Positions 1 through 64,000 of a stretch of 64,000 nt of DNA are shown here, in pieces. Within the stretch, counting starts at the first letter, position 1, and every line of letters starts with the position of its first letter. The DNA comes from Bacillota bacterium (lineage in GTDB: Bacteria > Bacillota > Dethiobacteria > DTU022 > UBA8154): assembly GCA_012728375.1 (NCBI GenBank), contig JAAYFF010000004.1, positions 1-64,000 of the forward strand. The letters are read 5' to 3'. The notes under the pieces were generated by a model. The model did no database searches. It was given only the letters and a program-made list of their open reading frames with translations, and was not told the origin of the DNA. The position numbers were made by a program, and so were the translations under genes.

Positions 1-135
1 ACCGACCATTTTAGATTTTTGTGTTGGGTTTAATTTTACGAACAAGTTATTTTTTTCAACGATTTCATAAGAGATACGGGTTAATGCCCGCCGGATTCCG
101 TCTGCATCCATAATTTCCCTGACAAAACGCCTCAA
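1..135 (-). CDS. pyrR: PyrR, pyrimidine regulator / uracil phosphoribosyltransferase (N-terminal fragment)
   Basis: Only the first 45 codons are in the window; the gene runs off the left edge. The fragment contains MDADGIRRALTRISYEI, which matches the conserved N-terminus of PyrR (in B. subtilis, DEQAIRRALTRIAHEM). PyrR binds pyr mRNA leaders in response to UMP and has weak uracil phosphoribosyltransferase activity. The start is taken as TTG directly after the rluD stop codon, with GGGGAGGA seven bases upstream; an internal ATG eight codons later is less well placed. The order lspA-rluD-pyrR is the same as in B. subtilis, which supports the call. The catalytic part is not visible. Confidence 0.85.
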   Translation of the reverse strand, partial: MRRFVREIMDADGIRRALTRISYEIVEKNNLFVKLNPTQKSKMVG

Positions 136-1068
136 TTAATGTTCCTCCCCGTCAAAAAATAATGAAAACTCCTTCCCCGGTTCTGCTACGAATTCAAGAT
201 ACTCTCCCCGGGAGGGATGGATAAAGCCCAGTGTTCTGGCATGCAACAGCTGGCCCAGATCCCTGTAAGGGGACTTTCTGGGACCATAAACGGAATCGCC
301 GACAACAGGGCAGCCCAGATAAGCCATATGCACCCTGATCTGATGAGTTCTCCCGGTTTCCAGATGGAGAGAAAGAAGCGAAAAGGAAGATTTCCTTTTC
401 AATACTTGAAAACGTGTTATCGCCTTTTTTCCTGTTCCATCATTTTTCACCGCAAATTTTTTACGGTCCTTAGGATCCCTGCCCAAGGGAGCATCAATTA
501 TCCCGCTGGTTACCGTGGGGGAGCCGTGCACAATCGCCCTGTATTCCCTTTTAACTTCCCGATTTTTCAATTGAGCGCCGAGGTTTCTGAAAGCCGCCTC
601 ATTCTTGGCCACCATCAACAAACCGGTAGTATCTTTGTCCAGACGGTGAACAATTCCGGGCCTGATTCTATCGCCAATAGCGGATATATCTTTACAATGG
701 GCCAGCAAAGCATTGACGAGAGTGCCCCGGCGGTGTCCGACCGCAGGATGAACAACCATTCCCCTGGGTTTATTAATAATAATCAGATCTTCATCTTCAA
801 AAATAATATCAAGGGGAATGGCTTCCGGGACGGCTTCTATTAACTCGGGAGGGGGGATGTATACTTCGATCTGCTGGCCGGCTTTTAATTTTGTCCCGGC
901 CTTTTTTTCCACCTGTCCATCAATAAGGACATTACCCTGCCGGCAATTTTTTTGCCAGTAAGACCGGGAACAAGAATTGTCCCGGGCTGTCAGGAAACTA
1001 TCCAAACGATAACCGTCTTCCTTTTGTTCTACCCAAAAAACCCTTTTCTCCATAGCTCTAAAGTCCAT
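136..1068 (-). CDS. rluD: 23S rRNA pseudouridine synthase, RluD/YlyB family
   Basis: This is an RluA/RluD-family pseudouridine synthase that modifies uridines in 23S rRNA. An S4 RNA-binding domain spans roughly residues 18-80 and the catalytic domain follows. The signature HRLDKDT lies at residues 141-147, with D144 the expected catalytic aspartate. The C-terminal RTHQIRVHMAYLGCPVVGD motif is also typical of the family. The ATG at 1068 overlaps the lspA stop by 11 bases; an internal ATG at 1053 (giving MEKRVFWVE) is an equally plausible start, since neither has a strong ribosome binding site. The gene sits between lspA and pyrR as in Bacillus ylyB. The exact target uridines cannot be read from the sequence. 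Confidence 0.93.
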   Translation of the reverse strand: MDFRAMEKRVFWVEQKEDGYRLDSFLTARDNSCSRSYWQKNCRQGNVLIDGQVEKKAGTKLKAGQQIEVYIPPPELIEAVPEAIPLDIIFEDEDLIIINKPRGMVVHPAVGHRRGTLVNALLAHCKDISAIGDRIRPGIVHRLDKDTTGLLMVAKNEAAFRNLGAQLKNREVKREYRAIVHGSPTVTSGIIDAPLGRDPKDRKKFAVKNDGTGKKAITRFQVLKRKSSFSLLSLHLETGRTHQIRVHMAYLGCPVVGDSVYGPRKSPYRDLGQLLHARTLGFIHPSRGEYLEFVAEPGKEFSLFFDGEEH

Positions 1069-1555
1069 TGTTATTTAAAAAAAAACGGTTTTTATATAAT
1101 GCATAAATAAAAAAGAAAATTCCCACCACAAGAGAAATATCAGCTATATTAAATACCGGCCATATTCTAAAATCTAAAAAGTCAACAACGTAACCGTACC
1201 TCATGCGATCGATAAGATTTCCAACCGCTCCTCCCAGCAGCAAAGCCATGCTGAGGCGTAAAAAATTTTCTTGAGGGAAAAAACGCCCTCCAAAGATAAT
1301 TAAAAAAATCATTAATAATGAAACAATGATAAAAAAAGAAGTCCGGAATGCCAAAATACCAAACGCGGCACCCGGGTTTTTGACAAAGGTTAAATGAAAA
1401 AGACCATTAATGAGGGGTAATGACTCTCCAGGGTCAAACTGCCGCATAATCCAGCTTTTACTGAACTGATCGCAGGCTAAAATAACAAGCGTCAAGACAA
1501 TAAAATACAGTTTACAAAAGCGGTTTTTTTCGTTTTTTCCTCCTGACCTCGGCAT
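1058..1555 (-). CDS. lspA: Lipoprotein signal peptidase (signal peptidase II)
   Basis: This membrane aspartyl protease removes the signal peptide from prolipoproteins after diacylglyceryl transfer. The 165-residue protein has the usual four hydrophobic segments. Family motifs are present: DQFSK near residue 29, KNPGAAFG near 59, GGAVGNLIDR ending at 117 and FNIAD at 135-139. D116 and D139 are the expected catalytic pair. The open frame extends further upstream, but the ATG at 1555 gives the usual family length and has AAGGGG about nine bases before it. The start lies inside the 3' end of the preceding DksA-like gene, so the two are probably translationally coupled. Confidence 0.93.
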   Translation of the reverse strand: MPRSGGKNEKNRFCKLYFIVLTLVILACDQFSKSWIMRQFDPGESLPLINGLFHLTFVKNPGAAFGILAFRTSFFIIVSLLMIFLIIFGGRFFPQENFLRLSMALLLGGAVGNLIDRMRYGYVVDFLDFRIWPVFNIADISLVVGIFFFIYALYKNRFFLNNNGL

Positions 1556-2114
1556 TTTCTTCATCCCCTTCACCCCGTTCGAGATCCCCCTTGTAATCCG
1601 GCAGTTGGTCTTGCAAAGAACTTGCCGTTCCATATTCCGCGACTTGCTCCCAGGCATTCTGTCCGTCATACCAACTGTTATCTTCTAAAAAAGTGCGTTT
1701 AAAAGGAGGAGAAAGGTTAAGCTCCTCGACCGGCCGATCGCTGCTTTCCTTTATTTCCGCCTCCCTTTCCCGGACTTGCCTGCAGGCAAAGCAGTAAGGG
1801 GTATAGGGAATCGCTTCCAGGCGTTCTTTTTCAATTTGGCGGCCGCACCGGACACAGATGCCGTATTCCCCCAGCTCAATCCTGCGGAGAGCATCATCAA
1901 TCTCTTTTAAAGTGCTGAGGCGCTTTTCATGCAGAGAAAGATCTTTCGACCGTTCGAAAAGTTCGGATCCCGTATCGGCCGGGTGGTTGTCGATGAGGGA
2001 AAGTTCCTGGATACTTTCCCGCAAAGAAATTCCCATACCTTCATCGGTGCTTAATAAAAGTTCTTTTTCCCTTTGCAGCAAGCTGCTGAAATAATTTAGA
2101 TCCAGTTCCGGCAT
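1512..2114 (-). CDS. ylyA: TraR/DksA-type zinc-finger protein, YlyA-like
   Basis: This 200-residue protein has an N-terminal helical region rich in Glu, Leu and Lys and a four-cysteine zinc finger (C87, C90, C108, C111: CVRCG then CFAC). This is the DksA/TraR C4 fold, which acts through the RNA polymerase secondary channel. In B. subtilis the equivalent gene between ileS and lspA is ylyA, whose product binds RNA polymerase and affects sigma-G-dependent germination genes. The same position here supports that assignment. The C-terminus is long, acidic and then lysine-rich, and is not conserved. A GGGAG sits about ten bases before the ATG. Function in this organism is inferred from family and synteny. 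Confidence 0.8.
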   Translation of the reverse strand: MPELDLNYFSSLLQREKELLLSTDEGMGISLRESIQELSLIDNHPADTGSELFERSKDLSLHEKRLSTLKEIDDALRRIELGEYGICVRCGRQIEKERLEAIPYTPYCFACRQVREREAEIKESSDRPVEELNLSPPFKRTFLEDNSWYDGQNAWEQVAEYGTASSLQDQLPDYKGDLERGEGDEENAEVRRKKRKKPLL

Positions 2115-2142
2115 ATCTACACTACTCCCATTGCAAAATTAA

Positions 2143-2484
2143 TTACAGGTAAGTCAGGACAATACGCACAAGTTCCGCGAGAAAATCTCCAATCAGCGGC
2201 AGGTTTAAAACAACCAACCGCTGTAAAAGGTAGAGGATGAAAGCGCCAAATATTGTCAGACCAAGAGCCATACCCAGGCCTCTGAAAAGTCCTCCCAAAA
2301 AGTTTACCAGCAAATAGCGCCGCGGGTTGTTAAGTTGGTTCATATACTCGGCAAGATTAAATTTTTCCATCTGTTGCGCCAGCTCGGCCAGCCTGTTTTC
2401 AATGTCTCTTAGCAAAATACGGTTACTATCCGCGGCACTTGCATTATTTCCGGAATTGTTTCCAGTAATATTGTCGTCTTTCAT
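2143..2484 (-). CDS. DUF5665 family small membrane protein
   Basis: This is a 113-residue protein of unknown function. The first 20 residues are polar and Asn/Asp/Ser-rich. A short amphipathic segment with NNPRRYLLVNFLGG follows around residues 51-65, and then a hydrophobic region at about 68-95. The pattern, including the RLVVLNLPLIGDFLAELV ending, fits the DUF5665 family seen in Firmicutes. It probably has one membrane segment plus a membrane-lying helix. It lies between ileS and ylyA in an apparent operon. The ribosome binding site (GAACGAGG) is very close to the ATG, so the start is not certain. No function can be assigned. Confidence 0.75.
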   Translation of the reverse strand: MKDDNITGNNSGNNASAADSNRILLRDIENRLAELAQQMEKFNLAEYMNQLNNPRRYLLVNFLGGLFRGLGMALGLTIFGAFILYLLQRLVVLNLPLIGDFLAELVRIVLTYL

Positions 2485-2529
2485 CCTCGTTCAGCTTCCA
2501 GTGTCCTGCCTACCTGTAATATCTTTTCC

Positions 2530-5328
2530 TTAGATAGCCGGTTTAATCCCCTGTCTGGCAAGAATATCTTCGCAGCGGGAACAAACACCCGGATAGCGTT
2601 TATCCTCGCTCACTGTAGGAGATACCATCCAGCAACGCTGGCATTTTTCTCCCGGAGCTTGTTTTACCTTAATGCTCAGTTCCAATTCCTGAGCTTTTTC
2701 GCTGCCCTTTTCTGCAGCAGTGCCGGGTGGCCTGAGGTGGCACGAAGAAACAAGCAAAATGGTTTCCAGCAAAGAACTGTACTTCTGCAATTGTTGATAG
2801 AGCTCTTCACCGGGATATAGTTCGACCTCGGCCTGCAGCGAATTGCCGATAATTTTTTCTCGCCGGGCCTTTTCCAAAACCCGGTTGACCTCTTCTTTTA
2901 ACTTGATTAACACTTCCCATGAATCTGCCAGTTCCTCGTTCTTGAAAAAGGAGGGAAGCTCAGGCCAGGATGCAAGCAAAACGCTCTCTTCCGTTTTCAA
3001 CGGAAAGTAAGACCAGATCTCTTCCGCAGTAAAAGAAAGAATAGGTGCAATCAATAAGGTAATCGTCCGCAAAACATGCCAGAGGACTGTTTGCACTGCA
3101 CGGCGGGAAGGAGAATCTTTTTCCAGGACATAAAGGCGATCCTTGACAATATCCAGATAAAAGTTGCTCATATCCACTACGGCAAAATTATGGATATCAT
3201 GGAAGACATGGTGGAATTCAAATCGGTCATAAGCCCGCGTTGTTTTTTCAACCAGCGTATAAAGACGGTGCAGTGCCCAGCGGTCCAGTTCTTCCAGCTT
3301 TCCATACTCGACCTCGTTTTCTGCAGGGTTAAAATCGCTGCAGTTACCAATCAGGAAACGGCACGTATTGCGGATTTTACGGTAAATCTCGGTAAGCTGC
3401 TTTAAAATTTCTTTGGAAAGATGGACATCGCTTGTAAAATCCGCGCTGGATACCCAAAGTCGCAGAACATCCGCGCCGTAATTCTTAATAATATCTTCCG
3501 GAGCAATAACATTGCCGAGCGATTTGGACATTTTTCTCCCTTCACCGTCAACAACCCAGCCGTGGCTTAGAACCGTTCGGTAGGGAGGTTCACCTTTGAC
3601 AGCCACTGCAGTAAGAAGTGAAGACTGGAACCAGCCGCGGAACTGATCGCTGCCTTCCAGGTAAAGGTCGGAAGGCCAGTAAAGATCTTTTCTGCTCGCA
3701 AGCACCGCCTCATGGCTGGACCCCGAATCAAACCATACATCCATAATATCCTGTTCTTTGCGGAAATTCCTTTTCCCGCAAGAGCTGCAAACTATTTCCT
3801 TGGGAAGAATTTCCTCGGCAGGATATATATACCACGCATCGGATCCCTCCCGGGCAAACAGCTCCTGAACGGCAGCGATACTTTCCGGGGTAAGGAGGGT
3901 TTCGCCGCAATCCTGGCAATAAAAGATGGGCAAGGGAACGCCCCAAACCCGTTGGCGGGAAATACACCAATCGCGGCGCTCGGCAATCATGTTTCGCATC
4001 CGCCCCATACCCCAGGAGGGAATCCAGGAAACACTTTCAACTGCCTTTAGTGCATCATCGCGGAACTTCTCGATTGAGGCGAACCACTGCTCAGTGGCCC
4101 TAAAAATTACTTCTTTTTTGCAGCGCCAGCAGTGCGGGTATTGATGCGTAATAAAAGTAAGATCCAGAAGGACTTTTTCCCTTTCCAGCGCTGCGGTAAC
4201 GGCTTTGTTGCCTTCATCGTAGCGTAGGCCGGAAAACTCTCCGGCTTCCGCAGTAAAAACACCCTTTCCATCCATCGGAGCAAAAATCGGCAGGTTGTAT
4301 TTAAGCCCCGATTCATAGTCTTCCAAACCATGGCCGGGGGCAATATGCACACAACCGCTACCCTGTTCAAGGGTCACATAATCCGCCAGGATCACTGTTG
4401 ATTCCCGCTCAAAAAGCGGATGCCTGCAGCGAAGCCCTTCCAGTTCATGTCCTGTAAATTCCCGGCACACTTTCTCCACCTGCAAATTAAGCTCGGAACA
4501 AACCTTTTCCATCAAGTCCCTAGCCAAAAGAAGGTATCCGTCGCCCGCTTTAACCAGGCTGTAAACATAGTCCGGATGCACGGCAATTGCTACGTTCGCG
4601 GGAATTGTCCAGGGTGTCGTCGTCCAGATCAGCACATGGCAGGGAGCTAGGTTTTCGTCCCATTTTCCCCCTGTATCGGCCACAGGAAATTTCACATATA
4701 TGGAAGGGGATTTCCTTTCCTGATATTCAATCTCCGCTTCTGCCAGGGCGGTCTCGCAGTGCGGACACCAGTAAACCGGTTTTAAGCCCTTATAAATATA
4801 GCCTTTTTCCGCCATCTTTCCGAAAACACCGATCTGCACCGCTTCGTAGGCCGGATCAAGGGTAATGTAAGGATTTTCCCATTCGCCCAAAACCCCCAAC
4901 CTGATAAACTGCTTGCGCTGTATATCCAGAAATTGAAGGGCATAATCGCGGCATAGATTCCTGAACTCCGGGATAGAAATATCTTCCCTTTTTATTTTTT
5001 TTGTCTTGATAACCTGATGTTCAATGGGAAGACCGTGGGTATCCCAGCCCGGGACATAAGCAACATCAAAACCCCTGTAAAATTTATACTTATTAATAAT
5101 ATCCTTCAGCACTTTGTTCAGGGCTGTTCCCATATGGATATTCCCATTGGCATAAGGGGGCCCGTCATGAAGCAGGAACCTGGGCGATCCTTTTCTTTTC
5201 TCACGAAACTTCTGATAGATATTTAAATTTTCCCAGGATTCCAGAATCATGGGCTCTTTCTGGGGTAGACCCGCCCTCATCGGAAAGTCGGTCCGGGGAA
5301 GATTCAATGTACTGCTGTAATCCATCAT
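2530..5328 (-). CDS. ileS: Isoleucyl-tRNA synthetase (bacterial type)
   Basis: This class I aminoacyl-tRNA synthetase charges tRNA-Ile in the cytoplasm. At 932 residues it has the usual length. The PPYANGNIHMG element lies at about residues 57-67, and KMSKSLGN marks the second ATP-binding motif. The editing (CP1) domain lies between them. The C-terminal zinc finger is present as C896, C899, C916 and C919. The HIGH motif reads HMGT (65-68), with Thr in place of the last His. Two consecutive ATGs start the frame, preceded by AAAGGAG. The gene is controlled by a T-box leader (5427-5680) and a sigma-A promoter (5705-5733). Confidence 0.97.
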   Translation of the reverse strand: MMDYSSTLNLPRTDFPMRAGLPQKEPMILESWENLNIYQKFREKRKGSPRFLLHDGPPYANGNIHMGTALNKVLKDIINKYKFYRGFDVAYVPGWDTHGLPIEHQVIKTKKIKREDISIPEFRNLCRDYALQFLDIQRKQFIRLGVLGEWENPYITLDPAYEAVQIGVFGKMAEKGYIYKGLKPVYWCPHCETALAEAEIEYQERKSPSIYVKFPVADTGGKWDENLAPCHVLIWTTTPWTIPANVAIAVHPDYVYSLVKAGDGYLLLARDLMEKVCSELNLQVEKVCREFTGHELEGLRCRHPLFERESTVILADYVTLEQGSGCVHIAPGHGLEDYESGLKYNLPIFAPMDGKGVFTAEAGEFSGLRYDEGNKAVTAALEREKVLLDLTFITHQYPHCWRCKKEVIFRATEQWFASIEKFRDDALKAVESVSWIPSWGMGRMRNMIAERRDWCISRQRVWGVPLPIFYCQDCGETLLTPESIAAVQELFAREGSDAWYIYPAEEILPKEIVCSSCGKRNFRKEQDIMDVWFDSGSSHEAVLASRKDLYWPSDLYLEGSDQFRGWFQSSLLTAVAVKGEPPYRTVLSHGWVVDGEGRKMSKSLGNVIAPEDIIKNYGADVLRLWVSSADFTSDVHLSKEILKQLTEIYRKIRNTCRFLIGNCSDFNPAENEVEYGKLEELDRWALHRLYTLVEKTTRAYDRFEFHHVFHDIHNFAVVDMSNFYLDIVKDRLYVLEKDSPSRRAVQTVLWHVLRTITLLIAPILSFTAEEIWSYFPLKTEESVLLASWPELPSFFKNEELADSWEVLIKLKEEVNRVLEKARREKIIGNSLQAEVELYPGEELYQQLQKYSSLLETILLVSSCHLRPPGTAAEKGSEKAQELELSIKVKQAPGEKCQRCWMVSPTVSEDKRYPGVCSRCEDILARQGIKPAI

Positions 5329-5426
5329 TTATTCTTAAGCTCCTTTCATAAACTTTTTATGCCCATTCCTTGAAGAATTTGTCATACCCGTTAATTACAT
5401 ATTTTTCATATCACCAGGTTAAATAT

Positions 5427-5680
5427 AAAATCTCGTCCTGCTAGGGACGAGATTTTTCCCGCGATACCACCCTTTTTGTTAGGATTAAAAAAATCATAAC
5501 CCCTTCAATGCTTTAACGCAGCTCAAAACGCTTATTTCTACTAACCCCGCAAAATTAGGGCTTTGGAAATAAGAACTCCCGGGCGATCTTCAGGATAGGC
5601 TGTCTCGCCGGCTTTCACCTGACCCGGCTCTCTAAAGAGACAAAGGCTCTAAACTTACTCTCCCGTTCATCGTTTTTAAC
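5427..5680 (-). promoter_or_regulatory. T-box riboswitch (tRNA-Ile) upstream of ileS
   Basis: The canonical T-box sequence AGGGTGGTATCGCGG occurs at about 5459-5473 on the minus strand, just before a strong intrinsic terminator (ATCTCGTCC stem at 5430-5453 followed by TTTTATATTT). The TGGT bulge would pair with the ACCA end of uncharged tRNA-Ile. In the upstream Stem I region, the triplet ATC (5585-5587) follows GAAG in the position expected for the specifier codon and reads isoleucine. Uncharged tRNA-Ile would favour the antiterminator and allow ileS transcription. Stem I also has the expected AGTAAG and GCCGG elements. The outer boundaries are approximate. Confidence 0.92.
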
Positions 5681-5704
5681 AGGTTATTGTAGTTTATAAT
5701 AATT

Positions 5705-5733
5705 ATTATAAAATTTATTTTTTCCCACGTCAA
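5705..5733 (-). promoter_or_regulatory. Sigma-A promoter of the ileS T-box transcript
   Basis: On the minus strand there is TTGACG (5728-5733), a 17-base spacer and TATAAT (5705-5710). Transcription would begin near 5698, just ahead of the T-box leader. The promoter lies between the divIVA stop and the leader, so ileS and the genes after it can be transcribed independently of the ylm block. Confidence 0.85.
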
Positions 5734-5748
5734 ACAAAATAATACAAA

Positions 5749-6243
5749 TTAATCGCTGCTTTCGTTTTCATTTTCATTTTCTTCATTTTCAACCTGTATC
5801 CAATCTTCTAATTCCAAAGAAGCCAGCTGGGCTTCCACAAAAGAGCGAAAACGGAGTTTAAAAATCTGTGCCTGCTTGTAAATTTCTTCATGTTCCGCGA
5901 GAATACGGCTGGCTTTGTAACGGGCTTCCTCCAAAATACGCTGCGCATCTTTTTCAGCTTCTCTGCGTATCAGCTCTGCTTCTTTATTGGCGTTTCTTTT
6001 AACATCTTCCGCGGTTTCCTGGGCCACAATAATTGAATTATGTAGAGTGTTTTCCAGCTTTTGATACTGCTCCAACTTTTCCTCAAGTTGCTTAACTTTT
6101 TCTTCCAAGCTAATTTTTTCCTTGATGACAGCTTCAAAATCTTTAGCAACCTGTTCTAAAAAATCGTCAACTTCTTCTTGTTTGTAACCTCGAAATCCTC
6201 TTGCAAATTCTTTATTCTGAATATCAATTGTCGTTAAACCCAC
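5749..6243 (-). CDS. divIVA: DivIVA family cell-division / polarity protein
   Basis: This cytoplasmic coiled-coil protein recognises negatively curved membrane at septa and poles and recruits partners. The first 45 residues carry the conserved DivIVA membrane-binding domain (IDIQNKEFARGFRGYKQEEVDDFL, in part). A coiled coil of about 100 residues rich in Glu and Lys follows. The 164-residue length matches Bacillus DivIVA. The tail is very acidic (Glu/Asn repeats). The start is GTG at 6243, with GGAGGAGG nine bases upstream. It closes the yggS-sepF-ylmG-ylmH-divIVA order that is conserved in Firmicutes. Confidence 0.93.
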   Translation of the reverse strand: MGLTTIDIQNKEFARGFRGYKQEEVDDFLEQVAKDFEAVIKEKISLEEKVKQLEEKLEQYQKLENTLHNSIIVAQETAEDVKRNANKEAELIRREAEKDAQRILEEARYKASRILAEHEEIYKQAQIFKLRFRSFVEAQLASLELEDWIQVENEENENENESSD

Positions 6244-6367
6244 TTACCAGAACCTCCTCCGGTTTGACAGCCGGGATTGCCCGATTGGTTATGATATTAA
6301 ATTTTGACAGTACGCCCTCTTTTCCTGCCAAATTTTCCTTTTATTTTTGGAAACATTTTCAGGCGGC

Positions 6368-7165
6368 CTAAATAATTCTATGTAAAAGAAGATGAATCCT
6401 CCCTTTTCTGCTTTCTCCTAAAACATCCGCCACGACAATTCTGCCTTTACCGGCCAGGGAGATCAGATCACCAACTTTTACGTTTTTAGAAGGCTGGTTA
6501 ATGACCTGATAGTTTACTTTAACCTGTTCGCCTTTAATCAAGGGAGCTATCCTGGAGCGGGAGAGACCAAACCCCAGGCCCGCCACAGCGTCTACCCTCA
6601 TTGAAGCCACTGTACCCTTAATTTCCCTTACCTGCCGGGCTGCCAGCTCAAGATCCAGTTTTTCCGGATCAGCCATCTTAACCTCCGCAGCAAAGCGCCC
6701 GATCCCGGTCAAATTTTGCTCAAGAAAAGGAGCGAGTTCCGGTAACAAAAAAATATATGCTTTATCCTCCCCGCGATAGACGATATCCCCCAGAGCATCG
6801 CGTTTAATACCTATTCCCATAAGAGCGCCCAAAAAATCCCTGTGGCTTAAAACACCCGGAGGAAAATCCCCTTTTACAAGGACGCAACCGATCCGTGTCC
6901 GGTTATCCTGGTTAACAACTCCCTTGGGAACAGCACAGATACGAACCCGTTCCGCCTCCGGATAACCGCCGTAAAAAAAGCATTTTACCTCCCCGGGAAA
7001 AGAGCGAAGAAGATCCCGGGCAATCTGCTGCTGTCTGGGGTCTGTAAAAGCAGTCCACTGGGGCAAATGATAATCCACAGCTTTTTCTAATATGGACCAA
7101 AAATAAGCCGCCCATTTATTTTCATTGGGAAGGGAATAATGATTTGGCAATTCTTCTTTCAACAT
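6368..7165 (-). CDS. ylmH: YlmH family RNA-binding protein (S4 domain)
   Basis: This 265-residue cytoplasmic protein has a YlmH N-terminal domain and a C-terminal S4 RNA-binding domain at roughly residues 176-240 (RVDAVAGLGFGLSRS, ending IKGEQVKVN). In B. subtilis YlmH binds stalled 50S subunits in a ribosome-rescue role; the same activity here is inference. The ATG at 7165 is chosen because GGGAGGTAAT sits directly in front of it; the in-frame TTG at 7183 includes that binding site in its coding region. The gene lies in the conserved ylm block between ylmG and divIVA. Confidence 0.88.
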   Translation of the reverse strand: MLKEELPNHYSLPNENKWAAYFWSILEKAVDYHLPQWTAFTDPRQQQIARDLLRSFPGEVKCFFYGGYPEAERVRICAVPKGVVNQDNRTRIGCVLVKGDFPPGVLSHRDFLGALMGIGIKRDALGDIVYRGEDKAYIFLLPELAPFLEQNLTGIGRFAAEVKMADPEKLDLELAARQVREIKGTVASMRVDAVAGLGFGLSRSRIAPLIKGEQVKVNYQVINQPSKNVKVGDLISLAGKGRIVVADVLGESRKGRIHLLLHRII

Positions 7166-7192
7166 ATTACCTCCCGTCTTCAAGTAAAGGGG

Positions 7193-7579
7193 CTAAAGAA
7201 GGCCCAATAACAGTCCTTTAAGCAGGCGTAAAACAATCAGGGCGAGAATTGGTGAAAAATCCAGATACCCGCCAACCCCGACGCGAAGGGGCGGAACAAG
7301 GCTGCGAAAAGGCGCCAGAAAAGGTTCTGTAAGCTGGTAAAAAAAACGTACAACATTGGCTAAAAATGGATTTCCATAAGGATTTATAGGAAAAAAACTA
7401 ACTAAGATACGTACAAGGATCAAGAAATTAACAATATCAAAAAAAGCGCTGACAATATTTTTCAGGAAAATTATTTTCACCTCCAGGTTTAAAATAGTCT
7501 CCGCTGTCCAAGCAATAATTGCGCAGGAAAAAGATTTGACATTAACACCAAGTTTATATGTTCTTTCCCCGGCGGTCAA
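7193..7579 (-). CDS. ylmG: YlmG/YggT family membrane protein
   Basis: This small YGGT-family membrane protein has two hydrophobic segments flanking a loop with FYQLTEPFLAPFRSLVPP, the typical family signature. The frame can begin at TTG 7579, which overlaps the sepF stop as TTGA, giving 128 residues. Family members usually have 85-100 residues. A strong GGAGG at about 7482-7486 lies inside the frame and would serve an ATT (7471) or GTG (7480) start giving 93-96 residues. The first 33 residues show no family resemblance, so the shorter protein is likely. YggT proteins are linked to division and to osmotic stress; the biochemical role is unknown. Confidence 0.8.
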   Translation of the reverse strand: MTAGERTYKLGVNVKSFSCAIIAWTAETILNLEVKIIFLKNIVSAFFDIVNFLILVRILVSFFPINPYGNPFLANVVRFFYQLTEPFLAPFRSLVPPLRVGVGGYLDFSPILALIVLRLLKGLLLGLL

Positions 7580-7992
7580 CTGTCTCCGAGCGCAGAATCC
7601 CTCTTGATATTTCTATGAAAGTCGACATCCAAAGTAACCCCTGCGGGGGCGAAAAGAAAAATGTAACGGTTAATTTTTTGAGAATTGCCGCCGGTAGCAA
7701 AGGTTACTCCGCTTAAAAAATCAACCGCTCGGATGACCTCGCTGGGCTCCATTTCTTCAAAGTTGATGACAACCGCCCTTTTCATTTTTAGGTGCTCAGC
7801 AATACTTTCAACTTCTGCAAAAGTAAGCGGTTTTTTTACAATCAATTTTAGACTGCTTCCCTGGGAGGGGAAATCGACAATGTTATTTTTTTGCCGGGAT
7901 TGTCCGGCCGGGTTGCCTCCTTCGTAAACCGCGTCTCTATCTTCTTCAATAATACCCAGCCCCTGTAAAATTCTATTCCACAACGCGCGCAT
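7576..7992 (-). CDS. sepF: SepF, FtsZ membrane anchor and bundling protein
   Basis: SepF tethers and bundles FtsZ filaments at the septum. The N-terminus (MRALWNRILQGLGI) forms the amphipathic membrane-targeting helix. A linker follows, and then the SepF core at about residues 48-125, with VIVKKPLTFAEVESIAEHL-like and GVTFATGG elements. The 138-residue length is typical. The ATG at 7992 is preferred over the ATG two codons earlier because AAGGTGG then has a six-base spacing. It lies between yggS and ylmG as in other Firmicutes. Together with FtsA and FtsZ in this window it forms the Z-ring attachment set. Confidence 0.92.
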   Translation of the reverse strand: MRALWNRILQGLGIIEEDRDAVYEGGNPAGQSRQKNNIVDFPSQGSSLKLIVKKPLTFAEVESIAEHLKMKRAVVINFEEMEPSEVIRAVDFLSGVTFATGGNSQKINRYIFLFAPAGVTLDVDFHRNIKRDSALGDS

Positions 7993-8009
7993 AAACATCC
8001 ACCTTCTGT

Positions 8010-8687
8010 TTAAGAATCCCTTGGACCAAATAGTGCTGTTCCCAGTCTGACCATGTTCGCACCCTCTTCGATGGCTACCTCAAAATCATTTGTCATCCCC
8101 ATGGAAAGATACTTCATCTCCGCACCTGCAACCTTAATATCGTTAAACAACCGATAAAGACGCCTAAAATAGGGACGAGTATGCTCGGGGTCGGGGAAAA
8201 AAGGAGCAATACCCATTAAGCCCAGGATTTTCAGGGCGCTAAAACCGGCCATCTCCTCCAGGGCAGGCAGCACTTCTTCATAAGAAAAACCGAATTTGCT
8301 CTCTTCGGCTCCTATGTTCACCTGAACGAGGACATTAACCCTTTTATTGAGTTTCTCTCCCTCTTTTTGTATGGCTCTTGCCAGTTTAAGCGAATCCACT
8401 GAATGAATAAGATCAAAAACAGGAAGAACCTGTTTTACTTTATTTGTCTGCAGATGGCCGATAAAATGCCAGCGCGGGCCACGGGGAAAAGTCTTAATCT
8501 TGGGCAGCGCTTCCTGCACCCTGTTCTCGCCAAAGTCAGTAACCCCCAGGTCCCATGCTTCCCGAATCGCGTCAGGAGGTACGGTTTTTGTCACGGCAAT
8601 CAATGTGATATCAGTAACCGGAATACCCCTCTTAGCAGCAGCAAGAGCAAGGCGTTTTTTTATTTTTTCCAAATTTTCCCTAATCAT
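8010..8687 (-). CDS. yggS: PLP homeostasis protein (YggS/YlmE/COG0325)
   Basis: This pyridoxal-phosphate-binding protein has an alanine-racemase-like barrel fold and maintains free PLP levels. The PLP lysine is expected at K34 in AVTKTVP. Other family signatures are GENRVQEALPK, WHFIGHLQTNK and SMGMTNDFEVAIEEGANMVR. The 225-residue length matches the family. GGGGGA lies six bases before the ATG. It starts the conserved ylm block ahead of sepF. No amino-acid racemase activity is expected for this family. Confidence 0.93.
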   Translation of the reverse strand: MIRENLEKIKKRLALAAAKRGIPVTDITLIAVTKTVPPDAIREAWDLGVTDFGENRVQEALPKIKTFPRGPRWHFIGHLQTNKVKQVLPVFDLIHSVDSLKLARAIQKEGEKLNKRVNVLVQVNIGAEESKFGFSYEEVLPALEEMAGFSALKILGLMGIAPFFPDPEHTRPYFRRLYRLFNDIKVAGAEMKYLSMGMTNDFEVAIEEGANMVRLGTALFGPRDS

Positions 8688-8710
8688 AAAAAATCCCCCA
8701 TTTTGTTTAC

Positions 8711-9841
8711 TTACCAGAAAAAGCGTTGTCCTTCCCGTAATTTTTTATCCGGACTAAGAACTACATTTTCGGAAGTATCCAGGTTTTCTACCAGGTAATA
8801 GCCGTCTTTTTCCCCCAATATTTGCACTTCACGAAAAGAAATATAGCCCTTTTCGATAATATAAACGCCCTTTTTGCCGTCTTTTTCCAGTAATGTGCTC
8901 TTGGGAATCATATTCCCCTCAAGTCGCTCGTAAACAATTTCAGCCCGGCACCAACGCTGATTATAAAAATTTTCCATAAACTGGTTAATAGCCCACGTTA
9001 CCTTTATGACTTCCCCGTCTTTTTCCATTTCCACCCGCTCGCCCATAACCGGACAATTAGGAGAAAAAGAAAAATATAAAACAACCTGGGCTTGTCCGGC
9101 AATAATTTCTTCCGCGGAAGCGGGGAGAACAGCGCTAAAGTACCAGGTGTAATTATTAATAATTCTTAAAAGAGGTGCAGAACGGCTTACTTTTTGACCA
9201 TTGCACATATACTGATCCTGCGAGGGCTTTCTATTGAACTCTTCCTCCGTGAGATAGGGAAAGGTTGAATTTGGACCATACCTTTCCCATCCGTCGATTT
9301 TTAAGCTTATCAGGCCGGCCTGTGAATTAAAAACAATTGTTTCATCGTTCTCCGGGAAAAGAGAAAGGCTGCTTTTTTCATCCAAGGATTGGCTCCCCAA
9401 AAACCAGTCTTTAAATCTCGATAAATAATCTGCCCCATTCTCATCACCGCCGGCAGCACCGACATCGGCTTCTTCCGGGGGAGAAGGGCTTATTCTGGCC
9501 AGCTCCGCCCCTACCGGCACCCTGACGCCTTCTTCAACAAGATAGTCAATAAAACCGGACCTGGGGGAAAAAATTATTGTTTCGTCAAAAGTTATTAATC
9601 CTGAAACGGGATAAGTTAGCTCCAGCGAACCCTCTCCGGCAATAATCGTTTGGATGGATTTCTGGCCGAATACTCCCCAAACCCATCCGGTTAAGATCTG
9701 GCCCAGCAAAAAAAGGGCGAGGAAAAGCAGAATAAAAAAAAGAGGTTTTTTGCCGGGGGTTAATTTTTTTTTTTGTTCTTGCCCCCCGCCTTTAATTACT
9801 TTAAAATCTACGGGTTTCGGCTTCTTAAACTCTCTTTTCAT
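8711..9841 (-). CDS. HlyD-like membrane adaptor protein, orphan
   Basis: This 376-residue protein has a basic cytoplasmic tail rich in Lys/Pro (about 1-32), one membrane segment at about 33-55, and a long external domain. The sequence after the membrane segment (LTYPVSGLITFDETIIFSPRSG..., then VRVPVGAELARIS) resembles the biotinyl-lipoyl-like half-motifs of HlyD-family membrane fusion proteins. No transporter partner is encoded nearby. It lies between pgeF and yggS in what looks like the same operon. In a monoderm cell it may be a cell-envelope protein instead of an export adaptor. Fold assignment is from pattern only; function is not known. Confidence 0.7.
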   Translation of the reverse strand: MKREFKKPKPVDFKVIKGGGQEQKKKLTPGKKPLFFILLFLALFLLGQILTGWVWGVFGQKSIQTIIAGEGSLELTYPVSGLITFDETIIFSPRSGFIDYLVEEGVRVPVGAELARISPSPPEEADVGAAGGDENGADYLSRFKDWFLGSQSLDEKSSLSLFPENDETIVFNSQAGLISLKIDGWERYGPNSTFPYLTEEEFNRKPSQDQYMCNGQKVSRSAPLLRIINNYTWYFSAVLPASAEEIIAGQAQVVLYFSFSPNCPVMGERVEMEKDGEVIKVTWAINQFMENFYNQRWCRAEIVYERLEGNMIPKSTLLEKDGKKGVYIIEKGYISFREVQILGEKDGYYLVENLDTSENVVLSPDKKLREGQRFFW

Positions 9842-9844
9842 TTT

Positions 9845-10675
9845 TTACCTAACTCCGCAATTCCTCAAAAAAATAATACCCATATGGCTGCCGGTTGCAG
9901 TGCCCCCGGCGCGGCGGTATGAATAAAACAAATTGTCGTCGCACTTTGTACAAAAATCATTGGTAAAAATATGCTTAGGTTTTATCCCTTCTTTGAGCAA
10001 TATATTCCCGTTAGATGCCTTGAGATCAAAGTAATAACGCCCGGCCGTACCCCCTGGGTTTAGGACCATCTCCTTTTTCCATGGGGAAAGGTGACAGCTT
10101 TCAATAACCTCATCCCCCACCTCATAACAACAGGGACCAATGGAAGGACCCATGGATACTTGTATTTTTTGACAATCTGCAGCGAATTTTTCCTTCATGA
10201 GGTGGACGACCCGTGCGACGATGCCTTTGCATGTCCCTCTCCACCCTGCATGCGCGATACCCACTACAGGAATAGACGGTTCCAAAAAAAACACCAGGAG
10301 GCAATCGGCACTAAAGGCTCCCAGCACAGCTTCCCGCTCCGCTGTTATCAAAGCATCCGTTGCGGGGAAAACCCTTTTGCTTGCAGAAATTTCTTCGCTC
10401 CCGATGATAGCAACCCCTGTCCCATGAACCTGTTCGCCGCAAAAAAGGTCGGTGGTTTTCTTCCCCCAAATTGCCAAAAACCTCTCCCTGTTCTCTACAA
10501 CTTTTAACGGGTCTTCTCCTCCTTTAAAACCCAAATCAAAAGAGAAGTTTTTCCCAACACCGGTTCCCCCGAGACGGGATGAAAAACCGTGACCGCAGAT
10601 ATTCATTTTTTCCCATAAAGGCAAGGAAAAAAACGGTATTTTTTCTCGTTCTGTCAAGCGAATTTTTTCCTGCAT
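9845..10675 (-). CDS. pgeF: Peptidoglycan editing factor PgeF (YfiH/YlmD, laccase-like family)
   Basis: This member of the YfiH/LACC1 family is a zinc-binding enzyme. In E. coli the family has been linked to removing mis-incorporated Ser from peptidoglycan precursors, and other members act on purine nucleosides. The metal and catalytic signatures are visible: QVHG with H84, ADC with C125, HAGWRG with H142, and GPSIGPCCYEVG. The 276-residue length is normal. AGGAGGAATTC precedes the ATG, giving a strong start. In Bacillus the gene ylmD lies beside ylmE (yggS); here the HlyD-like gene has been placed between them. The substrate in this organism is not known. Confidence 0.9.
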   Translation of the reverse strand: MQEKIRLTEREKIPFFSLPLWEKMNICGHGFSSRLGGTGVGKNFSFDLGFKGGEDPLKVVENRERFLAIWGKKTTDLFCGEQVHGTGVAIIGSEEISASKRVFPATDALITAEREAVLGAFSADCLLVFFLEPSIPVVGIAHAGWRGTCKGIVARVVHLMKEKFAADCQKIQVSMGPSIGPCCYEVGDEVIESCHLSPWKKEMVLNPGGTAGRYYFDLKASNGNILLKEGIKPKHIFTNDFCTKCDDNLFYSYRRAGGTATGSHMGIIFLRNCGVR

Positions 10676-10693
10676 GAATTCCTCCTGACACCC

Positions 10694-12550
10694 TCAATCA
10701 TACGGGAAAAAAGTGTTTATTGATACATAGCCAATATCAGAGTCGGAAAGTCGCCGCAAAAAATCAGCGGAACCGTCCGGGTCAAGACCGGGCATCATAA
10801 ATACCTTGCTGGAGCAACCAGCCAGACAATAGCGGTGCAGCTGCCCTTCAAAAGCAATTTTTTTATCCAGGCCTTCATCCTCCTGGAAGAGGACAAAACC
10901 TGTACTGTAAAGTTCCTTATCGGTAACGCCTTTTATAATACCGAATTCTTCTCTGTCGCGCTCCGTAAAATACTGGAGACGCCTGTCATTGGAAACGCAG
11001 GACAGGGCAAAATTCAAATCGTATTCCTCACAAAAAGAAAGAACTCTTTTCGACATATGGTCTAAAATCCTCACGACAAGCCTTAAATTCTCTTCATTAT
11101 TGTCTCTCTTCTCAGGCAGAAGCAAACGGAGAACTTCCGGCAAACCAATAAAGCCAATCGTCATAACCCCATTCTTTAAAGCTTCCCTGATACTGTCTTC
11201 CGGAGTGAGGTTTTCGCTGCCCATATAAAAGCCTTTCCCCATTACAGAAGGAAGATCACGGCACCTAAGCGCAGTTAAAACTTCAAAACGGTGTAAAAGC
11301 TGGCGAACCCCCAGGCGCAACAAGCGATCGAGTTCGACGAAGAATAGCTCCTCATCCCGGGTTGTCAGTGCAAGACGGGGAAGATTGATCGTTAAAGAAC
11401 AAATATTTCCCCTTCCCTCCCCTCCTGCCCTTCCGTGCCTGTTTTCAGCAACCCTGAGCCCGCCGGCAAAATAACAAGCCCCGTTTCCAAGAGAGTTGAA
11501 CGAAGTATCCATAAAGCAAAACACAGGGTTGCCGCTTCGAAGTGCCGAGCGTAACGCCAGCAAAAACAAGTCGTAATTCGGATCATTAGGCAAAAAGTTA
11601 ACGCCTTTTCTCAATGTAAAAATAATTCTCGGCATATTAGAATGATCCTTTTGGCTTAACAGTTCATTCAAAAAAAACTGTGAACACAACCTTCCCTCTT
11701 TACTCGAATCCAGACCCAGACCCAGACTCAATTTAATATTATGTTCACAGGAAAAAAGGGAAAGGTTCCTAAAATAACGCAAAAAGCTTCTTAAACTATC
11801 TTCAACCAGGGCATGTTCGCCGCCTTTTTTGAAGCGGCGTATTAATTCTCCAAGAAAGCGGTCAAGAAAAGGCAAATGTTGTTCGCCGAATAAGTCGTTC
11901 AAGCTGCTTTGGACAACCCCGGCAAAATTCATCAGAGTCGAATAAAAACCGATTGGAGAAAATTTTTCCAACAGGCCGGGATTCTTTTTCAGCAAACCGG
12001 GCAAATCGATTTGCAGAGAGTCCAACGTTTTACTGTAATACCCAAGCTGATGAATATGGAAACTTCCCCGCCGGTGCGCTTGAGCTATATCGGGAGGAAG
12101 CAAATTATCCAAATAATATTTTTGGCTGGCTGCCAGAGCAATTTTATGCATCTTCTGGGCGGGCGAATAACTGTATTCTTCTGTTCTTTTATTGCCCTCC
12201 ACCAGGATATCCTTAACGACATCCATTAGTTCGGATTTGGCCTCTCGAATACGCGTTCTTTTATCCCTGTATAAAATATAAGCCTTGGATGTCCGGGCAT
12301 GCCCCTTTTCAATAAGTATTTTTTCCACAACATCCTGTATTTCCTCTACAGTAGGTATTAATCCCGGAACCCTTGTAGCCGAAAGATATTTAATAACTTC
12401 TTCCGTTAACTCTTCTGCCAGGGAGTAGTTTTCTCCTCCTACAGCCCTGGCAGCTTTAAAAATGGCCTCGGTAATTTTCTTTTTATCAAAAGGTGCAATT
12501 CTTCCATCTCTCTTTCTAATTTCCGGAAAAGGAATATCTTCTTTTGTCAA
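10694..12550 (-). CDS. NrdD-like protein with ATP-cone, lacking glycyl-radical and active-site residues
   Basis: This 618-residue protein is homologous to anaerobic (class III) ribonucleotide reductase NrdD. Residues 11-105 form an ATP-cone starting IRKRDGRIAPFD. The NRDD core includes FHIHQLGYYSKTLDSLQIDL (164-183), GRGNICSLTINLPRLAL (379-395) and SDIGYVSIN near 604. NrdD normally has Cys in the first motif (Cys before LQ) and in the finger loop (GCRTRV); here these are Ser178 and Gly363 in FAGGLRV. After SDIGYVSIN the protein stops, so the Cys4 zinc ribbon and the RxxGY glycyl-radical motif are missing. Only 18 bases separate it from pgeF, so no hidden C-terminus exists. The start is TTG with AAGGGTGAT upstream. 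It is probably not a reductase; a nucleotide-sensing role is speculation. Confidence 0.85.
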   Translation of the reverse strand: MTKEDIPFPEIRKRDGRIAPFDKKKITEAIFKAARAVGGENYSLAEELTEEVIKYLSATRVPGLIPTVEEIQDVVEKILIEKGHARTSKAYILYRDKRTRIREAKSELMDVVKDILVEGNKRTEEYSYSPAQKMHKIALAASQKYYLDNLLPPDIAQAHRRGSFHIHQLGYYSKTLDSLQIDLPGLLKKNPGLLEKFSPIGFYSTLMNFAGVVQSSLNDLFGEQHLPFLDRFLGELIRRFKKGGEHALVEDSLRSFLRYFRNLSLFSCEHNIKLSLGLGLDSSKEGRLCSQFFLNELLSQKDHSNMPRIIFTLRKGVNFLPNDPNYDLFLLALRSALRSGNPVFCFMDTSFNSLGNGACYFAGGLRVAENRHGRAGGEGRGNICSLTINLPRLALTTRDEELFFVELDRLLRLGVRQLLHRFEVLTALRCRDLPSVMGKGFYMGSENLTPEDSIREALKNGVMTIGFIGLPEVLRLLLPEKRDNNEENLRLVVRILDHMSKRVLSFCEEYDLNFALSCVSNDRRLQYFTERDREEFGIIKGVTDKELYSTGFVLFQEDEGLDKKIAFEGQLHRYCLAGCSSKVFMMPGLDPDGSADFLRRLSDSDIGYVSINTFFPYD

Positions 12551-12617
12551 AGGATCACCCTTCCAGCAACATCCATTTTATCCGTTAGCCTGTCCCTATC
12601 TTCGAAAGAGTATAAAA

Positions 12618-12637
12618 TGCTTGCTGCAAAGCAAGCA
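12618..12637. repeat. 7-bp inverted repeat in the yprB/nrdD-like divergent gap
   Basis: TGCTTGC and GCAAGCA flank the loop TGCAAA in the 244-base divergent gap between the NrdD-like gene and the yprB-like gene. On the minus strand the repeat is followed by TTTTAT, so it could act as a weak attenuator, or it could be a binding site. No clear promoter was found in the gap. Confidence 0.4.
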
Positions 12638-12794
12638 CTATGGCATCTCCTGGGCAGTTATCACTTTTTAATTATATACCAACCCAAAGATCATGTCCAG
12701 TTTAACAACTTTTGCTTTTTCCCGCAACAAAGCAGGTTACGGGGAAAATAAAGCGAAATGATCTTTATCGTCTGAACTGAAAGGGGTAAAGCTT

Positions 12795-13619
12795 GTGCTG
12801 GGAAATACTTTTTTACATTTATCAGGCATCGGGCCCAAAAGAGAAAGACAGCTCTGGGAGAAAAATATTTTAAACTGGGATACACTTGAATATGCTTTAA
12901 AAACCGGGGAAATTAAACATTCCTCCATACTGGAAAAAGAGCTGTCGCTCTCCCGCCGGAACCTTGAAGAAAAGAATGCCGCTTTTTTTTCAGAACGCCT
13001 TCCTGCTGATGCACCGTGGCGCCTTTTAAACGACTTCCGCCATCTGGCAGTATACCTTGATATTGAAACCACCGGGCTGGGCAAGGACGACCATGTTACG
13101 ACAATTTCTATATATGACGGCAAAGAACTCAAATATTATGTCTGGGGAGATAATCTGCAAAATTTTTTAGAAGATATTAACAAATACAAGTTAATTATTA
13201 CATATAACGGCAAATGCTTTGATATACCATTTTTGGAAAATCATTTTCAGACGCGCTTCAAGCACGCTCATCTGGATCTCCGCTATGTACTAAAAAAACT
13301 TGGTTATACGGGCGGCCTGAAAAGCTGCGAAAAACAAATGGGAATTCAAAGAAAAGACCTGGATGGTGTCAACGGTTACACAGCTGTTTTGCTCTGGCAG
13401 GAATATATTAAAAACAAAAGTACCCGGGCGCTGGAAACCCTGCTCTCTTATAATATGGAAGACACCATAAACCTGGAGAAGCTGGCCCATCTCTGTTACA
13501 ATAGGTTAATAATGCAGACCCCTTTTAAAAATCAAATCCTGCCTGTCCCAGAGGAGCCAAGCCTTCCTTTTAAGCCGGATCTTCAATTACTGCAAAAAAT
13601 CTTACTAAAAAGGAACTAA
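12795..13619 (+). CDS. Ribonuclease H-like exonuclease domain protein, YprB-like
   Basis: This is the only coding gene on the plus strand. It has 274 residues with a DEDDy exonuclease (RNase H-like) fold: D89 and E91 in LDIETTG, N138 and D143 in TYNGKCFDIPF, and Y218 with D222 in YNMEDT. Residues 8-25 (LSGIGPKRERQLWEKNI) resemble a helix-hairpin-helix that could bind DNA or RNA. The family is related to YprB of Bacillus, whose substrate is unknown. The start is GTG with AAAGGGG eight bases upstream. It converges on ylmC and diverges from the NrdD-like gene. It interrupts an otherwise single-strand cluster, so it was probably inserted. Confidence 0.82.
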   Translation: MLGNTFLHLSGIGPKRERQLWEKNILNWDTLEYALKTGEIKHSSILEKELSLSRRNLEEKNAAFFSERLPADAPWRLLNDFRHLAVYLDIETTGLGKDDHVTTISIYDGKELKYYVWGDNLQNFLEDINKYKLIITYNGKCFDIPFLENHFQTRFKHAHLDLRYVLKKLGYTGGLKSCEKQMGIQRKDLDGVNGYTAVLLWQEYIKNKSTRALETLLSYNMEDTINLEKLAHLCYNRLIMQTPFKNQILPVPEEPSLPFKPDLQLLQKILLKRN

Positions 13620-13638
13620 ATACAGGAATCCCTTTGCT

Positions 13639-13890
13639 TTACCTTTCATATTTCGGTTCTAGAGGGTAATCAACTAGAATTGTATCGACTCCGATTTTAA
13701 CAATTTTTTCCCACGGAATCGTCAGATCCTGTTTTCTTCCAAGAACCCCCATAAACCCCCCTGTCCCTGGGACAATAATTGCCTTTATCTTTCCGTTTTC
13801 AATGTCAATATCCAGATCATTAATAACTCCCAGCCTTTTGCCGTCGTTGACATTAACAACATCCCGGTCACGCAGTTCGTTAATGCGCAT
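13639..13890 (-). CDS. ylmC: YlmC/YmxH family PRC-barrel sporulation protein
   Basis: This 83-residue protein carries a single PRC-barrel domain, starting MRINELRDRDVVNVNDGKRLG and including the LGVINDLDIDIENGKI element. The YlmC/YmxH family is restricted to endospore formers and in Bacillus lies next to sigG. The same place is kept here, downstream of sigG with one small gene in between. GGGGG precedes the ATG. The molecular role is unknown; PRC-barrels often mediate protein or RNA contacts. Confidence 0.88.
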   Translation of the reverse strand: MRINELRDRDVVNVNDGKRLGVINDLDIDIENGKIKAIIVPGTGGFMGVLGRKQDLTIPWEKIVKIGVDTILVDYPLEPKYER

Positions 13891-13936
13891 CTCAAATTCC
13901 CCCAGCTTTGATTTTCAGCCTCCTTTATATTATACG

Positions 13937-14149
13937 CTAAAAGATTCTTAAATGCCCCGATGTATTATCTCTGCTAATCAAGTAATAATCATCCGGCCCA
14001 TAATCGCCAACAGTAGTACTACGAAAAAGATTATTCATATTGTAAGCAAAAATCATATGTGAACGCATAACCGGCAGTGTCAGAACCGAAAGAACAAGAA
14101 AAAAACAAAGAAAAATTCCTAACAAATTTTTTTTCTTTTTACCCATCAT
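13937..14149 (-). CDS. Small putative exported protein between sigG and ylmC
   Basis: This 70-residue frame begins MMGKKKKNLLGIFLCFF, a lysine-rich n-region followed by a hydrophobic stretch of about 20 residues, as in a signal peptide or membrane anchor. The rest is short and polar (DYGPDDYYLISRDNTSG). GAGGA lies nine bases before the ATG pair. It lies 30 bases after sigG and 46 bases before ylmC, in the same direction, so it could belong to the forespore-expressed transcript. I do not recognise a family. It is coding-like but short. Confidence 0.5.
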   Translation of the reverse strand: MMGKKKKNLLGIFLCFFLVLSVLTLPVMRSHMIFAYNMNNLFRSTTVGDYGPDDYYLISRDNTSGHLRIF

Positions 14150-14179
14150 CTTGCCGAATCCTCACACGTATTATTTTGG

Positions 14180-14950
14180 TTACTGGATATATTTTCTCAA
14201 CTGGCCCAATGCTGATTTTTCCAGGCGGGAAACTTGCGCCTGCGAAATACCGATTTCATCTGCAACTTCCATTTGAGTTTTTCCTCTGTAAAATCTCAAT
14301 GTCAAAATTAGCTTCTCTCTTTCAGAAAGTTTTTTGAGAGCATCTTTGACGGAAAGAACCTCAAGCCATTTTTCATCAATACTTTTTTCGTCGCTGATCT
14401 GATCCATGACGAAAATAGGATCTCCCCCGTCATTATATATAGGCTCAAAAAGGGAAACCGGTTCCTGAATCGAATCCATGGCCAGGATTATTTCTTCCCT
14501 ACTTACGTCCAATTCCGACGCAATCTCTACCAGAGTCGGCTCCCTTGAAAACTTGTGAGCTAATTGGTCCCTGATTTGCAGAACTTTATAGGCAATATCC
14601 CTCAGCGATCTGCTTACCCTGACTGGGGTATTATCCCGCAGGTATCGCCTTATTTCACCTATGATCATTGGAACTGCATATGTTGAAAATTTAACATTTT
14701 GCTCCAGATCAAAATTATCGATGGCTTTTATCAGCCCAATACACCCCACCTGGAAAAGATCGTCAACCATTTCTCCCCGGTTATTGAAGCGCTGGATAAC
14801 ACTTAATACTAAACGCAAATTTCCATTGACAAGTTTTTCCCTTGATTGAAGATCACCACTCTGCATCCTGGTAAAAAGCTTTCGCATTTCCTTGTTATTT
14901 AAAACCGGCAACTTAGCAGTGTTGACTCCGCAAATTTCTACTTTGTTCAA
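14180..14950 (-). CDS. sigG: Forespore-specific RNA polymerase sigma-G factor
   Basis: This 256-residue sigma-70-family factor directs late forespore gene expression. The N-terminus VEICGVNTAKLPVLNNKEM is characteristic of sigma-G. Region 2 (DLFQVGCIGLIKAIDNFD), region 3 and a C-terminal region 4 helix-turn-helix (TQMEVADEIGISQAQVSRLE) are complete. The start is TTG with AGGAGG nine bases upstream. The gene follows spoIIGA-sigE, the conserved sporulation order, and has a promoter-like element of sigma-F/sigma-G type upstream (14999-15026). Confidence 0.96.
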   Translation of the reverse strand: MNKVEICGVNTAKLPVLNNKEMRKLFTRMQSGDLQSREKLVNGNLRLVLSVIQRFNNRGEMVDDLFQVGCIGLIKAIDNFDLEQNVKFSTYAVPMIIGEIRRYLRDNTPVRVSRSLRDIAYKVLQIRDQLAHKFSREPTLVEIASELDVSREEIILAMDSIQEPVSLFEPIYNDGGDPIFVMDQISDEKSIDEKWLEVLSVKDALKKLSEREKLILTLRFYRGKTQMEVADEIGISQAQVSRLEKSALGQLRKYIQ

Positions 14951-14998
14951 GGGATATTTCCTCCTGGCGGACTCATTTACTTATTAAAATACATTAAA

Positions 14999-15026
14999 AG
15001 TATCTCCTTGTATTTTTTTTTTATAC
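14999..15026 (-). promoter_or_regulatory. Probable sigma-F/sigma-G type promoter of sigG
   Basis: On the minus strand GTATA (15022-15026) is followed after 14 bases by GGAGATACT (14999-15007), which fits the forespore sigma consensus GYATA and GGNNANANT. In Bacillus, spoIIIG (sigG) is transcribed by sigma-F and then by sigma-G itself. Transcription would start about 40 bases before the sigG start codon. The match is to a short consensus and is not experimentally supported. Confidence 0.5.
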
Positions 15027-15115
15027 TGCAAATTTAGTAGCCCGTCTGGAGAGTCAAAAGCCCGTAACAGAAGTTATCCCAATTTTAATTAAATGATTCC
15101 CCCGTATAAATTATG

Positions 15116-15156
15116 TTCTGCTGCATAAAACGAAATGTGCTTTTTATACAACAGAA
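15116..15156 (-). terminator. Hairpin downstream of sigE (possible weak terminator)
   Basis: TTCTGTTGTATAAAA and TTTTATGCAGCAGAA can form a 15-bp stem with two G-U pairs around an 11-base loop, 15 bases after the sigE stop. No T-run follows on the minus strand, so it would be a weak terminator or an mRNA 3'-end stabiliser separating sigE from sigG. Confidence 0.4.
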
Positions 15157-15170
15157 TTTCATTAAATGCC

Positions 15171-15899
15171 TTACTCCATTTTTTTAATTTCTTTTTTCAA
15201 CCTTTTAATAATTCTTTTTTCCAGGCGGGAAATATAGGACTGAGAAATGCCCAGCAGCTCTGCAACTTCTTTCTGAGTTTTTTCATGCCCGTCGAGCAAG
15301 CCGAAGCGCAGCTGCATAATTTTCCTTTCCCGCCCCGATAGTTTAGCCATAGCTGAATATAAAAGTTTCCGCTCGACCTCGTCCTCCAAATTCCGGATGA
15401 CCAAGTCGTTTTCCGTTCCCAAAACATCGGAAAGCAAAAGCTCATTTCCGTCCCAATCGACATTCAGGGGTTCATCAAAAGAAATTTCAGCCCTTACCTT
15501 GTTATTTCTGCGCAGGTACATTAAAATTTCGTTCTCAATACATCGTGAAGCGTATGTTGCTAGCTTAATATTTTTATGGGGATTAAAAGTATTTACCGCT
15601 TTAATCAAGCCGATAGTCCCGATTGATATTAGGTCATCTACGATTAAGCCGGTATTTTCAAATTTCCGTGCAATGTAAACAACCAGCCTCAGGTTTCGCT
15701 CAATAAGCGTTCCCCTTACTCTATCCTCACCTTCTTTGAGTAGTTTAAGGAGCGTATACTCTTCCTCGGAAGAAAGGGGCGGAGGCAAAGCTTTGCTATT
15801 GCTGACGTAATAAATAATCCTTGAACAATCAATTCCTAGTTTGTTCTTTAAAAACAACAAAGCTGAAATGAGTTTCCACCTGAATAACAAATCTCTCAT
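15171..15899 (-). CDS. sigE: Mother-cell RNA polymerase sigma-E factor (pro-sigma-E)
   Basis: This 242-residue sigma factor is made as an inactive precursor. The N-terminal pro-sequence is hydrophobic and basic, and [14 protein letters not shown] near residues 30-43 matches the processing region of Bacillus pro-sigma-E. Region 2 ([20 protein letters not shown]) and region 4 ([20 protein letters not shown]) are intact. The chosen ATG lies one base after the spoIIGA stop, with AAGGAG upstream; the longer open frame lies inside spoIIGA. It is activated by the adjacent SpoIIGA protease and drives early mother-cell genes. Confidence 0.96.
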
Positions 15900-15900
15900 T

Positions 15901-16818
15901 TTATCGCTCTTCTCCTTCGGGGAAAATGTAAACATCCAGCGGCAACAGCATTTCAAATTCCTCCCTGGAACTAAATTGTTGCTGCGTAATGGCAACCATC
16001 AGCCCTTTTTCCAACATAATTTCCCTGCCTTTATGCATGATTTTTATTTTTTCTGGGCGAAAAGCAACCATATAATCATTCCTGTGTAAAGACCGGTAAG
16101 GAATAAGGCGAAAATGTACGGCTGCCCCGCAACTGCTCAGCGCCTTCTCAAGTTTTTCCCAATTAATCTGTGTCCCACATTTTAATACCCCGCGGATCTC
16201 CGGAGGAAGAAGTTCAGCAATAGCGCGGTACTCAGCTACTGCAACAGGCGAACCTGAAAAGGGCTCTTTGAGCATGTTGCCTGTATCTAAAAATGCAGAT
16301 AGTTGCTTCTTTTTGCCGCAAAAAACTACTTCAACCTGAAAATCTTTCGTCACACGATGTAACTTAAATTTTTCTCCAAGTAGAGGGGACGCTACTTGGA
16401 CGACAAGCAATAGAACAACACCGGCCCAAAACAGATGGGAGAGAGAAGGAGGAGAAAAGGAAAAAGCCTTATGTGAAAGATCGAAGGTATAATTGTTCCA
16501 TAGCAATAAAGACATAACCAGCCCTGCGAGGACAAAGGAGCAGAAATAGAAGAGCAACACAAGTAAAATAGCATCTTTACAACGCCTTGGTCGGTACGCC
16601 AAGGTAACCATGGCTATGGGCAGCAATAGCTTCCCCGGCCAGGACATAAGAAGCAGGGCACCAATCGGTTGAATTAAGAAAACGAGCAACATTCCGCCTA
16701 ATGCAGAACCTAAAAGCAATCTTAAAAGGGTTGTTTTCTGCCGGGCGACTTGGCCAGTAATTTTTAACAGTAAGAAATTAACAACAACATTCAGTGTAAT
16801 AACCAGATCAAGGTACAC
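15901..16818 (-). CDS. spoIIGA: SpoIIGA, membrane aspartic protease processing pro-sigma-E
   Basis: This 305-residue protein has about five membrane segments in its first half and a cytosolic aspartic-protease-like domain in the second. The catalytic aspartate is in [14 protein letters not shown] (about residue 178). It cleaves the pro-sequence of sigma-E after a forespore signal. The start is taken as GTG 16818 ([10 protein letters not shown]), matching the Bacillus N-terminus. The frame is open to an ATG at 16881, but a TATAAT box overlaps that codon, which argues against it. It is translationally close to sigE (one-base gap). Confidence 0.92.
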
Positions 16819-16879
16819 CCCTTCACCACCCTGAAAAAATGCACCTGTATACCTGAGCTTGTTCCTGTTTTCATTGCTC

Positions 16880-16911
16880 ATTATAACAAAAACTCTTTTA
16901 GAAATTTGTAA
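16880..16911 (-). promoter_or_regulatory. Possible spoIIGA-sigE promoter
   Basis: TATAAT is present at 16880-16885 on the minus strand, about 60 bases before the spoIIGA GTG. A TTACAA (16906-16911) lies 20 bases further upstream. The spacing is longer than the sigma-A optimum. The Bacillus spoIIG promoter also has over-long spacing and needs Spo0A. No convincing TGTCGAA Spo0A box was seen here. The promoter is in the correct place, after the ftsZ terminator. Confidence 0.45.
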
Positions 16912-16930
16912 TAATCTGCCACCGATAAAT

Positions 16931-16960
16931 AAAAAAGGTATGGAATCTTTCTTCCATACC
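16931..16960 (-). terminator. Intrinsic terminator after ftsZ
   Basis: A perfect 9-bp stem, GGTATGGAA with TTCCATACC around a 6-base loop, is followed by TTTTTTATTT on the minus strand. It lies about 86 bases after the ftsZ stop and separates the division cluster from spoIIGA. Confidence 0.88.
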
Positions 16961-17046
16961 CTGGCGTTATTCCCGTGAAAATAGTTTCCGTTCCTTAATT
17001 GGCGACATTTTTTATACGAGGGTGTTGCCTTGTATTACCGGCATTG

Positions 17047-18108
17047 CTATCTGCCCGATCTTCGGCGCCGCAGAAAGGCCGGAATGTCTATATCGATTTC
17101 ACTAAACTTTTTCTCTTCTGAAAAAGTGGGTAACTCCTCCTTTGGTGCTTTTACTGCTTTTTTATCAAAACCTGTAGCAATAACGGTAACCCTTGTCTGG
17201 TCTTTAAACGACTCATCAATAACTGCACCAAAAATAATATTGGCTTCCGGATCCGCGGCCTCTGCAACTGTATCTGCGGCCTCATTAATCTCAAAAAGGC
17301 TCAGGTTGCTTCCGCAGGTTACATTGATCAATACCCCTCTCGCCCCATCAATGGATGTCTCCAAAAGAGGGCTGAAAATTGCGGCCTTGGCTGCTTCAAC
17401 AGCGCTATTCTCACCGGAGGCCATACCTACTCCCATGAGGGCAGTGCCTGTTTCTTTCATAATAGATTTTACGTCAGCGAAATCCAGGTTAATAAGCCCT
17501 GGAATGGCAATTAAATCAGATATTCCCTGTACTCCCTGGCGCAAAACATCATCAGCAATTCGAAAGGCTTCCAATAAGGGAGTTTTCTTGTCGACAACCT
17601 GAAGGAGCTTATCATTGGGTATAACGATTAGAGTATCCACTTTTTCTTTTAAGGCCAAAATACCTTTATCAGCCTGGGCCATACGCCTGCGGCCTTCAAA
17701 AGAGAATGGACGGGTGACAACACCTACAGTCAGCGCGCCTAAATTTTTGACAATCTCTGCAATAACAGGCGCTGCTCCGGTCCCGGTTCCTCCTCCCATT
17801 CCTGCGGTGATAAAAATCATATCGGAGCCCTTGAGAACAGCTTCCAGTTCTTCCCTGCTTTCCTCTGCGGCCTGCATCCCTATCTCGGGGTTTCCCCCTG
17901 ACCCCAGTCCTTTGGTCAGTTTTGCCCCAATTTGCAATTTTGTTCCGGACAGGGCTAAGTCCAGGGCCTGGGCATCTGTATTTACAGAGATAAAGTCCAC
18001 TCCCTTAAGGCCAGCTTCGATCATACGGTTTACGGCATTGCTGCCCCCGCCGCCTACACCAATTACTTTTATTTGTGCATACAGTTCTTCAGCCCCATAT
18101 TCAGTCAT
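17047..18108 (-). CDS. ftsZ: Cell division protein FtsZ
   Basis: This tubulin-like GTPase forms the Z ring. The GTP-binding motif GGGTGTG is present in [15 protein letters not shown]. The N-terminal [18 protein letters not shown] and the T7 loop [11 protein letters not shown] are intact. The C-terminal tail ends in [14 protein letters not shown], the conserved peptide that binds FtsA and SepF. The 353-residue length is typical. GGGAGG lies six bases before the ATG. It follows ftsA by 27 bases. Confidence 0.98.
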
Positions 18109-18135
18109 AAAGAACCTCCCTATTGTCTTTCAAAA

Positions 18136-19365
18136 TTACTCCCAAATATCAGCAAAAAACGATTTGATACGCCTCCAAGTAACGGCAAATAATCCTTCCC
18201 TGCTTTCCTGTTTTTTGCCTATTTTCCGAATCGTTTTATTTCGGGAGGCATAATGGATCATCCCTACAGCCGTGGAGTAAATCGGGCTTTTTACCCCCAG
18301 GTATTCAGGCTGCGCCAGGCGTACGGAACATCCAAAAACAGATTCTGCCAGCTCGGGAAGTCCTCGCATTAAAGAAACACCTCCGGTAAGGACGACGCCT
18401 CCGGGAGGTAATTTACTAAAGCTCATACGGTTAATCTCCTGATAACAAAGCTGCATGGTTTCTATAATGCGCGGTTCAATATAAGTAAACAGATCATCGG
18501 AAGAAATAGTGCGGATTTCTTTGCCGCTGATCCCTTCAATCTCAATTTCTTTCTTCACAGAGGACGGTTCCGGGACAGCAGAGCCATATTCGATTTTTAT
18601 CCTTTCTGCCAGTTGGAACGTCGTTCGCAAACCAACAGCCAAATCGTTGGTAATATGGTCTCCTCCGATGGGCAAAACGGAAATATCCTTTAGCCCCCCC
18701 TGCTGAAATAAAGAAATCTCTGTTGTTCCTCCACCGAGGTCGATTAAAAATACTCCCAGTTCTTTTTCGTCTCTTGAGAGACAGGTTTCTCCGTTGGCCA
18801 ACGAATTTAAAACCAGGGCATTTACTTCAAATCCGGCCATGCCGATACAACGCAAAAGGTTCCGCAGGGAGGTTATCGTTCCCGTCAGGACCATAGCCTC
18901 AACTTCCAGCCTGACTCCCAACATCCCTACAGGATCACGGATTCCATCATACCCGTCCACAATATATTCTTTCGGTATTACATCGATAATTTCTTTTTCT
19001 TGCGGGAGAGCGATAACTCTTGCCGCTTGCAAAACTCTTTCCACATCCAATTCAGTAATTTCTTTATCATCCCTGGTTACGGCCACAACACCGCGATTGT
19101 TTACCAGGCTGACATGGGAACCGACAATTCCGGCATAAACATTTTCTATTTTGGACCCCGCCATCCGTTCTGCCTCGGCTGTAGCCTTGGTGATGGAGTC
19201 GACAGTACGTTCCAAATCGATAATAATTCCTTTTTTTATTCCTTCAGATGGGCTTGTCCCAACCCCAATAATATTGACATTCCCATCTGTCATAATTTCT
19301 CCGACAATAACCCGAATATTTGAAGTGCCAATATCTATCCCTGTTATGACATCTCGCCTGGTCAA
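18136..19365 (-). CDS. ftsA: Cell division protein FtsA
   Basis: This actin-like ATPase tethers FtsZ to the membrane. The N-terminus carries the phosphate-1 motif (TGIDIGTSNIRVIVGE) and FLIDLGGGTTEIS is the phosphate-2 motif. The 1C domain follows. The C-terminal WRRIKSFFADIWE is an amphipathic helix that would lie on the membrane. The 409-residue length fits. The start is TTG with AAGGGGG seven bases upstream. It lies directly before ftsZ. Confidence 0.97.
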   Translation of the reverse strand: MTRRDVITGIDIGTSNIRVIVGEIMTDGNVNIIGVGTSPSEGIKKGIIIDLERTVDSITKATAEAERMAGSKIENVYAGIVGSHVSLVNNRGVVAVTRDDKEITELDVERVLQAARVIALPQEKEIIDVIPKEYIVDGYDGIRDPVGMLGVRLEVEAMVLTGTITSLRNLLRCIGMAGFEVNALVLNSLANGETCLSRDEKELGVFLIDLGGGTTEISLFQQGGLKDISVLPIGGDHITNDLAVGLRTTFQLAERIKIEYGSAVPEPSSVKKEIEIEGISGKEIRTISSDDLFTYIEPRIIETMQLCYQEINRMSFSKLPPGGVVLTGGVSLMRGLPELAESVFGCSVRLAQPEYLGVKSPIYSTAVGMIHYASRNKTIRKIGKKQESREGLFAVTWRRIKSFFADIWE

Positions 19366-19495
19366 ACATATACCCCCTTGTTACGACCGCTCTCCAAAGA
19401 CTTCCCCTTTCTATATTCCACATTTTAAATATATTTCCTTTTACAGAAAGAAATAATTTTAGGAACCTAAGGGAATCAATTACATTTTTTTCGTC

Positions 19496-19531
19496 GAAAA
19501 AAGCTTACAGAGACTGATTTTTCCGGTAAGC
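19496..19531 (-). terminator. Hairpin with T-run after ftsQ
   Basis: On the minus strand GCTTAC and GTAAGC are separated by a 17-base loop and followed by TTTTTT. A second inverted repeat (about 19555-19576, AACATTTTTC with GAAAAACGTT) lies just after the ftsQ stop. Both could reduce read-through from ftsQ into ftsA-ftsZ. The large loop makes this a weak terminator. Confidence 0.5.
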
Positions 19532-19587
19532 AGCGCGAAAGTAATTACTAAAGCAACGTTTTTCGGAAAAATGTTCCAAAAAAATTT

Positions 19588-20376
19588 TTACTCATGAAGA
19601 GGTATAAAAACAGGTGCTTCCACCGCCCGAATATCAAGATATCCTTCCTGTAATTCATTTTCCCCCGCAAGGAAAAACCTGTGCAACTGCTGTAATACTT
19701 CCAGCTTTTCGTTAAGATCTTCCGCGTTGCCCAGCCATACCTCCATCCCTTCCCAGGTATAGACAATAATTTGTTGCGTATTGTTTACGTTAATTTCCGC
19801 TAAGGGTAACGAAGGCGAAGCTGCCAATGCTTCCAGAAATTTTTCTACAATCTCGCCCCGAGGCCTGTCCGGAATAATCATGCCCACATCCATTCTTCCC
19901 CATGATAATCCGTTAATCAGAGGTAGCTCCCCCTTGTATTCATCACAAATACCGATAATAAGACCGTCGCCGGCCAGCTCAAGGTATGAACTGTGATATG
20001 GAATCATCGCAACAGGTTGCTTTTCTTCAACAAAGATGACAATGCTCCCGGGTAATTTTTTTTCCACCCGGACTTCAGCTACCCTGGGAAGGGAAGCTAC
20101 TTTTTCCCTTATTTCCGGAGTGCTTATTTTCCAGATATTCATCCCTTCCTGTAAGCCTGCAGCAGCGCATATTTCATCCGCGGAAAGCTTGTCCAATCCA
20201 TTAATGGAAATTTCCCGTATGTCAAAACAAGGTAAACGTAAAAACAAGAGCATGGAGAGCGAGAAAAAAAGAAAAAGAAAAATTAAAACAAGCTTTTTTT
20301 TAATACCCTTGCGCCCTTTTCTTTCGGTTTGCTGTTCATGCTCTCCATACGAAGAATTTTGTGTCTTTTCTTTCAT
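19588..20376 (-). CDS. ftsQ: Cell division protein FtsQ/DivIB
   Basis: This 262-residue single-pass protein has a basic cytoplasmic N-terminus of about 27 residues, a membrane segment at about 28-47, and an external POTRA domain from about 50 (FDIREISINGLDKLSADEI). The FtsQ beta domain follows, ending in GYLDIRAVEAPVFIPLHE. It bridges FtsL and other divisome members. It lies between murA and ftsA as expected for the dcw cluster. Confidence 0.92.
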   Translation of the reverse strand: MKEKTQNSSYGEHEQQTERKGRKGIKKKLVLIFLFLFFSLSMLLFLRLPCFDIREISINGLDKLSADEICAAAGLQEGMNIWKISTPEIREKVASLPRVAEVRVEKKLPGSIVIFVEEKQPVAMIPYHSSYLELAGDGLIIGICDEYKGELPLINGLSWGRMDVGMIIPDRPRGEIVEKFLEALAASPSLPLAEINVNNTQQIIVYTWEGMEVWLGNAEDLNEKLEVLQQLHRFFLAGENELQEGYLDIRAVEAPVFIPLHE

Positions 20377-20412
20377 GATAACACCTAAATTTAAAGATCC
20401 CCTCTGCGAACT

Positions 20413-21705
20413 TCAGCAACTGGCTGCTTTTTGTTCATGCAGGCCTTTTTCTCTTTGTATTTTTGCCCCTAGTTTTTGCAGATCTATCTCCAAGCGTTCA
20501 TAACCCCGATCTATATGCCGGATATTATGAACAGTTGTTATTCCCTCTGCCGCCAGCCCGGCAATTACCAGCGCTGCTCCGGCCCTAAGGTCAGTAGCAA
20601 CAACATCTGTTCCCGAAAGCTTATCGACTCCCCATAAATAGGCTTTTCTTCCATCAATATGTATCCTGGCGTTCATTCGCTGCAGCTCATAAGCATGCTT
20701 GAACCGGGCTTCAAAAATACTTTCCACAATGGTGCTTCTTCCCCTTGCCAAGGCAAGTAAAACCATCATCGGGGCCTGCAAATCCGTAGGAAACCCGGGA
20801 TAGGGCAGGGTGCATACCTTTTCCACGCCCTTCAATTTACTTTTCCGGATAAACAGGCTGTCTTCATAAGCTTCAAGCTCTGCTCCGGCTTCTCTCATTT
20901 TTGCCACAACCGCATCCAAATGAGAAGGAATAATTCCTTTAACAAGGATTTCCCCTCCTGTCGCTGCTGCGGCCATTAAAAAAGTCCCCGCAACAATCCG
21001 ATCGGGAATAATCCGGTATGAGCAGCTCCCCAGCGCTTCAACCCCGGTAATGCGAATTGTATCTGTTCCGGCTCCCCTAACAATTGCCCCCATCCCGTTC
21101 AAAAAGTTCTGTAAATCCACTATTTCCGGTTCTTTCGCCACATTATGCAGAACCGTCTTGCCGCGCGCCAGAACTGCCGCCATCATAAGATTCTCGGTAG
21201 CGCCGACGCTGGGAAAATCAAGGTGAATTACCGCCCCTTTAAGATAAGGAGCCCGGGCAAATATAGAGCCATTTTCTTCGCGAATTTCAGCCCCCAAAGC
21301 TTCCAGGCCTTTAAAATGAAGATCAATAGGGCGAGGGCCTATGGAGCATCCTCCCGGATAGGTAACCCTGACCTTTCCCAGACGGGCCAATAGGGGACCC
21401 ATCAGAAAAATAGAAGACCTCATTTCCCGCATTAATTCATCAGAAACGGCATAACTGGACAATCTTTTGGTATTTATGGTCAATGTGTTATTAGAAAAAA
21501 CAACTTCCAAACCAAGGGATTCCAGAATAATTTTCATAACATGCATATCAATAATATCGGGAATATTAAAAAGCTCAATGTTTCTATCGCTACTGTTCAG
21601 CACCGAAGCAGCCATAATAGGCAGCATGGAATTTTTTGCCCCCTTAATAGTTACGGTGCCCTGCAGCGTATTTCCTCCTTCAATGACAAAGCGTTCCATA
21701 AACAC
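20413..21705 (-). CDS. murA: UDP-N-acetylglucosamine 1-carboxyvinyltransferase MurA
   Basis: MurA transfers enolpyruvate from PEP to UDP-GlcNAc, the first committed step of peptidoglycan synthesis. The catalytic cysteine is C120 in TYPGGCSIGPRP, so the enzyme should be fosfomycin-sensitive in type. The N-terminal GAKNSMLPIMAA and the C-terminal RAGAALVIAGLAAEG are typical. Start GTG 21705 or ATG 21699 both use AAGGAG. The length is 430 residues. It lies between murB and ftsQ. Confidence 0.97.
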   Translation of the reverse strand: MFMERFVIEGGNTLQGTVTIKGAKNSMLPIMAASVLNSSDRNIELFNIPDIIDMHVMKIILESLGLEVVFSNNTLTINTKRLSSYAVSDELMREMRSSIFLMGPLLARLGKVRVTYPGGCSIGPRPIDLHFKGLEALGAEIREENGSIFARAPYLKGAVIHLDFPSVGATENLMMAAVLARGKTVLHNVAKEPEIVDLQNFLNGMGAIVRGAGTDTIRITGVEALGSCSYRIIPDRIVAGTFLMAAAATGGEILVKGIIPSHLDAVVAKMREAGAELEAYEDSLFIRKSKLKGVEKVCTLPYPGFPTDLQAPMMVLLALARGRSTIVESIFEARFKHAYELQRMNARIHIDGRKAYLWGVDKLSGTDVVATDLRAGAALVIAGLAAEGITTVHNIRHIDRGYERLEIDLQKLGAKIQREKGLHEQKAASC

Positions 21706-21714
21706 TTTCTCTCC

Positions 21715-22623
21715 TTATTCCCTGCTGTTTTCTCCCACAATCTTGATCTCCAATTCAAGGTCTATTTTAAGCTCCGACCGGACCTTTTTTTGAATGACTT
21801 CGATCAGAGATAAGACATCAGAAGCTGTAGCATTTTTTACATTGACAATAAAATTTGCGTGCTCCGGTGAAACCATTGCTCCCCCGGCCATCAAACCCTT
21901 GACTCCCATATTCTCGATAATTTTTCCGGCGGCCATACCCGGAGGATTACGGAAAATACTCCCCGCGCTTGGAAGCAAGGGCTGCTTGGAACGTCTTTCC
22001 CGCTGGTTTTTCCGAACCAGCTCTTTTAATTCAGCCCCGTTTCCGGGAGATAGCTGAAAAAGCCCGCCCAAGATAATTATCTTTTCTTGCTGGAAAGTAC
22101 TCCACCGGTAAGAAAAGTCCAGCTCTTTGCGTGTACGTACTTTTAGGTTCCCGCTGTAATCCATGGTCTCCACCTGCAAGACAAGCTCTCCGATGGAAGA
22201 ACCATATGCCCCGGCATTCATATACAGCGCACCGCCTATGCTTCCGGGAATCCCCGCAGCAAATTCAAGCCCCTGCAAATTACGCTCGATGGACTTTCTT
22301 ACCAGAACAGGCAGTGGAACAGCAGCCCCGGCATAGACAGTCCGGCCGCTAAATTGATAACCGGAGCAAAGCGATGATAAACTCAGTACAATGCCTCTTA
22401 TCCCCCCGTCCCTCACCAGTAAATTTGTCCCTGCTCCTAAAACAAAAAATGGCAGGCTGAATTGCTTGACAAGTTCTAATACTTTTCTTAGCTCATCGCA
22501 GGTCTCAGGGAAAACCAGGCATTCAGCGGGTCCCCCGATTCCGATGGAAGTATGCCTGGACATGGGTTCTTCCAGCAAAGGGGGGGTGCGCAATATGTGA
22601 AACAGCTCTTTTTTCCAAGACAC
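21715..22623 (-). CDS. murB: UDP-N-acetylenolpyruvoylglucosamine reductase MurB
   Basis: This FAD- and NADPH-dependent enzyme reduces enolpyruvyl-UDP-GlcNAc to UDP-MurNAc. FAD-binding signatures GAGTNLLVRDGGIRG and AGIPGSIGGALYMNAGAYG are present. SAGSIFRNPPG contains the serine that acts as the general acid. The 302-residue length matches the short (type II) MurB enzymes. The start is GTG with AGGAGT upstream. It follows murG after a 212-base gap that contains an inverted repeat. Confidence 0.96.
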   Translation of the reverse strand: MSWKKELFHILRTPPLLEEPMSRHTSIGIGGPAECLVFPETCDELRKVLELVKQFSLPFFVLGAGTNLLVRDGGIRGIVLSLSSLCSGYQFSGRTVYAGAAVPLPVLVRKSIERNLQGLEFAAGIPGSIGGALYMNAGAYGSSIGELVLQVETMDYSGNLKVRTRKELDFSYRWSTFQQEKIIILGGLFQLSPGNGAELKELVRKNQRERRSKQPLLPSAGSIFRNPPGMAAGKIIENMGVKGLMAGGAMVSPEHANFIVNVKNATASDVLSLIEVIQKKVRSELKIDLELEIKIVGENSRE

Positions 22624-22654
22624 AAAAACACTCCTATTGGCAACATTATCTGTT

Positions 22655-22703
22655 GTAACTGCTCAGTCTAGGAGATAATCCGTTATACCGCTTAAGCAGT
22701 TAC
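22655..22703. repeat. 9-bp inverted repeat in the murG-murB gap
   Basis: GTAACTGCT (22655-22663) and AGCAGTTAC (22695-22703) flank 31 bases, and the short direct repeat ATTATCT lies just outside on both sides (22645 and 22705). No T-run follows, so it is not a simple terminator. It could be an mRNA structure or a binding site. The remaining part of the gap (22704-22835) shows no clear gene or promoter. Confidence 0.4.
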
Positions 22704-22835
22704 CATTATCTAAAATAAGCAACCCTTAAACCCATTTAACTACTATATTCCCTGAACGGCTTTTTCATAATTTATAGTATGCTCACAATGTAAACAAGGT
22801 TACTTTAGGCTACTTGTCCAACATTTTCAAATCCT

Positions 22836-23936
22836 TTAAGAAAGCATCAGACGGTAAATATTTTCTGCCGCCCCGGAAAAAGCGATTTTTTTACTGTTTT
22901 TTCTCATATTATCCAATTTTTTAGGGTTGTTCAATAATTTGTCAACATAAACTTGTAAAACTTCACCGCTTAAATCCTTTTCTTCAATTAGTTCGGCAGC
23001 TCCTTTTTCCAGCAGCTCGCGGGCATTCAACAACTGATGGTTGTGGACAACATTGGGGGATGGGATAATAATAGCCGGAAGACCCAGAGCTGTAATCTCC
23101 GCCAGCGTTGTTGCTCCTGCCCGTGTAATGATGAGGTCCGCTGCGGCCATGCTGATGGGCATCTCCTTCTGAAAGGGCTTTACTTTCAGCCTTCCCCCGT
23201 ACTTTGCCAAGATATTCTGCGCCTTCAAGCGGGCCATTATTTCCTCATAATAAACGGTCCCAGTAATATACAATATCTGTATATTACTATTCTCTGCCGA
23301 TTTGTCTAAAAAGTCAACCATGCTCTGATTTAATTTTAGAGCACCCCTGCTGCCTCCTACAGCCAGAACAAGGGGCAAATTCGCATCCATCTCCAGCATC
23401 TTTCTCGCCGTAGGCTTTTTGAGGAAGCCAACCTCTGAAGCACGCGGATTCCCCGTAGTGACCAAATTTGAACGCTTTAAAAAGTACCGAGCTGAGCTCT
23501 CAAAAGAGAGGCAAACCCGGTAAACCCAGGGAGCAAGAAACCGGTTCGTCATACCGGGTATAACATTTTGCTCGTGAAGAATAACTTTTTTTCCCTTTAA
23601 GATGGAGGCAATTACCATCGGTGCCGCGGCATACCCTCCCGTCCCAATGACAAAATCGGGCTTAAATGTATCTATAATTTTAAGGGCGCCGGCAAGAGAG
23701 CTGCCCAAAAGGGAAAAAGAACGAAATAATTGAGGAGAAAGACGGCGGGGCAAGCCTTTCACGTGCAGGGTTTTCATAGCAAATCCGGCCTCAGGTACAA
23801 TTTGCTCCTCCAACCCTCCCTTTGCGCCCACAAATAAAATTTCCGCCCCGGGATTTACTCTTTTGATATACCTGCCCATCGCCAAGGCAGGGTAAATGTG
23901 CCCGCCTGTTCCACCGCCTGTAAGAATTACGCGCAA
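22836..23936 (-). CDS. murG: Lipid II synthase MurG (GlcNAc transferase)
   Basis: This peripheral membrane GT28 glycosyltransferase adds GlcNAc to lipid I to make lipid II. The N-terminal glycine-rich loop GGGTGGHIYPALAM is diagnostic. The second G-loop is VLAVGGSRGALKLNQ, and the UDP-GlcNAc site ITRAGATTLAEITALGLPAI is intact. The 366-residue length is normal. The start is TTG with GGGGGA upstream. It follows ftsW in the cluster. Confidence 0.97.
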   Translation of the reverse strand: MRVILTGGGTGGHIYPALAMGRYIKRVNPGAEILFVGAKGGLEEQIVPEAGFAMKTLHVKGLPRRLSPQLFRSFSLLGSSLAGALKIIDTFKPDFVIGTGGYAAAPMVIASILKGKKVILHEQNVIPGMTNRFLAPWVYRVCLSFESSARYFLKRSNLVTTGNPRASEVGFLKKPTARKMLEMDANLPLVLAVGGSRGALKLNQSMVDFLDKSAENSNIQILYITGTVYYEEIMARLKAQNILAKYGGRLKVKPFQKEMPISMAAADLIITRAGATTLAEITALGLPAIIIPSPNVVHNHQLLNARELLEKGAAELIEEKDLSGEVLQVYVDKLLNNPKKLDNMRKNSKKIAFSGAAENIYRLMLS

Positions 23937-23975
23937 ATTTCTTCCCCCTGTTTCGAGTAATATTCAAAGAAGCGA

Positions 23976-25100
23976 TCACGAGGTTGCCCGGTTATAACGG
24001 GAAATATTCATTAAAATCCCCATGGCAAACATCATAAAGAAAAGAGAGCTCCCTCCTGCACTGATAAAGGGAAGATTAATACCGGTAATGGGAATCGACC
24101 CGGTCACAACTCCAATATTAATGATAACCTGCACCGCCACAATAGCAGTCAGCCCTGCAGCGAGAAGGCTGCCGAAAGTATCCGTTGCTGCTATAGCTGT
24201 TTTAAAGCCTCTCCAGATAAGAATAAAAAAAAGCAGCATAATTGTAAGCGCTCCGAGAAAGCCAAGCTCTTCTCCAATAATGGCAAAAATAAAGTCATTT
24301 TGCGGCTCGGGCAGATAGTATAATTTTTGCCGGCTCCTGCCGAGGCCAACGCCAAAAAAGCCTCCCGACCCCAGTGCATAAAGGGATTGGATAATATGAT
24401 AACCTGTACCGAGCGGATCAGCCCAGGGATCCAAAAAAGAAAAGATTCGCTTCATACGGTAGGGTGCGCTTACGGCCAGGTAAGCAACTACCGGCAGGGA
24501 GGCGAGTATAAGGGAAAACAGCTGTTTTAAAGGAATGCCTGCCGTAAATATTACAACAACGGTCACTGCGGCAAGGGCAAGGGCGGTACCCAGGTCCGGC
24601 TGAAAAAAGATCAGCATAAAAGAGAGCCCCATAAATGCCAGGGGGATAAAGCTGCTCTGCCAAAAGTTTGCCATGTTCAAATTTTTCTTGCTTAAGAAAG
24701 AAGCCGAAAAGATAACCACAACCAGCTTGCTAAGCTCTGAGGGCTGGAGCGTAAAGCCTCCAATACCGATCCAGCGCCTGGCATCATAAACCTCGATTCC
24801 CAATCCCGGGATAAAAACCATTAGGAGCAAAATAAAGTTAAGGCCCATGAGCAGGGGCAACAATTTCCGCCATTTCCAATAGCTAAAATTTGCCGCGAGG
24901 ATCATCCCTCCAAGCCCTAAAAGCACCCAGAACGCCTGGCGCCGCAGGAAAAAATAAGCGTCTCCCCTCGATTCCAGGGAAGTTATATAACTGGCGCTAA
25001 AAACCATAATAAGGCCGAACCCGGCTAAAATGAGAACCGTAAAAAATATGGCAAAATCAGGTTGTTTGCGCATTTCCCTTTCCGTTTGCCTCGTCCTCAC
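23976..25100 (-). CDS. ftsW: SEDS peptidoglycan polymerase FtsW/SpoVE
   Basis: This integral membrane protein with about ten helices polymerises lipid II, working with a class B transpeptidase. SEDS signatures are visible: ARRWIGIGGFTLQPSEL, PDLGTALALAAV, and GGSSLFFMMFAMGILMNISRYN at the end. The 374-residue length is usual. In spore formers the gene at this place between murD and murG is often named spoVE; the sequence cannot separate vegetative from sporulation use. The start is GTG with AAAGGAG eight bases upstream. Confidence 0.94.
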   Translation of the reverse strand: MRTRQTEREMRKQPDFAIFFTVLILAGFGLIMVFSASYITSLESRGDAYFFLRRQAFWVLLGLGGMILAANFSYWKWRKLLPLLMGLNFILLLMVFIPGLGIEVYDARRWIGIGGFTLQPSELSKLVVVIFSASFLSKKNLNMANFWQSSFIPLAFMGLSFMLIFFQPDLGTALALAAVTVVVIFTAGIPLKQLFSLILASLPVVAYLAVSAPYRMKRIFSFLDPWADPLGTGYHIIQSLYALGSGGFFGVGLGRSRQKLYYLPEPQNDFIFAIIGEELGFLGALTIMLLFFILIWRGFKTAIAATDTFGSLLAAGLTAIVAVQVIINIGVVTGSIPITGINLPFISAGGSSLFFMMFAMGILMNISRYNRATS

Positions 25101-25104
25101 CTTG

Positions 25105-26481
25105 CTATCTCTCCTTTAAGGCCAAAACAGCCTCCTTAAAAGCATTTCCCCGCTCCTCAAAATTTTTAAACATATCCCAACTGGCACACGCCGGTGAAAG
25201 CAGCACCGTATCCCCGCTCTTGGCAGAAGCTACCGCTTCCTTCACGGCAGCAACCATCCCGTCAACAATGAGGATATTGCTGAAACCGGCCTCAAAAGCA
25301 GCCTTGGAAATAAGGGGTGCTGTTTGCCCGAGAAGAATTAATTTTTTAACCCCTTCTTTTTGAAGGGCTCCGGCAAATTTTCGAAAATCACTTCCCTTGT
25401 CAAAGCCGCCGGCAATAAGAATTTTAGGTCCGGGTATAGCCTTCAGGGCATTCAAAGCTGCTTCCGGATTGGTCCCCTTGGAATCGTTTATAAATAAAAT
25501 TCCCCGGAATTCCCCCGCGGGCTCCAGGCGATGAGCAACCCCCGGAAAAGTTTTAAGAACAGCGGCGATCTTTTCCGGAGCGATGCCACCCGCCCAGGCA
25601 ATGGCTGTAGCAGCAAGAGCGTTTTCAAGGTTATGCAGTCCCCGGATACGGATATCGTCTTTATTGCAAACCTTATATTCCTGGTCCCCGCTGCGAATAA
25701 AAATTTGGTTATTGATTAAGAAAACTCCGGAGCCTAACTCCTCCTTGCGGCTAAAAAAGAGAACTTTTCCCCTGGCCGAGGAGGCAAATTCCCTGACCTC
25801 GGGATCATCCCAGTTAAGTATGGCCCAATTCTCTGGCCTCTGGTTCCTTAAGATCATCTTTTTGGCAGAAAAGTAGCTCTCCAGCGTCCCGTGATAATCG
25901 AGGTGATCGGGAGTTAAATTTAAAACCGCGGCAATATGCGGCGAAAAAAGGTCGATATTCGCCAATTGGAAGCTGCTTAATTCAACAATGACAATATCTC
26001 CCTCTTTGGCACTTAAAACCGCTTCGCTAAAGGGCAGACCTATATTTCCGGCAACATGAACCCGCTCGTACTGCTCCCGGAAAATTTCTCCCACCAGGGA
26101 AGTCGTGGTGGTCTTTCCGTTTGTTCCTGTAATACCGACGAGCATTCCCTGAAAGAAAAGATAGGCCAGTTCAACTTCAGAATAAACCTTTATACCGCTT
26201 TGGACAGCCTTCTGGAGCAAAGCTATTTGCGGATGGATCCCGGGGCTTTTAATGATCAGATCGATATCTTTCAAAAGGCTGACTTCATGCCCGCCGGTAA
26301 CAAATTGCACCTGAGGGAATGGTAAAAATTCATCAATGACCTGCTGAAGCTGTTTACGATCTCTGCGGTCATTGGCAACAATTTTTGCAGCGCCGGCTTT
26401 TAGAAGAAGATGAATCGCAGCCTTGCCGCTGCCGGCAACACCTAGAACCAGAACTTTTTTTCCTTTTAATAAACTATTCAC
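25105..26481 (-). CDS. murD: UDP-N-acetylmuramoyl-L-alanine:D-glutamate ligase MurD
   Basis: This ATP-dependent Mur ligase adds D-Glu to UDP-MurNAc-L-Ala. The N-terminal Rossmann part (VLVLGVAGSGKAAIHLL) binds the UDP substrate. GITGTNGKTTTTSLVGEIF is the ATP loop, and NDSKGTNPEAALNALKAI marks the C-terminal domain. The length is 458 residues. The start is GTG with AAGGTGAG upstream. It lies between mraY and ftsW. Confidence 0.97.
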   Translation of the reverse strand: MNSLLKGKKVLVLGVAGSGKAAIHLLLKAGAAKIVANDRRDRKQLQQVIDEFLPFPQVQFVTGGHEVSLLKDIDLIIKSPGIHPQIALLQKAVQSGIKVYSEVELAYLFFQGMLVGITGTNGKTTTTSLVGEIFREQYERVHVAGNIGLPFSEAVLSAKEGDIVIVELSSFQLANIDLFSPHIAAVLNLTPDHLDYHGTLESYFSAKKMILRNQRPENWAILNWDDPEVREFASSARGKVLFFSRKEELGSGVFLINNQIFIRSGDQEYKVCNKDDIRIRGLHNLENALAATAIAWAGGIAPEKIAAVLKTFPGVAHRLEPAGEFRGILFINDSKGTNPEAALNALKAIPGPKILIAGGFDKGSDFRKFAGALQKEGVKKLILLGQTAPLISKAAFEAGFSNILIVDGMVAAVKEAVASAKSGDTVLLSPACASWDMFKNFEERGNAFKEAVLALKER

Positions 26482-26487
26482 CGGCTC

Positions 26488-27450
26488 TCACCTTAACAGC
26501 CGCGAAAAGTCCAAAATGCCTACTACGGCAAAAATAAAGCCGAGAGCCCAAAAACCTGTCACCACTTGCCACTCAGACCATCCTTTCATCTCAAAATGGT
26601 GATGCAGGGGGGCCATTAACAACACCCTTTTCCCCGTCAACCGGTAAGAAATTACCTGGACAATAACGGAAAGCGCTTCCAGGACAAAAACACCCCCGAT
26701 AATAATAAGGTATAGCTCCGCTTTAGTTAATATGGCGGCTGCAGCAAGGGCAGCCCCAAGGGAAAGGGAACCCACATCACCCATAAAAACTTTGGCCGGA
26801 TGAAGATTAAAAATTAAAAAACCAAAAATTGCCCCAATCATTGTCCCGCAAAAAAGGGCTATATCCTGCATACCCTCCAAAGAAGCCAGAAATAAAAAGG
26901 CGAGGAACGCGATAATTGATGTTCCGCCTGCCAGGCCGTCTATTCCGTCCGTCAGATTAACCGCATTGGAAGCAGCGGCAATCATAATAAAAATTAAGAA
27001 GGGGTAAGTTAAACCAAGATCAAGCTGTATTGTGGAAAACGGGATATCTACCGTTGTAGAATGGCCATAAAAGATCAACACCAGGTAAAAGACCAGTGAA
27101 AAAACAAACTGCCCCATAAGTTTTTCCCTTGCCTTCAGGCCTAAACTGGTCCGGCGGACAACTTTGCGAAAATCGTCTAAAAATCCTAAAAGCGCGCTTG
27201 AAAGGGTAATACCCAGGGCCAAAATTAAAAAAGGCGTTTTCTCTGCTCCAAATAAAAGAATAAGCAACAAGGAAAGTAAAAAAACTATACCTCCCATCGT
27301 CGGCGTTCCGGCTTTGAGATAGTGCCTCTTAGGACCGTCCAAACGGACCTGCTGACCGAATTGCTTTAAACGGGAAAAGCGAATGTAAAAAGGAGAAATA
27401 ATAACGCTTAAAATAAAGGCGGCAAAAGCCAAAACATATACTTTCGGCAA
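26488..27450 (-). CDS. mraY: Phospho-MurNAc-pentapeptide transferase MraY
   Basis: MraY is a ten-helix membrane enzyme that transfers phospho-MurNAc-pentapeptide to undecaprenyl phosphate to make lipid I. Conserved residues are seen in GTPTMGG, FLDDFRKV (aspartate pair), NAVNLTDGIDGLAGG, MGDVGSLSLG and the HHHFE motif near the C-terminus. The length is 320 residues. The start is TTG with CGGAGGG eight bases upstream. Confidence 0.97.
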   Translation of the reverse strand: MPKVYVLAFAAFILSVIISPFYIRFSRLKQFGQQVRLDGPKRHYLKAGTPTMGGIVFLLSLLLILLFGAEKTPFLILALGITLSSALLGFLDDFRKVVRRTSLGLKAREKLMGQFVFSLVFYLVLIFYGHSTTVDIPFSTIQLDLGLTYPFLIFIMIAAASNAVNLTDGIDGLAGGTSIIAFLAFLFLASLEGMQDIALFCGTMIGAIFGFLIFNLHPAKVFMGDVGSLSLGAALAAAAILTKAELYLIIIGGVFVLEALSVIVQVISYRLTGKRVLLMAPLHHHFEMKGWSEWQVVTGFWALGFIFAVVGILDFSRLLR

Positions 27451-27479
27451 ATCATTTTCCCTCCGCTTGACTGTTTTCC

Positions 27480-28901
27480 TTAAGTCCCGGTTCCTTGGAC
27501 GGATTCACTGTCAGCCAAGAGCCCCTCGGTAATTTGCTCAAGCCGCATCATACGGGAGCCTTTGACAAGAACAACAGACCCCTTCAGTTCAAGGGATTGA
27601 AGATGTTCCAGGGCCAGCCGGGGATTTTTTACGGCAAATATTTTTCTTTCAGGTAGGCCGGCTTCCCTGGCTCCGCGGGCAATTAAAACCGCGAGTTCAC
27701 CGACGGTTATCAAATAGTCCACAGGAAGATCGGCTGCGTATCTTCCAACGCTGAGGTGTCCTTCCTCCGCAATATCTCCGAGCTCCAACATGTCTCCTAA
27801 AACAGCGATTACCCTGCTGCTGCCGGCAAGGTCTTTCAGCGTTTGCAGGGCGGCTTTCATCGAAGAGGGACTGGCATTATAGGCATCGTTAATAACCTGG
27901 AAACCGCCTCTGGCTGTCTTTCTTTCCATCCTCATACCGGAGATTTTTGCTTCAGCCAGCCCTTTTTTTATGTTTTCAGATTCTATTTGAAAATGCATAC
28001 CCACTGCGATGGCAGCCAGTGCATTATAAACATTATGTTTTCCCGGGACAGGTATTTCAAACTCCTGCCTTTTCATTTCCGGCATCTCCACAGTAAACCT
28101 TAACCCATTCCCGGAGGAAAAATAATTTAACGCGCGCAAATTCGCCCCTTCGCCAAAACCAAAATAAAACGTCTGCCCGGCAAAATTCTTGCCCATACGC
28201 AGCAAATAAGGATCGTCCCCGTTTAAAAAGGCCGTTTTCCCGGCCCCCAGAGCATCCAATAGTTCGTTTTTCGCTTTGCAGATATTTTCCACACTTCCCA
28301 GGTGCTCCAAATGAGCTTCCCCGATATTGGTAATAATCCCCATTGAGGGAACGGCTAAGGAAGCCAGCTTGGAAATTTCACCTAAACCGCTCATCCCCAT
28401 CTCCAGAACCGCCACATCATGCTCCTTTTCCAGGCGGAGGAGCGTAAGGGGCACGCCCAAGTGATTATTAAAATTCCCCTCTGTTTTAAGCACATTATAG
28501 CGGGTTGCCAGAACAGAAGCAACAAAATCTTTTGTTGTGGTTTTTCCGTTGCTCCCTGTAACTGCAATAAGGGGTATCATATATTTTTGGCGGTAAAAAA
28601 AAGCCAGCTTATGCAAGGCCTGCAGGGTATCATCTACGGCAACCAGCGTTTTTCCGGGGGGAAAGCCTGATCCCTGGAGAAGGCTTAATTGGCGCTGCTC
28701 GACTAGAGAACCCGCTGCACCGTTTTCCAGGGCATTAAGAATAAAATTATGACCGTCTGTTCTTTCCCCCTTCAAGGGGATAAAGAGTTCTCCCCCCTTT
28801 GTTTCTCTGGAATCAATAAGAACCCCGCGAAAAGTTTTTTTCCCTCCGGTCAGAAGCACTCCTCCGGTTGCCTTTAATACTTCATCAACCAATAAAGACA
28901 T
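27480..28901 (-). CDS. murF: UDP-MurNAc-tripeptide:D-alanyl-D-alanine ligase MurF
   Basis: This Mur ligase adds D-Ala-D-Ala to the UDP-MurNAc-tripeptide. The ATP loop is TGSNGKTTTKDFV, and NDAYNASPSSMKAAL and GDMLELG are MurF-type signatures. The N-terminal domain includes GVLIDSRETKGGELFIPLKGE. The length is 473 residues. It is followed closely by mraY and preceded by murE, with short gaps that suggest one transcript. Confidence 0.97.
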   Translation of the reverse strand: MSLLVDEVLKATGGVLLTGGKKTFRGVLIDSRETKGGELFIPLKGERTDGHNFILNALENGAAGSLVEQRQLSLLQGSGFPPGKTLVAVDDTLQALHKLAFFYRQKYMIPLIAVTGSNGKTTTKDFVASVLATRYNVLKTEGNFNNHLGVPLTLLRLEKEHDVAVLEMGMSGLGEISKLASLAVPSMGIITNIGEAHLEHLGSVENICKAKNELLDALGAGKTAFLNGDDPYLLRMGKNFAGQTFYFGFGEGANLRALNYFSSGNGLRFTVEMPEMKRQEFEIPVPGKHNVYNALAAIAVGMHFQIESENIKKGLAEAKISGMRMERKTARGGFQVINDAYNASPSSMKAALQTLKDLAGSSRVIAVLGDMLELGDIAEEGHLSVGRYAADLPVDYLITVGELAVLIARGAREAGLPERKIFAVKNPRLALEHLQSLELKGSVVLVKGSRMMRLEQITEGLLADSESVQGTGT

Positions 28902-28909
28902 ATTTTCAC

Positions 28910-30418
28910 CTATGACATTTTGATTAATCTTTTTTTAATAATTTCCTCGGCAACCTCACGATCATTAAAAGGAACAGTAGAATCACTAAAGATTTGATAA
29001 TTTTCATGCCCTTTTCCGGCGATAATAACCATATCACCGGGTCTGGCCAGTTCAATACCGAGCTTAATCGCCTCATAACGTTCCGGTTGCACGGTATAGC
29101 CTGTACCGGATCCTTTTATTTCCCGCAACCCGACCTCCACCTCTTCAATGATCTGCCACGGATCTTCTCCCCGCGGGTTATCTGAGGTCAGGATTGAATA
29201 ATCGCTGTACATGGCTGCGATACGGCCCATTATCGGCCGTTTACTCCGATCCCTTTCCCCGCCGCAGCCGAAAATTGTAATGATCTTACCCTGCACAAAA
29301 TCCCTGGCTGCCTGCAAAATATTTTCCAAACCATCAGGAGTATGGGCATAGTCAACAATAACCGTAAAATTTTGCCCAAGATCAACCCGCTCAAAACGTC
29401 CTTCAATTCCGGGTATCTTTTCCAAAATTTCCTTAATTTTTAAGAGCGGTATTTTTTCCAGGAGAGCGACCGCTGTCGCGGCCAAGGCGTTGTAAATGCT
29501 GAATTTACCTGCCAGTTTCAGGGAAAAAAGTTCATTTCCCCAGGGCGTATGCAGCATATACCGAACCCCTAAGCCGTCCATTTTAATATCCCCGGCCCTG
29601 ATATCAGCGGGGCTGTTAATACCGTAAGAGAGAACCTGAACTGTATTTTGCCGTAAAAAATAGTCAAAATACGGATCATCACGGTTTAAAACTGCAAAGC
29701 GCGGCCGTGTACCTTTGAAAAAGCTTCCACCAAGCTGAGAGAAAAGTTTTCCTTTGGCAGCAAGATAACGCTCAAAATTTTTATGAAAATCAAGATGGTC
29801 GCCGGTAATATTCGTCAGCACCGCCACATCAAAATCGCACCCGGATACTCGCCCCAGTTCAAGGGCGTGTGAAGACACCTCCATAACCCCGTGGGTTACC
29901 CCGCGATCGACCATAAGGCGCAATATCCTTTGCAGATCAGGAGCTTCAGGAGTAGTGGCCAGGGCAGGGAGACGTTCTTTTCCAATCGTGTATTTAATTG
30001 TTCCAAGCATCCCGGTCTTCCACCCCTGTCCGGCAAACAGCGCTTCGATTAAATGTGCTGTTGTTGTCTTCCCGTTTGTTCCCGTAATACCGATCAAACG
30101 AAGATGGGCAGAGGGAGTATCAAAAAATTGCTGGGAAATAATGGACATGGCTGTCCTTACGCTTGGAACAACAACCTTCACAGCTCCCCTCACTTCCCGT
30201 TCTTTCTCCAGAACAATTGCTGCGGCTCCGGCTTCTATAGCTTGTGGAATAAAATCGTGCCCGTCAAACTTATTTCCTTCCAGGCAAAAGAAAAGGAAAC
30301 CCGGCTTTACCTGCCGCGTATGGTGAGCCAGACCGCGCACGGAAACCTGCTTCTCCCCCTCTATTCTCACCAGAGGAAGTGCACTTAAAAGTTCCTGGAG
30401 ATTCCGGGAAATTTCCAT
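28910..30418 (-). CDS. murE: UDP-MurNAc-tripeptide synthetase MurE (meso-DAP type)
   Basis: This Mur ligase adds the third stem residue. ATP binding is by GITGTNGKTTTAHLIEALF. The DNPR motif (TSDNPRGEDPWQII) is the signature for meso-diaminopimelate, so the wall should be A1gamma type. That agrees with the lysA, asd and lysC genes elsewhere in the window, whose pathway passes through DAP. The length is 502 residues. AAGGTGG lies before the ATG. Confidence 0.97.
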   Translation of the reverse strand: MEISRNLQELLSALPLVRIEGEKQVSVRGLAHHTRQVKPGFLFFCLEGNKFDGHDFIPQAIEAGAAAIVLEKEREVRGAVKVVVPSVRTAMSIISQQFFDTPSAHLRLIGITGTNGKTTTAHLIEALFAGQGWKTGMLGTIKYTIGKERLPALATTPEAPDLQRILRLMVDRGVTHGVMEVSSHALELGRVSGCDFDVAVLTNITGDHLDFHKNFERYLAAKGKLFSQLGGSFFKGTRPRFAVLNRDDPYFDYFLRQNTVQVLSYGINSPADIRAGDIKMDGLGVRYMLHTPWGNELFSLKLAGKFSIYNALAATAVALLEKIPLLKIKEILEKIPGIEGRFERVDLGQNFTVIVDYAHTPDGLENILQAARDFVQGKIITIFGCGGERDRSKRPIMGRIAAMYSDYSILTSDNPRGEDPWQIIEEVEVGLREIKGSGTGYTVQPERYEAIKLGIELARPGDMVIIAGKGHENYQIFSDSTVPFNDREVAEEIIKKRLIKMS

Positions 30419-30481
30419 TGCTATCCACCTTTTTCTTTTTATTATTAACCGCTTAAAACTTGATTATGTGAAATAACGCAA

Positions 30482-32584
30482 CTAGTGAAGGGGAGAAGTA
30501 AATTGTACTTTCACGACCGTACCCTTTTGAACACGGGTACCGGCAGGAACTTCCTGCATGGTGGCAATTCCCGAGCCTGTCGGTTCCATTCTCAAACCGA
30601 GCCGGCCCAGCACTTCTCCTGCTTCTTTTACCGTCATTCCCAACAAATCCGGCATGGATAAATACCCTTCGTCTTCATCGCTCCAAATATCATCCAAGTA
30701 AACTAAAATACTTGTTTGGATAGGTACACTCACACCGGCTTTCGGAGTTTGTTCAACAATGATACCTTCCTTCCCGACCAGTTTGATGAGCAAGCCCCGG
30801 GTATCCAGCAGCGCTGCCGCTTCGTCTACGGTGAGACCCTTAAGGTCCGGAACCTGGACCTCGCGGACATCCTCGCCGGGGATCCCGGAGGGAGGAATTT
30901 CCAAATACGAAAGGACATCTTGCATAATATTTTTAAACAAGGGAGCGCTGACCTGAGAACCCCACTGGGGACCCCTTTTAGCTCCGTCAACAGCAATGTA
31001 TAACAAGACCTGCGGGTCTTCTATGGGTGCAAATCCAATAAAAGAAAGGATATATTCCCCTGCGAGGTAAACCCCTCCGGGTCCGACCTTCTGGGCTGTT
31101 CCCGTTTTCCCGGCAATACGGTATCCTTCCATAAAAGCATTAACTCCGCTGCCCTCTTCAACAACCTTTTCCATAATTAAACTTACTCTGTGCGCGGTTT
31201 TTTCAGAAATAACCTGCCGGATTACTTTTGGTGAGCGCTGCTCTGTCGCTTCCCTATCAGGATCTCTGACTTCTTTTACCAAATAAGGCTGCATCAGGTA
31301 ACCCCCGTTAGCGATTGCCGAAACCGCCATAACCTGCTGCAGGGGAGTCACGGATATTCCCTGCCCAAAAGAGGTTGTCGCCAGTTCCAGGGGGCCTACA
31401 TCCTCCGGTCGGAAGATCAAGCCGGTCCCCTCACCGGGATAATCCAGGCCGGAACGCACTCCAAAACCGAAAGCCCTGATATAATCAAACAATTTTTCTG
31501 CGCCCAGTCTTTCCCCCAGAGCCATAAAGGCAGGGTTGCAGGAACCCAGGACCGCCTCCAGAAAATTAATTGCACCGTGGCCTCCCCTGTCGGAAGTCCA
31601 GCAACGGATTGTATGGCCGGCTACTGTTGCCGCTCCCGAACAGAAAAAACCTTCTTCCTCCCGGTATAAGCCCTCTTCTATAGATGCAGCAAGGGTTATT
31701 AACTTGAAGGTTGAACCAGGCTCAAAAGTATCCGTTACCGGGAAAAGCCTCCAGTAATCCTTATCATAATCATTATAGCTGTTTGGGTTAAAATCCGGTT
31801 TGGAAGCAGCAGCAAGAATCTCGCCCGTTTTCGGATTAACAGCCAACGCAAGCACTCTTTCCGGAGAGTATTCCGCCATAGCCTTGGAAAGCTCTCTTTC
31901 CACAATGAACTGGATCGTTTCGTCAATCGTAAGGATTAGATCCATCCCCTCTTTGGGCGGAATAAAGCGCCGGACGCCCGGTATTTCCCTTCCCCGGTTA
32001 TCGGTTGGAAAAACTATACTTCCATCACGTCCTTTAAGCTCTTCTTCATAAAAAATCTCCAAGCCTGCCCAGCCCTGATCCATGCCGACAAAACCCAGCA
32101 CTTGAGATAATAGGGATTCATTGGGATAAAACCTTTTTGTTTCCTGGGTAAAAGTAATTCCCGGCAGGTTCAAAAGTCTTACTTCCCTGGCCTCTTCTTC
32201 TTCAATTTTTCTTTTTACATAAACAGCAGCCCTCTCTTGAGTGATCAGTTCCAGTATGCGTTCCTCGCTCATTTCCAGTACCGGAGCCAATGCTTTAGCG
32301 GTAAAATACGGATCTTCGATCTGAGGAGGGATTGCAACAACTGTCTCCACCGTGGCGCTTCCGGCAAGGAGACAACCATTTCGATCATAAATGTTTCCTC
32401 TGGAGGAGCGGGCGGGAATACTTCTGTTCCACTGTTCCCAGGCTTTTTGCTGCAGTTCCTCAGCCATGGCAAATTGTATCCACCCCAGCCTGACAACCAG
32501 AGCCATTATAAGGAGGGTTGCTACGCCAAAAAGCCAGAGAAGCCGCCTGCGTATATGTAAATTGGAAGCGGTATCGCGAAACAT
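30482..32584 (-). CDS. Class B penicillin-binding transpeptidase with two PASTA domains (PBP2B/SpoVD type)
   Basis: This division transpeptidase crosslinks septal peptidoglycan with the SEDS protein. The membrane anchor is near residues 15-38. The dimerisation domain follows, and the transpeptidase motifs are STFK (in FEPGSTFKLIT), SCN (in VLGSCNPAF) and KTG (in IAGKTGTAQK). Two C-terminal PASTA repeats begin at VPDLKGLTVDEAAALL and MPDLLGMTVKEAGEVL. SpoVD of Bacillus has one PASTA repeat and PBP2B has two, so this copy may be the vegetative enzyme. The ATG at 32584 has AGGAG just upstream; the GTG at 32602 does not. Confidence 0.93.
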   Translation of the reverse strand: MFRDTASNLHIRRRLLWLFGVATLLIMALVVRLGWIQFAMAEELQQKAWEQWNRSIPARSSRGNIYDRNGCLLAGSATVETVVAIPPQIEDPYFTAKALAPVLEMSEERILELITQERAAVYVKRKIEEEEAREVRLLNLPGITFTQETKRFYPNESLLSQVLGFVGMDQGWAGLEIFYEEELKGRDGSIVFPTDNRGREIPGVRRFIPPKEGMDLILTIDETIQFIVERELSKAMAEYSPERVLALAVNPKTGEILAAASKPDFNPNSYNDYDKDYWRLFPVTDTFEPGSTFKLITLAASIEEGLYREEEGFFCSGAATVAGHTIRCWTSDRGGHGAINFLEAVLGSCNPAFMALGERLGAEKLFDYIRAFGFGVRSGLDYPGEGTGLIFRPEDVGPLELATTSFGQGISVTPLQQVMAVSAIANGGYLMQPYLVKEVRDPDREATEQRSPKVIRQVISEKTAHRVSLIMEKVVEEGSGVNAFMEGYRIAGKTGTAQKVGPGGVYLAGEYILSFIGFAPIEDPQVLLYIAVDGAKRGPQWGSQVSAPLFKNIMQDVLSYLEIPPSGIPGEDVREVQVPDLKGLTVDEAAALLDTRGLLIKLVGKEGIIVEQTPKAGVSVPIQTSILVYLDDIWSDEDEGYLSMPDLLGMTVKEAGEVLGRLGLRMEPTGSGIATMQEVPAGTRVQKGTVVKVQFTSPLH

Positions 32585-32605
32585 TTTTCTCCTCATCGCC
32601 ACAGG

Positions 32606-32986
32606 CTATTCACTTCTGGCAATGCGTATCCATTGCCTTTTTTCAGGATATTGCAGCCCCAGATCGTTTTTAGCAATTGTTTCAATTCTTTCCAGTGAGC
32701 TCAGGCTTTTAACCTCAATTTGTAAATGTTCTATTTCATTCTGAAGAGCTTCAATTTCTTGCTGGACCTGATGAATCTGATATTTTACTGCTATAACCCG
32801 GCTGTACTGACTAATAAGCCCTACGCTCGTCAGTAGAATAAAAAAGAGCAGAACACAAAATGCTAGGCTGTTCCAAGAAGCAGTTTCTCCTGCAGGAACC
32901 TTTCCCTGAGACCTATTTCTTTCTCTGTCCGGCAATTGTTGAGCCGGAAAATACCCGGATTGCACTTTCTTTTTCGTTACTAACAA
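32606..32986 (-). CDS. ftsL: FtsL-type septum formation protein
   Basis: This is a 126-residue bitopic protein with a polar N-terminus, one membrane segment at about 40-62, and an external coiled coil at about 66-105 (IHQVQQEIEALQNEIEHLQ). The ending IAKNDLGLQYPEKRQWIRI is typical of FtsL. It forms the FtsL-FtsQ(DivIB)-DivIC complex. Its place between rsmH and the class B PBP is the standard one. The start is TTG; an AGGTG lies upstream. Confidence 0.9.
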   Translation of the reverse strand: MLVTKKKVQSGYFPAQQLPDRERNRSQGKVPAGETASWNSLAFCVLLFFILLTSVGLISQYSRVIAVKYQIHQVQQEIEALQNEIEHLQIEVKSLSSLERIETIAKNDLGLQYPEKRQWIRIARSE

Positions 32987-33036
32987 CTTTATTCACCTGC
33001 CGGATTAATTAGAACTTTTGAGTGGGACCGACCGCC

Positions 33037-34002
33037 TTAAAAAAGCTTCTCAGCCGCCCTTAAACGGGCGCTCGCGGCCCTTGGATTGCGAGATTCTTCC
33101 TCCCGGCTCGGAAAAAGAACTCGACGCGTTAATATTTTTAAAGAAGGGTTTTTCCCGCAAATGCAAACCGGAATTTCCGGCGGACAAATACAACCCCGCG
33201 CCTTATCTCTAAATGTCTTTTTTACGATTTCATCTTCCAGAGAATGATAAGACAAAACCACAATTCTACCTCCTGGGCGCAGTCGTCCAATCGCCCCGTC
33301 CAGTCCCCGGGAGAGGCTTTCCAGTTCTTTATTTACAGCTATCCGCAGTGCTTGAAAAATACGTTTAGCCGGATGGCCTCCCCTGCGCCTTGCTGCAGCA
33401 GGAACGGCGGACCTGATTATTTCCACCAGTTGACTGCTGCGTAAAACAGGCCCATGCTTCAGGCGATAATTGCTTATGAATTTGGCAATACGGGAAGCCC
33501 ACCTTTCTTCACCATAGCGGCGAAACAAGAAAGTAAGTTCTTTTTGCGAAAGCTTTTGCAGCAAATCTGCGGCGGTGCAGGGAAGATCCATATCCATGCG
33601 CATGTCAAGTAAAACGTCATCTCTGTAAGAAAACCCTCTTCTTTTACAGTCCAACTGGTAGGAAGAAACCCCCAGATCAAAAAGAAACCCGTCTACTCTG
33701 TTCAGTTGAAGGTTTTGCAGAATCTCCTCAATTTCTGCAAAATTTCCTTTTACCGGAATAAAAGCATCTCCAAAAGGAGCAAGCGCCTTTGAAGCCTGTA
33801 CCACAGCCTCGGCGTCCTGGTCTATCCCAATCAGCTTTCCCCCGGGAATGCGCTCAAGAATCGCCCGGGCATGTCCTCCCATTCCCAGGGTGGCGTCCAC
33901 AAGCACTTTCCCTGGCCCGGGTTGTAAAAAGTCCAGGACCTCCTTTACCATTACCGGAACATGACCAGGCACCTCTTCAGATTGTCTTATCTGTCTTCCC
34001 AC
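33037..34002 (-). CDS. rsmH: 16S rRNA (cytosine-1402-N4)-methyltransferase RsmH
   Basis: This SAM-dependent methyltransferase modifies C1402 in the 16S rRNA decoding centre. The sequence includes HVPVMVKEVLDFL, the SAM motif VDATLGMGGHARAIL, and FDLGVSSYQLD, all diagnostic for RsmH/MraW. The C-terminus has SYHSLEDEIVKKTFR. The length is 321 residues. The GTG start at 34002 has a poor Shine-Dalgarno spacing; start is the least certain point. It follows mraZ by eight bases. Confidence 0.96.
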   Translation of the reverse strand: MGRQIRQSEEVPGHVPVMVKEVLDFLQPGPGKVLVDATLGMGGHARAILERIPGGKLIGIDQDAEAVVQASKALAPFGDAFIPVKGNFAEIEEILQNLQLNRVDGFLFDLGVSSYQLDCKRRGFSYRDDVLLDMRMDMDLPCTAADLLQKLSQKELTFLFRRYGEERWASRIAKFISNYRLKHGPVLRSSQLVEIIRSAVPAAARRRGGHPAKRIFQALRIAVNKELESLSRGLDGAIGRLRPGGRIVVLSYHSLEDEIVKKTFRDKARGCICPPEIPVCICGKNPSLKILTRRVLFPSREEESRNPRAASARLRAAEKLF

Positions 34003-34010
34003 CCTTTGTT

Positions 34011-34442
34011 TTAAAACTCAAAATCTATCATTTTTTCCGCAACCTGCTCATAGGAGAGGTTTGACTTATTACTGTATTCTTCCCACTTTTCCTTGCTCCA
34101 AATCTCAGCCCTGTTGGATACCCCGATAAAAGTAACTTCCTTGTTAAGTTCGGCATGTTCCCTGAGTATGGGTGGAATAAGAATCCGCCCCTGTTTGTCA
34201 AGCTCCACCTCCGAAGCCCCGGAAAAAAACAACCTCATAAAAGCTCTTGCTTCAGCCCTTGTAAAAGGCATTGTTTTTAATTTTCTCTCAAGGTTATTCC
34301 ATTCTTCCATAGGGTAAGCAAAAAGGCAGCTATCCAGGCCGCGCGTAATAATAAAACGATCTTGCAGCTCTTCCCGGAACCGGGAAGGGACGATGACACG
34401 GCCTTTATTATCCAGGGTATGATTAAATTCCCCAATGAGCAT
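34011..34442 (-). CDS. mraZ: Transcriptional regulator MraZ
   Basis: MraZ is a ring-forming DNA-binding protein with two AbrB-like (SpoVT/MazE) halves. The two conserved segments are [20 protein letters not shown] (about 7-26) and [19 protein letters not shown] (about 79-97). It represses its own operon, the dcw cluster. The length is 143 residues. AGGTGG lies before the ATG, and three 10-bp-phased GTGG repeats upstream (34481-34510) are the likely operator. Confidence 0.96.
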
Positions 34443-34480
34443 ATTTTGCTATCCACCTGTTTCGGAATAAAGACAGATCT

Positions 34481-34510
34481 CCCACTTCATACCACTTCAA
34501 ACCACTTCGC
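34481..34510 (-). promoter_or_regulatory. MraZ operator: three 10-bp direct repeats
   Basis: On the minus strand the units GCGAAGTGGT, TTGAAGTGGT and ATGAAGTGGG follow each other with a period of exactly ten bases. MraZ is known to bind three GTGG-type repeats spaced by one helical turn upstream of its own gene. The site lies about 40 bases before the mraZ start, just downstream of a TATAGA that could be a -10 box. Confidence 0.8.
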
Positions 34511-34888
34511 TCTATATTCTTTCCCCTCTTCAGAAAATCCTGCTTAAAGAGAAAAAAAAATATTAAAAATTTAAAAAATCATTCCTATTGATTTTCATAC
34601 CGAAATAGGCTTCTTAACCAAACTTCCTATCTTGTTCAAAAAAAACAAAGCGATCATCCGTTTTACAAGAAAACGCCCGTAAGACAATAAACCACAAGGT
34701 ATGTTGACCTTGTGGTTTATTGTCTTACGGGGTGATCTAGATTTCATCAAATTAAGATTACTATTCTCTAAAGAGGGTTATAAAGTAATCTCCACCCCAT
34801 TCCCTAAACTTTTTCTCCCCAGATTATTTTCGTAGGGTAATTTGCGCAGCAGCCAGCGACCAGTGTTTACTTGTCTTGTCTTGTTTGT
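34511..34888. other. Non-coding stretch between mraZ and the PAS pseudogene
   Basis: This AT-rich gap holds no supported gene. The dcw promoter is expected in its left part: TATAGA at about 34512-34517 is a possible -10 box, but no good -35 box is visible. The right part contains the 25-bp hairpin listed separately (34676-34731). Bases 34740-34888 show no recognisable element. Confidence 0.5.
34676..34731 (-). terminator. Perfect 25-bp-stem hairpin between the PAS pseudogene and mraZ
   Basis: Bases 34676-34700 and 34707-34731 are perfectly complementary (CCCGTAAGACAATAAACC and onward) around a 6-base loop. On the minus strand the hairpin is followed by GCGTTTTCTTG, a weak T-run. It is placed to end transcripts of the PAS genes before mraZ. 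The stem is much longer than a normal intrinsic terminator, so a small mobile element or a processing site is also possible. Confidence 0.6.
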
Positions 34889-35468
34889 TCATGGCATAAA
34901 CACAATCACGCCATGGGTGATTTTAGCATTATCAGCAGGCACAGGAAAAATAATGACCTTATGGAAACGGTCCGGTTGCGGCGCGCTTTGCCGTGCGATT
35001 CCGGAAAACATGGAAAACGGATCCTTTAAGTCCTCTAGAAAGAAGGTATCTCCGGCGAAAACCTTCCTGACTGCTGCAGCCAGCCGCAGATCGTTGATCT
35101 TGTATTGCAGAATGCGCACGGTTCCTTTTTCCAGATCCCTAAACCGCGTTTTCATTTCCGCCGCGAAGGCTTTGTTTATCATATACAGTTTTGCCTGTCA
35201 ATACCTGCTTGACCCGGTCCGCAACGCCAAGCTCACGCACAATGGGGTCTTCAAAAACATTGTATTTGTCCACATGGGATTCCACGCTTCTGATACCTAT
35301 CATCTCCAGCGTCGCTTTGTTAATCATCCTCGCTGTCCCATCAAGGGAAAAAATCTGAATTGGATAGGGGAAAAACTCGATCACTTTTGCCGGCAGTTCT
35401 TGTTTCTCAAAAAGCGTCTGAAATGATTTAACCAAGTTCCTTTTGGCATCGTCAAGCTGATCTGTCAT
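34889..35468 (-). pseudogene. PAS-domain protein, frameshifted, without its HTH domain
   Basis: Two overlapping frames form one decayed gene. The first (35468-35139) begins with a PAS-like region containing VIEFFPYPIQIFSLDGTARMIN. The second (to 34889) continues with KINDLRLAAAVRKVFAGDTFFLEDL and ends ITHGVIVFMP. Both parts align with the neighbouring PAS-AraC gene (VIEFFPYPIQVYAPDGTSVLVN and GETVFFPDVKVPLEDI). A one-base change in the AAA at 35171-35173 would join them. The C-terminal AraC HTH of the neighbour is absent. It starts 20 bases after the neighbour's end, so the two look like a tandem duplicate. A short split gene pair is a less likely reading. Confidence 0.7.
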
Positions 35469-35487
35469 GGACTACCCTCACTTCTTT

Positions 35488-36260
35488 TTAACCTGACATT
35501 TTCCGATATACAGACGGGGGGACGCCAACCTTCTCTCTGAATAATCTTGCGGAATGGCCATTATAATTCATGTTGCAGGCAGCAAACGCCTGCGCAATGG
35601 AAAGGTTGGGATCCAGCAGTTTCTCTTTCAATTGCTGATTTTATAATTGATATAATACTCATGGGGGGTTACGCCGGTATGCTTCTTGAACAGCTTTGTG
35701 AAATAGGCTTTGCTGAGGCACGCCGCCGCTGCGGTTTTGTTGACATCAAACTTGTCCAACCAATGGCTTTCTAGATATTCTTTCGCCTTTTCAATTTCAT
35801 CTATGCCGCGATAAACCCTCCTGTTGATCAAAAGTGCCACAACATATATCACCCGTTTAGTGTCATCTAAAATAGGGAAAACCGTAATATCCTGGTATAC
35901 GGCCTCCACATCATAGTCCTGTATACCGTATCGCTCCGCAATATCTTCCAAAGGCACTTTAACATCCGGGAAAAAGACGGTTTCTCCTTGAAAAGCCCGT
36001 TTTAATACATGAAGCTGGCCTAAGGCGGCAATGTAAGGATCTTTGAATATATTGTATTTCCCAACAACCATATCCTGGCTGCTAATATGATATTCGGACA
36101 ACAGAGCATGATTTACCAGCACCGAAGTTCCGTCCGGGGCGTAAACCTGAATCGGGTAGGGGAAGAACTCGATCACTCTGGCCAGCAGTTCTTCTTTTCC
36201 GGAAAGGGATTGCAACGACTCAATAATGTTGTTTTGCTTGCCCTCCATTTTATTCCCCAT
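35488..36260 (-). pseudogene. PAS-domain AraC-type regulator with one frameshift
   Basis: The frame from ATG 36260 encodes a PAS-like sensor region (about 28-150) and the first AraC helix-turn-helix (VNKTAAAACLSKAYFTKLFKK). It stops at 35628 after YINYKISN. In the next frame the sequence continues directly with LKEKLLDPNLSIAQAFAACN and YNGHSARLFREKVGVPPSVYRK, the second AraC helix-turn-helix, ending at 35488. One missing base at about 35630-35633 explains the break. So the intact form would be about 257 residues, a ligand- or signal-controlled regulator. It may be a true pseudogene or a sequencing error. Confidence 0.78.
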
Positions 36261-36576
36261 TTTTTATAACCTGTTGCTATTTACATGATATCCCAGAATT
36301 GTTTTTTCTTTATATTATGCTATAGATTTTCATATATTTAAAGGTTTATCCTGATTTCAACAACCTAAATATTACCAATTACACTAGTTTATACTAGAAA
36401 CTTAAATAAAAGAAAAATAATTTAAGAAAATAGCGCTATTTACCATCTTTTACCTTACACTTTCGTTATCCCGGGCTTTTAAGACAAATATCCCGAATCC
36501 CTTAGCCATGTTAAACATAGCTAAGGGATTCGGGCAGTGTACTCAGACTAAAGACCTCGTACCGCATCTGCGAACT
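36261..36576. other. Non-coding gap upstream of the PAS-AraC gene
   Basis: This 316-base AT-rich gap has no supported gene. It should hold the promoter for the PAS-AraC gene: TTGAAA followed after 18 bases by TATATG, and a further TATAGCATAATATAAA region, are candidates at about 36320-36360. The palindrome at 36492-36534 is listed separately. Confidence 0.4.
36492..36534 (-). terminator. 43-base near-perfect palindrome after mgtE
   Basis: CCCGAATCCCTTAGC pairs with GCTAAGGGATTCGGG, and the inner arms (ATGTT/AACAT) extend the stem with one mismatch, giving about 20 pairs. It lies 43 bases after the mgtE stop. The minus-strand tail is ATATTTGTCTTAAAA, a poor T-run. It is probably the mgtE terminator. 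The outer CCCG/CGGG clamp resembles the hairpin at 34676. Confidence 0.6.
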
Positions 36577-37896
36577 TTATACAAGATACGCCATAAATAG
36601 TGTCGCGGTCCCAAAATAAATGACCAGACCGGTTATATCTTTAATAGTTGTGACAAAAGGGCCGGCGGTGATTGCCGGATCAATGCCAAAATGATTAAAA
36701 AAGAGCGGAACCAGGGTTCCGATCAAAGCCGCCAGGGTGATGTCAAGAAACATGGCCATCCCTACAGCAAGGCCCAAAAAAGGAAGGCCCTGCCAGATAT
36801 AAGCAAAAACTGCTATAGCCAAACCGTTTATTAATCCCATAGTAATTCCCACTTTAATTTCACGAAAAAGGTATTTCCAGATATCGCTGGGACCAATCTC
36901 GCCGGTAGCCAGACCCCGCACAAAAAGAGTGGATGATTGGGTTCCCACATTCCCTCCCATACCCATAATTACGGGAATAAAAATCGCCAGAATAACAATG
37001 CTCTGCAAAGTGTCCTCAAATGCTCCAATCACGCTTCCCGACAAGAGCCCCCCCAGCAGGCTGATCAACAACCAAGGCAATCTTTTTCCCACAAGCCCAA
37101 AAACAGAAGCCCCCAGAAGATCGCTGCCTGTCACCTCGCCTGTCCCGGCAAGCCGGTAAATATCCTCCGTAGCTTCTTCCTCGATAACATCAATAATATC
37201 ATCTACCGTAATGATACCCAGCAGCCGTTCTTCTTCATCCACCACCGGTACTGCCAGCAGGTCATACCTGGAGACAACACGGGCCACTTCTTCCTGGTCC
37301 ATTTCTGCTGGAACGCTAATGACATTTTTTAACATAATTTCTTGAAGGAGCGTTCCGTCCTCTGCGGCTATTAAATCCCTTAAAGAAAGGACCCCGTTTA
37401 ATTTTGCCTGTTCATCCACTACATAGACGTAATAGATTATTTCCGCGTCAGGTGCGATCTCCCGCAGGCGGGTTATCGCTTCTTCAACAGGGATATTCTG
37501 AGGAAGGGCGATAAAATCTGTTGTCATAATCCCGCCGGCAGTATCTTCCGGATATTTTAACAGTCCCCTAATTTCTTCCGCTTCTTCTTCAATATGTGCC
37601 AGAAGTTCTTTCGCTTCCTCAGGGGGCAGTTCTCTGACCAGGTCGGCTGCGTCATCAATATCCATTTCTTTTAAGATTGCGGAAGCCTTATGCTTCGTCA
37701 ACAACCTTAAAAGAGATACCTGGTCAAAATCCTCCATCTCTTGAATTATCAGGGCAGCCTCTTCATCAGAAAGAAGAGCAAAGAGTTCTTTCTTTTGTTC
37801 GTCGTTTAGCTCATCTACCAGTTCTGCCAAATCGCTGGGATGGGTACCGTCTTTTATTTGAAGAACAATTTTTTGCATTACTTGCTGAATTGACAA
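36577..37896 (-). CDS. mgtE: Magnesium channel/transporter MgtE
   Basis: MgtE is a homodimeric Mg2+-selective channel gated by cytosolic Mg2+. The N-terminal domain (about 1-120) has LAELVDELNDEQKKELFALL and related acidic repeats. Two CBS domains follow (MTTDFIALPQNIPVEEAI and MLKNVISVPAEMDQEEVARVV). The membrane part has five helices with IPVIMGMGGNVGTQSSTLFVRGLA, the pore signature. The TTG at 37896 is chosen because it is preceded by AAGGGGGG and gives 439 residues; the open frame runs 32 codons further. A promoter lies at 38007-38035. No M-box riboswitch was recognised in the leader. Confidence 0.93.
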   Translation of the reverse strand: MSIQQVMQKIVLQIKDGTHPSDLAELVDELNDEQKKELFALLSDEEAALIIQEMEDFDQVSLLRLLTKHKASAILKEMDIDDAADLVRELPPEEAKELLAHIEEEAEEIRGLLKYPEDTAGGIMTTDFIALPQNIPVEEAITRLREIAPDAEIIYYVYVVDEQAKLNGVLSLRDLIAAEDGTLLQEIMLKNVISVPAEMDQEEVARVVSRYDLLAVPVVDEEERLLGIITVDDIIDVIEEEATEDIYRLAGTGEVTGSDLLGASVFGLVGKRLPWLLISLLGGLLSGSVIGAFEDTLQSIVILAIFIPVIMGMGGNVGTQSSTLFVRGLATGEIGPSDIWKYLFREIKVGITMGLINGLAIAVFAYIWQGLPFLGLAVGMAMFLDITLAALIGTLVPLFFNHFGIDPAITAGPFVTTIKDITGLVIYFGTATLFMAYLV

Positions 37897-38006
37897 ACCC
37901 TCACCCCCCTTATGAAAAACCATCAGAATATCCGCTTTACAAGCACATTCTACAATATTCGCTTCAAACCAATTCAGGTATTTGTTCCGCAAAATTTAAT
38001 AGTTAC

Positions 38007-38035
38007 ATTATATCACTATTTTTTTTGGGTGAAAA
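38007..38035 (-). promoter_or_regulatory. Probable sigma-A promoter of mgtE
   Basis: On the minus strand TATAAT (38007-38012) is preceded by a 17-base spacer and TTTTCA (38030-38035), a moderate -35 box. It lies directly after the 6S RNA terminator and about 110 bases ahead of the chosen mgtE start. Confidence 0.55.
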
Positions 38036-38051
38036 AAAAAATATGTAAAAA

Positions 38052-38251
38052 CAAAAAGATACCCCACCATACCGTGGGCCTGCTTGTTTTGAACTGCTCT
38101 TCCTAAGGTGGGTGCCCTCTTACATGCTTTATAGGTCCCTCTTCAAGGGCATCTATGCTGCACATAAAGCCGGGATCCCTTTTCATAAGTGTTAGCTCAA
38201 AACTTTAGCGGCTACACGCATACAGTAGGGTACTTCTTCAATAATCTTCGC
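38052..38251 (-). ncRNA. ssrS: 6S RNA
   Basis: An independent transcript of about 200 bases lies between aspS and mgtE. It has its own promoter (38258-38286) and ends in a T-rich tail. The 5' segment from 38232 (TACCCTACTGTAT, a bulged G, then CGTG) pairs fully, with G-U pairs, with the 3' segment ending at 38060 (CACG, GTATGGTGGGGTA). This forms the 17-bp closing stem. Inside lie an open central region and a long apical arm (GCTTTAT with ATAAAGC, CCCTTGAAGAGGG). This closing stem, bubble and apical arm plan is that of 6S RNA, which binds the sigma-A polymerase. B. subtilis 6S-1 (bsrA) also lies beside aspS. The call is from structure and position, not a covariance search. Confidence 0.82.
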
Positions 38252-38257
38252 AAAATT

Positions 38258-38286
38258 ATGATAGCACAGTTTTACTTATGTTGCAA
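38258..38286 (-). promoter_or_regulatory. Sigma-A promoter of the 6S RNA gene
   Basis: On the minus strand TTGCAA (38281-38286), a 17-base spacer and TATCAT (38258-38263) place the start of transcription near 38251. It lies in the gap after the aspS stop. Confidence 0.75.
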
Positions 38287-38348
38287 GATGAAAATAGATC
38301 TCTAAATTTCTAAAAATCACCATTTTCAATTCTTACCGAAAGCGCGGC

Positions 38349-40133
38349 TCAAACGTCTTTTTTATTATTCCGCAAAACAGGAGAAATATGCAATTCAGCA
38401 AGCTGTCCGGCGGAAACAGGACCCGGAGCGCCCGTCAACAGGCAGTTTCCAGCCGCGGTCTTAGGGAAGGCGATGACATCCCTGATACTCTTTCTGCCTG
38501 CCATCAGCATGATCAGGCGATCAAGCCCAAATGCAAGACCGCCGTGCGGAGGCGCACCATACTCGAAAGCTCTCATCAAAAAACCAAATTTTTCCTCAAT
38601 TTCCTCATCGGGCAAACCGAGCAGTTTGAAAATTTGCTCCTGAACTTCCTTACGGTGTATACGTATGCTCCCACCGGCAACTTCTACGCCGTTATAAACC
38701 AGGTCATAGGCTTGAGAGCGAACCTTCAGCGGATCAACGGCCAGTAAAGGAAGTTCTTCTTCCAAGGGAGCTGTAAAAGGATGGTGTACAGAATCATACC
38801 TTTTTTCTTCTGCATCATAAGCCAGCAGCGGAAAATCAACGATCCAGAGAAATTTATCTTCATTCTGAGGAATCAGGCCTTCACGGCGGGCCAGATGGAC
38901 CCTCAACTGTCCAAGAACATCAAGAGCTTTCTCCCTCTTGCCCGCTATAAAGAGCAGAAGATCTCCTTCCCGGGCGTCAAATTTTTCTCTGATCGTATCA
39001 AGTTGTGACGGCGAAAAGAACTTGGCAATCGGTGTTTTAAAACCCTCACCGGTGACGATCATCCAGCCCAGCCCCTGAGCTCCCCAAGACTGGACCAGTG
39101 CTGTAAGATCGTCAATTTCCTTCCGGCTGTATCGGCCGCAATTTTTTGCATTTATACCTTTGACAATGCCCCCATCTTGAACAGCAGTTTTAAAAACCCT
39201 AAACTGCGAAGCAGCAGCGATTTCAGAAATATCGACAAGTTCCATAGCAAAACGGGTATCAGGCCTGTCGGAGCCGAACCTCTCCATGGCCTCCCGGTAA
39301 GGAAGAACTTCGAAGGGGATTTTGAGATCTTTGCCTTGAACCTGTTGAAAAAGATGTTTAACAAGCCCTTCCACTACGGACATAATGTCTTCCCGCGAGG
39401 AAAAAGACATTTCCATATCTATTTGGGTAAATTCGGGCTGCCGATCCGCCCTTAAGTCTTCATCCCGAAAACAACGGGCGATCTGAAAATATTTTTCCAC
39501 CCCGGCAACCATTAAAAGCTGTTTAAAAAGCTGCGGCGATTGGGGTAGGGCAAAAAAACTTCCCGGAGAAATGCGGCTGGGAACCAGATAATCCCGGGCC
39601 CCTTCGGGAGTGCTGCGCGTTAACATGGGTGTTTCAATTTCCCAAAAGCCTTCCCCGTCCAGGTACTTCCTCGCTTCTAAAAGGATTCTGTGACGGAAAT
39701 GAAGCAACTCCAACATTTCAGGCCTGCGCAGATCGAGATAACGATAGCGCAGGCGCAAATTTTCATCGGTATCAATATTATTTTCAATATAAAAAGGAGG
39801 CGTAAGAGAGGGATTCAAAATTTCAAGGGCATCTGCCGAAATTTCAATTTCTCCTGTTTTTAACTTGAGATTAACGGTCTCCGGGGATCGTGGAACTACC
39901 TTCCCCCCTACGGCAACAACATATTCCGGCCGTATTTTTTCCACCTGATTAAAAAAAGACTTGTTCTTTTCCTGGTCGAAGACAACCTGAACAATACCGG
40001 TACGATCGCGTAAATCGAGGAAAATAAGCCCCCCATGATCCCTGCGTCCTTGGACCCAACCCGCCACTACTACTTTCTCACCGACGTTTACTTTTGTTAA
40101 TAATCCACAATTTGTATTTTTTTTTAAAGTCAT
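38349..40133 (-). CDS. aspS: Aspartyl-tRNA synthetase (bacterial type)
   Basis: This class II synthetase charges tRNA-Asp. The N-terminal OB-fold anticodon-binding domain includes VVVAGWVQGRRDHGGLIFLDLRD. Motif 2 (ARCFRDEDLRADRQPEFTQIDMEMSF, in part) and motif 3 (GLAFGLDRLIMLM) are intact, and the bacterial GAD insert is present. The ATG at 40133 has GGAGA seven bases upstream and gives 594 residues; the frame is open 16 codons further. A consensus promoter lies at 40218-40246. hisS, often upstream in Firmicutes, is not present; dtd comes directly before. Confidence 0.96.
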   Translation of the reverse strand: MTLKKNTNCGLLTKVNVGEKVVVAGWVQGRRDHGGLIFLDLRDRTGIVQVVFDQEKNKSFFNQVEKIRPEYVVAVGGKVVPRSPETVNLKLKTGEIEISADALEILNPSLTPPFYIENNIDTDENLRLRYRYLDLRRPEMLELLHFRHRILLEARKYLDGEGFWEIETPMLTRSTPEGARDYLVPSRISPGSFFALPQSPQLFKQLLMVAGVEKYFQIARCFRDEDLRADRQPEFTQIDMEMSFSSREDIMSVVEGLVKHLFQQVQGKDLKIPFEVLPYREAMERFGSDRPDTRFAMELVDISEIAAASQFRVFKTAVQDGGIVKGINAKNCGRYSRKEIDDLTALVQSWGAQGLGWMIVTGEGFKTPIAKFFSPSQLDTIREKFDAREGDLLLFIAGKREKALDVLGQLRVHLARREGLIPQNEDKFLWIVDFPLLAYDAEEKRYDSVHHPFTAPLEEELPLLAVDPLKVRSQAYDLVYNGVEVAGGSIRIHRKEVQEQIFKLLGLPDEEIEEKFGFLMRAFEYGAPPHGGLAFGLDRLIMLMAGRKSIRDVIAFPKTAAGNCLLTGAPGPVSAGQLAELHISPVLRNNKKDV

Positions 40134-40217
40134 CAGCGTATCTCCAGCCTTCCGAACTTTATTTAGGCAGGTTTTGCTCAAGTTATATCAAGAGGGCAAC
40201 CTTTTCCTGCTTAAATG

Positions 40218-40246
40218 ATTTTAGCCAATGTCGGACACCTTGTCAA
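40218..40246 (-). promoter_or_regulatory. Sigma-A promoter of aspS
   Basis: On the minus strand TTGACA (40241-40246), a 17-base spacer and TAAAAT (40218-40223) form a near-consensus promoter. It lies just after the dtd terminator and gives a leader of about 78 bases before the aspS ATG. Confidence 0.88.
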
Positions 40247-40290
40247 CTCATCCTCAAAATTGTCTCAATTTCTTCTTTAGGCATGGGTTT

Positions 40291-40316
40291 ATAAAAAAAG
40301 CGCGAGATTACTCGCA
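40291..40316 (-). terminator. Intrinsic terminator after dtd
   Basis: GCGAG and CTCGC surround the loop TAAT on the minus strand and are followed by GCTTTTTTTATA. It lies about 22 bases after the dtd stop and closes the relA-dtd unit. Confidence 0.8.
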
Positions 40317-40337
40317 ACTTTGCAAATTAGGCTGGGG

Positions 40338-40787
40338 TTAAAAAAGCTTCCGGCTGTCCAGCAAGATCGTAACGGGTCCGTCGTTTTCCACATGCACCTT
40401 CATCATGGCCTGAAAAATTCCTGTTTCCACCCTCAAACCTTTTTCCCGCAGCATCTTGCACAAATATTCGTAAAGATACTTAGCCTTATCCGGCCTTGCT
40501 GCCGCAAAAAAACTCGGGCGACGGCCTTTGCGGCAATCCCCGTACAGAGTAAACTGGGAAATACACAAAACCTCTCCCCCGGTTTCCAGCAAAGAGAGAT
40601 TCATTTTCCCCTCCTTATCTTCAAATATCCGCAGAGAGGCAATTTTCTCAGAAATATAGCGGCAGTCTTCTTCCCTGTCATCTGCTCCGATCCCGGCAAA
40701 AACAACTACACCCGCCGAGATTTTCCCAACAACTTTTCCATCAACCTCTACCTTCGATTTTCCTGCCCTCTGCACGACGGCACGCAA
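40338..40787 (-). CDS. dtd: D-aminoacyl-tRNA deacylase
   Basis: Dtd hydrolyses D-aminoacyl-tRNAs and Gly-tRNA-Ala, a proofreading step in the cytoplasm. The two family motifs are present: [17 protein letters not shown] near residue 75 and the Gly-cis-Pro motif in [11 protein letters not shown] near the C-terminus. The start is taken as TTG 40787 (giving [11 protein letters not shown] as in other Dtd proteins) with AAAGGTGG eight bases upstream. It follows relA, as in Bacillus (relA-dtd). Confidence 0.95.
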
Positions 40788-40836
40788 AAAAAACACCACC
40801 TTTACCAAGAAGTCTTGAGGTAAATATAAGGTTGGT

Positions 40837-43017
40837 TTATTTTTTTCTTACGGCAGAACTTGACCCCGAGCGCCTTCTGACGGAATAAACATCTTTTAGG
40901 CGCCTGACTTTATTCATGATATGCTCCAGTTGTTCCAGGTTTTTAACCACAAAGGTAAGATTAACAACCACCATTTTATCCCTGGTTGTCCGGCCGTTTA
41001 CCGCGGTAATATTTATCTTACTTTCGCTGACAGCATACATAACTTCAGCAAGAAAGCCGGGTCTTTCCATCGCGATAATCTCTATTTCAACGGGAAAAGA
41101 AAGATCATCTGTTGCTTCCCAGCGCACATCCAGGAATCTCTCTTTAAGGCTTTTAAGCAATGCAACATTGGGGCAATCGATACGATGGATAGAGACTCCC
41201 CGCCCCCTGGTTACAAACCCTGTGATCTCGTCCCCCGGCAGAGGATTACAGCATTTCGAAAAACGCACCAGTAGGTTATCAATCCCTTGTATTCTAACAC
41301 CCCTTAAAGGACGGGAAGCTTCCTTCCAAGGTTTAATTTCAACCGGCGGAAGATTCTTCTCTTCACCGAATTTTTTCTTATATTCGTCTCTTAACTTTGT
41401 AATAAGTTGCTTTGAAGATACACCGCCGTACCCTACTGCCGCATACACATCATCCGCTGAAAGAAGGTTGTATTTTCTTCCCACGTCTTCTAAAAGCTGA
41501 TCTTTCAGAAGGAGGTGCGGTTCCAACTGCAGCTTGCGAATATCCCTCTCTAAAATCTCCTTGCCTTTGGAAATGTTTTCTTCACGGCGTTCCCGTTTAA
41601 ACCAGCCTCTGATTTTGCTTTTTGCCTGGGAGCTTTTAACAATTTTTAGCCAGTCCCGGCTGGGCGTCCCCTGTTTGCTGGTAATAATCTCTAGGATATC
41701 TCCGGTTTTTAACTGGTAGTCTAAGGGAACAATCCTCCCGTTTACCTTTGCTCCCACACAATGGTTTCCGATATCGGTGTGAATTCTATAGGCAAAATCC
41801 AGCGGAACAGACCCCTTGGGGAGATCGATCACATCCCCCCTGGGGGTAAAAACGAAAACCTCATCTGAAAAGAGGTCAATTTTAAGGTGCTCCATAAATT
41901 CATGGGCATCTTTTAAATCCTGCTGCCATTCGAGCAGCTGCCGCAACCAGGAGAGCTTTTCCTCAAATTCCTTGTCATCTTTAACCTTTTCTTTATACTT
42001 CCAGTGAGCCGCAATTCCATATTCTGCCGTGCGGTGCATCTCCTTTGTTCTAATCTGCACCTCAAGGAGTTCATTTTCTGCACAAACAACGGTTGTATGC
42101 AGAGACTGGTACATATTCGGCTTGGGCATGGCGATATAATCGTTGAATTGACCGGGTATCGGCCTCCAAAGGGTGTGAACAACTCCGAGGGATGCGTAAC
42201 AGTCCCTTATGGTTTCAACAATAATGCGCACTGCGGTCAGGTCATAGATCTCAGAAAAGTCCTTACCCTGCTCCTTCATTTTATGGTAAATACTGTAAAT
42301 ATGTTTAGGGCGGCCGCTTATATCGGCCTTTAAACCTGCCTCATCTAATTTCTTGCGCAAAATTTCAATTACCTGATTAATAAACTCTTCCCGTTCCTTT
42401 CTTTTTTTAGCCAATTTGTCAACCAGGTAATAGTAATCGTCGGCATTTAAATAACGGAATGCCAGATCTTCCAGTTCCCATTTTATTTTATAAATTCCCA
42501 GCCGGTGAGCAAGGGGCGCATAAATCTCCAGCGTTTCCCGGGCTATTTCTTTTTGTTTGGAATTGTTCAGGTAACGGAGTGTGCGCATATTGTGCGTCCT
42601 GTCGGCCAATTTGACAAGAATAACTCTTATATCCCTGGCCATGGCCACAAACATTTTTCTCCATGTTTCGGCCTGGTGTTCCTCCTTGGAACGGAATTCC
42701 ATACGGCTCAATTTTGTTACTCCATCAACTAGTGCTGCGACTTCCTCTCCAAACTCATCATCAAGCTCTTCATAAGTTACGGGGGTGTCCTCCAATACAT
42801 CGTGAAGGAGACCGGTCATGATTGTCACGAGATCCAGCTCCAGCTCGGCTAAAATAGAGGCAACCCCCAGGGGATGAGTAATAAAGGAATCCCCGGAAAC
42901 TCTCTTTTGTCCCTCATGGGCTTTCAGGGCGAACTGGTAGGCTTTACGGACAAGCGCCCAATCCTCTCGTTTTTTATTATAACGGGTAAAACGCCTTTTT
43001 AACTGCTGAAGGCTCAT
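40837..43017 (-). CDS. relA: Bifunctional (p)ppGpp synthetase/hydrolase RelA/SpoT
   Basis: This Rel enzyme makes and degrades (p)ppGpp on the ribosome. The hydrolase HD domain includes [14 protein letters not shown] and [10 protein letters not shown] near residue 70, so hydrolysis should be intact. The synthetase domain follows (about 230-345, with [10 protein letters not shown]), then TGS ([14 protein letters not shown]), a zinc-finger-like part with [12 protein letters not shown], and a C-terminal ACT domain ([21 protein letters not shown]). The length is 726 residues. AAGGAAGAG precedes the ATG. apt, the usual upstream neighbour, is missing; a recJ pseudogene precedes it. Confidence 0.96.
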
Positions 43018-43107
43018 TTTTCTCTTCCTTTTATCAAGTTTTTCAAGTTTTTATCCCGGAGAAGCGATTTCCTTAGCTGGCCGGAAGCGCGCTTTATGGA
43101 AATATTC

Positions 43108-43833
43108 TCACGTTTTTCTTTCTGTTAATGCTGCTTCAGCAACAAGACGGCATGCTTCAGTAAATATTTCTTTTTCAATTTCCTGGCGTTTGGTATTTAT
43201 CTGCAGGAGGATCTTCGCAATTTCTTGTGCAGCCCCGTGGTCCTTTTCCAGCAAAAAACGTATGGCAAGATGGGCATCTCCCAGAGGTCGCCGGGGGCAT
43301 TCAGGCGTATCCGAAACTGCCTGCTGAGAATTGCTTCAACAAGTTTATAAGCAATCCCCGCGGCGCAAAGCATTTTAAAAGGGTAGGGACAATCGATTCT
43401 TTGTGGATTAATCACAGCAACGGCAGGCGGCAAAACATCTAGAGGCAGATGGTGATCCCTCACAACTATATCCATTTCCATTTGCCGAGCAAGTGATACT
43501 TCTTCCTGCAAAAGTGATACCGCAATCAACGGTAATGACCGGGGAGCAGCCTTTAAGTTCTTCCGTTCCGGACCGGCTCAAACCGTATCCTTCGGCATAA
43601 CAGCTGGGAAGATAACGTCCTCAAAGGCTTGGGAAATAATATTATATTAACAGCCAAGTCCATATCTTTCATGCAAAAAGGGGAATAAAGCTGCGAGAAG
43701 GCAGGTTTCAAAAAGGCTTCTCCTTCCTCAACGCTACTAATTCCCCTGTTAATAAGGATCTGGGCCACTGCTTTTGTGCCAGGAAAGTCCTTTTTTCAAT
43801 ATCCTGCGGGTACAGGCTCCATTCCTTGTGCAT
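43108..43833 (-). pseudogene. recJ: recJ, single-stranded-DNA exonuclease, decayed remnant
   Basis: Pieces of RecJ are found in several frames in the right order. The N-terminus begins MHKEWSLYPQDIEKR, then LAQILINRGISSVEEGEAFL and YSPFCMKDMDLAV; a break follows. Next comes RYLPSCYAEGYGLSRSGTEE and VITVDCGI, then DIVVRDHHLPLDVLPPAVAV (the DHH motif) and CPYPFKMLCAAGIAYKLVEA. After further damage, LAIRFLLEKDHGAAQEIAKIL and TKRQEIEKEIFTEACRLVAE. The segment with the DYDADG metal motif is deleted, at least three frameshifts occur, and the C-terminal domains are absent. In Bacillus the order is secDF-recJ-apt-relA, so the place is exactly right. Confidence 0.9.
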
Positions 43834-43859
43834 GCCTGTTCTTGTCCATTTAGTTCTTT

Positions 43860-44276
43860 TCAAGTGTGATCTTTCCGTTCCTCGACTTTTGTATTCTCCT
43901 TCGGCTCAATATTTCGAGAACGGTTTTGTCCCGAAAATTCCACAGCATCACTTGCTTCAGAAAAAGCTTGCTGGAACTGACCTGCCTGAACCTGAAAAAA
44001 ATCCCGTTCCTTTTCCAGTTCCTGTACTCTTTCTTCCATAATTCTCAAATCGTTACGCAAACTGCGAAGTTGAAACGATGCCTTAACTTGGCGGACAAGA
44101 TTGAATAAAAAGATAACAAAAGCTCCGCAAACAGCCGAACAAAGAATAACAATTATTGCGGACACTTCCGCCTTCCCGAAGAGATAATTAATTAAAACCG
44201 GCTGGCTGTTGGCAAGGGCAAATACAGCAATAATTACACTAAAAACTAGACCCGCAAATATGCTGAACTGGCTCAT
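43860..44276 (-). CDS. LapA-domain (DUF1049) membrane protein
   Basis: This 138-residue protein has two membrane segments (about 4-22 and 40-62), with NSQPVLINYLFGKAEV between them, as in LapA/DUF1049 proteins. A coiled coil (LRIMEERVQELEKERDFF) and a polar tail follow. LapA proteins function in envelope assembly in Gram-negatives; the role in Firmicutes is unknown. The start is ATG 44276 with AAAGGGGG upstream; the open frame extends 15 codons further. It lies between secF and the recJ remnant, a position commonly seen for this family. Confidence 0.82.
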   Translation of the reverse strand: MSQFSIFAGLVFSVIIAVFALANSQPVLINYLFGKAEVSAIIVILCSAVCGAFVIFLFNLVRQVKASFQLRSLRNDLRIMEERVQELEKERDFFQVQAGQFQQAFSEASDAVEFSGQNRSRNIEPKENTKVEERKDHT

Positions 44277-44445
44277 CTTCTTTCCCCCTTTGAATATGGC
44301 TCCGTCCGTTTTATAGTTCATTCTGCATAAAAGAAAGTATTTCCTTCTTTCTTTCTCCGGAGCCTATGTCCCCTGGGAGTTACTTTTCAGATGTATTACA
44401 AATAAAGTTTCACTTATCATTAACCTCCGAGCAGTTACTAAAGTT

Positions 44446-45369
44446 TTACGCAGGCGCTTTTTCTTCCTTCATTCCCATTTTGCGCAAGGAGAGCAACAGC
44501 GGACCGGAAATAAAAATAGAGGAATACGTTCCACTGACAACGCCGATTAACAAGGCAATGGCAAAAACCTTCAGATCCATACCGCCGACAAAATAATTAA
44601 AGGCAATTAAAAGGGAAATCAGAACAAATAAAGTTGTTAAAGAAGTCCCTATTGTTCTCGTTAAAGTTTCATTAATACTGTCGTTGACCACCTCTTCAAC
44701 CGTCCTTTGCCGCCTGTACTTGAGATTTTCCCTAATGCGGTCAAAGATGATAATCGTAGCATTAATCGAATAACCGATAATTGTTAATACAGCAGCAATA
44801 AAGGGACTGTTGACTTCCACTCTGAAGATGGAAAAAACGGCGACAATGACGAAGGCGTCATGCATTAGGGCCAGAATTGCCGCCAGTGAAAATTTAAATT
44901 CAAAGCGCAGCGTGATATAAACGATCATCCCTATTGCGGCAATCAGCAGCGCAAGAAAGGCTTCCCTGGTCAGTTCTTTGCCGATAATTGCCCCCACATT
45001 GTCCACCCGCAAAACATCTTCTGCAGTCATCTCCGGCCATTTTTCCATAAAAGAATTAATAATCTCCTGGCGGGTAGGCTCGTCCAGGTGGGGGGTTTTA
45101 ATAATAATCTCGTTCCCGCCGGATTGATCACCATGGCCGGCTCTTTGCAAAGGCGCTCCGGACAGATCAAAAGGCGCAAGGACTTCCCTTATCTCATCCA
45201 TCTGAAAGCCCTCCTCCAGCCTCAGGTGCAAGATAGTGCCCCCGGTAAAATCAATACCCAGGTTTAAGCCGTTGGTAGAAAGGGAGACAACTCCGGCCAG
45301 AATGACAACAAAAGTCAGTATAAGAGCATAGCGGTAATACTTTACAAAGGGAATATTAAACCTGGTCAC
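44446..45369 (-). CDS. secF: Protein translocase subunit SecF
   Basis: SecF works with SecD and uses the proton or sodium gradient to support late steps in protein export. The 307-residue protein has six membrane segments. Family signatures are GLNLGIDFTGGTILHLRLE in the first external region, and YSINATIIIFDRIRENLKYRRQ with the conserved Asp-Arg. The start overlaps the end of secD by 14 bases. The gene is separate from secD, unlike the fused secDF of Bacillus. Confidence 0.96.
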   Translation of the reverse strand: MTRFNIPFVKYYRYALILTFVVILAGVVSLSTNGLNLGIDFTGGTILHLRLEEGFQMDEIREVLAPFDLSGAPLQRAGHGDQSGGNEIIIKTPHLDEPTRQEIINSFMEKWPEMTAEDVLRVDNVGAIIGKELTREAFLALLIAAIGMIVYITLRFEFKFSLAAILALMHDAFVIVAVFSIFRVEVNSPFIAAVLTIIGYSINATIIIFDRIRENLKYRRQRTVEEVVNDSINETLTRTIGTSLTTLFVLISLLIAFNYFVGGMDLKVFAIALLIGVVSGTYSSIFISGPLLLSLRKMGMKEEKAPA

Positions 45370-46603
45370 TTGCTTGTGCCTCCTTTAATCCTAAATATCG
45401 GGGGGTTTTGATCATTCCTGAGCGGGCTGCCAGGCGGAGCATGAAACGGGTTAAAAAGAAAGCAGTAAAAAGGCTTACCACGATACCGACGAGGAGGACT
45501 ATGGCAAAGCCGCGAACAGACCCGCTGGCAACGATAAACAGCACTGCCCCGGCGATAATAGTTGTAATATTTGCATCGAGAATTGCCCTTAAAGCCCTTT
45601 CAAAACCTGCATTAATCGCGGTTAAGGTTGTCCTGCCCTTGTGCAGCTCCTCCTTGATTCGCTCAAAAATAATGATATTGGCATCAACAGCCATACCTAT
45701 AGAAAGGATTAGACCGGCAATCCCCGGTAAGGTCATTGTCGCTTTAAACCAGAACAGTATAGCAAAAACCAGGGCTACATAAACCACCAGGCTGATCACG
45801 GAGATTAATCCCGCAAAGCGATAGAAAAATAGCATATAGAGTATAACCATAATCAGACCCGCTACCCCGGCAGAAAAACTTAACCTAAGGGCGTTTTCAC
45901 CGAGCACGGGTCCAACAGAGCGGGTCTCCAGTTCTTCCAGCTCAACGGGAAGCGCGCCGGAGCGAAGCAAAAGCGCAATATTGGCGGCTTCCTCCGCAGT
46001 TGGAATGCCGGTAATCATTGCATTTCCATCCTCAATCACATTCTGGACCGTCGGAGCGGATATCAGCTCCTCATCAAGATAAATTGAGATGGGCTGATGC
46101 AGATACTTCTCCGTAGCCGCGGCAAATTTTTCTGCACCCTCTTCGTCGAACTCCAAGGTAACAATGGGCTCGCTGTACTGTCCCCGGGTAAAATTCGCGG
46201 TTTTAAGATTCGCACCTGTTAACAGCACTTCACCTTCCGGGCTTTTAAAGGTTAGCTGGGCTGTCCGGCCGATGATTTCCATCGCTTGGGCCTGGTCCTC
46301 AATCCCGGGAAGCTCAATGCGGATACGCCTTTCTCCTTCGCTCTGAATAATGGGTTCGGCTAATCCGAGTTCATCAATCCTGTTGCTGATAATCGCCATT
46401 GCCCTTTGTATCGCATCTCCATCTTCCGAACCATCTAAAGATTTTGCTTCCAGGAGAACGTAAACTCCGCCTTCCAGGTCAAGGCCTTTTCGCATATACT
46501 TTTCCCAGTTAAATAAGAAAAACCCGGAAGCAGCGACCAAAACCACAGTAATAAGGATAAAAAGTACCGGGCCTCCCCGGGAACCTCTCTTCTTTAAACT
46601 CAA
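45356..46603 (-). CDS. secD: Protein translocase subunit SecD
   Basis: SecD is the larger partner of SecF. It has an N-terminal membrane segment, a large external P1 domain starting after GLDLEGGVYVLLEA, and five further membrane segments. The conserved GMAVDANIIIFERIKEELHKGR is present. The TTG at 46603 is chosen because GGGGGA lies six bases in front; the ATG at 46621 includes that site in coding sequence. The length is 415 residues. The pair follows an HD-domain gene. Confidence 0.96.
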   Translation of the reverse strand: MSLKKRGSRGGPVLFILITVVLVAASGFFLFNWEKYMRKGLDLEGGVYVLLEAKSLDGSEDGDAIQRAMAIISNRIDELGLAEPIIQSEGERRIRIELPGIEDQAQAMEIIGRTAQLTFKSPEGEVLLTGANLKTANFTRGQYSEPIVTLEFDEEGAEKFAAATEKYLHQPISIYLDEELISAPTVQNVIEDGNAMITGIPTAEEAANIALLLRSGALPVELEELETRSVGPVLGENALRLSFSAGVAGLIMVILYMLFFYRFAGLISVISLVVYVALVFAILFWFKATMTLPGIAGLILSIGMAVDANIIIFERIKEELHKGRTTLTAINAGFERALRAILDANITTIIAGAVLFIVASGSVRGFAIVLLVGIVVSLFTAFFLTRFMLRLAARSGMIKTPRYLGLKEAQASDQV

Positions 46604-46629
46604 TTGAATTCCCCCTAACATTCCTGCCT

Positions 46630-47388
46630 TTACAATAATTGAGTACCATTAATTACAAGTGAAAATCGGGCCGAAAGAAAAGCTGCGGCACGGCGGCATA
46701 AAATCATACGGGATAAAAAGATTTCGAAGTATTCCATTACCTGGCTGATACTGGTATCAATTTTTAGTTTTAAAGTGATCACCCTTTCCGCGGGTTCAAT
46801 ATTCAAATAAGAATCATCGAGAGCATCGTCAATTCTTCTGTAATTGCTATAATCCATAGGCACACCGGGTTCAAGCTCGAGGGAAGATTCTTCCACTGCA
46901 TAGTTGACCCGGTCATGAATGTCAAATCTGACAAAATTGCGGTTTCGGACCCTGGTCCTGTGAACATCAGCCTTATCCGCCAGAATAACCGCGGAAGAAA
47001 TATTGCTGACCGGATGACCGTAAATTTCGTCATGATTCCCTATGGCCGCGGCAATTTCCGCAATTTCCGATTCATCCATGCCAAGATCTTTTAAAATTGT
47101 GATGGCAATTAAAGCGCCGGTATAATAGTGATGACTCCGTTCCACCATATTCCCGATATCGTGCAGTTGCCCCGCAATAGCAGCAAGCTGTGCCTCACGC
47201 TGTGGATAGCCCAATTCAGACAAAATCCTATACGCTGTATGGGCTACCATATCCGCATGGCGAAAACCGTGTTCCGTAAAGCCCATCGCCCCGAGATTAT
47301 CATTTGCCCGCCTAATGAAGGCAGTTACCATGGGATGGTTCTGAATATCATCAAGAGTTATGAGTTTTTTCGGCGTTTTATCATTCAT
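46630..47388 (-). CDS. HD-domain phosphohydrolase-like protein
   Basis: This 252-residue protein has a full HD metal-binding pattern: H in HGFRHADMV (about 41-49), HD in AGQLHDIGN (about 73-81), H in GNHDEIYGHP and D in ILADKADVHR. Such proteins hydrolyse nucleotides, cyclic dinucleotides or other phosphate esters; the substrate is not known. No signalling domain is fused to it. The last 40 residues are unlike the rest and may be a divergent C-terminus. It lies directly before secD and may be co-transcribed. Confidence 0.82.
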   Translation of the reverse strand: MNDKTPKKLITLDDIQNHPMVTAFIRRANDNLGAMGFTEHGFRHADMVAHTAYRILSELGYPQREAQLAAIAGQLHDIGNMVERSHHYYTGALIAITILKDLGMDESEIAEIAAAIGNHDEIYGHPVSNISSAVILADKADVHRTRVRNRNFVRFDIHDRVNYAVEESSLELEPGVPMDYSNYRRIDDALDDSYLNIEPAERVITLKLKIDTSISQVMEYFEIFLSRMILCRRAAAFLSARFSLVINGTQLL

Positions 47389-47432
47389 GTCTTCATACCT
47401 GCTTTATTTTAATTGCTCCGATGTTTTTTTTC

Positions 47433-47888
47433 CTATCTACTTCCCTCAAGTTTCAGTAATTTTTCTTTCCAGTGGAGGCCTGCTCCAAATCCCACCAGTT
47501 CTCCCCGGCTTCCAATAACCCGGTGGCATGGGATAAGAACAGGCGTCAGGTTTCGTCCAAGGGCTTGGCCGACAGCCCTCGCGGCGCGAGGTGACCCGAC
47601 TTTTTCTGCCAGTTCTCCATAAGTACATGTCTGTCCAAAAGGAATTTTTTTGGTCATCTCCAGGACTTTCCTGGTCCATGGGGTATAATCCTCCATGATA
47701 ATTGGATAGTCCCAATCAATATCCCTTCCCTTTCCGGCAAAAAAAAGCTCAAGGTCTCTTTTCAAACCGGGCCACGGTATTTGCCCCTGCTCTCCGGATT
47801 GCGAAGGCAGCCCGCTGTAAGTTAGCAAAACGCGGTAAATACCCTCGGACTTATAATAGATTGTAACAGTTCCTATAGAGACTTCCAA
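47433..47888 (-). CDS. ogt: Methylated-DNA-protein-cysteine methyltransferase
   Basis: This suicide repair protein moves alkyl groups from O6-alkylguanine to its own cysteine. The active site is PCHRV with C121 (TPVLIPCHRVIGSRGELVGF). The DNA-binding helix-turn-helix lies just before (TYGELAEKVGSPRAARAVGQA). The 151-residue length is normal for Ogt, with a short N-terminal domain. The start is TTG 47888 by frame; no clear ribosome binding site is visible, so the start is uncertain. Confidence 0.93.
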   Translation of the reverse strand: MEVSIGTVTIYYKSEGIYRVLLTYSGLPSQSGEQGQIPWPGLKRDLELFFAGKGRDIDWDYPIIMEDYTPWTRKVLEMTKKIPFGQTCTYGELAEKVGSPRAARAVGQALGRNLTPVLIPCHRVIGSRGELVGFGAGLHWKEKLLKLEGSR

Positions 47889-47976
47889 TGTAAAATGATT
47901 GCAACAAATAAAATCTTTTATTTAATGTCACCAGCTTTCCAACAGAAAATCAGGAACATAAAGCAAAGTTCCAATC

Positions 47977-48312
47977 TTAGGGAGAAAAAAAGGTCCGGTA
48001 AAAACAACTCCGCTCGCCTGTATGACAGGCAGGTCCTGTCTGCTCGGCTTTGATAAGGAGAGTATCCGCATCGCAATCATAAAGAATTTCTTTTACCTTT
48101 TGAATATGCCCGGAGGTTTCACCTTTTTGCCAGAGTTTTTGCCTGCTGCGGCTCCAAAACCATGTCAATCCCGTTTCCATTGTTCTTCGTAAAGACTCCT
48201 TGTTCATATAGGCCAGCATAAGGACTTCGCCGTTTTGGTAATCCTGAACGATTGCAGGAATGAGACCCTGTTGGTTAAACGTAAGCATATCCGTCATTGT
48301 TTCAAACGACAT
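47977..48312 (-). CDS. hisI: Phosphoribosyl-AMP cyclohydrolase HisI
   Basis: HisI opens the purine ring of PR-AMP in histidine synthesis. The 111-residue protein has only the cyclohydrolase domain; the HisE pyrophosphohydrolase domain often fused in Firmicutes is absent. Metal and active-site features are DCDADTLL and [13 protein letters not shown]. The ATG overlaps the hisF stop as TGATG. hisE was not found in the window. Confidence 0.94.
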
Positions 48313-49076
48313 CAGTTCATCCGCACCTCCACACCTTGCTGCTGCAAGTATTTTTTAAGTTCTCTTATTTCAATATGCCTGTAATGAAATACAGAAGCCG
48401 CCAAGGCTGCATCAGCCTTTCCTTCAGTCAAGACCTGGGCAAAATGCTCCATGCTTCCGGCTCCTCCCGAGGCAATAACAGGAATGTCAACCCTTTCAGC
48501 TACAGCTTTGTTAAGGGGGATATCAAAGCCGTCCCTGCCGCCATCTGCGTTCATACTGGTCAGCAATATTTCTCCCGCGCCGAGCTCTTCAACCCTGGCA
48601 GCCCACTCTACTGCAGATAATCCGGTTGCCTTTCTTCCCCCGTGGGTATAAACTTCCCAGTCCCCTTTCTCCGCATTCCAGAGGGCATCAATGGCAACAA
48701 CAATACACTGCCTACCGAAAATCCGGGCGCCTTCAGAGATCAGGCCGGGACTTTCCACTGCGGAAGTATTCAAAGAAACCTTGTCCGCGCCGGCCTTCAA
48801 AATATTGCGGATCTGGTCAATTGTGCCGATCCCCCCGCCAATAATAAAGGGTATAAAAACAGCTTTGGCAGTCCTCCTGACCACATCCACCATCGTTTCT
48901 CTCCCCTCAAACGAGGCCGTAATATCCAGGAAAACCAATTCATCGGCACCGGCTTTATCGTAAAAAGCTGCCAATTCAACGGGATCTCCGGCATCTCTTA
49001 AGTTTGCGAACCGGACCCCTTTGACCACCCTGCCGTCTTTAACATCAAGGCAGGGAATAATTCTTTTCGCCACCAT
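48312..49076 (-). CDS. hisF: Imidazole glycerol phosphate synthase cyclase subunit HisF
   Basis: HisF is a TIM-barrel cyclase that uses ammonia from HisH to form imidazole glycerol phosphate and AICAR. The barrel signatures [18 protein letters not shown] and [15 protein letters not shown] are present, and the catalytic aspartates are in CLDV (first strand) and VVAIDAL. The ATG at 49076 has GGGAG eight bases in front. Its HisH partner survives only as a fragment next to hisA, so HisF may need free ammonia or a HisH encoded elsewhere. Confidence 0.96.
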
Positions 49077-49088
49077 AACCACCTCTCC

Positions 49089-49814
49089 CTACCCCTCTAT
49101 TTCCTCAATAGCTTCTTCTAACTGAATATTCCCGGTGTAAAGGGCCTGTCCGACAATAACACCGCTTATCCCAAGATGCTCCAGTTCTTTCAGGCGGCGC
49201 AGATCATCCATGGAGGAAACCCCTCCGGAAGCAATGAGCGGAATGTCGAGCACCCCGGCCATTTCTTTTAAAGCGGAAAAATTGGGTCCCTCAAGGGTTC
49301 CATCCCGTGCAATATCAGTATAAATAATTTCAGCCACACCCAGTTCCTGCATTTGCAAAGCCAAATCAAGCGCCTTTATGCGAGAACGCTCCGTCCAACC
49401 TTGAACGGCAACCATACCGTCCCGGGCATCGATCCCCACAAGGATGCGCGTCCCGAACTCCTCTACAAGTTGGCGGACCAGTTGGGGCTTCTGAACTGCA
49501 ATTGTGCCGAGAATAATTTTCGAAACACCAAGCCTGAAAGTCTCCTCTGCCGAGTCGCGATCGCGAATGCCCCCGCCCAACTGAACGGGGATTGTAATCG
49601 TTGAAACAACAGCGGTTATCGCCTGGGCATTAATGCGTTTCCCCTCAAAAGCACCGTCCAAATCAACCATGTGGAGGCGGCGGGCTCCTAAGTCCTGCCA
49701 CTTCCTGGCTATTTCGGCAGGGTTATCGCTGTAAATTGTCTCCCGGGATCTTTCCCCTCTTAAAAGGCGAACGCACTTTCCTTTGTGTAAGTCAATCGCT
49801 GGAATAATTTCCAT
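49089..49814 (-). CDS. hisA: ProFAR isomerase HisA
   Basis: HisA is a TIM-barrel Amadori isomerase acting on Pro[22 protein letters not shown] carries the first catalytic aspartate and [16 protein letters not shown] the second. [18 protein letters not shown] and [11 protein letters not shown] are phosphate-binding loops. The ATG at 49814 has GGAAGG six bases upstream and gives 241 residues. Its start overlaps the end of the hisH remnant by 23 bases, as in an original hisH-hisA operon. Confidence 0.96.
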
Positions 49815-49925
49815 GCAAAACCTTCCTTCCAAAATTTTCAAGTACCTTCAAGCCGGCTTTACCGCTTTTTACCGGGTAAAACTGAAGACCATAGTCATTG
49901 TCTTTTTTTATTGCTGCAAAAAATC
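49792..49925 (-). pseudogene. hisH: hisH 3'-end remnant (glutaminase subunit of IGP synthase)
   Basis: In one frame the stretch before hisA encodes [20 protein letters not shown] followed by [12 protein letters not shown]. This matches the HisH C-terminus (typically ...[23 protein letters not shown]). The catalytic HPE triad residues are changed to YPV, and a stop codon lies just upstream (about 49926). The rest of hisH is missing: the 100 bases further upstream have only a weak short frame. The fragment runs on into hisA and ends at a TGA inside it. It shows that the his operon has lost its 5' part. Confidence 0.8.
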
Positions 49926-50038
49926 AACCGCGTAGTGGGCAAGAGGTCCATTCCGGTTGTACTCCGACCCAGAAGGCGGAATATGAATAGGCAAAATAAA
50001 AATAGCTGCCCTCAAAATTGTTTCTTAAAGATGGATGT

Positions 50039-50068
50039 ATTGTAACACGGGCACTAAAGCGCTGTCAA
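50039..50068 (-). promoter_or_regulatory. Sigma-A promoter ahead of the hisH remnant and hisAFI
   Basis: On the minus strand TTGACA (50063-50068), an 18-base spacer and TACAAT (50039-50044) form a strong promoter match. Transcription would begin near 50032, pass through the hisH remnant and continue into hisA-hisF-hisI. No riboswitch or T-box was recognised in the leader. Confidence 0.72.
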
Positions 50069-50115
50069 CGAAATGGCCAAAACAAGATGCCGCCCGGACT
50101 TTGTCTTTTTACACA

Positions 50116-50679
50116 TCAAAAGTACTCGTAAAATTCCAGAAAGAGAGGGATCGGATCTTCATTAAACAGAGAAACCCAATAGATTATCCTCTCCTTATTG
50201 TAATAATAATTATTTTGCATAAATCCCTTCGCATGATTAACCTCCACGTTTTGCAAATAAAAAGAGCCATATTCTGTAAAATTCTGGCTCTTTTTAATTT
50301 GACAATTAACCTTTTCCATATGCTTCTTTGCTTCTTCTGATGAAGAAAACTCAAAAAGCCAAAGAATAACCTGTTCATGATTGCCGCAATAATAGGAAAT
50401 GAAAACTTGCTTAAGGGGAGCTTCTTCACCATGGATTTTACGCGCGTATTCCATGGCTTCTTCTCCGGTAATAAGATTATCAAGCAGAAGACCATCTACC
50501 ATGAAGGGAAACTGAATATCTTCCGAATTTGGTGGAGGCTCACCCACATACATATCCTCAAATAACAATTTTTTCCCTTGTATTCTTACGTTTTCCGGGA
50601 AAAAAAAGCGCCCCAGGGAAAAGCCTATTCCCACAAAAATAAGCGCGAGGAAAAATAGTTTAAAAGACTGCCGGTACAA
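50116..50679 (-). CDS. Putative exported or membrane-anchored protein of unknown function
   Basis: I do not recognise this 187-residue protein. Residues 6-24 (FKLFFLALIFVGIGFSLGR) form a membrane segment or signal anchor. The rest is an external domain rich in aromatic residues, with pieces such as VFISYYCGNHEQVILWLFEFSSSEEA and FYLQNVEVNHAKGF. Parts resemble small secreted proteins with a ferredoxin-like SSEEA segment, but no family can be named. The start is TTG with GGGGG nine bases before. It lies alone between lysC and the hisA promoter. Confidence 0.7.
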   Translation of the reverse strand: MYRQSFKLFFLALIFVGIGFSLGRFFFPENVRIQGKKLLFEDMYVGEPPPNSEDIQFPFMVDGLLLDNLITGEEAMEYARKIHGEEAPLKQVFISYYCGNHEQVILWLFEFSSSEEAKKHMEKVNCQIKKSQNFTEYGSFYLQNVEVNHAKGFMQNNYYYNKERIIYWVSLFNEDPIPLFLEFYEYF

Positions 50680-50767
50680 AGTGTAATGCCCCCAAAAACA
50701 AAATTAAGGAAGTTGTTCTATATATTATTCCACTTTGGGGGAATAAATCCTTTTTTTAGAAAAAGTT

Positions 50768-51982
50768 TTACAGATTGAATGTACCGTGCAGTACCTTTAC
50801 GGCGCGATATAAATCGTCCTCTTTTATCAGCAAGGAAATAGTGATATTTGAATCTCCTGACTGTAGGATTTTGATATTATCCTCATTTAAAGCCTTCACA
50901 ACCCTGGCCATAACTCCTGGAATACTGTGCATTCCCACTCCGACAACCGAAACTTTGGCGCAGTTTTTTTCCAGCCGGTAAGTCAAACCGAGCTTCCTAA
51001 TAATATCTTCAACTCTGCCGCTGTCTTCTTCCTTCACTGTAAAAGCCTTTACACTGGGGAAAACGCTGATCATATCAATATTTACATCTGCTTCTCCAAT
51101 TCGCTGAAAAATCTCCAGTTCTTTCCAAGGATCGGTATCTTTAAATTCGATGAGAAACTGGACCAGGTTCACCGCATGGGCGATAGCGGTCACAGCCCTT
51201 CGCCCTCGGGTACTGTAACTCCCTTGCAGCAATGACGATTCTCCGGTAATAAGCGTCCCACGGGAGGAATCGTCCGGGTTCCGAACAACTACGGCGATAT
51301 TATTGCGCATGGCAACTTCTACTGCACGAGGATGAATGACCTTGGCCCCTTCGTAAGCCAGCTGGCAGACCTCGCCATACGTAATTTGCTCGATAATTCT
51401 TGCTTCTTTTAAAAGGACGGGATCAGCCGTCATGATTCCGGCAACATCCGTGTAAATCTCTACTTTCTCCGCTTTCAGCGCTGCCCCCAGGATAACGGCC
51501 GTAGTATCGCTCCCGCCCCTTCCCAGAGTATTTACCTCTCCTTTGCTATCCGTTCCCTGGAAACCGGCTATCACCGGAACCTCACCCTTTGCCAGGGACT
51601 CTTTGACTTTTTCCGGCCGGCAATCCACAACCTCCGCTTCGCCATAACAGCCATCCGTTAGCAAGCCGGCCTGTGATCCGGTTAAAGCGCGGGAAATAAT
51701 ACCTTTTTTCACCAGGGTTGCCGCCACTATTGTTGCGGAAATAATTTCTCCACAGGACATGATCAGATCCAGCTCACGCAATGAAACATCATTGTGTTCC
51801 TGCAGGACAAGAGATTTTAAGGTATCCGTGGAATAAGGGTCCCCGTTTCTTCCCATTGCTGAAACAACGACAGCGACCTGATAACCGTTCTCCCTGGCCT
51901 CAGCCACCCTGCGCACAACCATTTCCCTTTTTTCAGGAGTGGAAACAGAAGTCCCACCATATTTTTGGACAACGATTTTCAC
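50768..51982 (-). CDS. lysC: Aspartokinase
   Basis: Aspartokinase phosphorylates aspartate, the first step to lysine, DAP, threonine and methionine. The kinase domain begins with VVQKYGGTSV and includes NTLGRGGSDTTAVILGAAL. Two ACT domains follow from about residue 260, with VSVVGVGMHSIPGVMARVV in the second. The length of 404 residues matches the class with internal ACT control by amino acids. The start is GTG. It follows asd by about 30 bases and is probably co-transcribed with it. Confidence 0.96.
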   Translation of the reverse strand: MKIVVQKYGGTSVSTPEKREMVVRRVAEARENGYQVAVVVSAMGRNGDPYSTDTLKSLVLQEHNDVSLRELDLIMSCGEIISATIVAATLVKKGIISRALTGSQAGLLTDGCYGEAEVVDCRPEKVKESLAKGEVPVIAGFQGTDSKGEVNTLGRGGSDTTAVILGAALKAEKVEIYTDVAGIMTADPVLLKEARIIEQITYGEVCQLAYEGAKVIHPRAVEVAMRNNIAVVVRNPDDSSRGTLITGESSLLQGSYSTRGRRAVTAIAHAVNLVQFLIEFKDTDPWKELEIFQRIGEADVNIDMISVFPSVKAFTVKEEDSGRVEDIIRKLGLTYRLEKNCAKVSVVGVGMHSIPGVMARVVKALNEDNIKILQSGDSNITISLLIKEDDLYRAVKVLHGTFNL

Positions 51983-52011
51983 GCTTTATCACCCCACATG
52001 GCCTAAATAAT

Positions 52012-53031
52012 TTAGATAAGCAATTCGGCAATCTGAATCGAGTTAGTAGCAGCACCTTTACGAATATTGTCGGCGACAACCCACATATTGAGCCCATAAG
52101 GCACAGAGCGATCGACACGAATCCTGCCTACGAACACTTCATCTTTTCCTTCTGTAAGGATTGGCATGGGATAAAGCAGTTCCTCCGGATCATCCATGAC
52201 AACAATTCCAGGCGCGCCTGCAAGTACTTCACGGGCTTCCTGAGGGGAAAGGGGAGAATTTAATTCAACATTAATTGCTTCGGAATGACCGTTTAGCGAA
52301 GGGACCCGGACCGTTGTTGCCGTGATGGGCAGATCGGGTATTCCCATAATTTTGCACGTCTCACGTATCATCTTCATTTCTTCTTTTGTATAATCATCTT
52401 CATCAAAAACATCGATATGCGGGACCATGTTAAAAGCTATTTGGTAATGTTTTTTAGCCCCTTTGTAAGGTATCCTTCCCTTGACAAGCTCTTTGTTATT
52501 TAATACGGCCTCGCTTTGGGCAATAAGTTCATCGACTGCTTCCTTGCCCGCACCTGAGACAGACTGGTAAGTGGCAACAACAACCCTTTTTAAACCTGCA
52601 GCCCGGTGCAGGGGTTCCAGAGCGACAACCATCTGAATAGTAGAACAGTTTGGATTGGCGATAAGACCTTTATGATTTAAAGCAGCTTCTGGATTTACTT
52701 CAGGAACCACCAGCGGAACTTCAGGATCCATGCGAAAAGCGCTGCTGTTATCAACCACAACTGCCCCGCATTTAACTGCTTCAGGGGCTAGTTGTTCGCT
52801 TATTTCGCCTCCCGCGCTGAAAAAAGCAAAATCGATCCCCTGAAAAGAAGCCGGTACTGCCTCCTCAACAGGGTAATCAACTCCCCCGATGCTGATTTTC
52901 TTATCGACAGAGCGTGAGGAAGCCAAAAGTTTCCAACCTTTAACAGGAAAACCGCGCTCCTGGAGAACCCGGATAACAGTCTGGCCAACCATCCCCGTAA
53001 CTCCAACAACTGCAACATTATACCCCGACAT
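52012..53031 (-). CDS. asd: Aspartate-semialdehyde dehydrogenase
   Basis: Asd reduces aspartyl phosphate to the semialdehyde with NADPH. The NADP loop is VGVTGMVGQTVIRVL near residue 9. The catalytic cysteine is C129 in ANPNCSTIQMV, and the active-site histidine lies in VPSLNGHSEAINVE. The 339-residue length fits. AGGAGG lies seven bases before the ATG. It lies between lysA and lysC; dapA is not in the window. Confidence 0.97.
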   Translation of the reverse strand: MSGYNVAVVGVTGMVGQTVIRVLQERGFPVKGWKLLASSRSVDKKISIGGVDYPVEEAVPASFQGIDFAFFSAGGEISEQLAPEAVKCGAVVVDNSSAFRMDPEVPLVVPEVNPEAALNHKGLIANPNCSTIQMVVALEPLHRAAGLKRVVVATYQSVSGAGKEAVDELIAQSEAVLNNKELVKGRIPYKGAKKHYQIAFNMVPHIDVFDEDDYTKEEMKMIRETCKIMGIPDLPITATTVRVPSLNGHSEAINVELNSPLSPQEAREVLAGAPGIVVMDDPEELLYPMPILTEGKDEVFVGRIRVDRSVPYGLNMWVVADNIRKGAATNSIQIAELLI

Positions 53032-53344
53032 AATCCATCCTCCTTGTTTATTATCTTATTATTGGGTTTCCTTTGACGTAATCCTAACGGCGCTGCCGAA
53101 CTTAAGCGGCTTCGCTCCAGGACAACAGTGTTCTGCCGCTCCTTCCATTACTGCGGTTATAAAAATTTAAATATAATTATTGTTATTTACACATACAGAA
53201 AATTGTTAAAAAACCAGCCAACAATTCTAAACCAGAACTTGCGAGGCCTTTGGGAAAGGGACCCCCGTCTTCTCCAGAATATGGGCAATTAATAATAACC
53301 ATTAAAAGCTAGCTCAATGTTGCAGAGGATGTTTCTTGCTGCCT
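53032..53344. other. Gap between lysA and asd
   Basis: This 313-base gap has no convincing gene. A 29-codon frame (53059-53148) lacks a good ribosome binding site. AATTGTT and AACAATT (about 53190-53230) can form a small hairpin with a T-rich loop. The asd promoter should be here, but no clear -35/-10 pair was found. No riboswitch was recognised. Confidence 0.4.
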
Positions 53345-54667
53345 TCAGTTCTTGCCCCTCGCTTGGACAGGCTGGTCAAGACGGACGAGATCCTCGTACG
53401 TCTCTCTCCTGACAATAACATTCGCTTTTCCGTCACGGACAAAAAGGACAGCCGGACGGGGATTGCGGTTATAATTACCGGCCATGGCATAACAATAAGC
53501 ACCTGTAGCAAAAACGGCCAGGAGATCGCCCTTTTTCACCGGAGGTAAAAAGACTTCCCGGATGAGAATATCACCTGATTCACAAGCCTTGCCGGCGATA
53601 GCCACTTTTTCTACAGGTTCTTCCCCTGCCTTATTGGCCAGAACCGCCTCATAAACAGCCTGGTAAAGAGCAGGGCGGATATTATCCGCCATTCCGCCAT
53701 CTACAGCCGCGTAGCGGCGGACCCCCGGGATATCTTTAATTACTCCAACACGGTAAAGGGTCACCCCAGCTTCTCCGACAATTGAACGGCCGGGTTCCAG
53801 CAACAGTTGTGGCAGGGGGAAATTTCTCTTTACAGCCGCGCTTTTCACTGCACTGGAAATAAACTTTACAAAATCTTCTATGGAAGGTGGCATATCTTCT
53901 TTTGTATAACGTATGCCCAACCCTCCGCCCAGATCCAGCTGTGAAGCAGTAAAACCTGTCTTTTCCCTTACTTCGGCCATAAAGCCAAACATAACATCAA
54001 CAGCCAGCTCAAAAGGTGCGATATGAAAAATCTGGGAGCCAATATGACAGTGAAAGCCGCGCAAATCCACTTTCTCCTTTTCCTGAAGCGCCAGCCTGAT
54101 CGCCTTCCAGGTATCTTCATCCTGCAAGCCAAAACCAAATTTGGAATCTTCCTGTCCCGTCTGAATATAATTATGGGTATGGGCTTCAATACCGGGCCTG
54201 ATACGCAGCAAAATAACCGGCCTTTTCCTCGTTTTGCCGGAAAGAAAAAGCAGTTCTTCCAACTCTGAAAAGCTGTCCACCACGATCCGGCCTACGCCGT
54301 ATTGCAGGGCCTGAAGAACTTCTTCCCTTGATTTATTATTGCCGTGCAAACAGATTTGCTCGGGCGGAAATCCCGCTTTGATTGCCGTAAAGAGTTCACC
54401 GCCTGAAACGACATCCAATCCCAAGCCTTCTTCATTAACAAGCGCGGCCATCGCTGTAACCAAAAATGCTTTACCTGCATAAAAAATTTCACCGAGGGGG
54501 TATGATTCTGCGAGAGCCTTTCGGTAACGCCGGCAGTTTTCCCTGATCAAGACTTCGTCCATAACATACAGAGGTGTACCAAATTTTTCTGCCAGCTCAA
54601 CAGTATCGCAGCCTCCGATTTCCAACCGCTGTTTATCATTAATGCGCATTGTTCCTGTTAAAAACAC
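53345..54667 (-). CDS. lysA: Diaminopimelate decarboxylase LysA
   Basis: LysA is a PLP enzyme that converts meso-DAP to L-lysine. The PLP lysine lies in IFYAGKAFL (K66 with the chosen start). Other signatures are GFHCHIGSQIF, LDLGGGLGIRY, LLEPGRSIVGEAG and KACESGDIL. The start is GTG 54667 with GGGGAGGAG upstream, giving 440 residues. The frame is open to an ATG at 54712, but that codon lies inside the riboswitch terminator hairpin. The gene is under the lysine riboswitch at 54691-54936. Confidence 0.96.
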   Translation of the reverse strand: MFLTGTMRINDKQRLEIGGCDTVELAEKFGTPLYVMDEVLIRENCRRYRKALAESYPLGEIFYAGKAFLVTAMAALVNEEGLGLDVVSGGELFTAIKAGFPPEQICLHGNNKSREEVLQALQYGVGRIVVDSFSELEELLFLSGKTRKRPVILLRIRPGIEAHTHNYIQTGQEDSKFGFGLQDEDTWKAIRLALQEKEKVDLRGFHCHIGSQIFHIAPFELAVDVMFGFMAEVREKTGFTASQLDLGGGLGIRYTKEDMPPSIEDFVKFISSAVKSAAVKRNFPLPQLLLEPGRSIVGEAGVTLYRVGVIKDIPGVRRYAAVDGGMADNIRPALYQAVYEAVLANKAGEEPVEKVAIAGKACESGDILIREVFLPPVKKGDLLAVFATGAYCYAMAGNYNRNPRPAVLFVRDGKANVIVRRETYEDLVRLDQPVQARGKN

Positions 54668-54690
54668 ATTTTCTCCTCCCCGGTAAAAAT

Positions 54691-54936
54691 AAAAAACGAC
54701 CAACAGGTTCAACCATCAGTCGAATTTACAGTCAAACCTCCCGTACCCTTGGCGAGATAGCGCTCCACCTGGCTAAAAGGGCTTTCACCAGGTGACAGTC
54801 TGCCAGTTATTCACTGGCAAACCAGCTTTTAGTTTCCCGGGAGAAACTAAAAACTTCGGCGGTGGCCCCTTTCAGCACAGCATATTCCCGGCTTTCCGCT
54901 GCGCCTACTCATTTCCAACCGCACCTCTACCTCACC
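54691..54936 (-). promoter_or_regulatory. Lysine riboswitch (L box) with terminator, upstream of lysA
   Basis: The aptamer (54751-54936) has the expected pieces in order: GGTGAGGTAGAGGTGCG, AGTA, GCTGAAAGGGG, CGCCGAAG, ACTGTCA, and GGAGCGCTATCTCGCC at the end, where CTATCTCGCC closes stem P1 with GGTGAGGTAG. A transcription terminator follows (CGACTGA with TTGGTCG at 54697-54722, then TTTTTT). Lysine binding should favour the terminator and switch lysA off. This is OFF-type control of the last step of lysine synthesis. Confidence 0.95.
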
Positions 54937-54975
54937 TCAGGAAAAGAGATGAGGTATTATTTATTTTTCTTTTGT

Positions 54976-55004
54976 ATTTTAACATAAATAAAATTGCTCT
55001 GCAA
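54976..55004 (-). promoter_or_regulatory. Sigma-A promoter of the lysine riboswitch-lysA transcript
   Basis: On the minus strand TTGCAG (54999-55004), a 17-base spacer and TAAAAT (54976-54981) place transcription start near 54969, about 30 bases before the aptamer. Confidence 0.75.
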
Positions 55005-55062
55005 CATGACTGCTCAGGAATAAATAACATGCTTATCCGCTGGAAAAAATATCCGTATAAAA

Positions 55063-55548
55063 TTATTCCGGGAGAACATATTCCGGAATTTCATCTTCGC
55101 TAACAACCGCTGTAATAACAGCCTTAAAACGTTTTCCGCGGGTAAAACGCTTTTCTGAGAGCCGCAAAAAAAGAAAAACCAGCACCATTAAGACAAGCCC
55201 TAGACCCAGGCCAAAAAGGTCAGGATTTACTGACGGCAAAGAATTTAAAGCCCAGCTCCTGCCCGCAATAATCCCGAGCAACAATCCTACCAATGGTACA
55301 AAGTAAAGCAAAAAAGCTGCCAGGAGCATTTCTCCGGCTCTGGCTTCCAGCCGTACCATCTGGCCTGCTTTGGCTCCAATAGGATTATTAACTTCAACAA
55401 GCATTTCCTGCCTTTTTTCCGGATCACCGAAAAGCCCGCCGCAACGGCCGCAATTTCCGCAGATGGAATTCTTGCGAACCCTAACCAGTGCTTTATCGTC
55501 TTCAGCCAACTCAACAACCTTGCCGAAATGGTCCATGATATGCTCCAC
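55063..55548 (-). CDS. RseC/RsxC-type SoxR-reducing system family membrane protein
   Basis: This 161-residue protein has an N-terminal cysteine cluster (SICGNCGRCGG at about 28-38), a short beta-rich part, and two membrane segments (LLAAFLLYFVPLVGLLLGIIAG and LGLGLVLMVLVFLFL, each in part). The family (RseC/MucC) is linked to SoxR reduction or Rnf-type electron transport in proteobacteria. Its role in anaerobic Firmicutes is unknown, but it may be redox-active. The GTG at 55548 is chosen for GGGGAG nine bases in front. A promoter lies at 55591-55619. Confidence 0.82.
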   Translation of the reverse strand: MEHIMDHFGKVVELAEDDKALVRVRKNSICGNCGRCGGLFGDPEKRQEMLVEVNNPIGAKAGQMVRLEARAGEMLLAAFLLYFVPLVGLLLGIIAGRSWALNSLPSVNPDLFGLGLGLVLMVLVFLFLRLSEKRFTRGKRFKAVITAVVSEDEIPEYVLPE

Positions 55549-55590
55549 TAGGAAAGACTCCCCTTCCCGCTTCAAAAATTGTTTACTAGT

Positions 55591-55619
55591 AGTATAGAGT
55601 TAAATGGTTCATAAATCAA
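55591..55619 (-). promoter_or_regulatory. Sigma-A promoter of the RseC-like gene
   Basis: On the minus strand TTGATT (55614-55619), a 17-base spacer and TATACT (55591-55596) are well placed about 40 bases ahead of the start codon. A small inverted repeat (AAGGTTAT and ATAACCTT, 55618-55637) touches the -35 box and could be an operator. Confidence 0.65.
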
Positions 55620-55656
55620 GGTTATCCAAATAACCTTTAAATTATTCCGTACAAAT

Positions 55657-55688
55657 TTAGCTGGAGAGCGCTGACGCTCTCCAGCTAA
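55657..55688 (-). terminator. Hairpin with perfect 14-bp stem after flxA
   Basis: TTAGCTGGAGAGCG and CGCTCTCCAGCTAA flank a 4-base loop. It lies about 32 bases after the flxA stop and ends the electron-transfer operon. The minus-strand tail (ATTTG) is short in T, so termination may rely on the strong stem. Confidence 0.7.
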
Positions 55689-55719
55689 TCGGAAAAAACA
55701 TATATTTTAGATTCTATTT

Positions 55720-56562
55720 TTACGCAAACGCTTCCGGTACATTTTTTAAAGTTGAATAAGAAAATACCGGTCCATCTTTGCAGACATACAGATTGCCCGC
55801 ATTGCAGCGGCCACATTTGCCGAAACCGCACTTCATCCTGTTTTCCAGGGTAGTATAAATTTGTTCATCGGCAAAATTCAGTTTTTTCAGGTTCTCCAGC
55901 ACAAATCTGATCATAATGGGAGGCCCGCAGGTAATTGCAATCGTATTCTCAGGAGAGGGATTAACCTCCATCAGAACAGAAGGCACAAAACCAACCTTGT
56001 AAGGCCAGCCCTCTTCTTCGATATCGATGGTCAGATGGCAGGAAATATCGTCGCGTTTCATCATTTCCTCGAACTCATTCCTGAAGCAGAGATCTCCTGA
56101 TGTGCGGGCACCATAAATCATGGTCAAGCCGGCATACTGATCGAGATTGGCCTTGACATATTCCACAATAGGCCGCAGGGGAGCCTGCCCGATGCCGCCG
56201 CCGATGGTAAGAATATGCTTTCCTTTCCAGTCCTCCAAGGGAAAACTGTTGCCGTACGGACCGCGCACGGTAATTTTATCACCAACCTCCTGTTCGTGGA
56301 GACCCTGGGTATTTTTACCGGCACGCATGACGGAAAAGCGCAAAAAATCACCCTCAGTAGGGGAACAGGAAATACAGAACATACTTTCCCCAATACCCAG
56401 TCTGCCGACCATGGCACACTGTCCTGGCCTGTGGCTCCAATTCTTTCGTGCCTCAGGATCATCCAGGGTCACTTTGAAAGTTTTGACAGCGCGATCGCCC
56501 ACGGTTTCATACCAGGTATCTTCAATAGTGGCTACATACGGTTGATAAGGATTCTCTTTCAT
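55720..56562 (-). CDS. flxA: FlxA-type FAD/NAD(P)-binding oxidoreductase subunit
   Basis: This 280-residue flavoprotein belongs to the ferredoxin-NADP reductase group, like AsrB, HydG and DHODH electron-transfer subunits. An FAD domain (HRPGQCAMVG, then FSVMRAGKNTQGLHE) is followed by an NAD domain (LTIGGGIGQAPLRPIVEYV, then ITCGPPIMIRFVLENL). The C-terminal CGFGKCGRCNAGNLYVCKDG holds a [2Fe-2S] cluster. It would exchange electrons with NAD(H) for the Flx-Hdr complex. It is the last gene of the operon and overlaps flxB by four bases. Confidence 0.88.
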   Translation of the reverse strand: MKENPYQPYVATIEDTWYETVGDRAVKTFKVTLDDPEARKNWSHRPGQCAMVGRLGIGESMFCISCSPTEGDFLRFSVMRAGKNTQGLHEQEVGDKITVRGPYGNSFPLEDWKGKHILTIGGGIGQAPLRPIVEYVKANLDQYAGLTMIYGARTSGDLCFRNEFEEMMKRDDISCHLTIDIEEEGWPYKVGFVPSVLMEVNPSPENTIAITCGPPIMIRFVLENLKKLNFADEQIYTTLENRMKCGFGKCGRCNAGNLYVCKDGPVFSYSTLKNVPEAFA

Positions 56563-57572
56563 AGTGCCTCCTTAACCTGCGATAAGATATTTAGAATATC
56601 AACGTTTACCGGGCACAGGTTAATACACCGCCCACAGCCAACACAGGCGATCACTCCGAATTTGTCAACAAAGTAAGAATACTTGTGATTTATCCTGTTA
56701 CGGGTCCTCTCCCGACGAGTTGGACGGGGATTATGCCCGGAAGTGTGGAGCGTATATTCTTTGAACATACAGGAATCCCACACCCGATACCTTCGTCCTT
56801 CAAGGCCTTCAATCTCATCTTGAATATCAAAGCAATGACAAGTAGGGCAGAGAAAAGTGCAAGCTCCACAGCCAAGGCATGGTTCGGAAGTTTTTTTCCA
56901 GATCTGGCTGTCCCAGAGCTGCGGCAACTTCTCAGGGATACCCTCGCTGTCAATTTTTCTGACAATTTTGGAAGCAGCATCTTTGTGAACCTTTTCTGCT
57001 GCCTGTACATCGCTGTCTTCAGATTTTACAAGTACATCCCCGGCTTCCTGACAGATCTTTTCTCCTTTTTCCGTTAAAGGCTGGAATAAAAAGCTTTCTC
57101 CCAGATCCGTCATCAAAATATCCAATCCTTCAGTGGATGCCGGACCGCCTCCCAGAGAAGTACAGAAGCAGTTCACACGGGGTTCCTGGCAGGCTAACCC
57201 GATAATGGTTGCCTTTTCTCTTCTTCCAAGATAATATGGATCTTTGGGATCCCAGGAAAAAAGCCTGTCTACGATAGTTAAAGCCTTGGCGTCACAGGGA
57301 CGGACCCCCATAATGATCATCTCATCTGCTTCACCGGGAGCTTTCATGGCTGTTTCCCCAACCTCGTAACGGTACAACGTCTCCGTCTGCGGATAAAAGA
57401 GACTTTTCAGCGGTACCGTAGTATTGGAGAGGGTAAAATCCACGCTGCTCTCTCCATTAAGGGGTGCAAACCTGCTGCTTCCCCCTGTTTCCTGAGGAAC
57501 ACGAAACCTTTCCTTCCCCAGTTTGGCGAGAAAATCTCCTACCTTTTCCTTTGCTAATTTCATATTATCCAT
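56559..57572 (-). CDS. flxB: FlxB-type 4Fe-4S dicluster electron-transfer subunit
   Basis: This protein resembles AsrA and hydrogenase beta subunits. The N-terminal domain includes MGVRPCDAKALTIVDRLF. Two [4Fe-4S] motifs are near the C-terminus: CLGCGACTFLCPTCHC and CVGCGRCINLCPVNVDIL. It should carry electrons between FlxA and the remaining subunits. The ATG at 57572 (MDNMKLAKEK) has GAGGTG upstream; an in-frame GTG lies three codons earlier. It follows flxC by a few bases. Confidence 0.88.
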   Translation of the reverse strand: MDNMKLAKEKVGDFLAKLGKERFRVPQETGGSSRFAPLNGESSVDFTLSNTTVPLKSLFYPQTETLYRYEVGETAMKAPGEADEMIIMGVRPCDAKALTIVDRLFSWDPKDPYYLGRREKATIIGLACQEPRVNCFCTSLGGGPASTEGLDILMTDLGESFLFQPLTEKGEKICQEAGDVLVKSEDSDVQAAEKVHKDAASKIVRKIDSEGIPEKLPQLWDSQIWKKTSEPCLGCGACTFLCPTCHCFDIQDEIEGLEGRRYRVWDSCMFKEYTLHTSGHNPRPTRRERTRNRINHKYSYFVDKFGVIACVGCGRCINLCPVNVDILNILSQVKEAL

Positions 57573-57583
57573 AGCACCCACCT

Positions 57584-58567
57584 CTAGAGAATGAAGTTTT
57601 CCTGATCATTTGGACGGTAGCTGGCCTGAAGCGGCTTGGAATCAGGATCTGTCCCCGGTTCATATTCAAATTTTTCTCTGACTTCTTTTGTTAATTTCCT
57701 GTTCAGTTTCATAAGGGGAATATTGACGGGACAAACCCTTTCGCATTCTCCGCATTCAATACAACGTCCCGCCAGGTGAAAAGCGCGTGCAAGGTGGAAG
57801 GCTGTATTTTCGGAAATGTTATTGGAACGATTGACCCATGTGGGGTTTAGCCTATCAAGTATACAATCTTCACAATAACACATGGGGCAAACATTTCTAC
57901 AAGAATAACAGCGTATACAGGAGGAAAAATATGCTTCCCAGAAAGACCAGCGCTCTTCGGGAGCCTTCCCTTCCAATTCGCCTACATCAGCATATTCATC
58001 GTTGCTTTCAGCTTCAACTTTCTCCCAGAGAAGGGTATCCGCCGTAACAGGATTCGGGTAGCGGCACCTTAAGCACTTATCCGCCAAAACCTCCTCACGG
58101 GGAACCGCCTTTTCACCTTCGGAAAGTTTAAACACGATCTTTCCGTCATCCCAACGCGCTTCCACCTGCTCCAGCACAGCAGGAAACTTCTCTTCGACTT
58201 TAGCTAAATCTACAACGCCTTGGCAGGGACAACCGATAATAATAACGCTTTCCCTTTTAATTCCCTGCTCGACCAGTTGTTGAACCACCGCACGACTATC
58301 ACAACCCTTGACCATTAGGGCGATTTTGCGTGTATCGGGCTCCTGTCCCCGGGGTACGGGTAGCTTTTCAACCAGGGTCAGGTACGTAGCCAGGTTATTG
58401 CTGCAAAGAGGCGAGAAGATGAGCTTATCTGCTTCCTCCGGTTCTGTGATAAAGTGCGGAGATACTCTGAAGCCGTACGTTCCCTGCCTCCAGCCGATTA
58501 GATATTTGACATCGTCCCGGGAGACAGTCTCTTTGGCTACAGCTCTAAGTTTTTCCAGATCTGCCAA
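57584..58567 (-). CDS. flxC: FlxC-type 4Fe-4S electron-transfer subunit
   Basis: This 327-residue iron-sulfur protein has an N-terminal domain like F420-hydrogenase beta or FlxC proteins (MVKGCDSRAVVQQLVEQGIK, then IIGCPCQGVVDLAKVE). Two [4Fe-4S] motifs follow: CIRCYSCRNVCPMCYCEDC and CIECGECERVCPVNIPLMKL. An extra DKCLRCRYPNP cysteine pair precedes them. It lies between flxD and flxB and should be part of the FlxABCD complex. Confidence 0.86.
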   Translation of the reverse strand: MADLEKLRAVAKETVSRDDVKYLIGWRQGTYGFRVSPHFITEPEEADKLIFSPLCSNNLATYLTLVEKLPVPRGQEPDTRKIALMVKGCDSRAVVQQLVEQGIKRESVIIIGCPCQGVVDLAKVEEKFPAVLEQVEARWDDGKIVFKLSEGEKAVPREEVLADKCLRCRYPNPVTADTLLWEKVEAESNDEYADVGELEGKAPEERWSFWEAYFSSCIRCYSCRNVCPMCYCEDCILDRLNPTWVNRSNNISENTAFHLARAFHLAGRCIECGECERVCPVNIPLMKLNRKLTKEVREKFEYEPGTDPDSKPLQASYRPNDQENFIL

Positions 58568-58585
58568 CTAATTCTCCTCCTCTCC

Positions 58586-59017
58586 TCACCAGTTAATCTT
58601 GTTCCTCTGGAATTGCTCAAAGGGCCCGACTTCCTTTGCTTCGTTGACCGTTGTTTCCACAACTTCCTTCCATTTGGCACCTTCTGAGGCTGAAACCCAA
58701 CTCATATGGAATCTCTTGGGATCGACCCCGACATATTCCAGAAGGTCTTTCATCAAGGTAAACCGGCGACGGGCATAATAATTACCTTCCATATAATGAC
58801 AATCCCCCGGGTGACAACCGGAAACCAGGACGCCATCCGCTCCCTGCTGTAATGCATTAAGCACAAACAGCGGGTTAATTCTACCGGTACACATAACCCT
58901 GATAACGCTCAAGTTGGGCGGATATTGTATCCTGCTTGTGCCGGCAAGGTCCGCGCCGGCATAAGTACACCAGTTACACACAAAAGCTACCAAGTTGGGT
59001 TCGAATTGTTCGCTCAT
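58586..59017 (-). CDS. flxD: FlxD/MvhD-type hydrogenase iron-sulfur subunit
   Basis: This 143-residue MvhD-family [2Fe-2S] protein links a NADH- or H2-oxidising module to HdrA. Conserved cysteines lie in FVCNWCTYAGADLAG (C14, C17), VMCTGR (C43) and SGCHPGDCHY (C68, C73). It overlaps the hdrA stop by four bases (ATGA), so the two are probably made in equal amounts. In methanogens MvhD connects the hydrogenase with HdrABC; in Flx-Hdr systems the same place is taken by FlxD. Confidence 0.93.
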   Translation of the reverse strand: MSEQFEPNLVAFVCNWCTYAGADLAGTSRIQYPPNLSVIRVMCTGRINPLFVLNALQQGADGVLVSGCHPGDCHYMEGNYYARRRFTLMKDLLEYVGVDPKRFHMSWVSASEGAKWKEVVETTVNEAKEVGPFEQFQRNKINW

Positions 59018-61014
59018 TTCATAGCCCCCAATACTGCAATCTGCGGCAGGATCTGCTGATCCTTAAATGATTTCTGCTGGGCAGAACCGGAGAAACAGCC
59101 CGCCGCGCAGGCGCCGCAACCTTTGCACAGGGCTTCGTTCACCCTGGCAACTTGAACAATATTGCCCATCCGATTAACTTCTACCAGATCGATAGCACCA
59201 AAAGGACAAATTTCGACACAGTATCCGCAACCGCGACAGGTTGCTTCGTTAATATTGGAAATCTGTGCCTGTACCTTTACCTTTCCGCTGGAAAGAAGGA
59301 TAAGTGCCGAAGAAGCAGCACCTTTAGCCTGGGCCACGGTATCGGGAATGTCCTTGGGACCCTGGGCACAGCCGGCCAGATAAACACCATCAGTAGCAGT
59401 ATCAACAGGTGCCAGCTTGGGGTGCGCTTCCAGGTAAAAACCATCCGCGGACTGGGACAACTTGAGAATATCGATAATTTCGCGGGCATCTTGGCGCGGC
59501 TCCAAACCTGTGGCCAGAACAACCAGATCCACTTCATCCTCCAGCGTTCTGCCTGCAAGAGTATCTTCAGCCTTTATCACCAGCTTATCTCCCCGCTTAA
59601 AAATTTCCGACGGGTTGCCCCGGATATAGCGGACACCCTCCCTGCGGACACGGTCATAAAACTCCTCGTAACCTTTACCGAAAGCCCGGACATCCATATA
59701 ATAGATCCTTACATTGGCATCGGGAAGTTTTTCCGTTACCAGATGAGCGAGCTTGGCGGAATACATGCAGCAAACCCGGGAACAGTAAGGTTTCCCCACG
59801 CTTTCATCCCGGGAACCGACACAACTGATAAAGGCCACTTCTTTGGGGACAATTGCCTTCTCCCCTTTGCCGATAACAATTTCTCCGCCCGTGGGTCCGG
59901 AAGCGGCAACCAGCCGTTCCAGTTCCAGCCCGGTAATGACGTTATCATAATCAGCATAGCCATATTCCGGCTTCTTGGCAGGATCAAAAAGTTCATAGCC
60001 AGTTGCAATAATTATTGTTCCGACTTTAAACTCGACAATTTCATCCTGTTGTTCAAAATTAATTGCTCCCGCTGCGCAGGCCTCTATACACTTGGGACCT
60101 TTGCCGCATTTTCCTCTTGTGAGGAAAAGACAGCGTTCCTTATCAATGGTATATTTGGCCGGTACAGCCTGCGGGAAGGGAAGATAAATTGCCGCCCTTT
60201 TTCCCAGCCCCATATTAAATTCGCTGGGAATCGTTCCGGCTAAACGGCATTCCTGGGCACAGGCTCCGCAACCGGTGCATTTATTTATATCCACATAGCG
60301 GGCCTTTTTGCGCACTTTCACATTAAAGTTGCCTACATACCCGGTAATATCTTCCACCTGAGAATATGTCATCAACTCAATATTGGGATGGCTGGCCACG
60401 TCAACCATTTTCGGCGTAAGGATACATGCGGAACAGTCCAGAGTGGGGAAAGTTTTATCAAGCTGTGACATTTTTCCGCCCACAGAAGGCGTTTTTTCAA
60501 CCATGTAGACCTTAAAGCCAGCTGCCGCGATATCCAATGCCGCCTGGATTCCGGCGATCCCTCCGCCAACTATCAGCGCGGAAGGTTCTACCTCAACTTC
60601 TTTTTCCTCCAGAGGTTCCAGGAGGCGTACCTTGGCTACAGCAGCATAGACCAGCTTTTTAGCTTTAGCCGTGGCTTCTTCTCTGTTTTCATGGACCCAG
60701 GAGCAATGTTCTCGGATATTAGCCATCTCCAGGTAATAGGGATTAAGTCCGGCTGCAGCCAATGTCTTGCGAAAAGTATTCTCGTGCATGCGCGGAGAGC
60801 AGGAAGCTACCACAACGCGGGTTAGCCCTTCATTTTTTATATCTTCCTTAATTAACTGCTGTCCAGGGTCGGAACACATATATGAATAGTTGCGCGCCAC
60901 CTTGACATAGGGCAAACGGGAGGCAAATTCAGAAACAGCTTCCACATCTACCGTCTTGGCGATATTCATCCCGCAGTGACAGACATACACACCAATTTTT
61001 GGCTTGTTGTTCAT
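59014..61014 (-). CDS. hdrA: HdrA-like flavin electron-bifurcating subunit
   Basis: This 666-residue flavoprotein is homologous to heterodisulfide reductase subunit A. The N-terminus has [15 protein letters not shown] (C12, C14). The FAD loop is [21 protein letters not shown]. Ferredoxin motifs include [45 protein letters not shown] and [15 protein letters not shown]. HdrA is the site of flavin-based bifurcation, coupling NADH, ferredoxin and a third carrier. hdrB and hdrC are not in the window; a CCG-domain protein upstream may take the HdrB/D role. Confidence 0.93.
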
Positions 61015-61074
61015 TGCGCTCTTTCATCCTCCAACAAAGATTAACTGCATCCACTATCAAAAGGCCCTTTTAAT

Positions 61075-62049
61075 TTACCCTTTCAACTCCTTGAGCTTTT
61101 CCGTTAACTTGGGAACTACTTTAAAGAGGTCGTCAATAATGGCGAAATCTGCGACGGAAAAAATGGGAGCATCCGGATCCTTGTTAATGGCAACGATGGT
61201 TTTGGACCCTTTCATCCCGGCAAGGTGTTGAAAAGCCCCGGAAATACCGATAGCGATGTACAGCTTGGGTTTTACCGTTTTGCCTGAAGTGCCGACCTGG
61301 CGGTCATGATCGAGCCAACCTGCATCCGTGGCCGCCCGGGAACCACAAATATCAGCATTAATTGCCTTGGCCAGCTCCTCAATCATGGGCATATTTTTCT
61401 CTTCCCGAATCCCACGCCCCACTGCGACTAAAATTTCCGATTGGGTGATATCCACATCGCCCACTTCGGCCTCAACGTATTCGATAAACCTGCGATATTC
61501 AATATCCTCTTTTAAGGGAGAATCAATCTTTTCTATGGCACCCTTTTTGGAAGGCTCGGGAACTTCGAGGGTTGCTTCCCTGAGGGTAATTAAATAGGGA
61601 GACTCTCCTTTAAAAGCAAAATTGGCGTTAACTTTTCCCTGATAATACTGGCGTACCGGCTGCAGTTTGCCGTCCGCGAATTCTATTTGGATAACATCCG
61701 TGACAAAAGGTATTTTCATCTCCACGGCCAACGCTGGAGCTATGTCAACCCCCTGGGTTGTATGACCAATCATTACAAGCTCAGGATTGTTTTGCTTAAT
61801 CAGCTCCACCAAGACCCGTTGATATTTCTCCGCGTTGAAATCCGCAAAAAGAGGATCATCCACATAGAGTACTTTATCACTGTAACCGGCAAGCTTGTCG
61901 GCTAATGAATCTACTCCGCTTCCCAGCAGTACGGCGACCACATCTCCTCCATTTTGCTGCGTTACCTGAGAAGCCACGGTAAGCATCTCCAGGGAGATAT
62001 CCCGCAGTAAACCTTGACGGTGTTCAGCTATGACAAATACGTTGCCCAT
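61075..62049 (-). CDS. etfA: Electron-transfer flavoprotein alpha subunit
   Basis: EtfA pairs with EtfB and carries electrons from or to acyl-CoA dehydrogenases or other donors. The N-terminus ([20 protein letters not shown]) and the C-terminal FAD domain ([29 protein letters not shown], in part; [21 protein letters not shown], in part) are typical. The length is 324 residues, without an extra ferredoxin domain. It follows etfB with a two-base gap and precedes hdrA by 60 bases. Confidence 0.96.
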
Positions 62050-62051
62050 AA

Positions 62052-62840
62052 TTACAATAACCCTCCCTTCACCAATTTCTCAGCCAAAATCTCTGCTTTT
62101 TGTTCCGGCTCTCCCTCGATAATTTCCGCGTGGGAGACAACCTCGGGAATATATAAATTTTTCAGCTCCACCAGAGAAGCCGCTTCATTCACGTCATTCT
62201 CGGACAGTCCGAGATCATCCAGTGTGAGCACCTTTAACTCTTTTTTCTGAGCCATGCGGATACCTTTGATCGGAGCGTAACGGGGCTCATTAATCCCTGT
62301 CTGGATGGTGAGGACAGCCGGCAGGTTCATTTCAACAACCTCTGAAAGGCCTCCTTCGAGCTCACGATGAACCTTTACCTTTCCTTCTCCAAGCTCGACC
62401 TTTTTCACCATAGCAGCATGGGGAATACCCAACTCCTCGGCCAAAGCTACACCAACTGCCATATTGCCATCATCACTGGCCATACAACCCGTTAAGACCA
62501 GGTCAAACTCCTGCCCTTTTATTGTAGCAGCCAGGACTTTGGCTACTTGAAGCGGATCGATTACATTAATACGGGGATCATCAATGCGGATGGCGCTATC
62601 GCCGCCTTTTGCCAATGCCATTCGGATCATCACGTCGCTGTCCTTGGGACCCATACAGACAACTTTAACGGTTCCTCCCACCTTTTCTTTAATAAGAATG
62701 GCTTCCTCCACCGCATAGTTGTCGGCATCATTTATATCAAAGGAAAATTTGCTGCTATCCACATCCTTGCCGCTTGCATCTACTTTTACTTCCGCTTCGG
62801 ATGTATCGGGAACACGCTTAATACAAACAAAAGTATTCAT
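62052..62840 (-). CDS. etfB: Electron-transfer flavoprotein beta subunit
   Basis: EtfB has 262 residues, starting with FVCIKRVPDTSEAEVKVD. The EtfB signature LTGCMASDDGNMAVGVALAE and the AMP-binding region near LALPAVLTIQTGINEPRY (LPAVLTIQTGINEPRYAPIK) are intact. GTAGGAGGTGG precedes the ATG. Together with EtfA it gives an FAD-containing carrier. Whether it is a bifurcating type cannot be decided from the sequence by eye. Confidence 0.96.
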   Translation of the reverse strand: MNTFVCIKRVPDTSEAEVKVDASGKDVDSSKFSFDINDADNYAVEEAILIKEKVGGTVKVVCMGPKDSDVMIRMALAKGGDSAIRIDDPRINVIDPLQVAKVLAATIKGQEFDLVLTGCMASDDGNMAVGVALAEELGIPHAAMVKKVELGEGKVKVHRELEGGLSEVVEMNLPAVLTIQTGINEPRYAPIKGIRMAQKKELKVLTLDDLGLSENDVNEAASLVELKNLYIPEVVSHAEIIEGEPEQKAEILAEKLVKGGLL

Positions 62841-62978
62841 TAAATTTCCACCTCCTACAGTTGGATTAAATAAATCTTCCTACTCCAAATCTACTTTTCG
62901 AAGAATAACCCGGGTCTCCCATATATTACCTATTCAGGGGATCAGGCTCTTCTCAAGTTTTTGCCAAGCAATGGACGG

Positions 62979-64000
62979 TTACTCAACTAACGGCCCTATA
63001 AATTCCAAAATTTCCGCGACGCGCATCTCCTCTTCAAAACCTCTGGCTTTCAGCGCGTCATCGAGGGTTAAGACACAAAACGGACAGGCAACGGCCAGCA
63101 CGGTGGCTTCCCGTTCCCTAGCATCTTTAACACGAGTTTCAGCAAGACGCTCCGCTTTCGTTGCCGACCCTTCAACCCACATCTTTCCTCCGCCACCTTC
63201 ACAGCAAAGGCTGCGTTCCCGTTTCCGGTCAAATTCCACCAGCTCCGCTCCGCCGACCTGCTTGAGGATGTAGCGGGGTTCATCAAATACATTATTCTGC
63301 TTCCCGAGGAAGCAAGGATCATGAAAAATAACTTTCTCCGCACATTCTTTGGTAATAGTTATTTTCTTCTCCTCCAGAAGCTCTTTCAGCAGATGGGTAT
63401 AATGAATAACCTCCGCTTTGAGATCAGGATACTGATTCTTAAAAGCTGCATAACAATGCGGAGAAATGGCAACCAGACGCTTGGCTTCATAGCTGTTCAG
63501 GAGCTCGGTATTATCTTCGATTGCCATTTCGAAAAGACCTTCTTCTCCCATATTGTGCGCTTCACTGGCACAACAGGACTCGCTTTCCCCGATAAAACCG
63601 TAATCAACTCCCGCTTTATTAAGAATTTTCACCAAATTTTTGGCTATACCCTGGACCTTAGGATCGTAGGCAATGGTACAACAAACAAAAATAAGGTTCT
63701 CCACTTTTTCCCCTGGCTCTACAATTCTTACATCCAACCCCTCCATCCAGTCGCAACGGGTCGCCCTCGACTTATTCCAGGGGTTGCCCTCCCGGAAAAT
63801 ACTTTCCAGGGCGTCTCTCACCGTTGGCTCGACGCTGCCTTCCTCCACAAGAATGTTCCTCAGGCCGATGAGCACTTCAACGGGTTTAAGACCTTTGGGA
63901 CATCTTACTGCACAGGTATTGCAGGCAGTACAATCCCAGATTTCCGGCAACTTGGCTAATTCTTCCAAAACTTCCTCATTGCGGGAATCATAAACAATGC
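62979..64000 (-). CDS. CCG-domain Fe-S oxidoreductase (HdrD/GlpC-like), partial
   Basis: The gene enters from the right edge; the visible part is about 340 residues and the frame is open past base 64000. A [4Fe-4S] motif (CTACNTCAVRCPKG) begins the fragment. Two cysteine-rich CCG domains follow: FVCCTIAYDP with SESCCASEAH, and IFHDPCFLGK with CCEGGGGKMW. Such proteins hold a [4Fe-4S] cluster and act with Etf or HdrA. In syntrophs a similar protein moves electrons between EtfAB and the membrane. Here it stands just before etfBA, which supports a joint role. Membrane helices, if any, lie outside the window. Confidence 0.9.
   Translation of the reverse strand, partial: IVYDSRNEEVLEELAKLPEIWDCTACNTCAVRCPKGLKPVEVLIGLRNILVEEGSVEPTVRDALESIFREGNPWNKSRATRCDWMEGLDVRIVEPGEKVENLIFVCCTIAYDPKVQGIAKNLVKILNKAGVDYGFIGESESCCASEAHNMGEEGLFEMAIEDNTELLNSYEAKRLVAISPHCYAAFKNQYPDLKAEVIHYTHLLKELLEEKKITITKECAEKVIFHDPCFLGKQNNVFDEPRYILKQVGGAELVEFDRKRERSLCCEGGGGKMWVEGSATKAERLAETRVKDAREREATVLAVACPFCVLTLDDALKARGFEEEMRVAEILEFIGPLVE

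What the first reader, a model, noticed from the sequence alone, without database searches (positions are those of the whole stretch)
10694..12550. NrdD homologue with intact ATP-cone but no radical or active-site residues
The sequence shows an NRDD fold with Ser178 where the first active-site Cys is expected, Gly363 where the finger-loop Cys (GCRTRV) is expected, and a stop right after SDIGYVSIN, so the zinc ribbon and glycyl-radical motif are absent. Only 18 bases separate it from pgeF, which rules out a displaced C-terminus. No nrdG activase lies nearby. The frame is otherwise open over 618 codons with a good start, which argues for selection and not decay. Known biology: ATP-cones sense ATP/dATP. 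Inference: this may be a nucleotide-sensing or regulatory pseudoenzyme in a cell-wall/sporulation neighbourhood.
Basis: partly seen in the sequence, partly recalled or inferred. Interest (0 to 1): 0.72.

Follow-up and report, generated by a model that had tools for sequence, protein, structure and literature searches.

The report
Dead ribonucleotide reductase keeping its sensor
In one order of anaerobic bacteria, the gene for an oxygen-sensitive enzyme that makes DNA building blocks has lost its catalytic parts at least three separate times, while the bacteria keep it and preserve its ATP/dATP-sensing domain, which suggests it now works as a nucleotide sensor instead of an enzyme.

Summary
Window 10694-12550 (-) encodes a 618-aa class III ribonucleotide reductase (NrdD) homologue with an intact ATP-cone. 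It has Ser178 and Gly363 at the two active-site Cys positions, no zinc ribbon or glycyl-radical domain, and ends 18 bp before pgeF.

It is neither a recent truncation nor a stray paralogue. It is the positional orthologue of catalytic NrdD in an ancestral nrdR-nrdD-nrdG-pgeF locus shared across the class. The dead form is present in 22 of 23 genomes of its family (10 genera) and in a second family. Related dead or dying forms arose separately in another family of the order. Dead lineages have also lost the substrate-binding motifs, nrdG and, mostly, nrdR and its boxes.

The ATP-cone is as conserved as in active enzymes (79% versus 79% identity), while barrel constraint is relaxed (barrel/cone dN ratio 3.8 versus 1.1). 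dN/dS is about 0.1, so it is not a decaying pseudogene. The host has another complete NrdD and a class II NrdJ.

Best explanation: a pseudoenzyme kept as an ATP/dATP-sensing, oligomerising regulator, most plausibly of the remaining RNR system. Sensing and client are inferred. I found no precedent for a bacterial NrdD pseudoenzyme; herpesvirus R1 pseudoenzymes are the nearest analogue.

The parts
10694..12550 (-). Truncated, catalytically dead class III RNR homologue (618 aa, TTG start, stop 10694-10696)
   Evidence: TTG start supported by the conserved N-terminus in orthologues (MTxxxxPFxEIRKRDGR) and an upstream GGAAGGGTGAT
12254..12523 (-). ATP-cone (residues 10-99); together with the start of the linker it keeps K13 R14 D15 R17 Q72 Y91 Y94 R98 R102, equivalents of the nucleotide-contacting residues of P. 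copri and S. thermophilus NrdD
   Evidence: residue roles from PMC11226230 and PMC12662201
12017..12019 (-). Ser178 codon, replacing the first active-site Cys (C171 of P. copri NrdD)
   Evidence: Ser in 20/20 family orthologues, Cys in 35/35 active orthologues
11462..11464 (-). Gly363 codon, replacing the thiyl-radical Cys of the finger loop (C416)
   Evidence: N/S/D/T/G in the family, Cys in 35/35 active orthologues
11273..11353 (-). Helix 400-426, the best-conserved long barrel segment (0.85 identity in the dead family, 0.78 in active); equivalent to P. copri NrdD 458-485, part of the ATP-cone docking surface of the dATP tetramer
   Evidence: docking from PMC11226230
12671..12699 (-). Promoter-like TGGACA-17-TATAAT (11/12), possibly the gene's own promoter, about 120 bp upstream of the start
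   Evidence: consensus match only; the number of sites is not above shuffles
12551..13638 (.). Slot where nrdR lies in sister families and in part of this family; here nrdR is gone and an RNase_H_2-domain gene (12795-13619, +) stands instead
9845..10675 (-). pgeF, downstream neighbour with its own Shine-Dalgarno sequence; nrdG lies between the two genes in active lineages

Best explanation
The gene is the in-place descendant of a catalytic class III RNR (MGCR-type finger loop) from an ancestral nrdR-nrdD-nrdG operon. While another complete class III system (a double-cysteine NrdD and an NrdG2-type activase elsewhere) and a class II NrdJ could supply deoxynucleotides, it lost its radical domain, both catalytic cysteines, the substrate-binding elements and its activase (shown from sequence). 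What was kept under full constraint is the ATP-cone, its fourth helix and linker, the first core helix and one outer barrel helix (shown). I infer that it works as an ATP/dATP-responsive switch: dATP binding compacts the cone and makes cones pair with each other or dock on the outer helix, as in S. thermophilus and P. copri NrdD, and the oligomer acts on another protein instead of on its own active site. The most likely client is the remaining RNR system. A class II NrdJ that lacks its own ATP-cone is the only other RNR found in every kind of dead lineage (inferred, weaker).
For: Catalytic loss is complete and family-wide. Synteny shows an in-place orthologue. The gene tree gives at least three independent losses: f1+f4, G033 and G050. 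dN/dS is 0.09-0.14, like neighbouring genes. Cone identity within the dead family is 0.788 against 0.794 in active enzymes, while the barrel falls from 0.76-0.86 to 0.52-0.61. Barrel/cone dN ratio is 3.78 dead, 1.10 active, 2.13 in the fresh losses. The nucleotide contacts of the cone are kept in the dead lineages apart from one Tyr-to-His in one genome. dATP-driven cone dimerisation or docking is documented for class III. No ATP-cone was found at any class II NrdJ of the order. In G033 and G050 the dead NrdD is the only ATP-cone protein found in the genome. The complete second NrdD is in the same genome.
Against: No binding, expression or phenotype data. The client is a guess: no fusion and no linkage to nrdJ. 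The connector from cone to barrel (residues about 119-128), by which cones control class III enzymes, is not conserved. The barrel still carries purifying selection that a cone-only sensor would not need. The core dimer helices have lost constraint (0.95 to 0.39 for 199-215), so the oligomeric state is uncertain. The genomes are mostly draft assemblies without names.
Confidence: 0.6

Rival explanations
1. Slowly decaying pseudogene: catalysis became redundant and the ORF is a relic still open by chance.
For: nrdG and recognisable NrdR boxes are lost in the dead lineages examined and nrdR in most; barrel constraint is relaxed; G033, G063 and G050 look like stages of erosion.
Against: Open frame in all 19 complete family genes over 52-79% identity; dN/dS about 0.1; cone dN/dS 0.00-0.08; 47 of 90 cone columns invariant, as many as in active enzymes.
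Confidence: 0.08
2. Regulatory subunit of the second, catalytic NrdD in the same genome, forming mixed cone-cone oligomers.
For: Both carry ATP-cones; most family genomes have both; cone dimerisation is the dATP-inhibited state in S. thermophilus NrdD.
Against: The two NrdDs are only about 30-39% identical and lie on different contigs; G033 and G050 have no second NrdD yet keep the dead one; the core dimer helices have lost constraint.
Confidence: 0.17
3. Functional replacement of NrdR: a nucleotide sensor that controls RNR gene expression through a partner.
For: NrdR is absent from the assembled locus in most dead lineages and no box was recognised in those examined, while active lineages keep both.
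Against: No DNA-binding domain; NrdR survives beside the dead gene in six family genomes; NrdR loss may simply follow decay of the operon.
Confidence: 0.1
4. A still catalytic enzyme that uses other cysteines or is completed by a separately encoded radical domain (as YfiD does for pyruvate formate-lyase).
For: Class III finger loops vary (PMC9669993); the family keeps an invariant Cys575.
Against: Cys575 is equally conserved in active enzymes next to their own catalytic cysteines; the substrate contacts NxN, HxHD and ATPAEG are lost; no activase at the locus.
Confidence: 0.02

Closest known systems
Class III anaerobic RNR NrdD with ATP-cone (Prevotella copri 8p23/8p28, Streptococcus thermophilus 9d3x; PRK07111-like)
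   Same: Same fold (best Foldseek hits 8p2c, 8p28), homologous ATP-cone with the named nucleotide contacts, descended from the NrdD of an nrdR-nrdD-nrdG operon
   Different: No thiyl-radical or strand-A Cys, no NxN flap, no HxHD Asp, no ATPAEG loop, no zinc ribbon, no glycyl radical, no adjacent NrdG
NrdR (Zn-ribbon plus ATP-cone repressor)
   Same: ATP-cone as conserved sensor; neighbour in the ancestral operon
   Different: No DNA-binding Zn ribbon here; the cone is fused to a relaxed RNR barrel
Betaherpesvirus R1 pseudoenzymes (UL45, M45; PMC5469499)
   Same: Large RNR subunit that lost catalysis and is kept for another role
   Different: Viral homologues of the class I large subunit with a role in host signalling; whether an ATP-cone is retained there was not tested
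Leeuwenhoekiella blandensis NrdB with transplanted ATP-cone (5olk)
   Same: Shows that an ATP-cone can regulate RNR from outside the catalytic subunit (PMC11226230)
   Different: The cone sits on the radical-generating subunit of the same enzyme, not on a dead NrdD

Membership tests
Catalytic class III RNR (NrdD) | NRDD barrel fold | tested here: met
   Pfam NRDD 228.5 bits; AF2 pLDDT 81.5, Foldseek E 5e-38 to P. copri NrdD
Catalytic class III RNR (NrdD) | Thiyl-radical Cys on the finger loop and Cys on strand A | tested here: not met
   Gly363 and Ser178; neither Cys present in any family member with sequence at those columns
Catalytic class III RNR (NrdD) | C-terminal zinc ribbon and glycyl-radical motif (RRITGYL in the active orthologues) | tested here: not met
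   Stop before it; 18 bp to pgeF
Catalytic class III RNR (NrdD) | Substrate-binding elements: NxN flap, HxHD, ATPAEG-type loop | tested here: not met
Catalytic class III RNR (NrdD) | Dedicated activase NrdG at the locus | tested here: not met
   No nrdG in the window or in any f1 locus fetched; present beside active orthologues
ATP-cone nucleotide sensor | ATP-cone with basic hairpin (KRDGR) and Tyr/Arg contacts on helix 4 | tested here: met
ATP-cone nucleotide sensor | Binds ATP/dATP and changes conformation or oligomeric state | not testable with these tools
   Needs calorimetry and mass photometry or size-exclusion chromatography
Pseudoenzyme | Homologue lacking catalytic residues but maintained by selection | tested here: met
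   Catalytic loss with dN/dS 0.09-0.14 across 10 genera
NrdR repressor | N-terminal Zn-ribbon DNA-binding domain | tested here: not met
   The cone begins at residue 10; no zinc ribbon precedes it

The most novel reading that the evidence does not exclude
The dead NrdD is a stand-alone allosteric subunit that supplies an ATP-cone in trans to a class II RNR (NrdJ) that has none: in each dead lineage a catalytic RNR was converted into the activity regulator of another RNR class.
Probability: 0.18. Interest if true: 0.88.

Novelty: new variant of a known kind. Interest (0 to 1): 0.64.

Why it matters
Ribonucleotide reductases make the precursors of DNA, and NrdD genes are routinely annotated as enzymes. 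Here a whole family of bacteria, and separate lineages of a sister family, carry an NrdD that cannot be one, yet its ATP/dATP sensor is kept as strictly as in the active enzyme. If it is a regulator, the ATP-cone can outlive its catalytic host and act on other proteins. The parallel losses give ready-made intermediates (G063, G050, G033) and active sister genes to test how an enzyme becomes a sensor.

Tried and rejected
Recent truncation or assembly error: rejected, the losses are shared by orthologues in 10 genera. Stray paralogue moved into a cell-wall cluster: rejected, the locus is the ancestral nrd operon. Displaced C-terminus nearby: rejected, no room before pgeF. Alternative active-site cysteines: none at catalytic positions. 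NrdR-regulated gene: boxes (13-15 of 16 matches) occur upstream of nrdR in all active operons that could be scored, but no score above shuffles was found in the dead loci examined; two dead loci (G011, G016) could not be scored because no nrdR start was recognised. A phylum-level DNA pattern for the Cys-to-Ser motif hit only this genus among 399 sampled genomes; it is narrow (it also misses G011) and does not exclude other dead NrdDs. Conservation of the two cone-docking helices together is only suggestive (463 of 10,000 random window pairs equal or exceed it); the first helix carries the signal. The scan of genome contigs gave one close relative, a Bacillota MAG (DUNV01000020.1) whose contig length equals that of G002:C141. 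The name of the order was not resolved; Dethiobacteria was considered from memory and not verified. One extraction script chose wrong frames (replaced) and one crashed (replaced).

Full report
What is there. The ORF at 10694-12550 (-) is a 618-aa protein with an ATP-cone (residues 10-99) and an NRDD barrel (127-615). It scores below all NCBIfam NrdD equivalog cut-offs. Against P. copri NrdD, Ser178 stands at the strand-A Cys and Gly363 at the finger-loop Cys; the chain ends before the zinc ribbon and the radical Gly. Also missing are the NxN flap, the Asp of HxHD and the ATPAEG loop that hold the substrate in class III enzymes (functions from PMC11226230). The gene has a plausible ribosome-binding site and a near-consensus promoter about 120 bp upstream; the promoter scan as a whole found no more sites than shuffles.

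The genome does not need it for catalysis. A second NrdD with intact SMCCRLRL and RVVGFYRP motifs lies on contig C83. An NrdG2-type activase is on C61, and a class II RNR is on C41. No NrdR was found in the genome.

Orthologues. All 71 species held for the order were searched. In family f1, 22 of 23 genomes carry the gene; the exception is a 79%-complete assembly. The 19 complete copies (window included) all end at the same place. Position 178 is Ser in 20 of 20, and position 363 is never Cys. In families f2, f3 and f5 the orthologue is full length, with all catalytic motifs intact in each of 34 complete genes, apart from the exceptions below. Twenty loci from other families of the class keep the catalytic motifs wherever the sequence reaches them.

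Same place, different fate. In the active lineages the usual order is ylmC-nrdR-nrdD-nrdG-pgeF-hlyD-yggS. In f1 the same neighbours remain but nrdG is gone; nrdR survives in six genomes, is a fragment in one and is missing from the assembled locus in most others. In the window genome an RNase_H_2-type gene stands in the nrdR slot. NrdR boxes were found upstream of nrdR in all active operons that could be scored, but none above shuffles in the dead loci examined, including four f1 loci that keep nrdR. The window gene is therefore the positional orthologue of the operon's NrdD, and the cell-wall/sporulation neighbourhood is ancestral.

Repeated conversion. Family f4 (G025) has a 575-aa frame with Ser at the first Cys, no finger Cys and an intact ATP-cone. 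In f3, G033 has both Cys replaced by Ser and is truncated at about the same point, while its congener G037 is active. G050 has the first Cys replaced by Ser, has lost the substrate motifs and has an altered radical motif. G063, a congener of G033, keeps the zinc ribbon but loses the radical-Gly loop and abuts pgeF; its middle part is not assembled. G033 and G050 lack nrdR and nrdG at the locus; in G063 nrdR is absent upstream and nrdG absent downstream. The gene tree joins f1 with f4 (support 0.89), puts G033 beside G037 (0.97) and G050 inside the active f3 cluster, so there are at least three losses.

Selection. dN/dS between close f1 pairs is 0.09-0.14, like pgeF, yggS and ylmH. Mean identity of the cone within dead f1 equals that within active enzymes (0.788 and 0.794; 47 of 90 invariant columns in both). 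The barrel drops from 0.76-0.86 to 0.52-0.61. The barrel/cone dN ratio is 3.78 in dead pairs, 1.10 in active pairs and 2.13 between the fresh losses and active relatives; some pairs share a species, so these numbers are descriptive. The cone residues named as nucleotide contacts in P. copri and S. thermophilus NrdD are kept, apart from one Tyr-to-His in one genome. Cone helices 3 and 4, the first core helix and helix 400-426 keep or gain constraint. The segments from 199 to 266, which hold the core dimer and specificity-site helices (mapping recalled from T4 NrdD, not tested), and the triphosphate loop lose it.

Structure. AlphaFold2 with 27 sequences gives mean pLDDT 81.5. The best PDB matches are P. 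copri NrdD in its tetrameric states. In the dATP tetramer the cone docks on residues 458-485 and 550-569; the first of these aligns with helix 400-426 here, the best-conserved barrel segment of the dead family. This is suggestive only: D408-R409 is invariant in active enzymes too, and the two docking helices together exceed random pairs of windows only moderately.

Mechanism. Shown: the residues required by known class III chemistry are absent, and the cone is the part under undiminished selection. Inferred: it binds ATP/dATP and switches its conformation or oligomeric state, as catalytic relatives do. Inferred more weakly: it acts on another RNR. NrdJ is the common candidate. The census of ATP-cones over the order found them only at nrdD and nrdR places, none at a class II nrdJ, and in G033 and G050 the dead NrdD is the only ATP-cone protein found. 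Both assemblies are incomplete (92% and 87%).

Novelty. Searches of the open-access library found no NrdD pseudoenzyme; subscription papers are mostly not covered. One survey of 1,375 class III sequences reports the strand-A Cys in 92.6% (PMC9669993), so losses may exist unrecognised. Herpesvirus R1 homologues are the nearest known RNR pseudoenzymes. I rate this a new variant of a known kind.

Noticed in passing
window 12795-13619 (+): RNase_H_2-domain gene (274 aa), on the opposite strand, where nrdR lies in relatives; no similarity found at this locus in the other family genomes fetched.
   Followed up: partly
window 12618-12637: Perfect 7-bp inverted repeat TGCTTGC-TGCAAA-GCAAGCA between the promoter-like site and the start of the dead gene; possible operator or leader hairpin.
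   Followed up: no
L092, L093, L094, L095 (active nrdD of G044, G027, G047, G067): nrdD frames of 1222-1253 aa with an intein-sized insertion between positions equivalent to about 257 and 275; many class II nrdJ frames of the same order are about 1100 aa, also intein-sized.
   Followed up: no
L041, L044, L048 (nrdR of G001, G012, G008): NrdR copies beside the dead nrdD have weak ATP-cone scores (50-59 bits, against mostly 60-77 in active operons) and no recognisable NrdR box upstream; NrdR itself may be eroding or rewired.
   Followed up: partly
L131 and L132 (G063): Intermediate state: ATP-cone and zinc ribbon kept, radical glycine loop replaced by IRRRGAGPGS and a stop 17 bp before pgeF; the middle of the gene is missing from the assembly.
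   Followed up: partly
window 8711-9841 (-): HlyD-like putative membrane fusion protein (HlyD_2; TIGR02828 below cut-off) between pgeF and yggS, conserved at this place in nearly all loci of the order.
   Followed up: no
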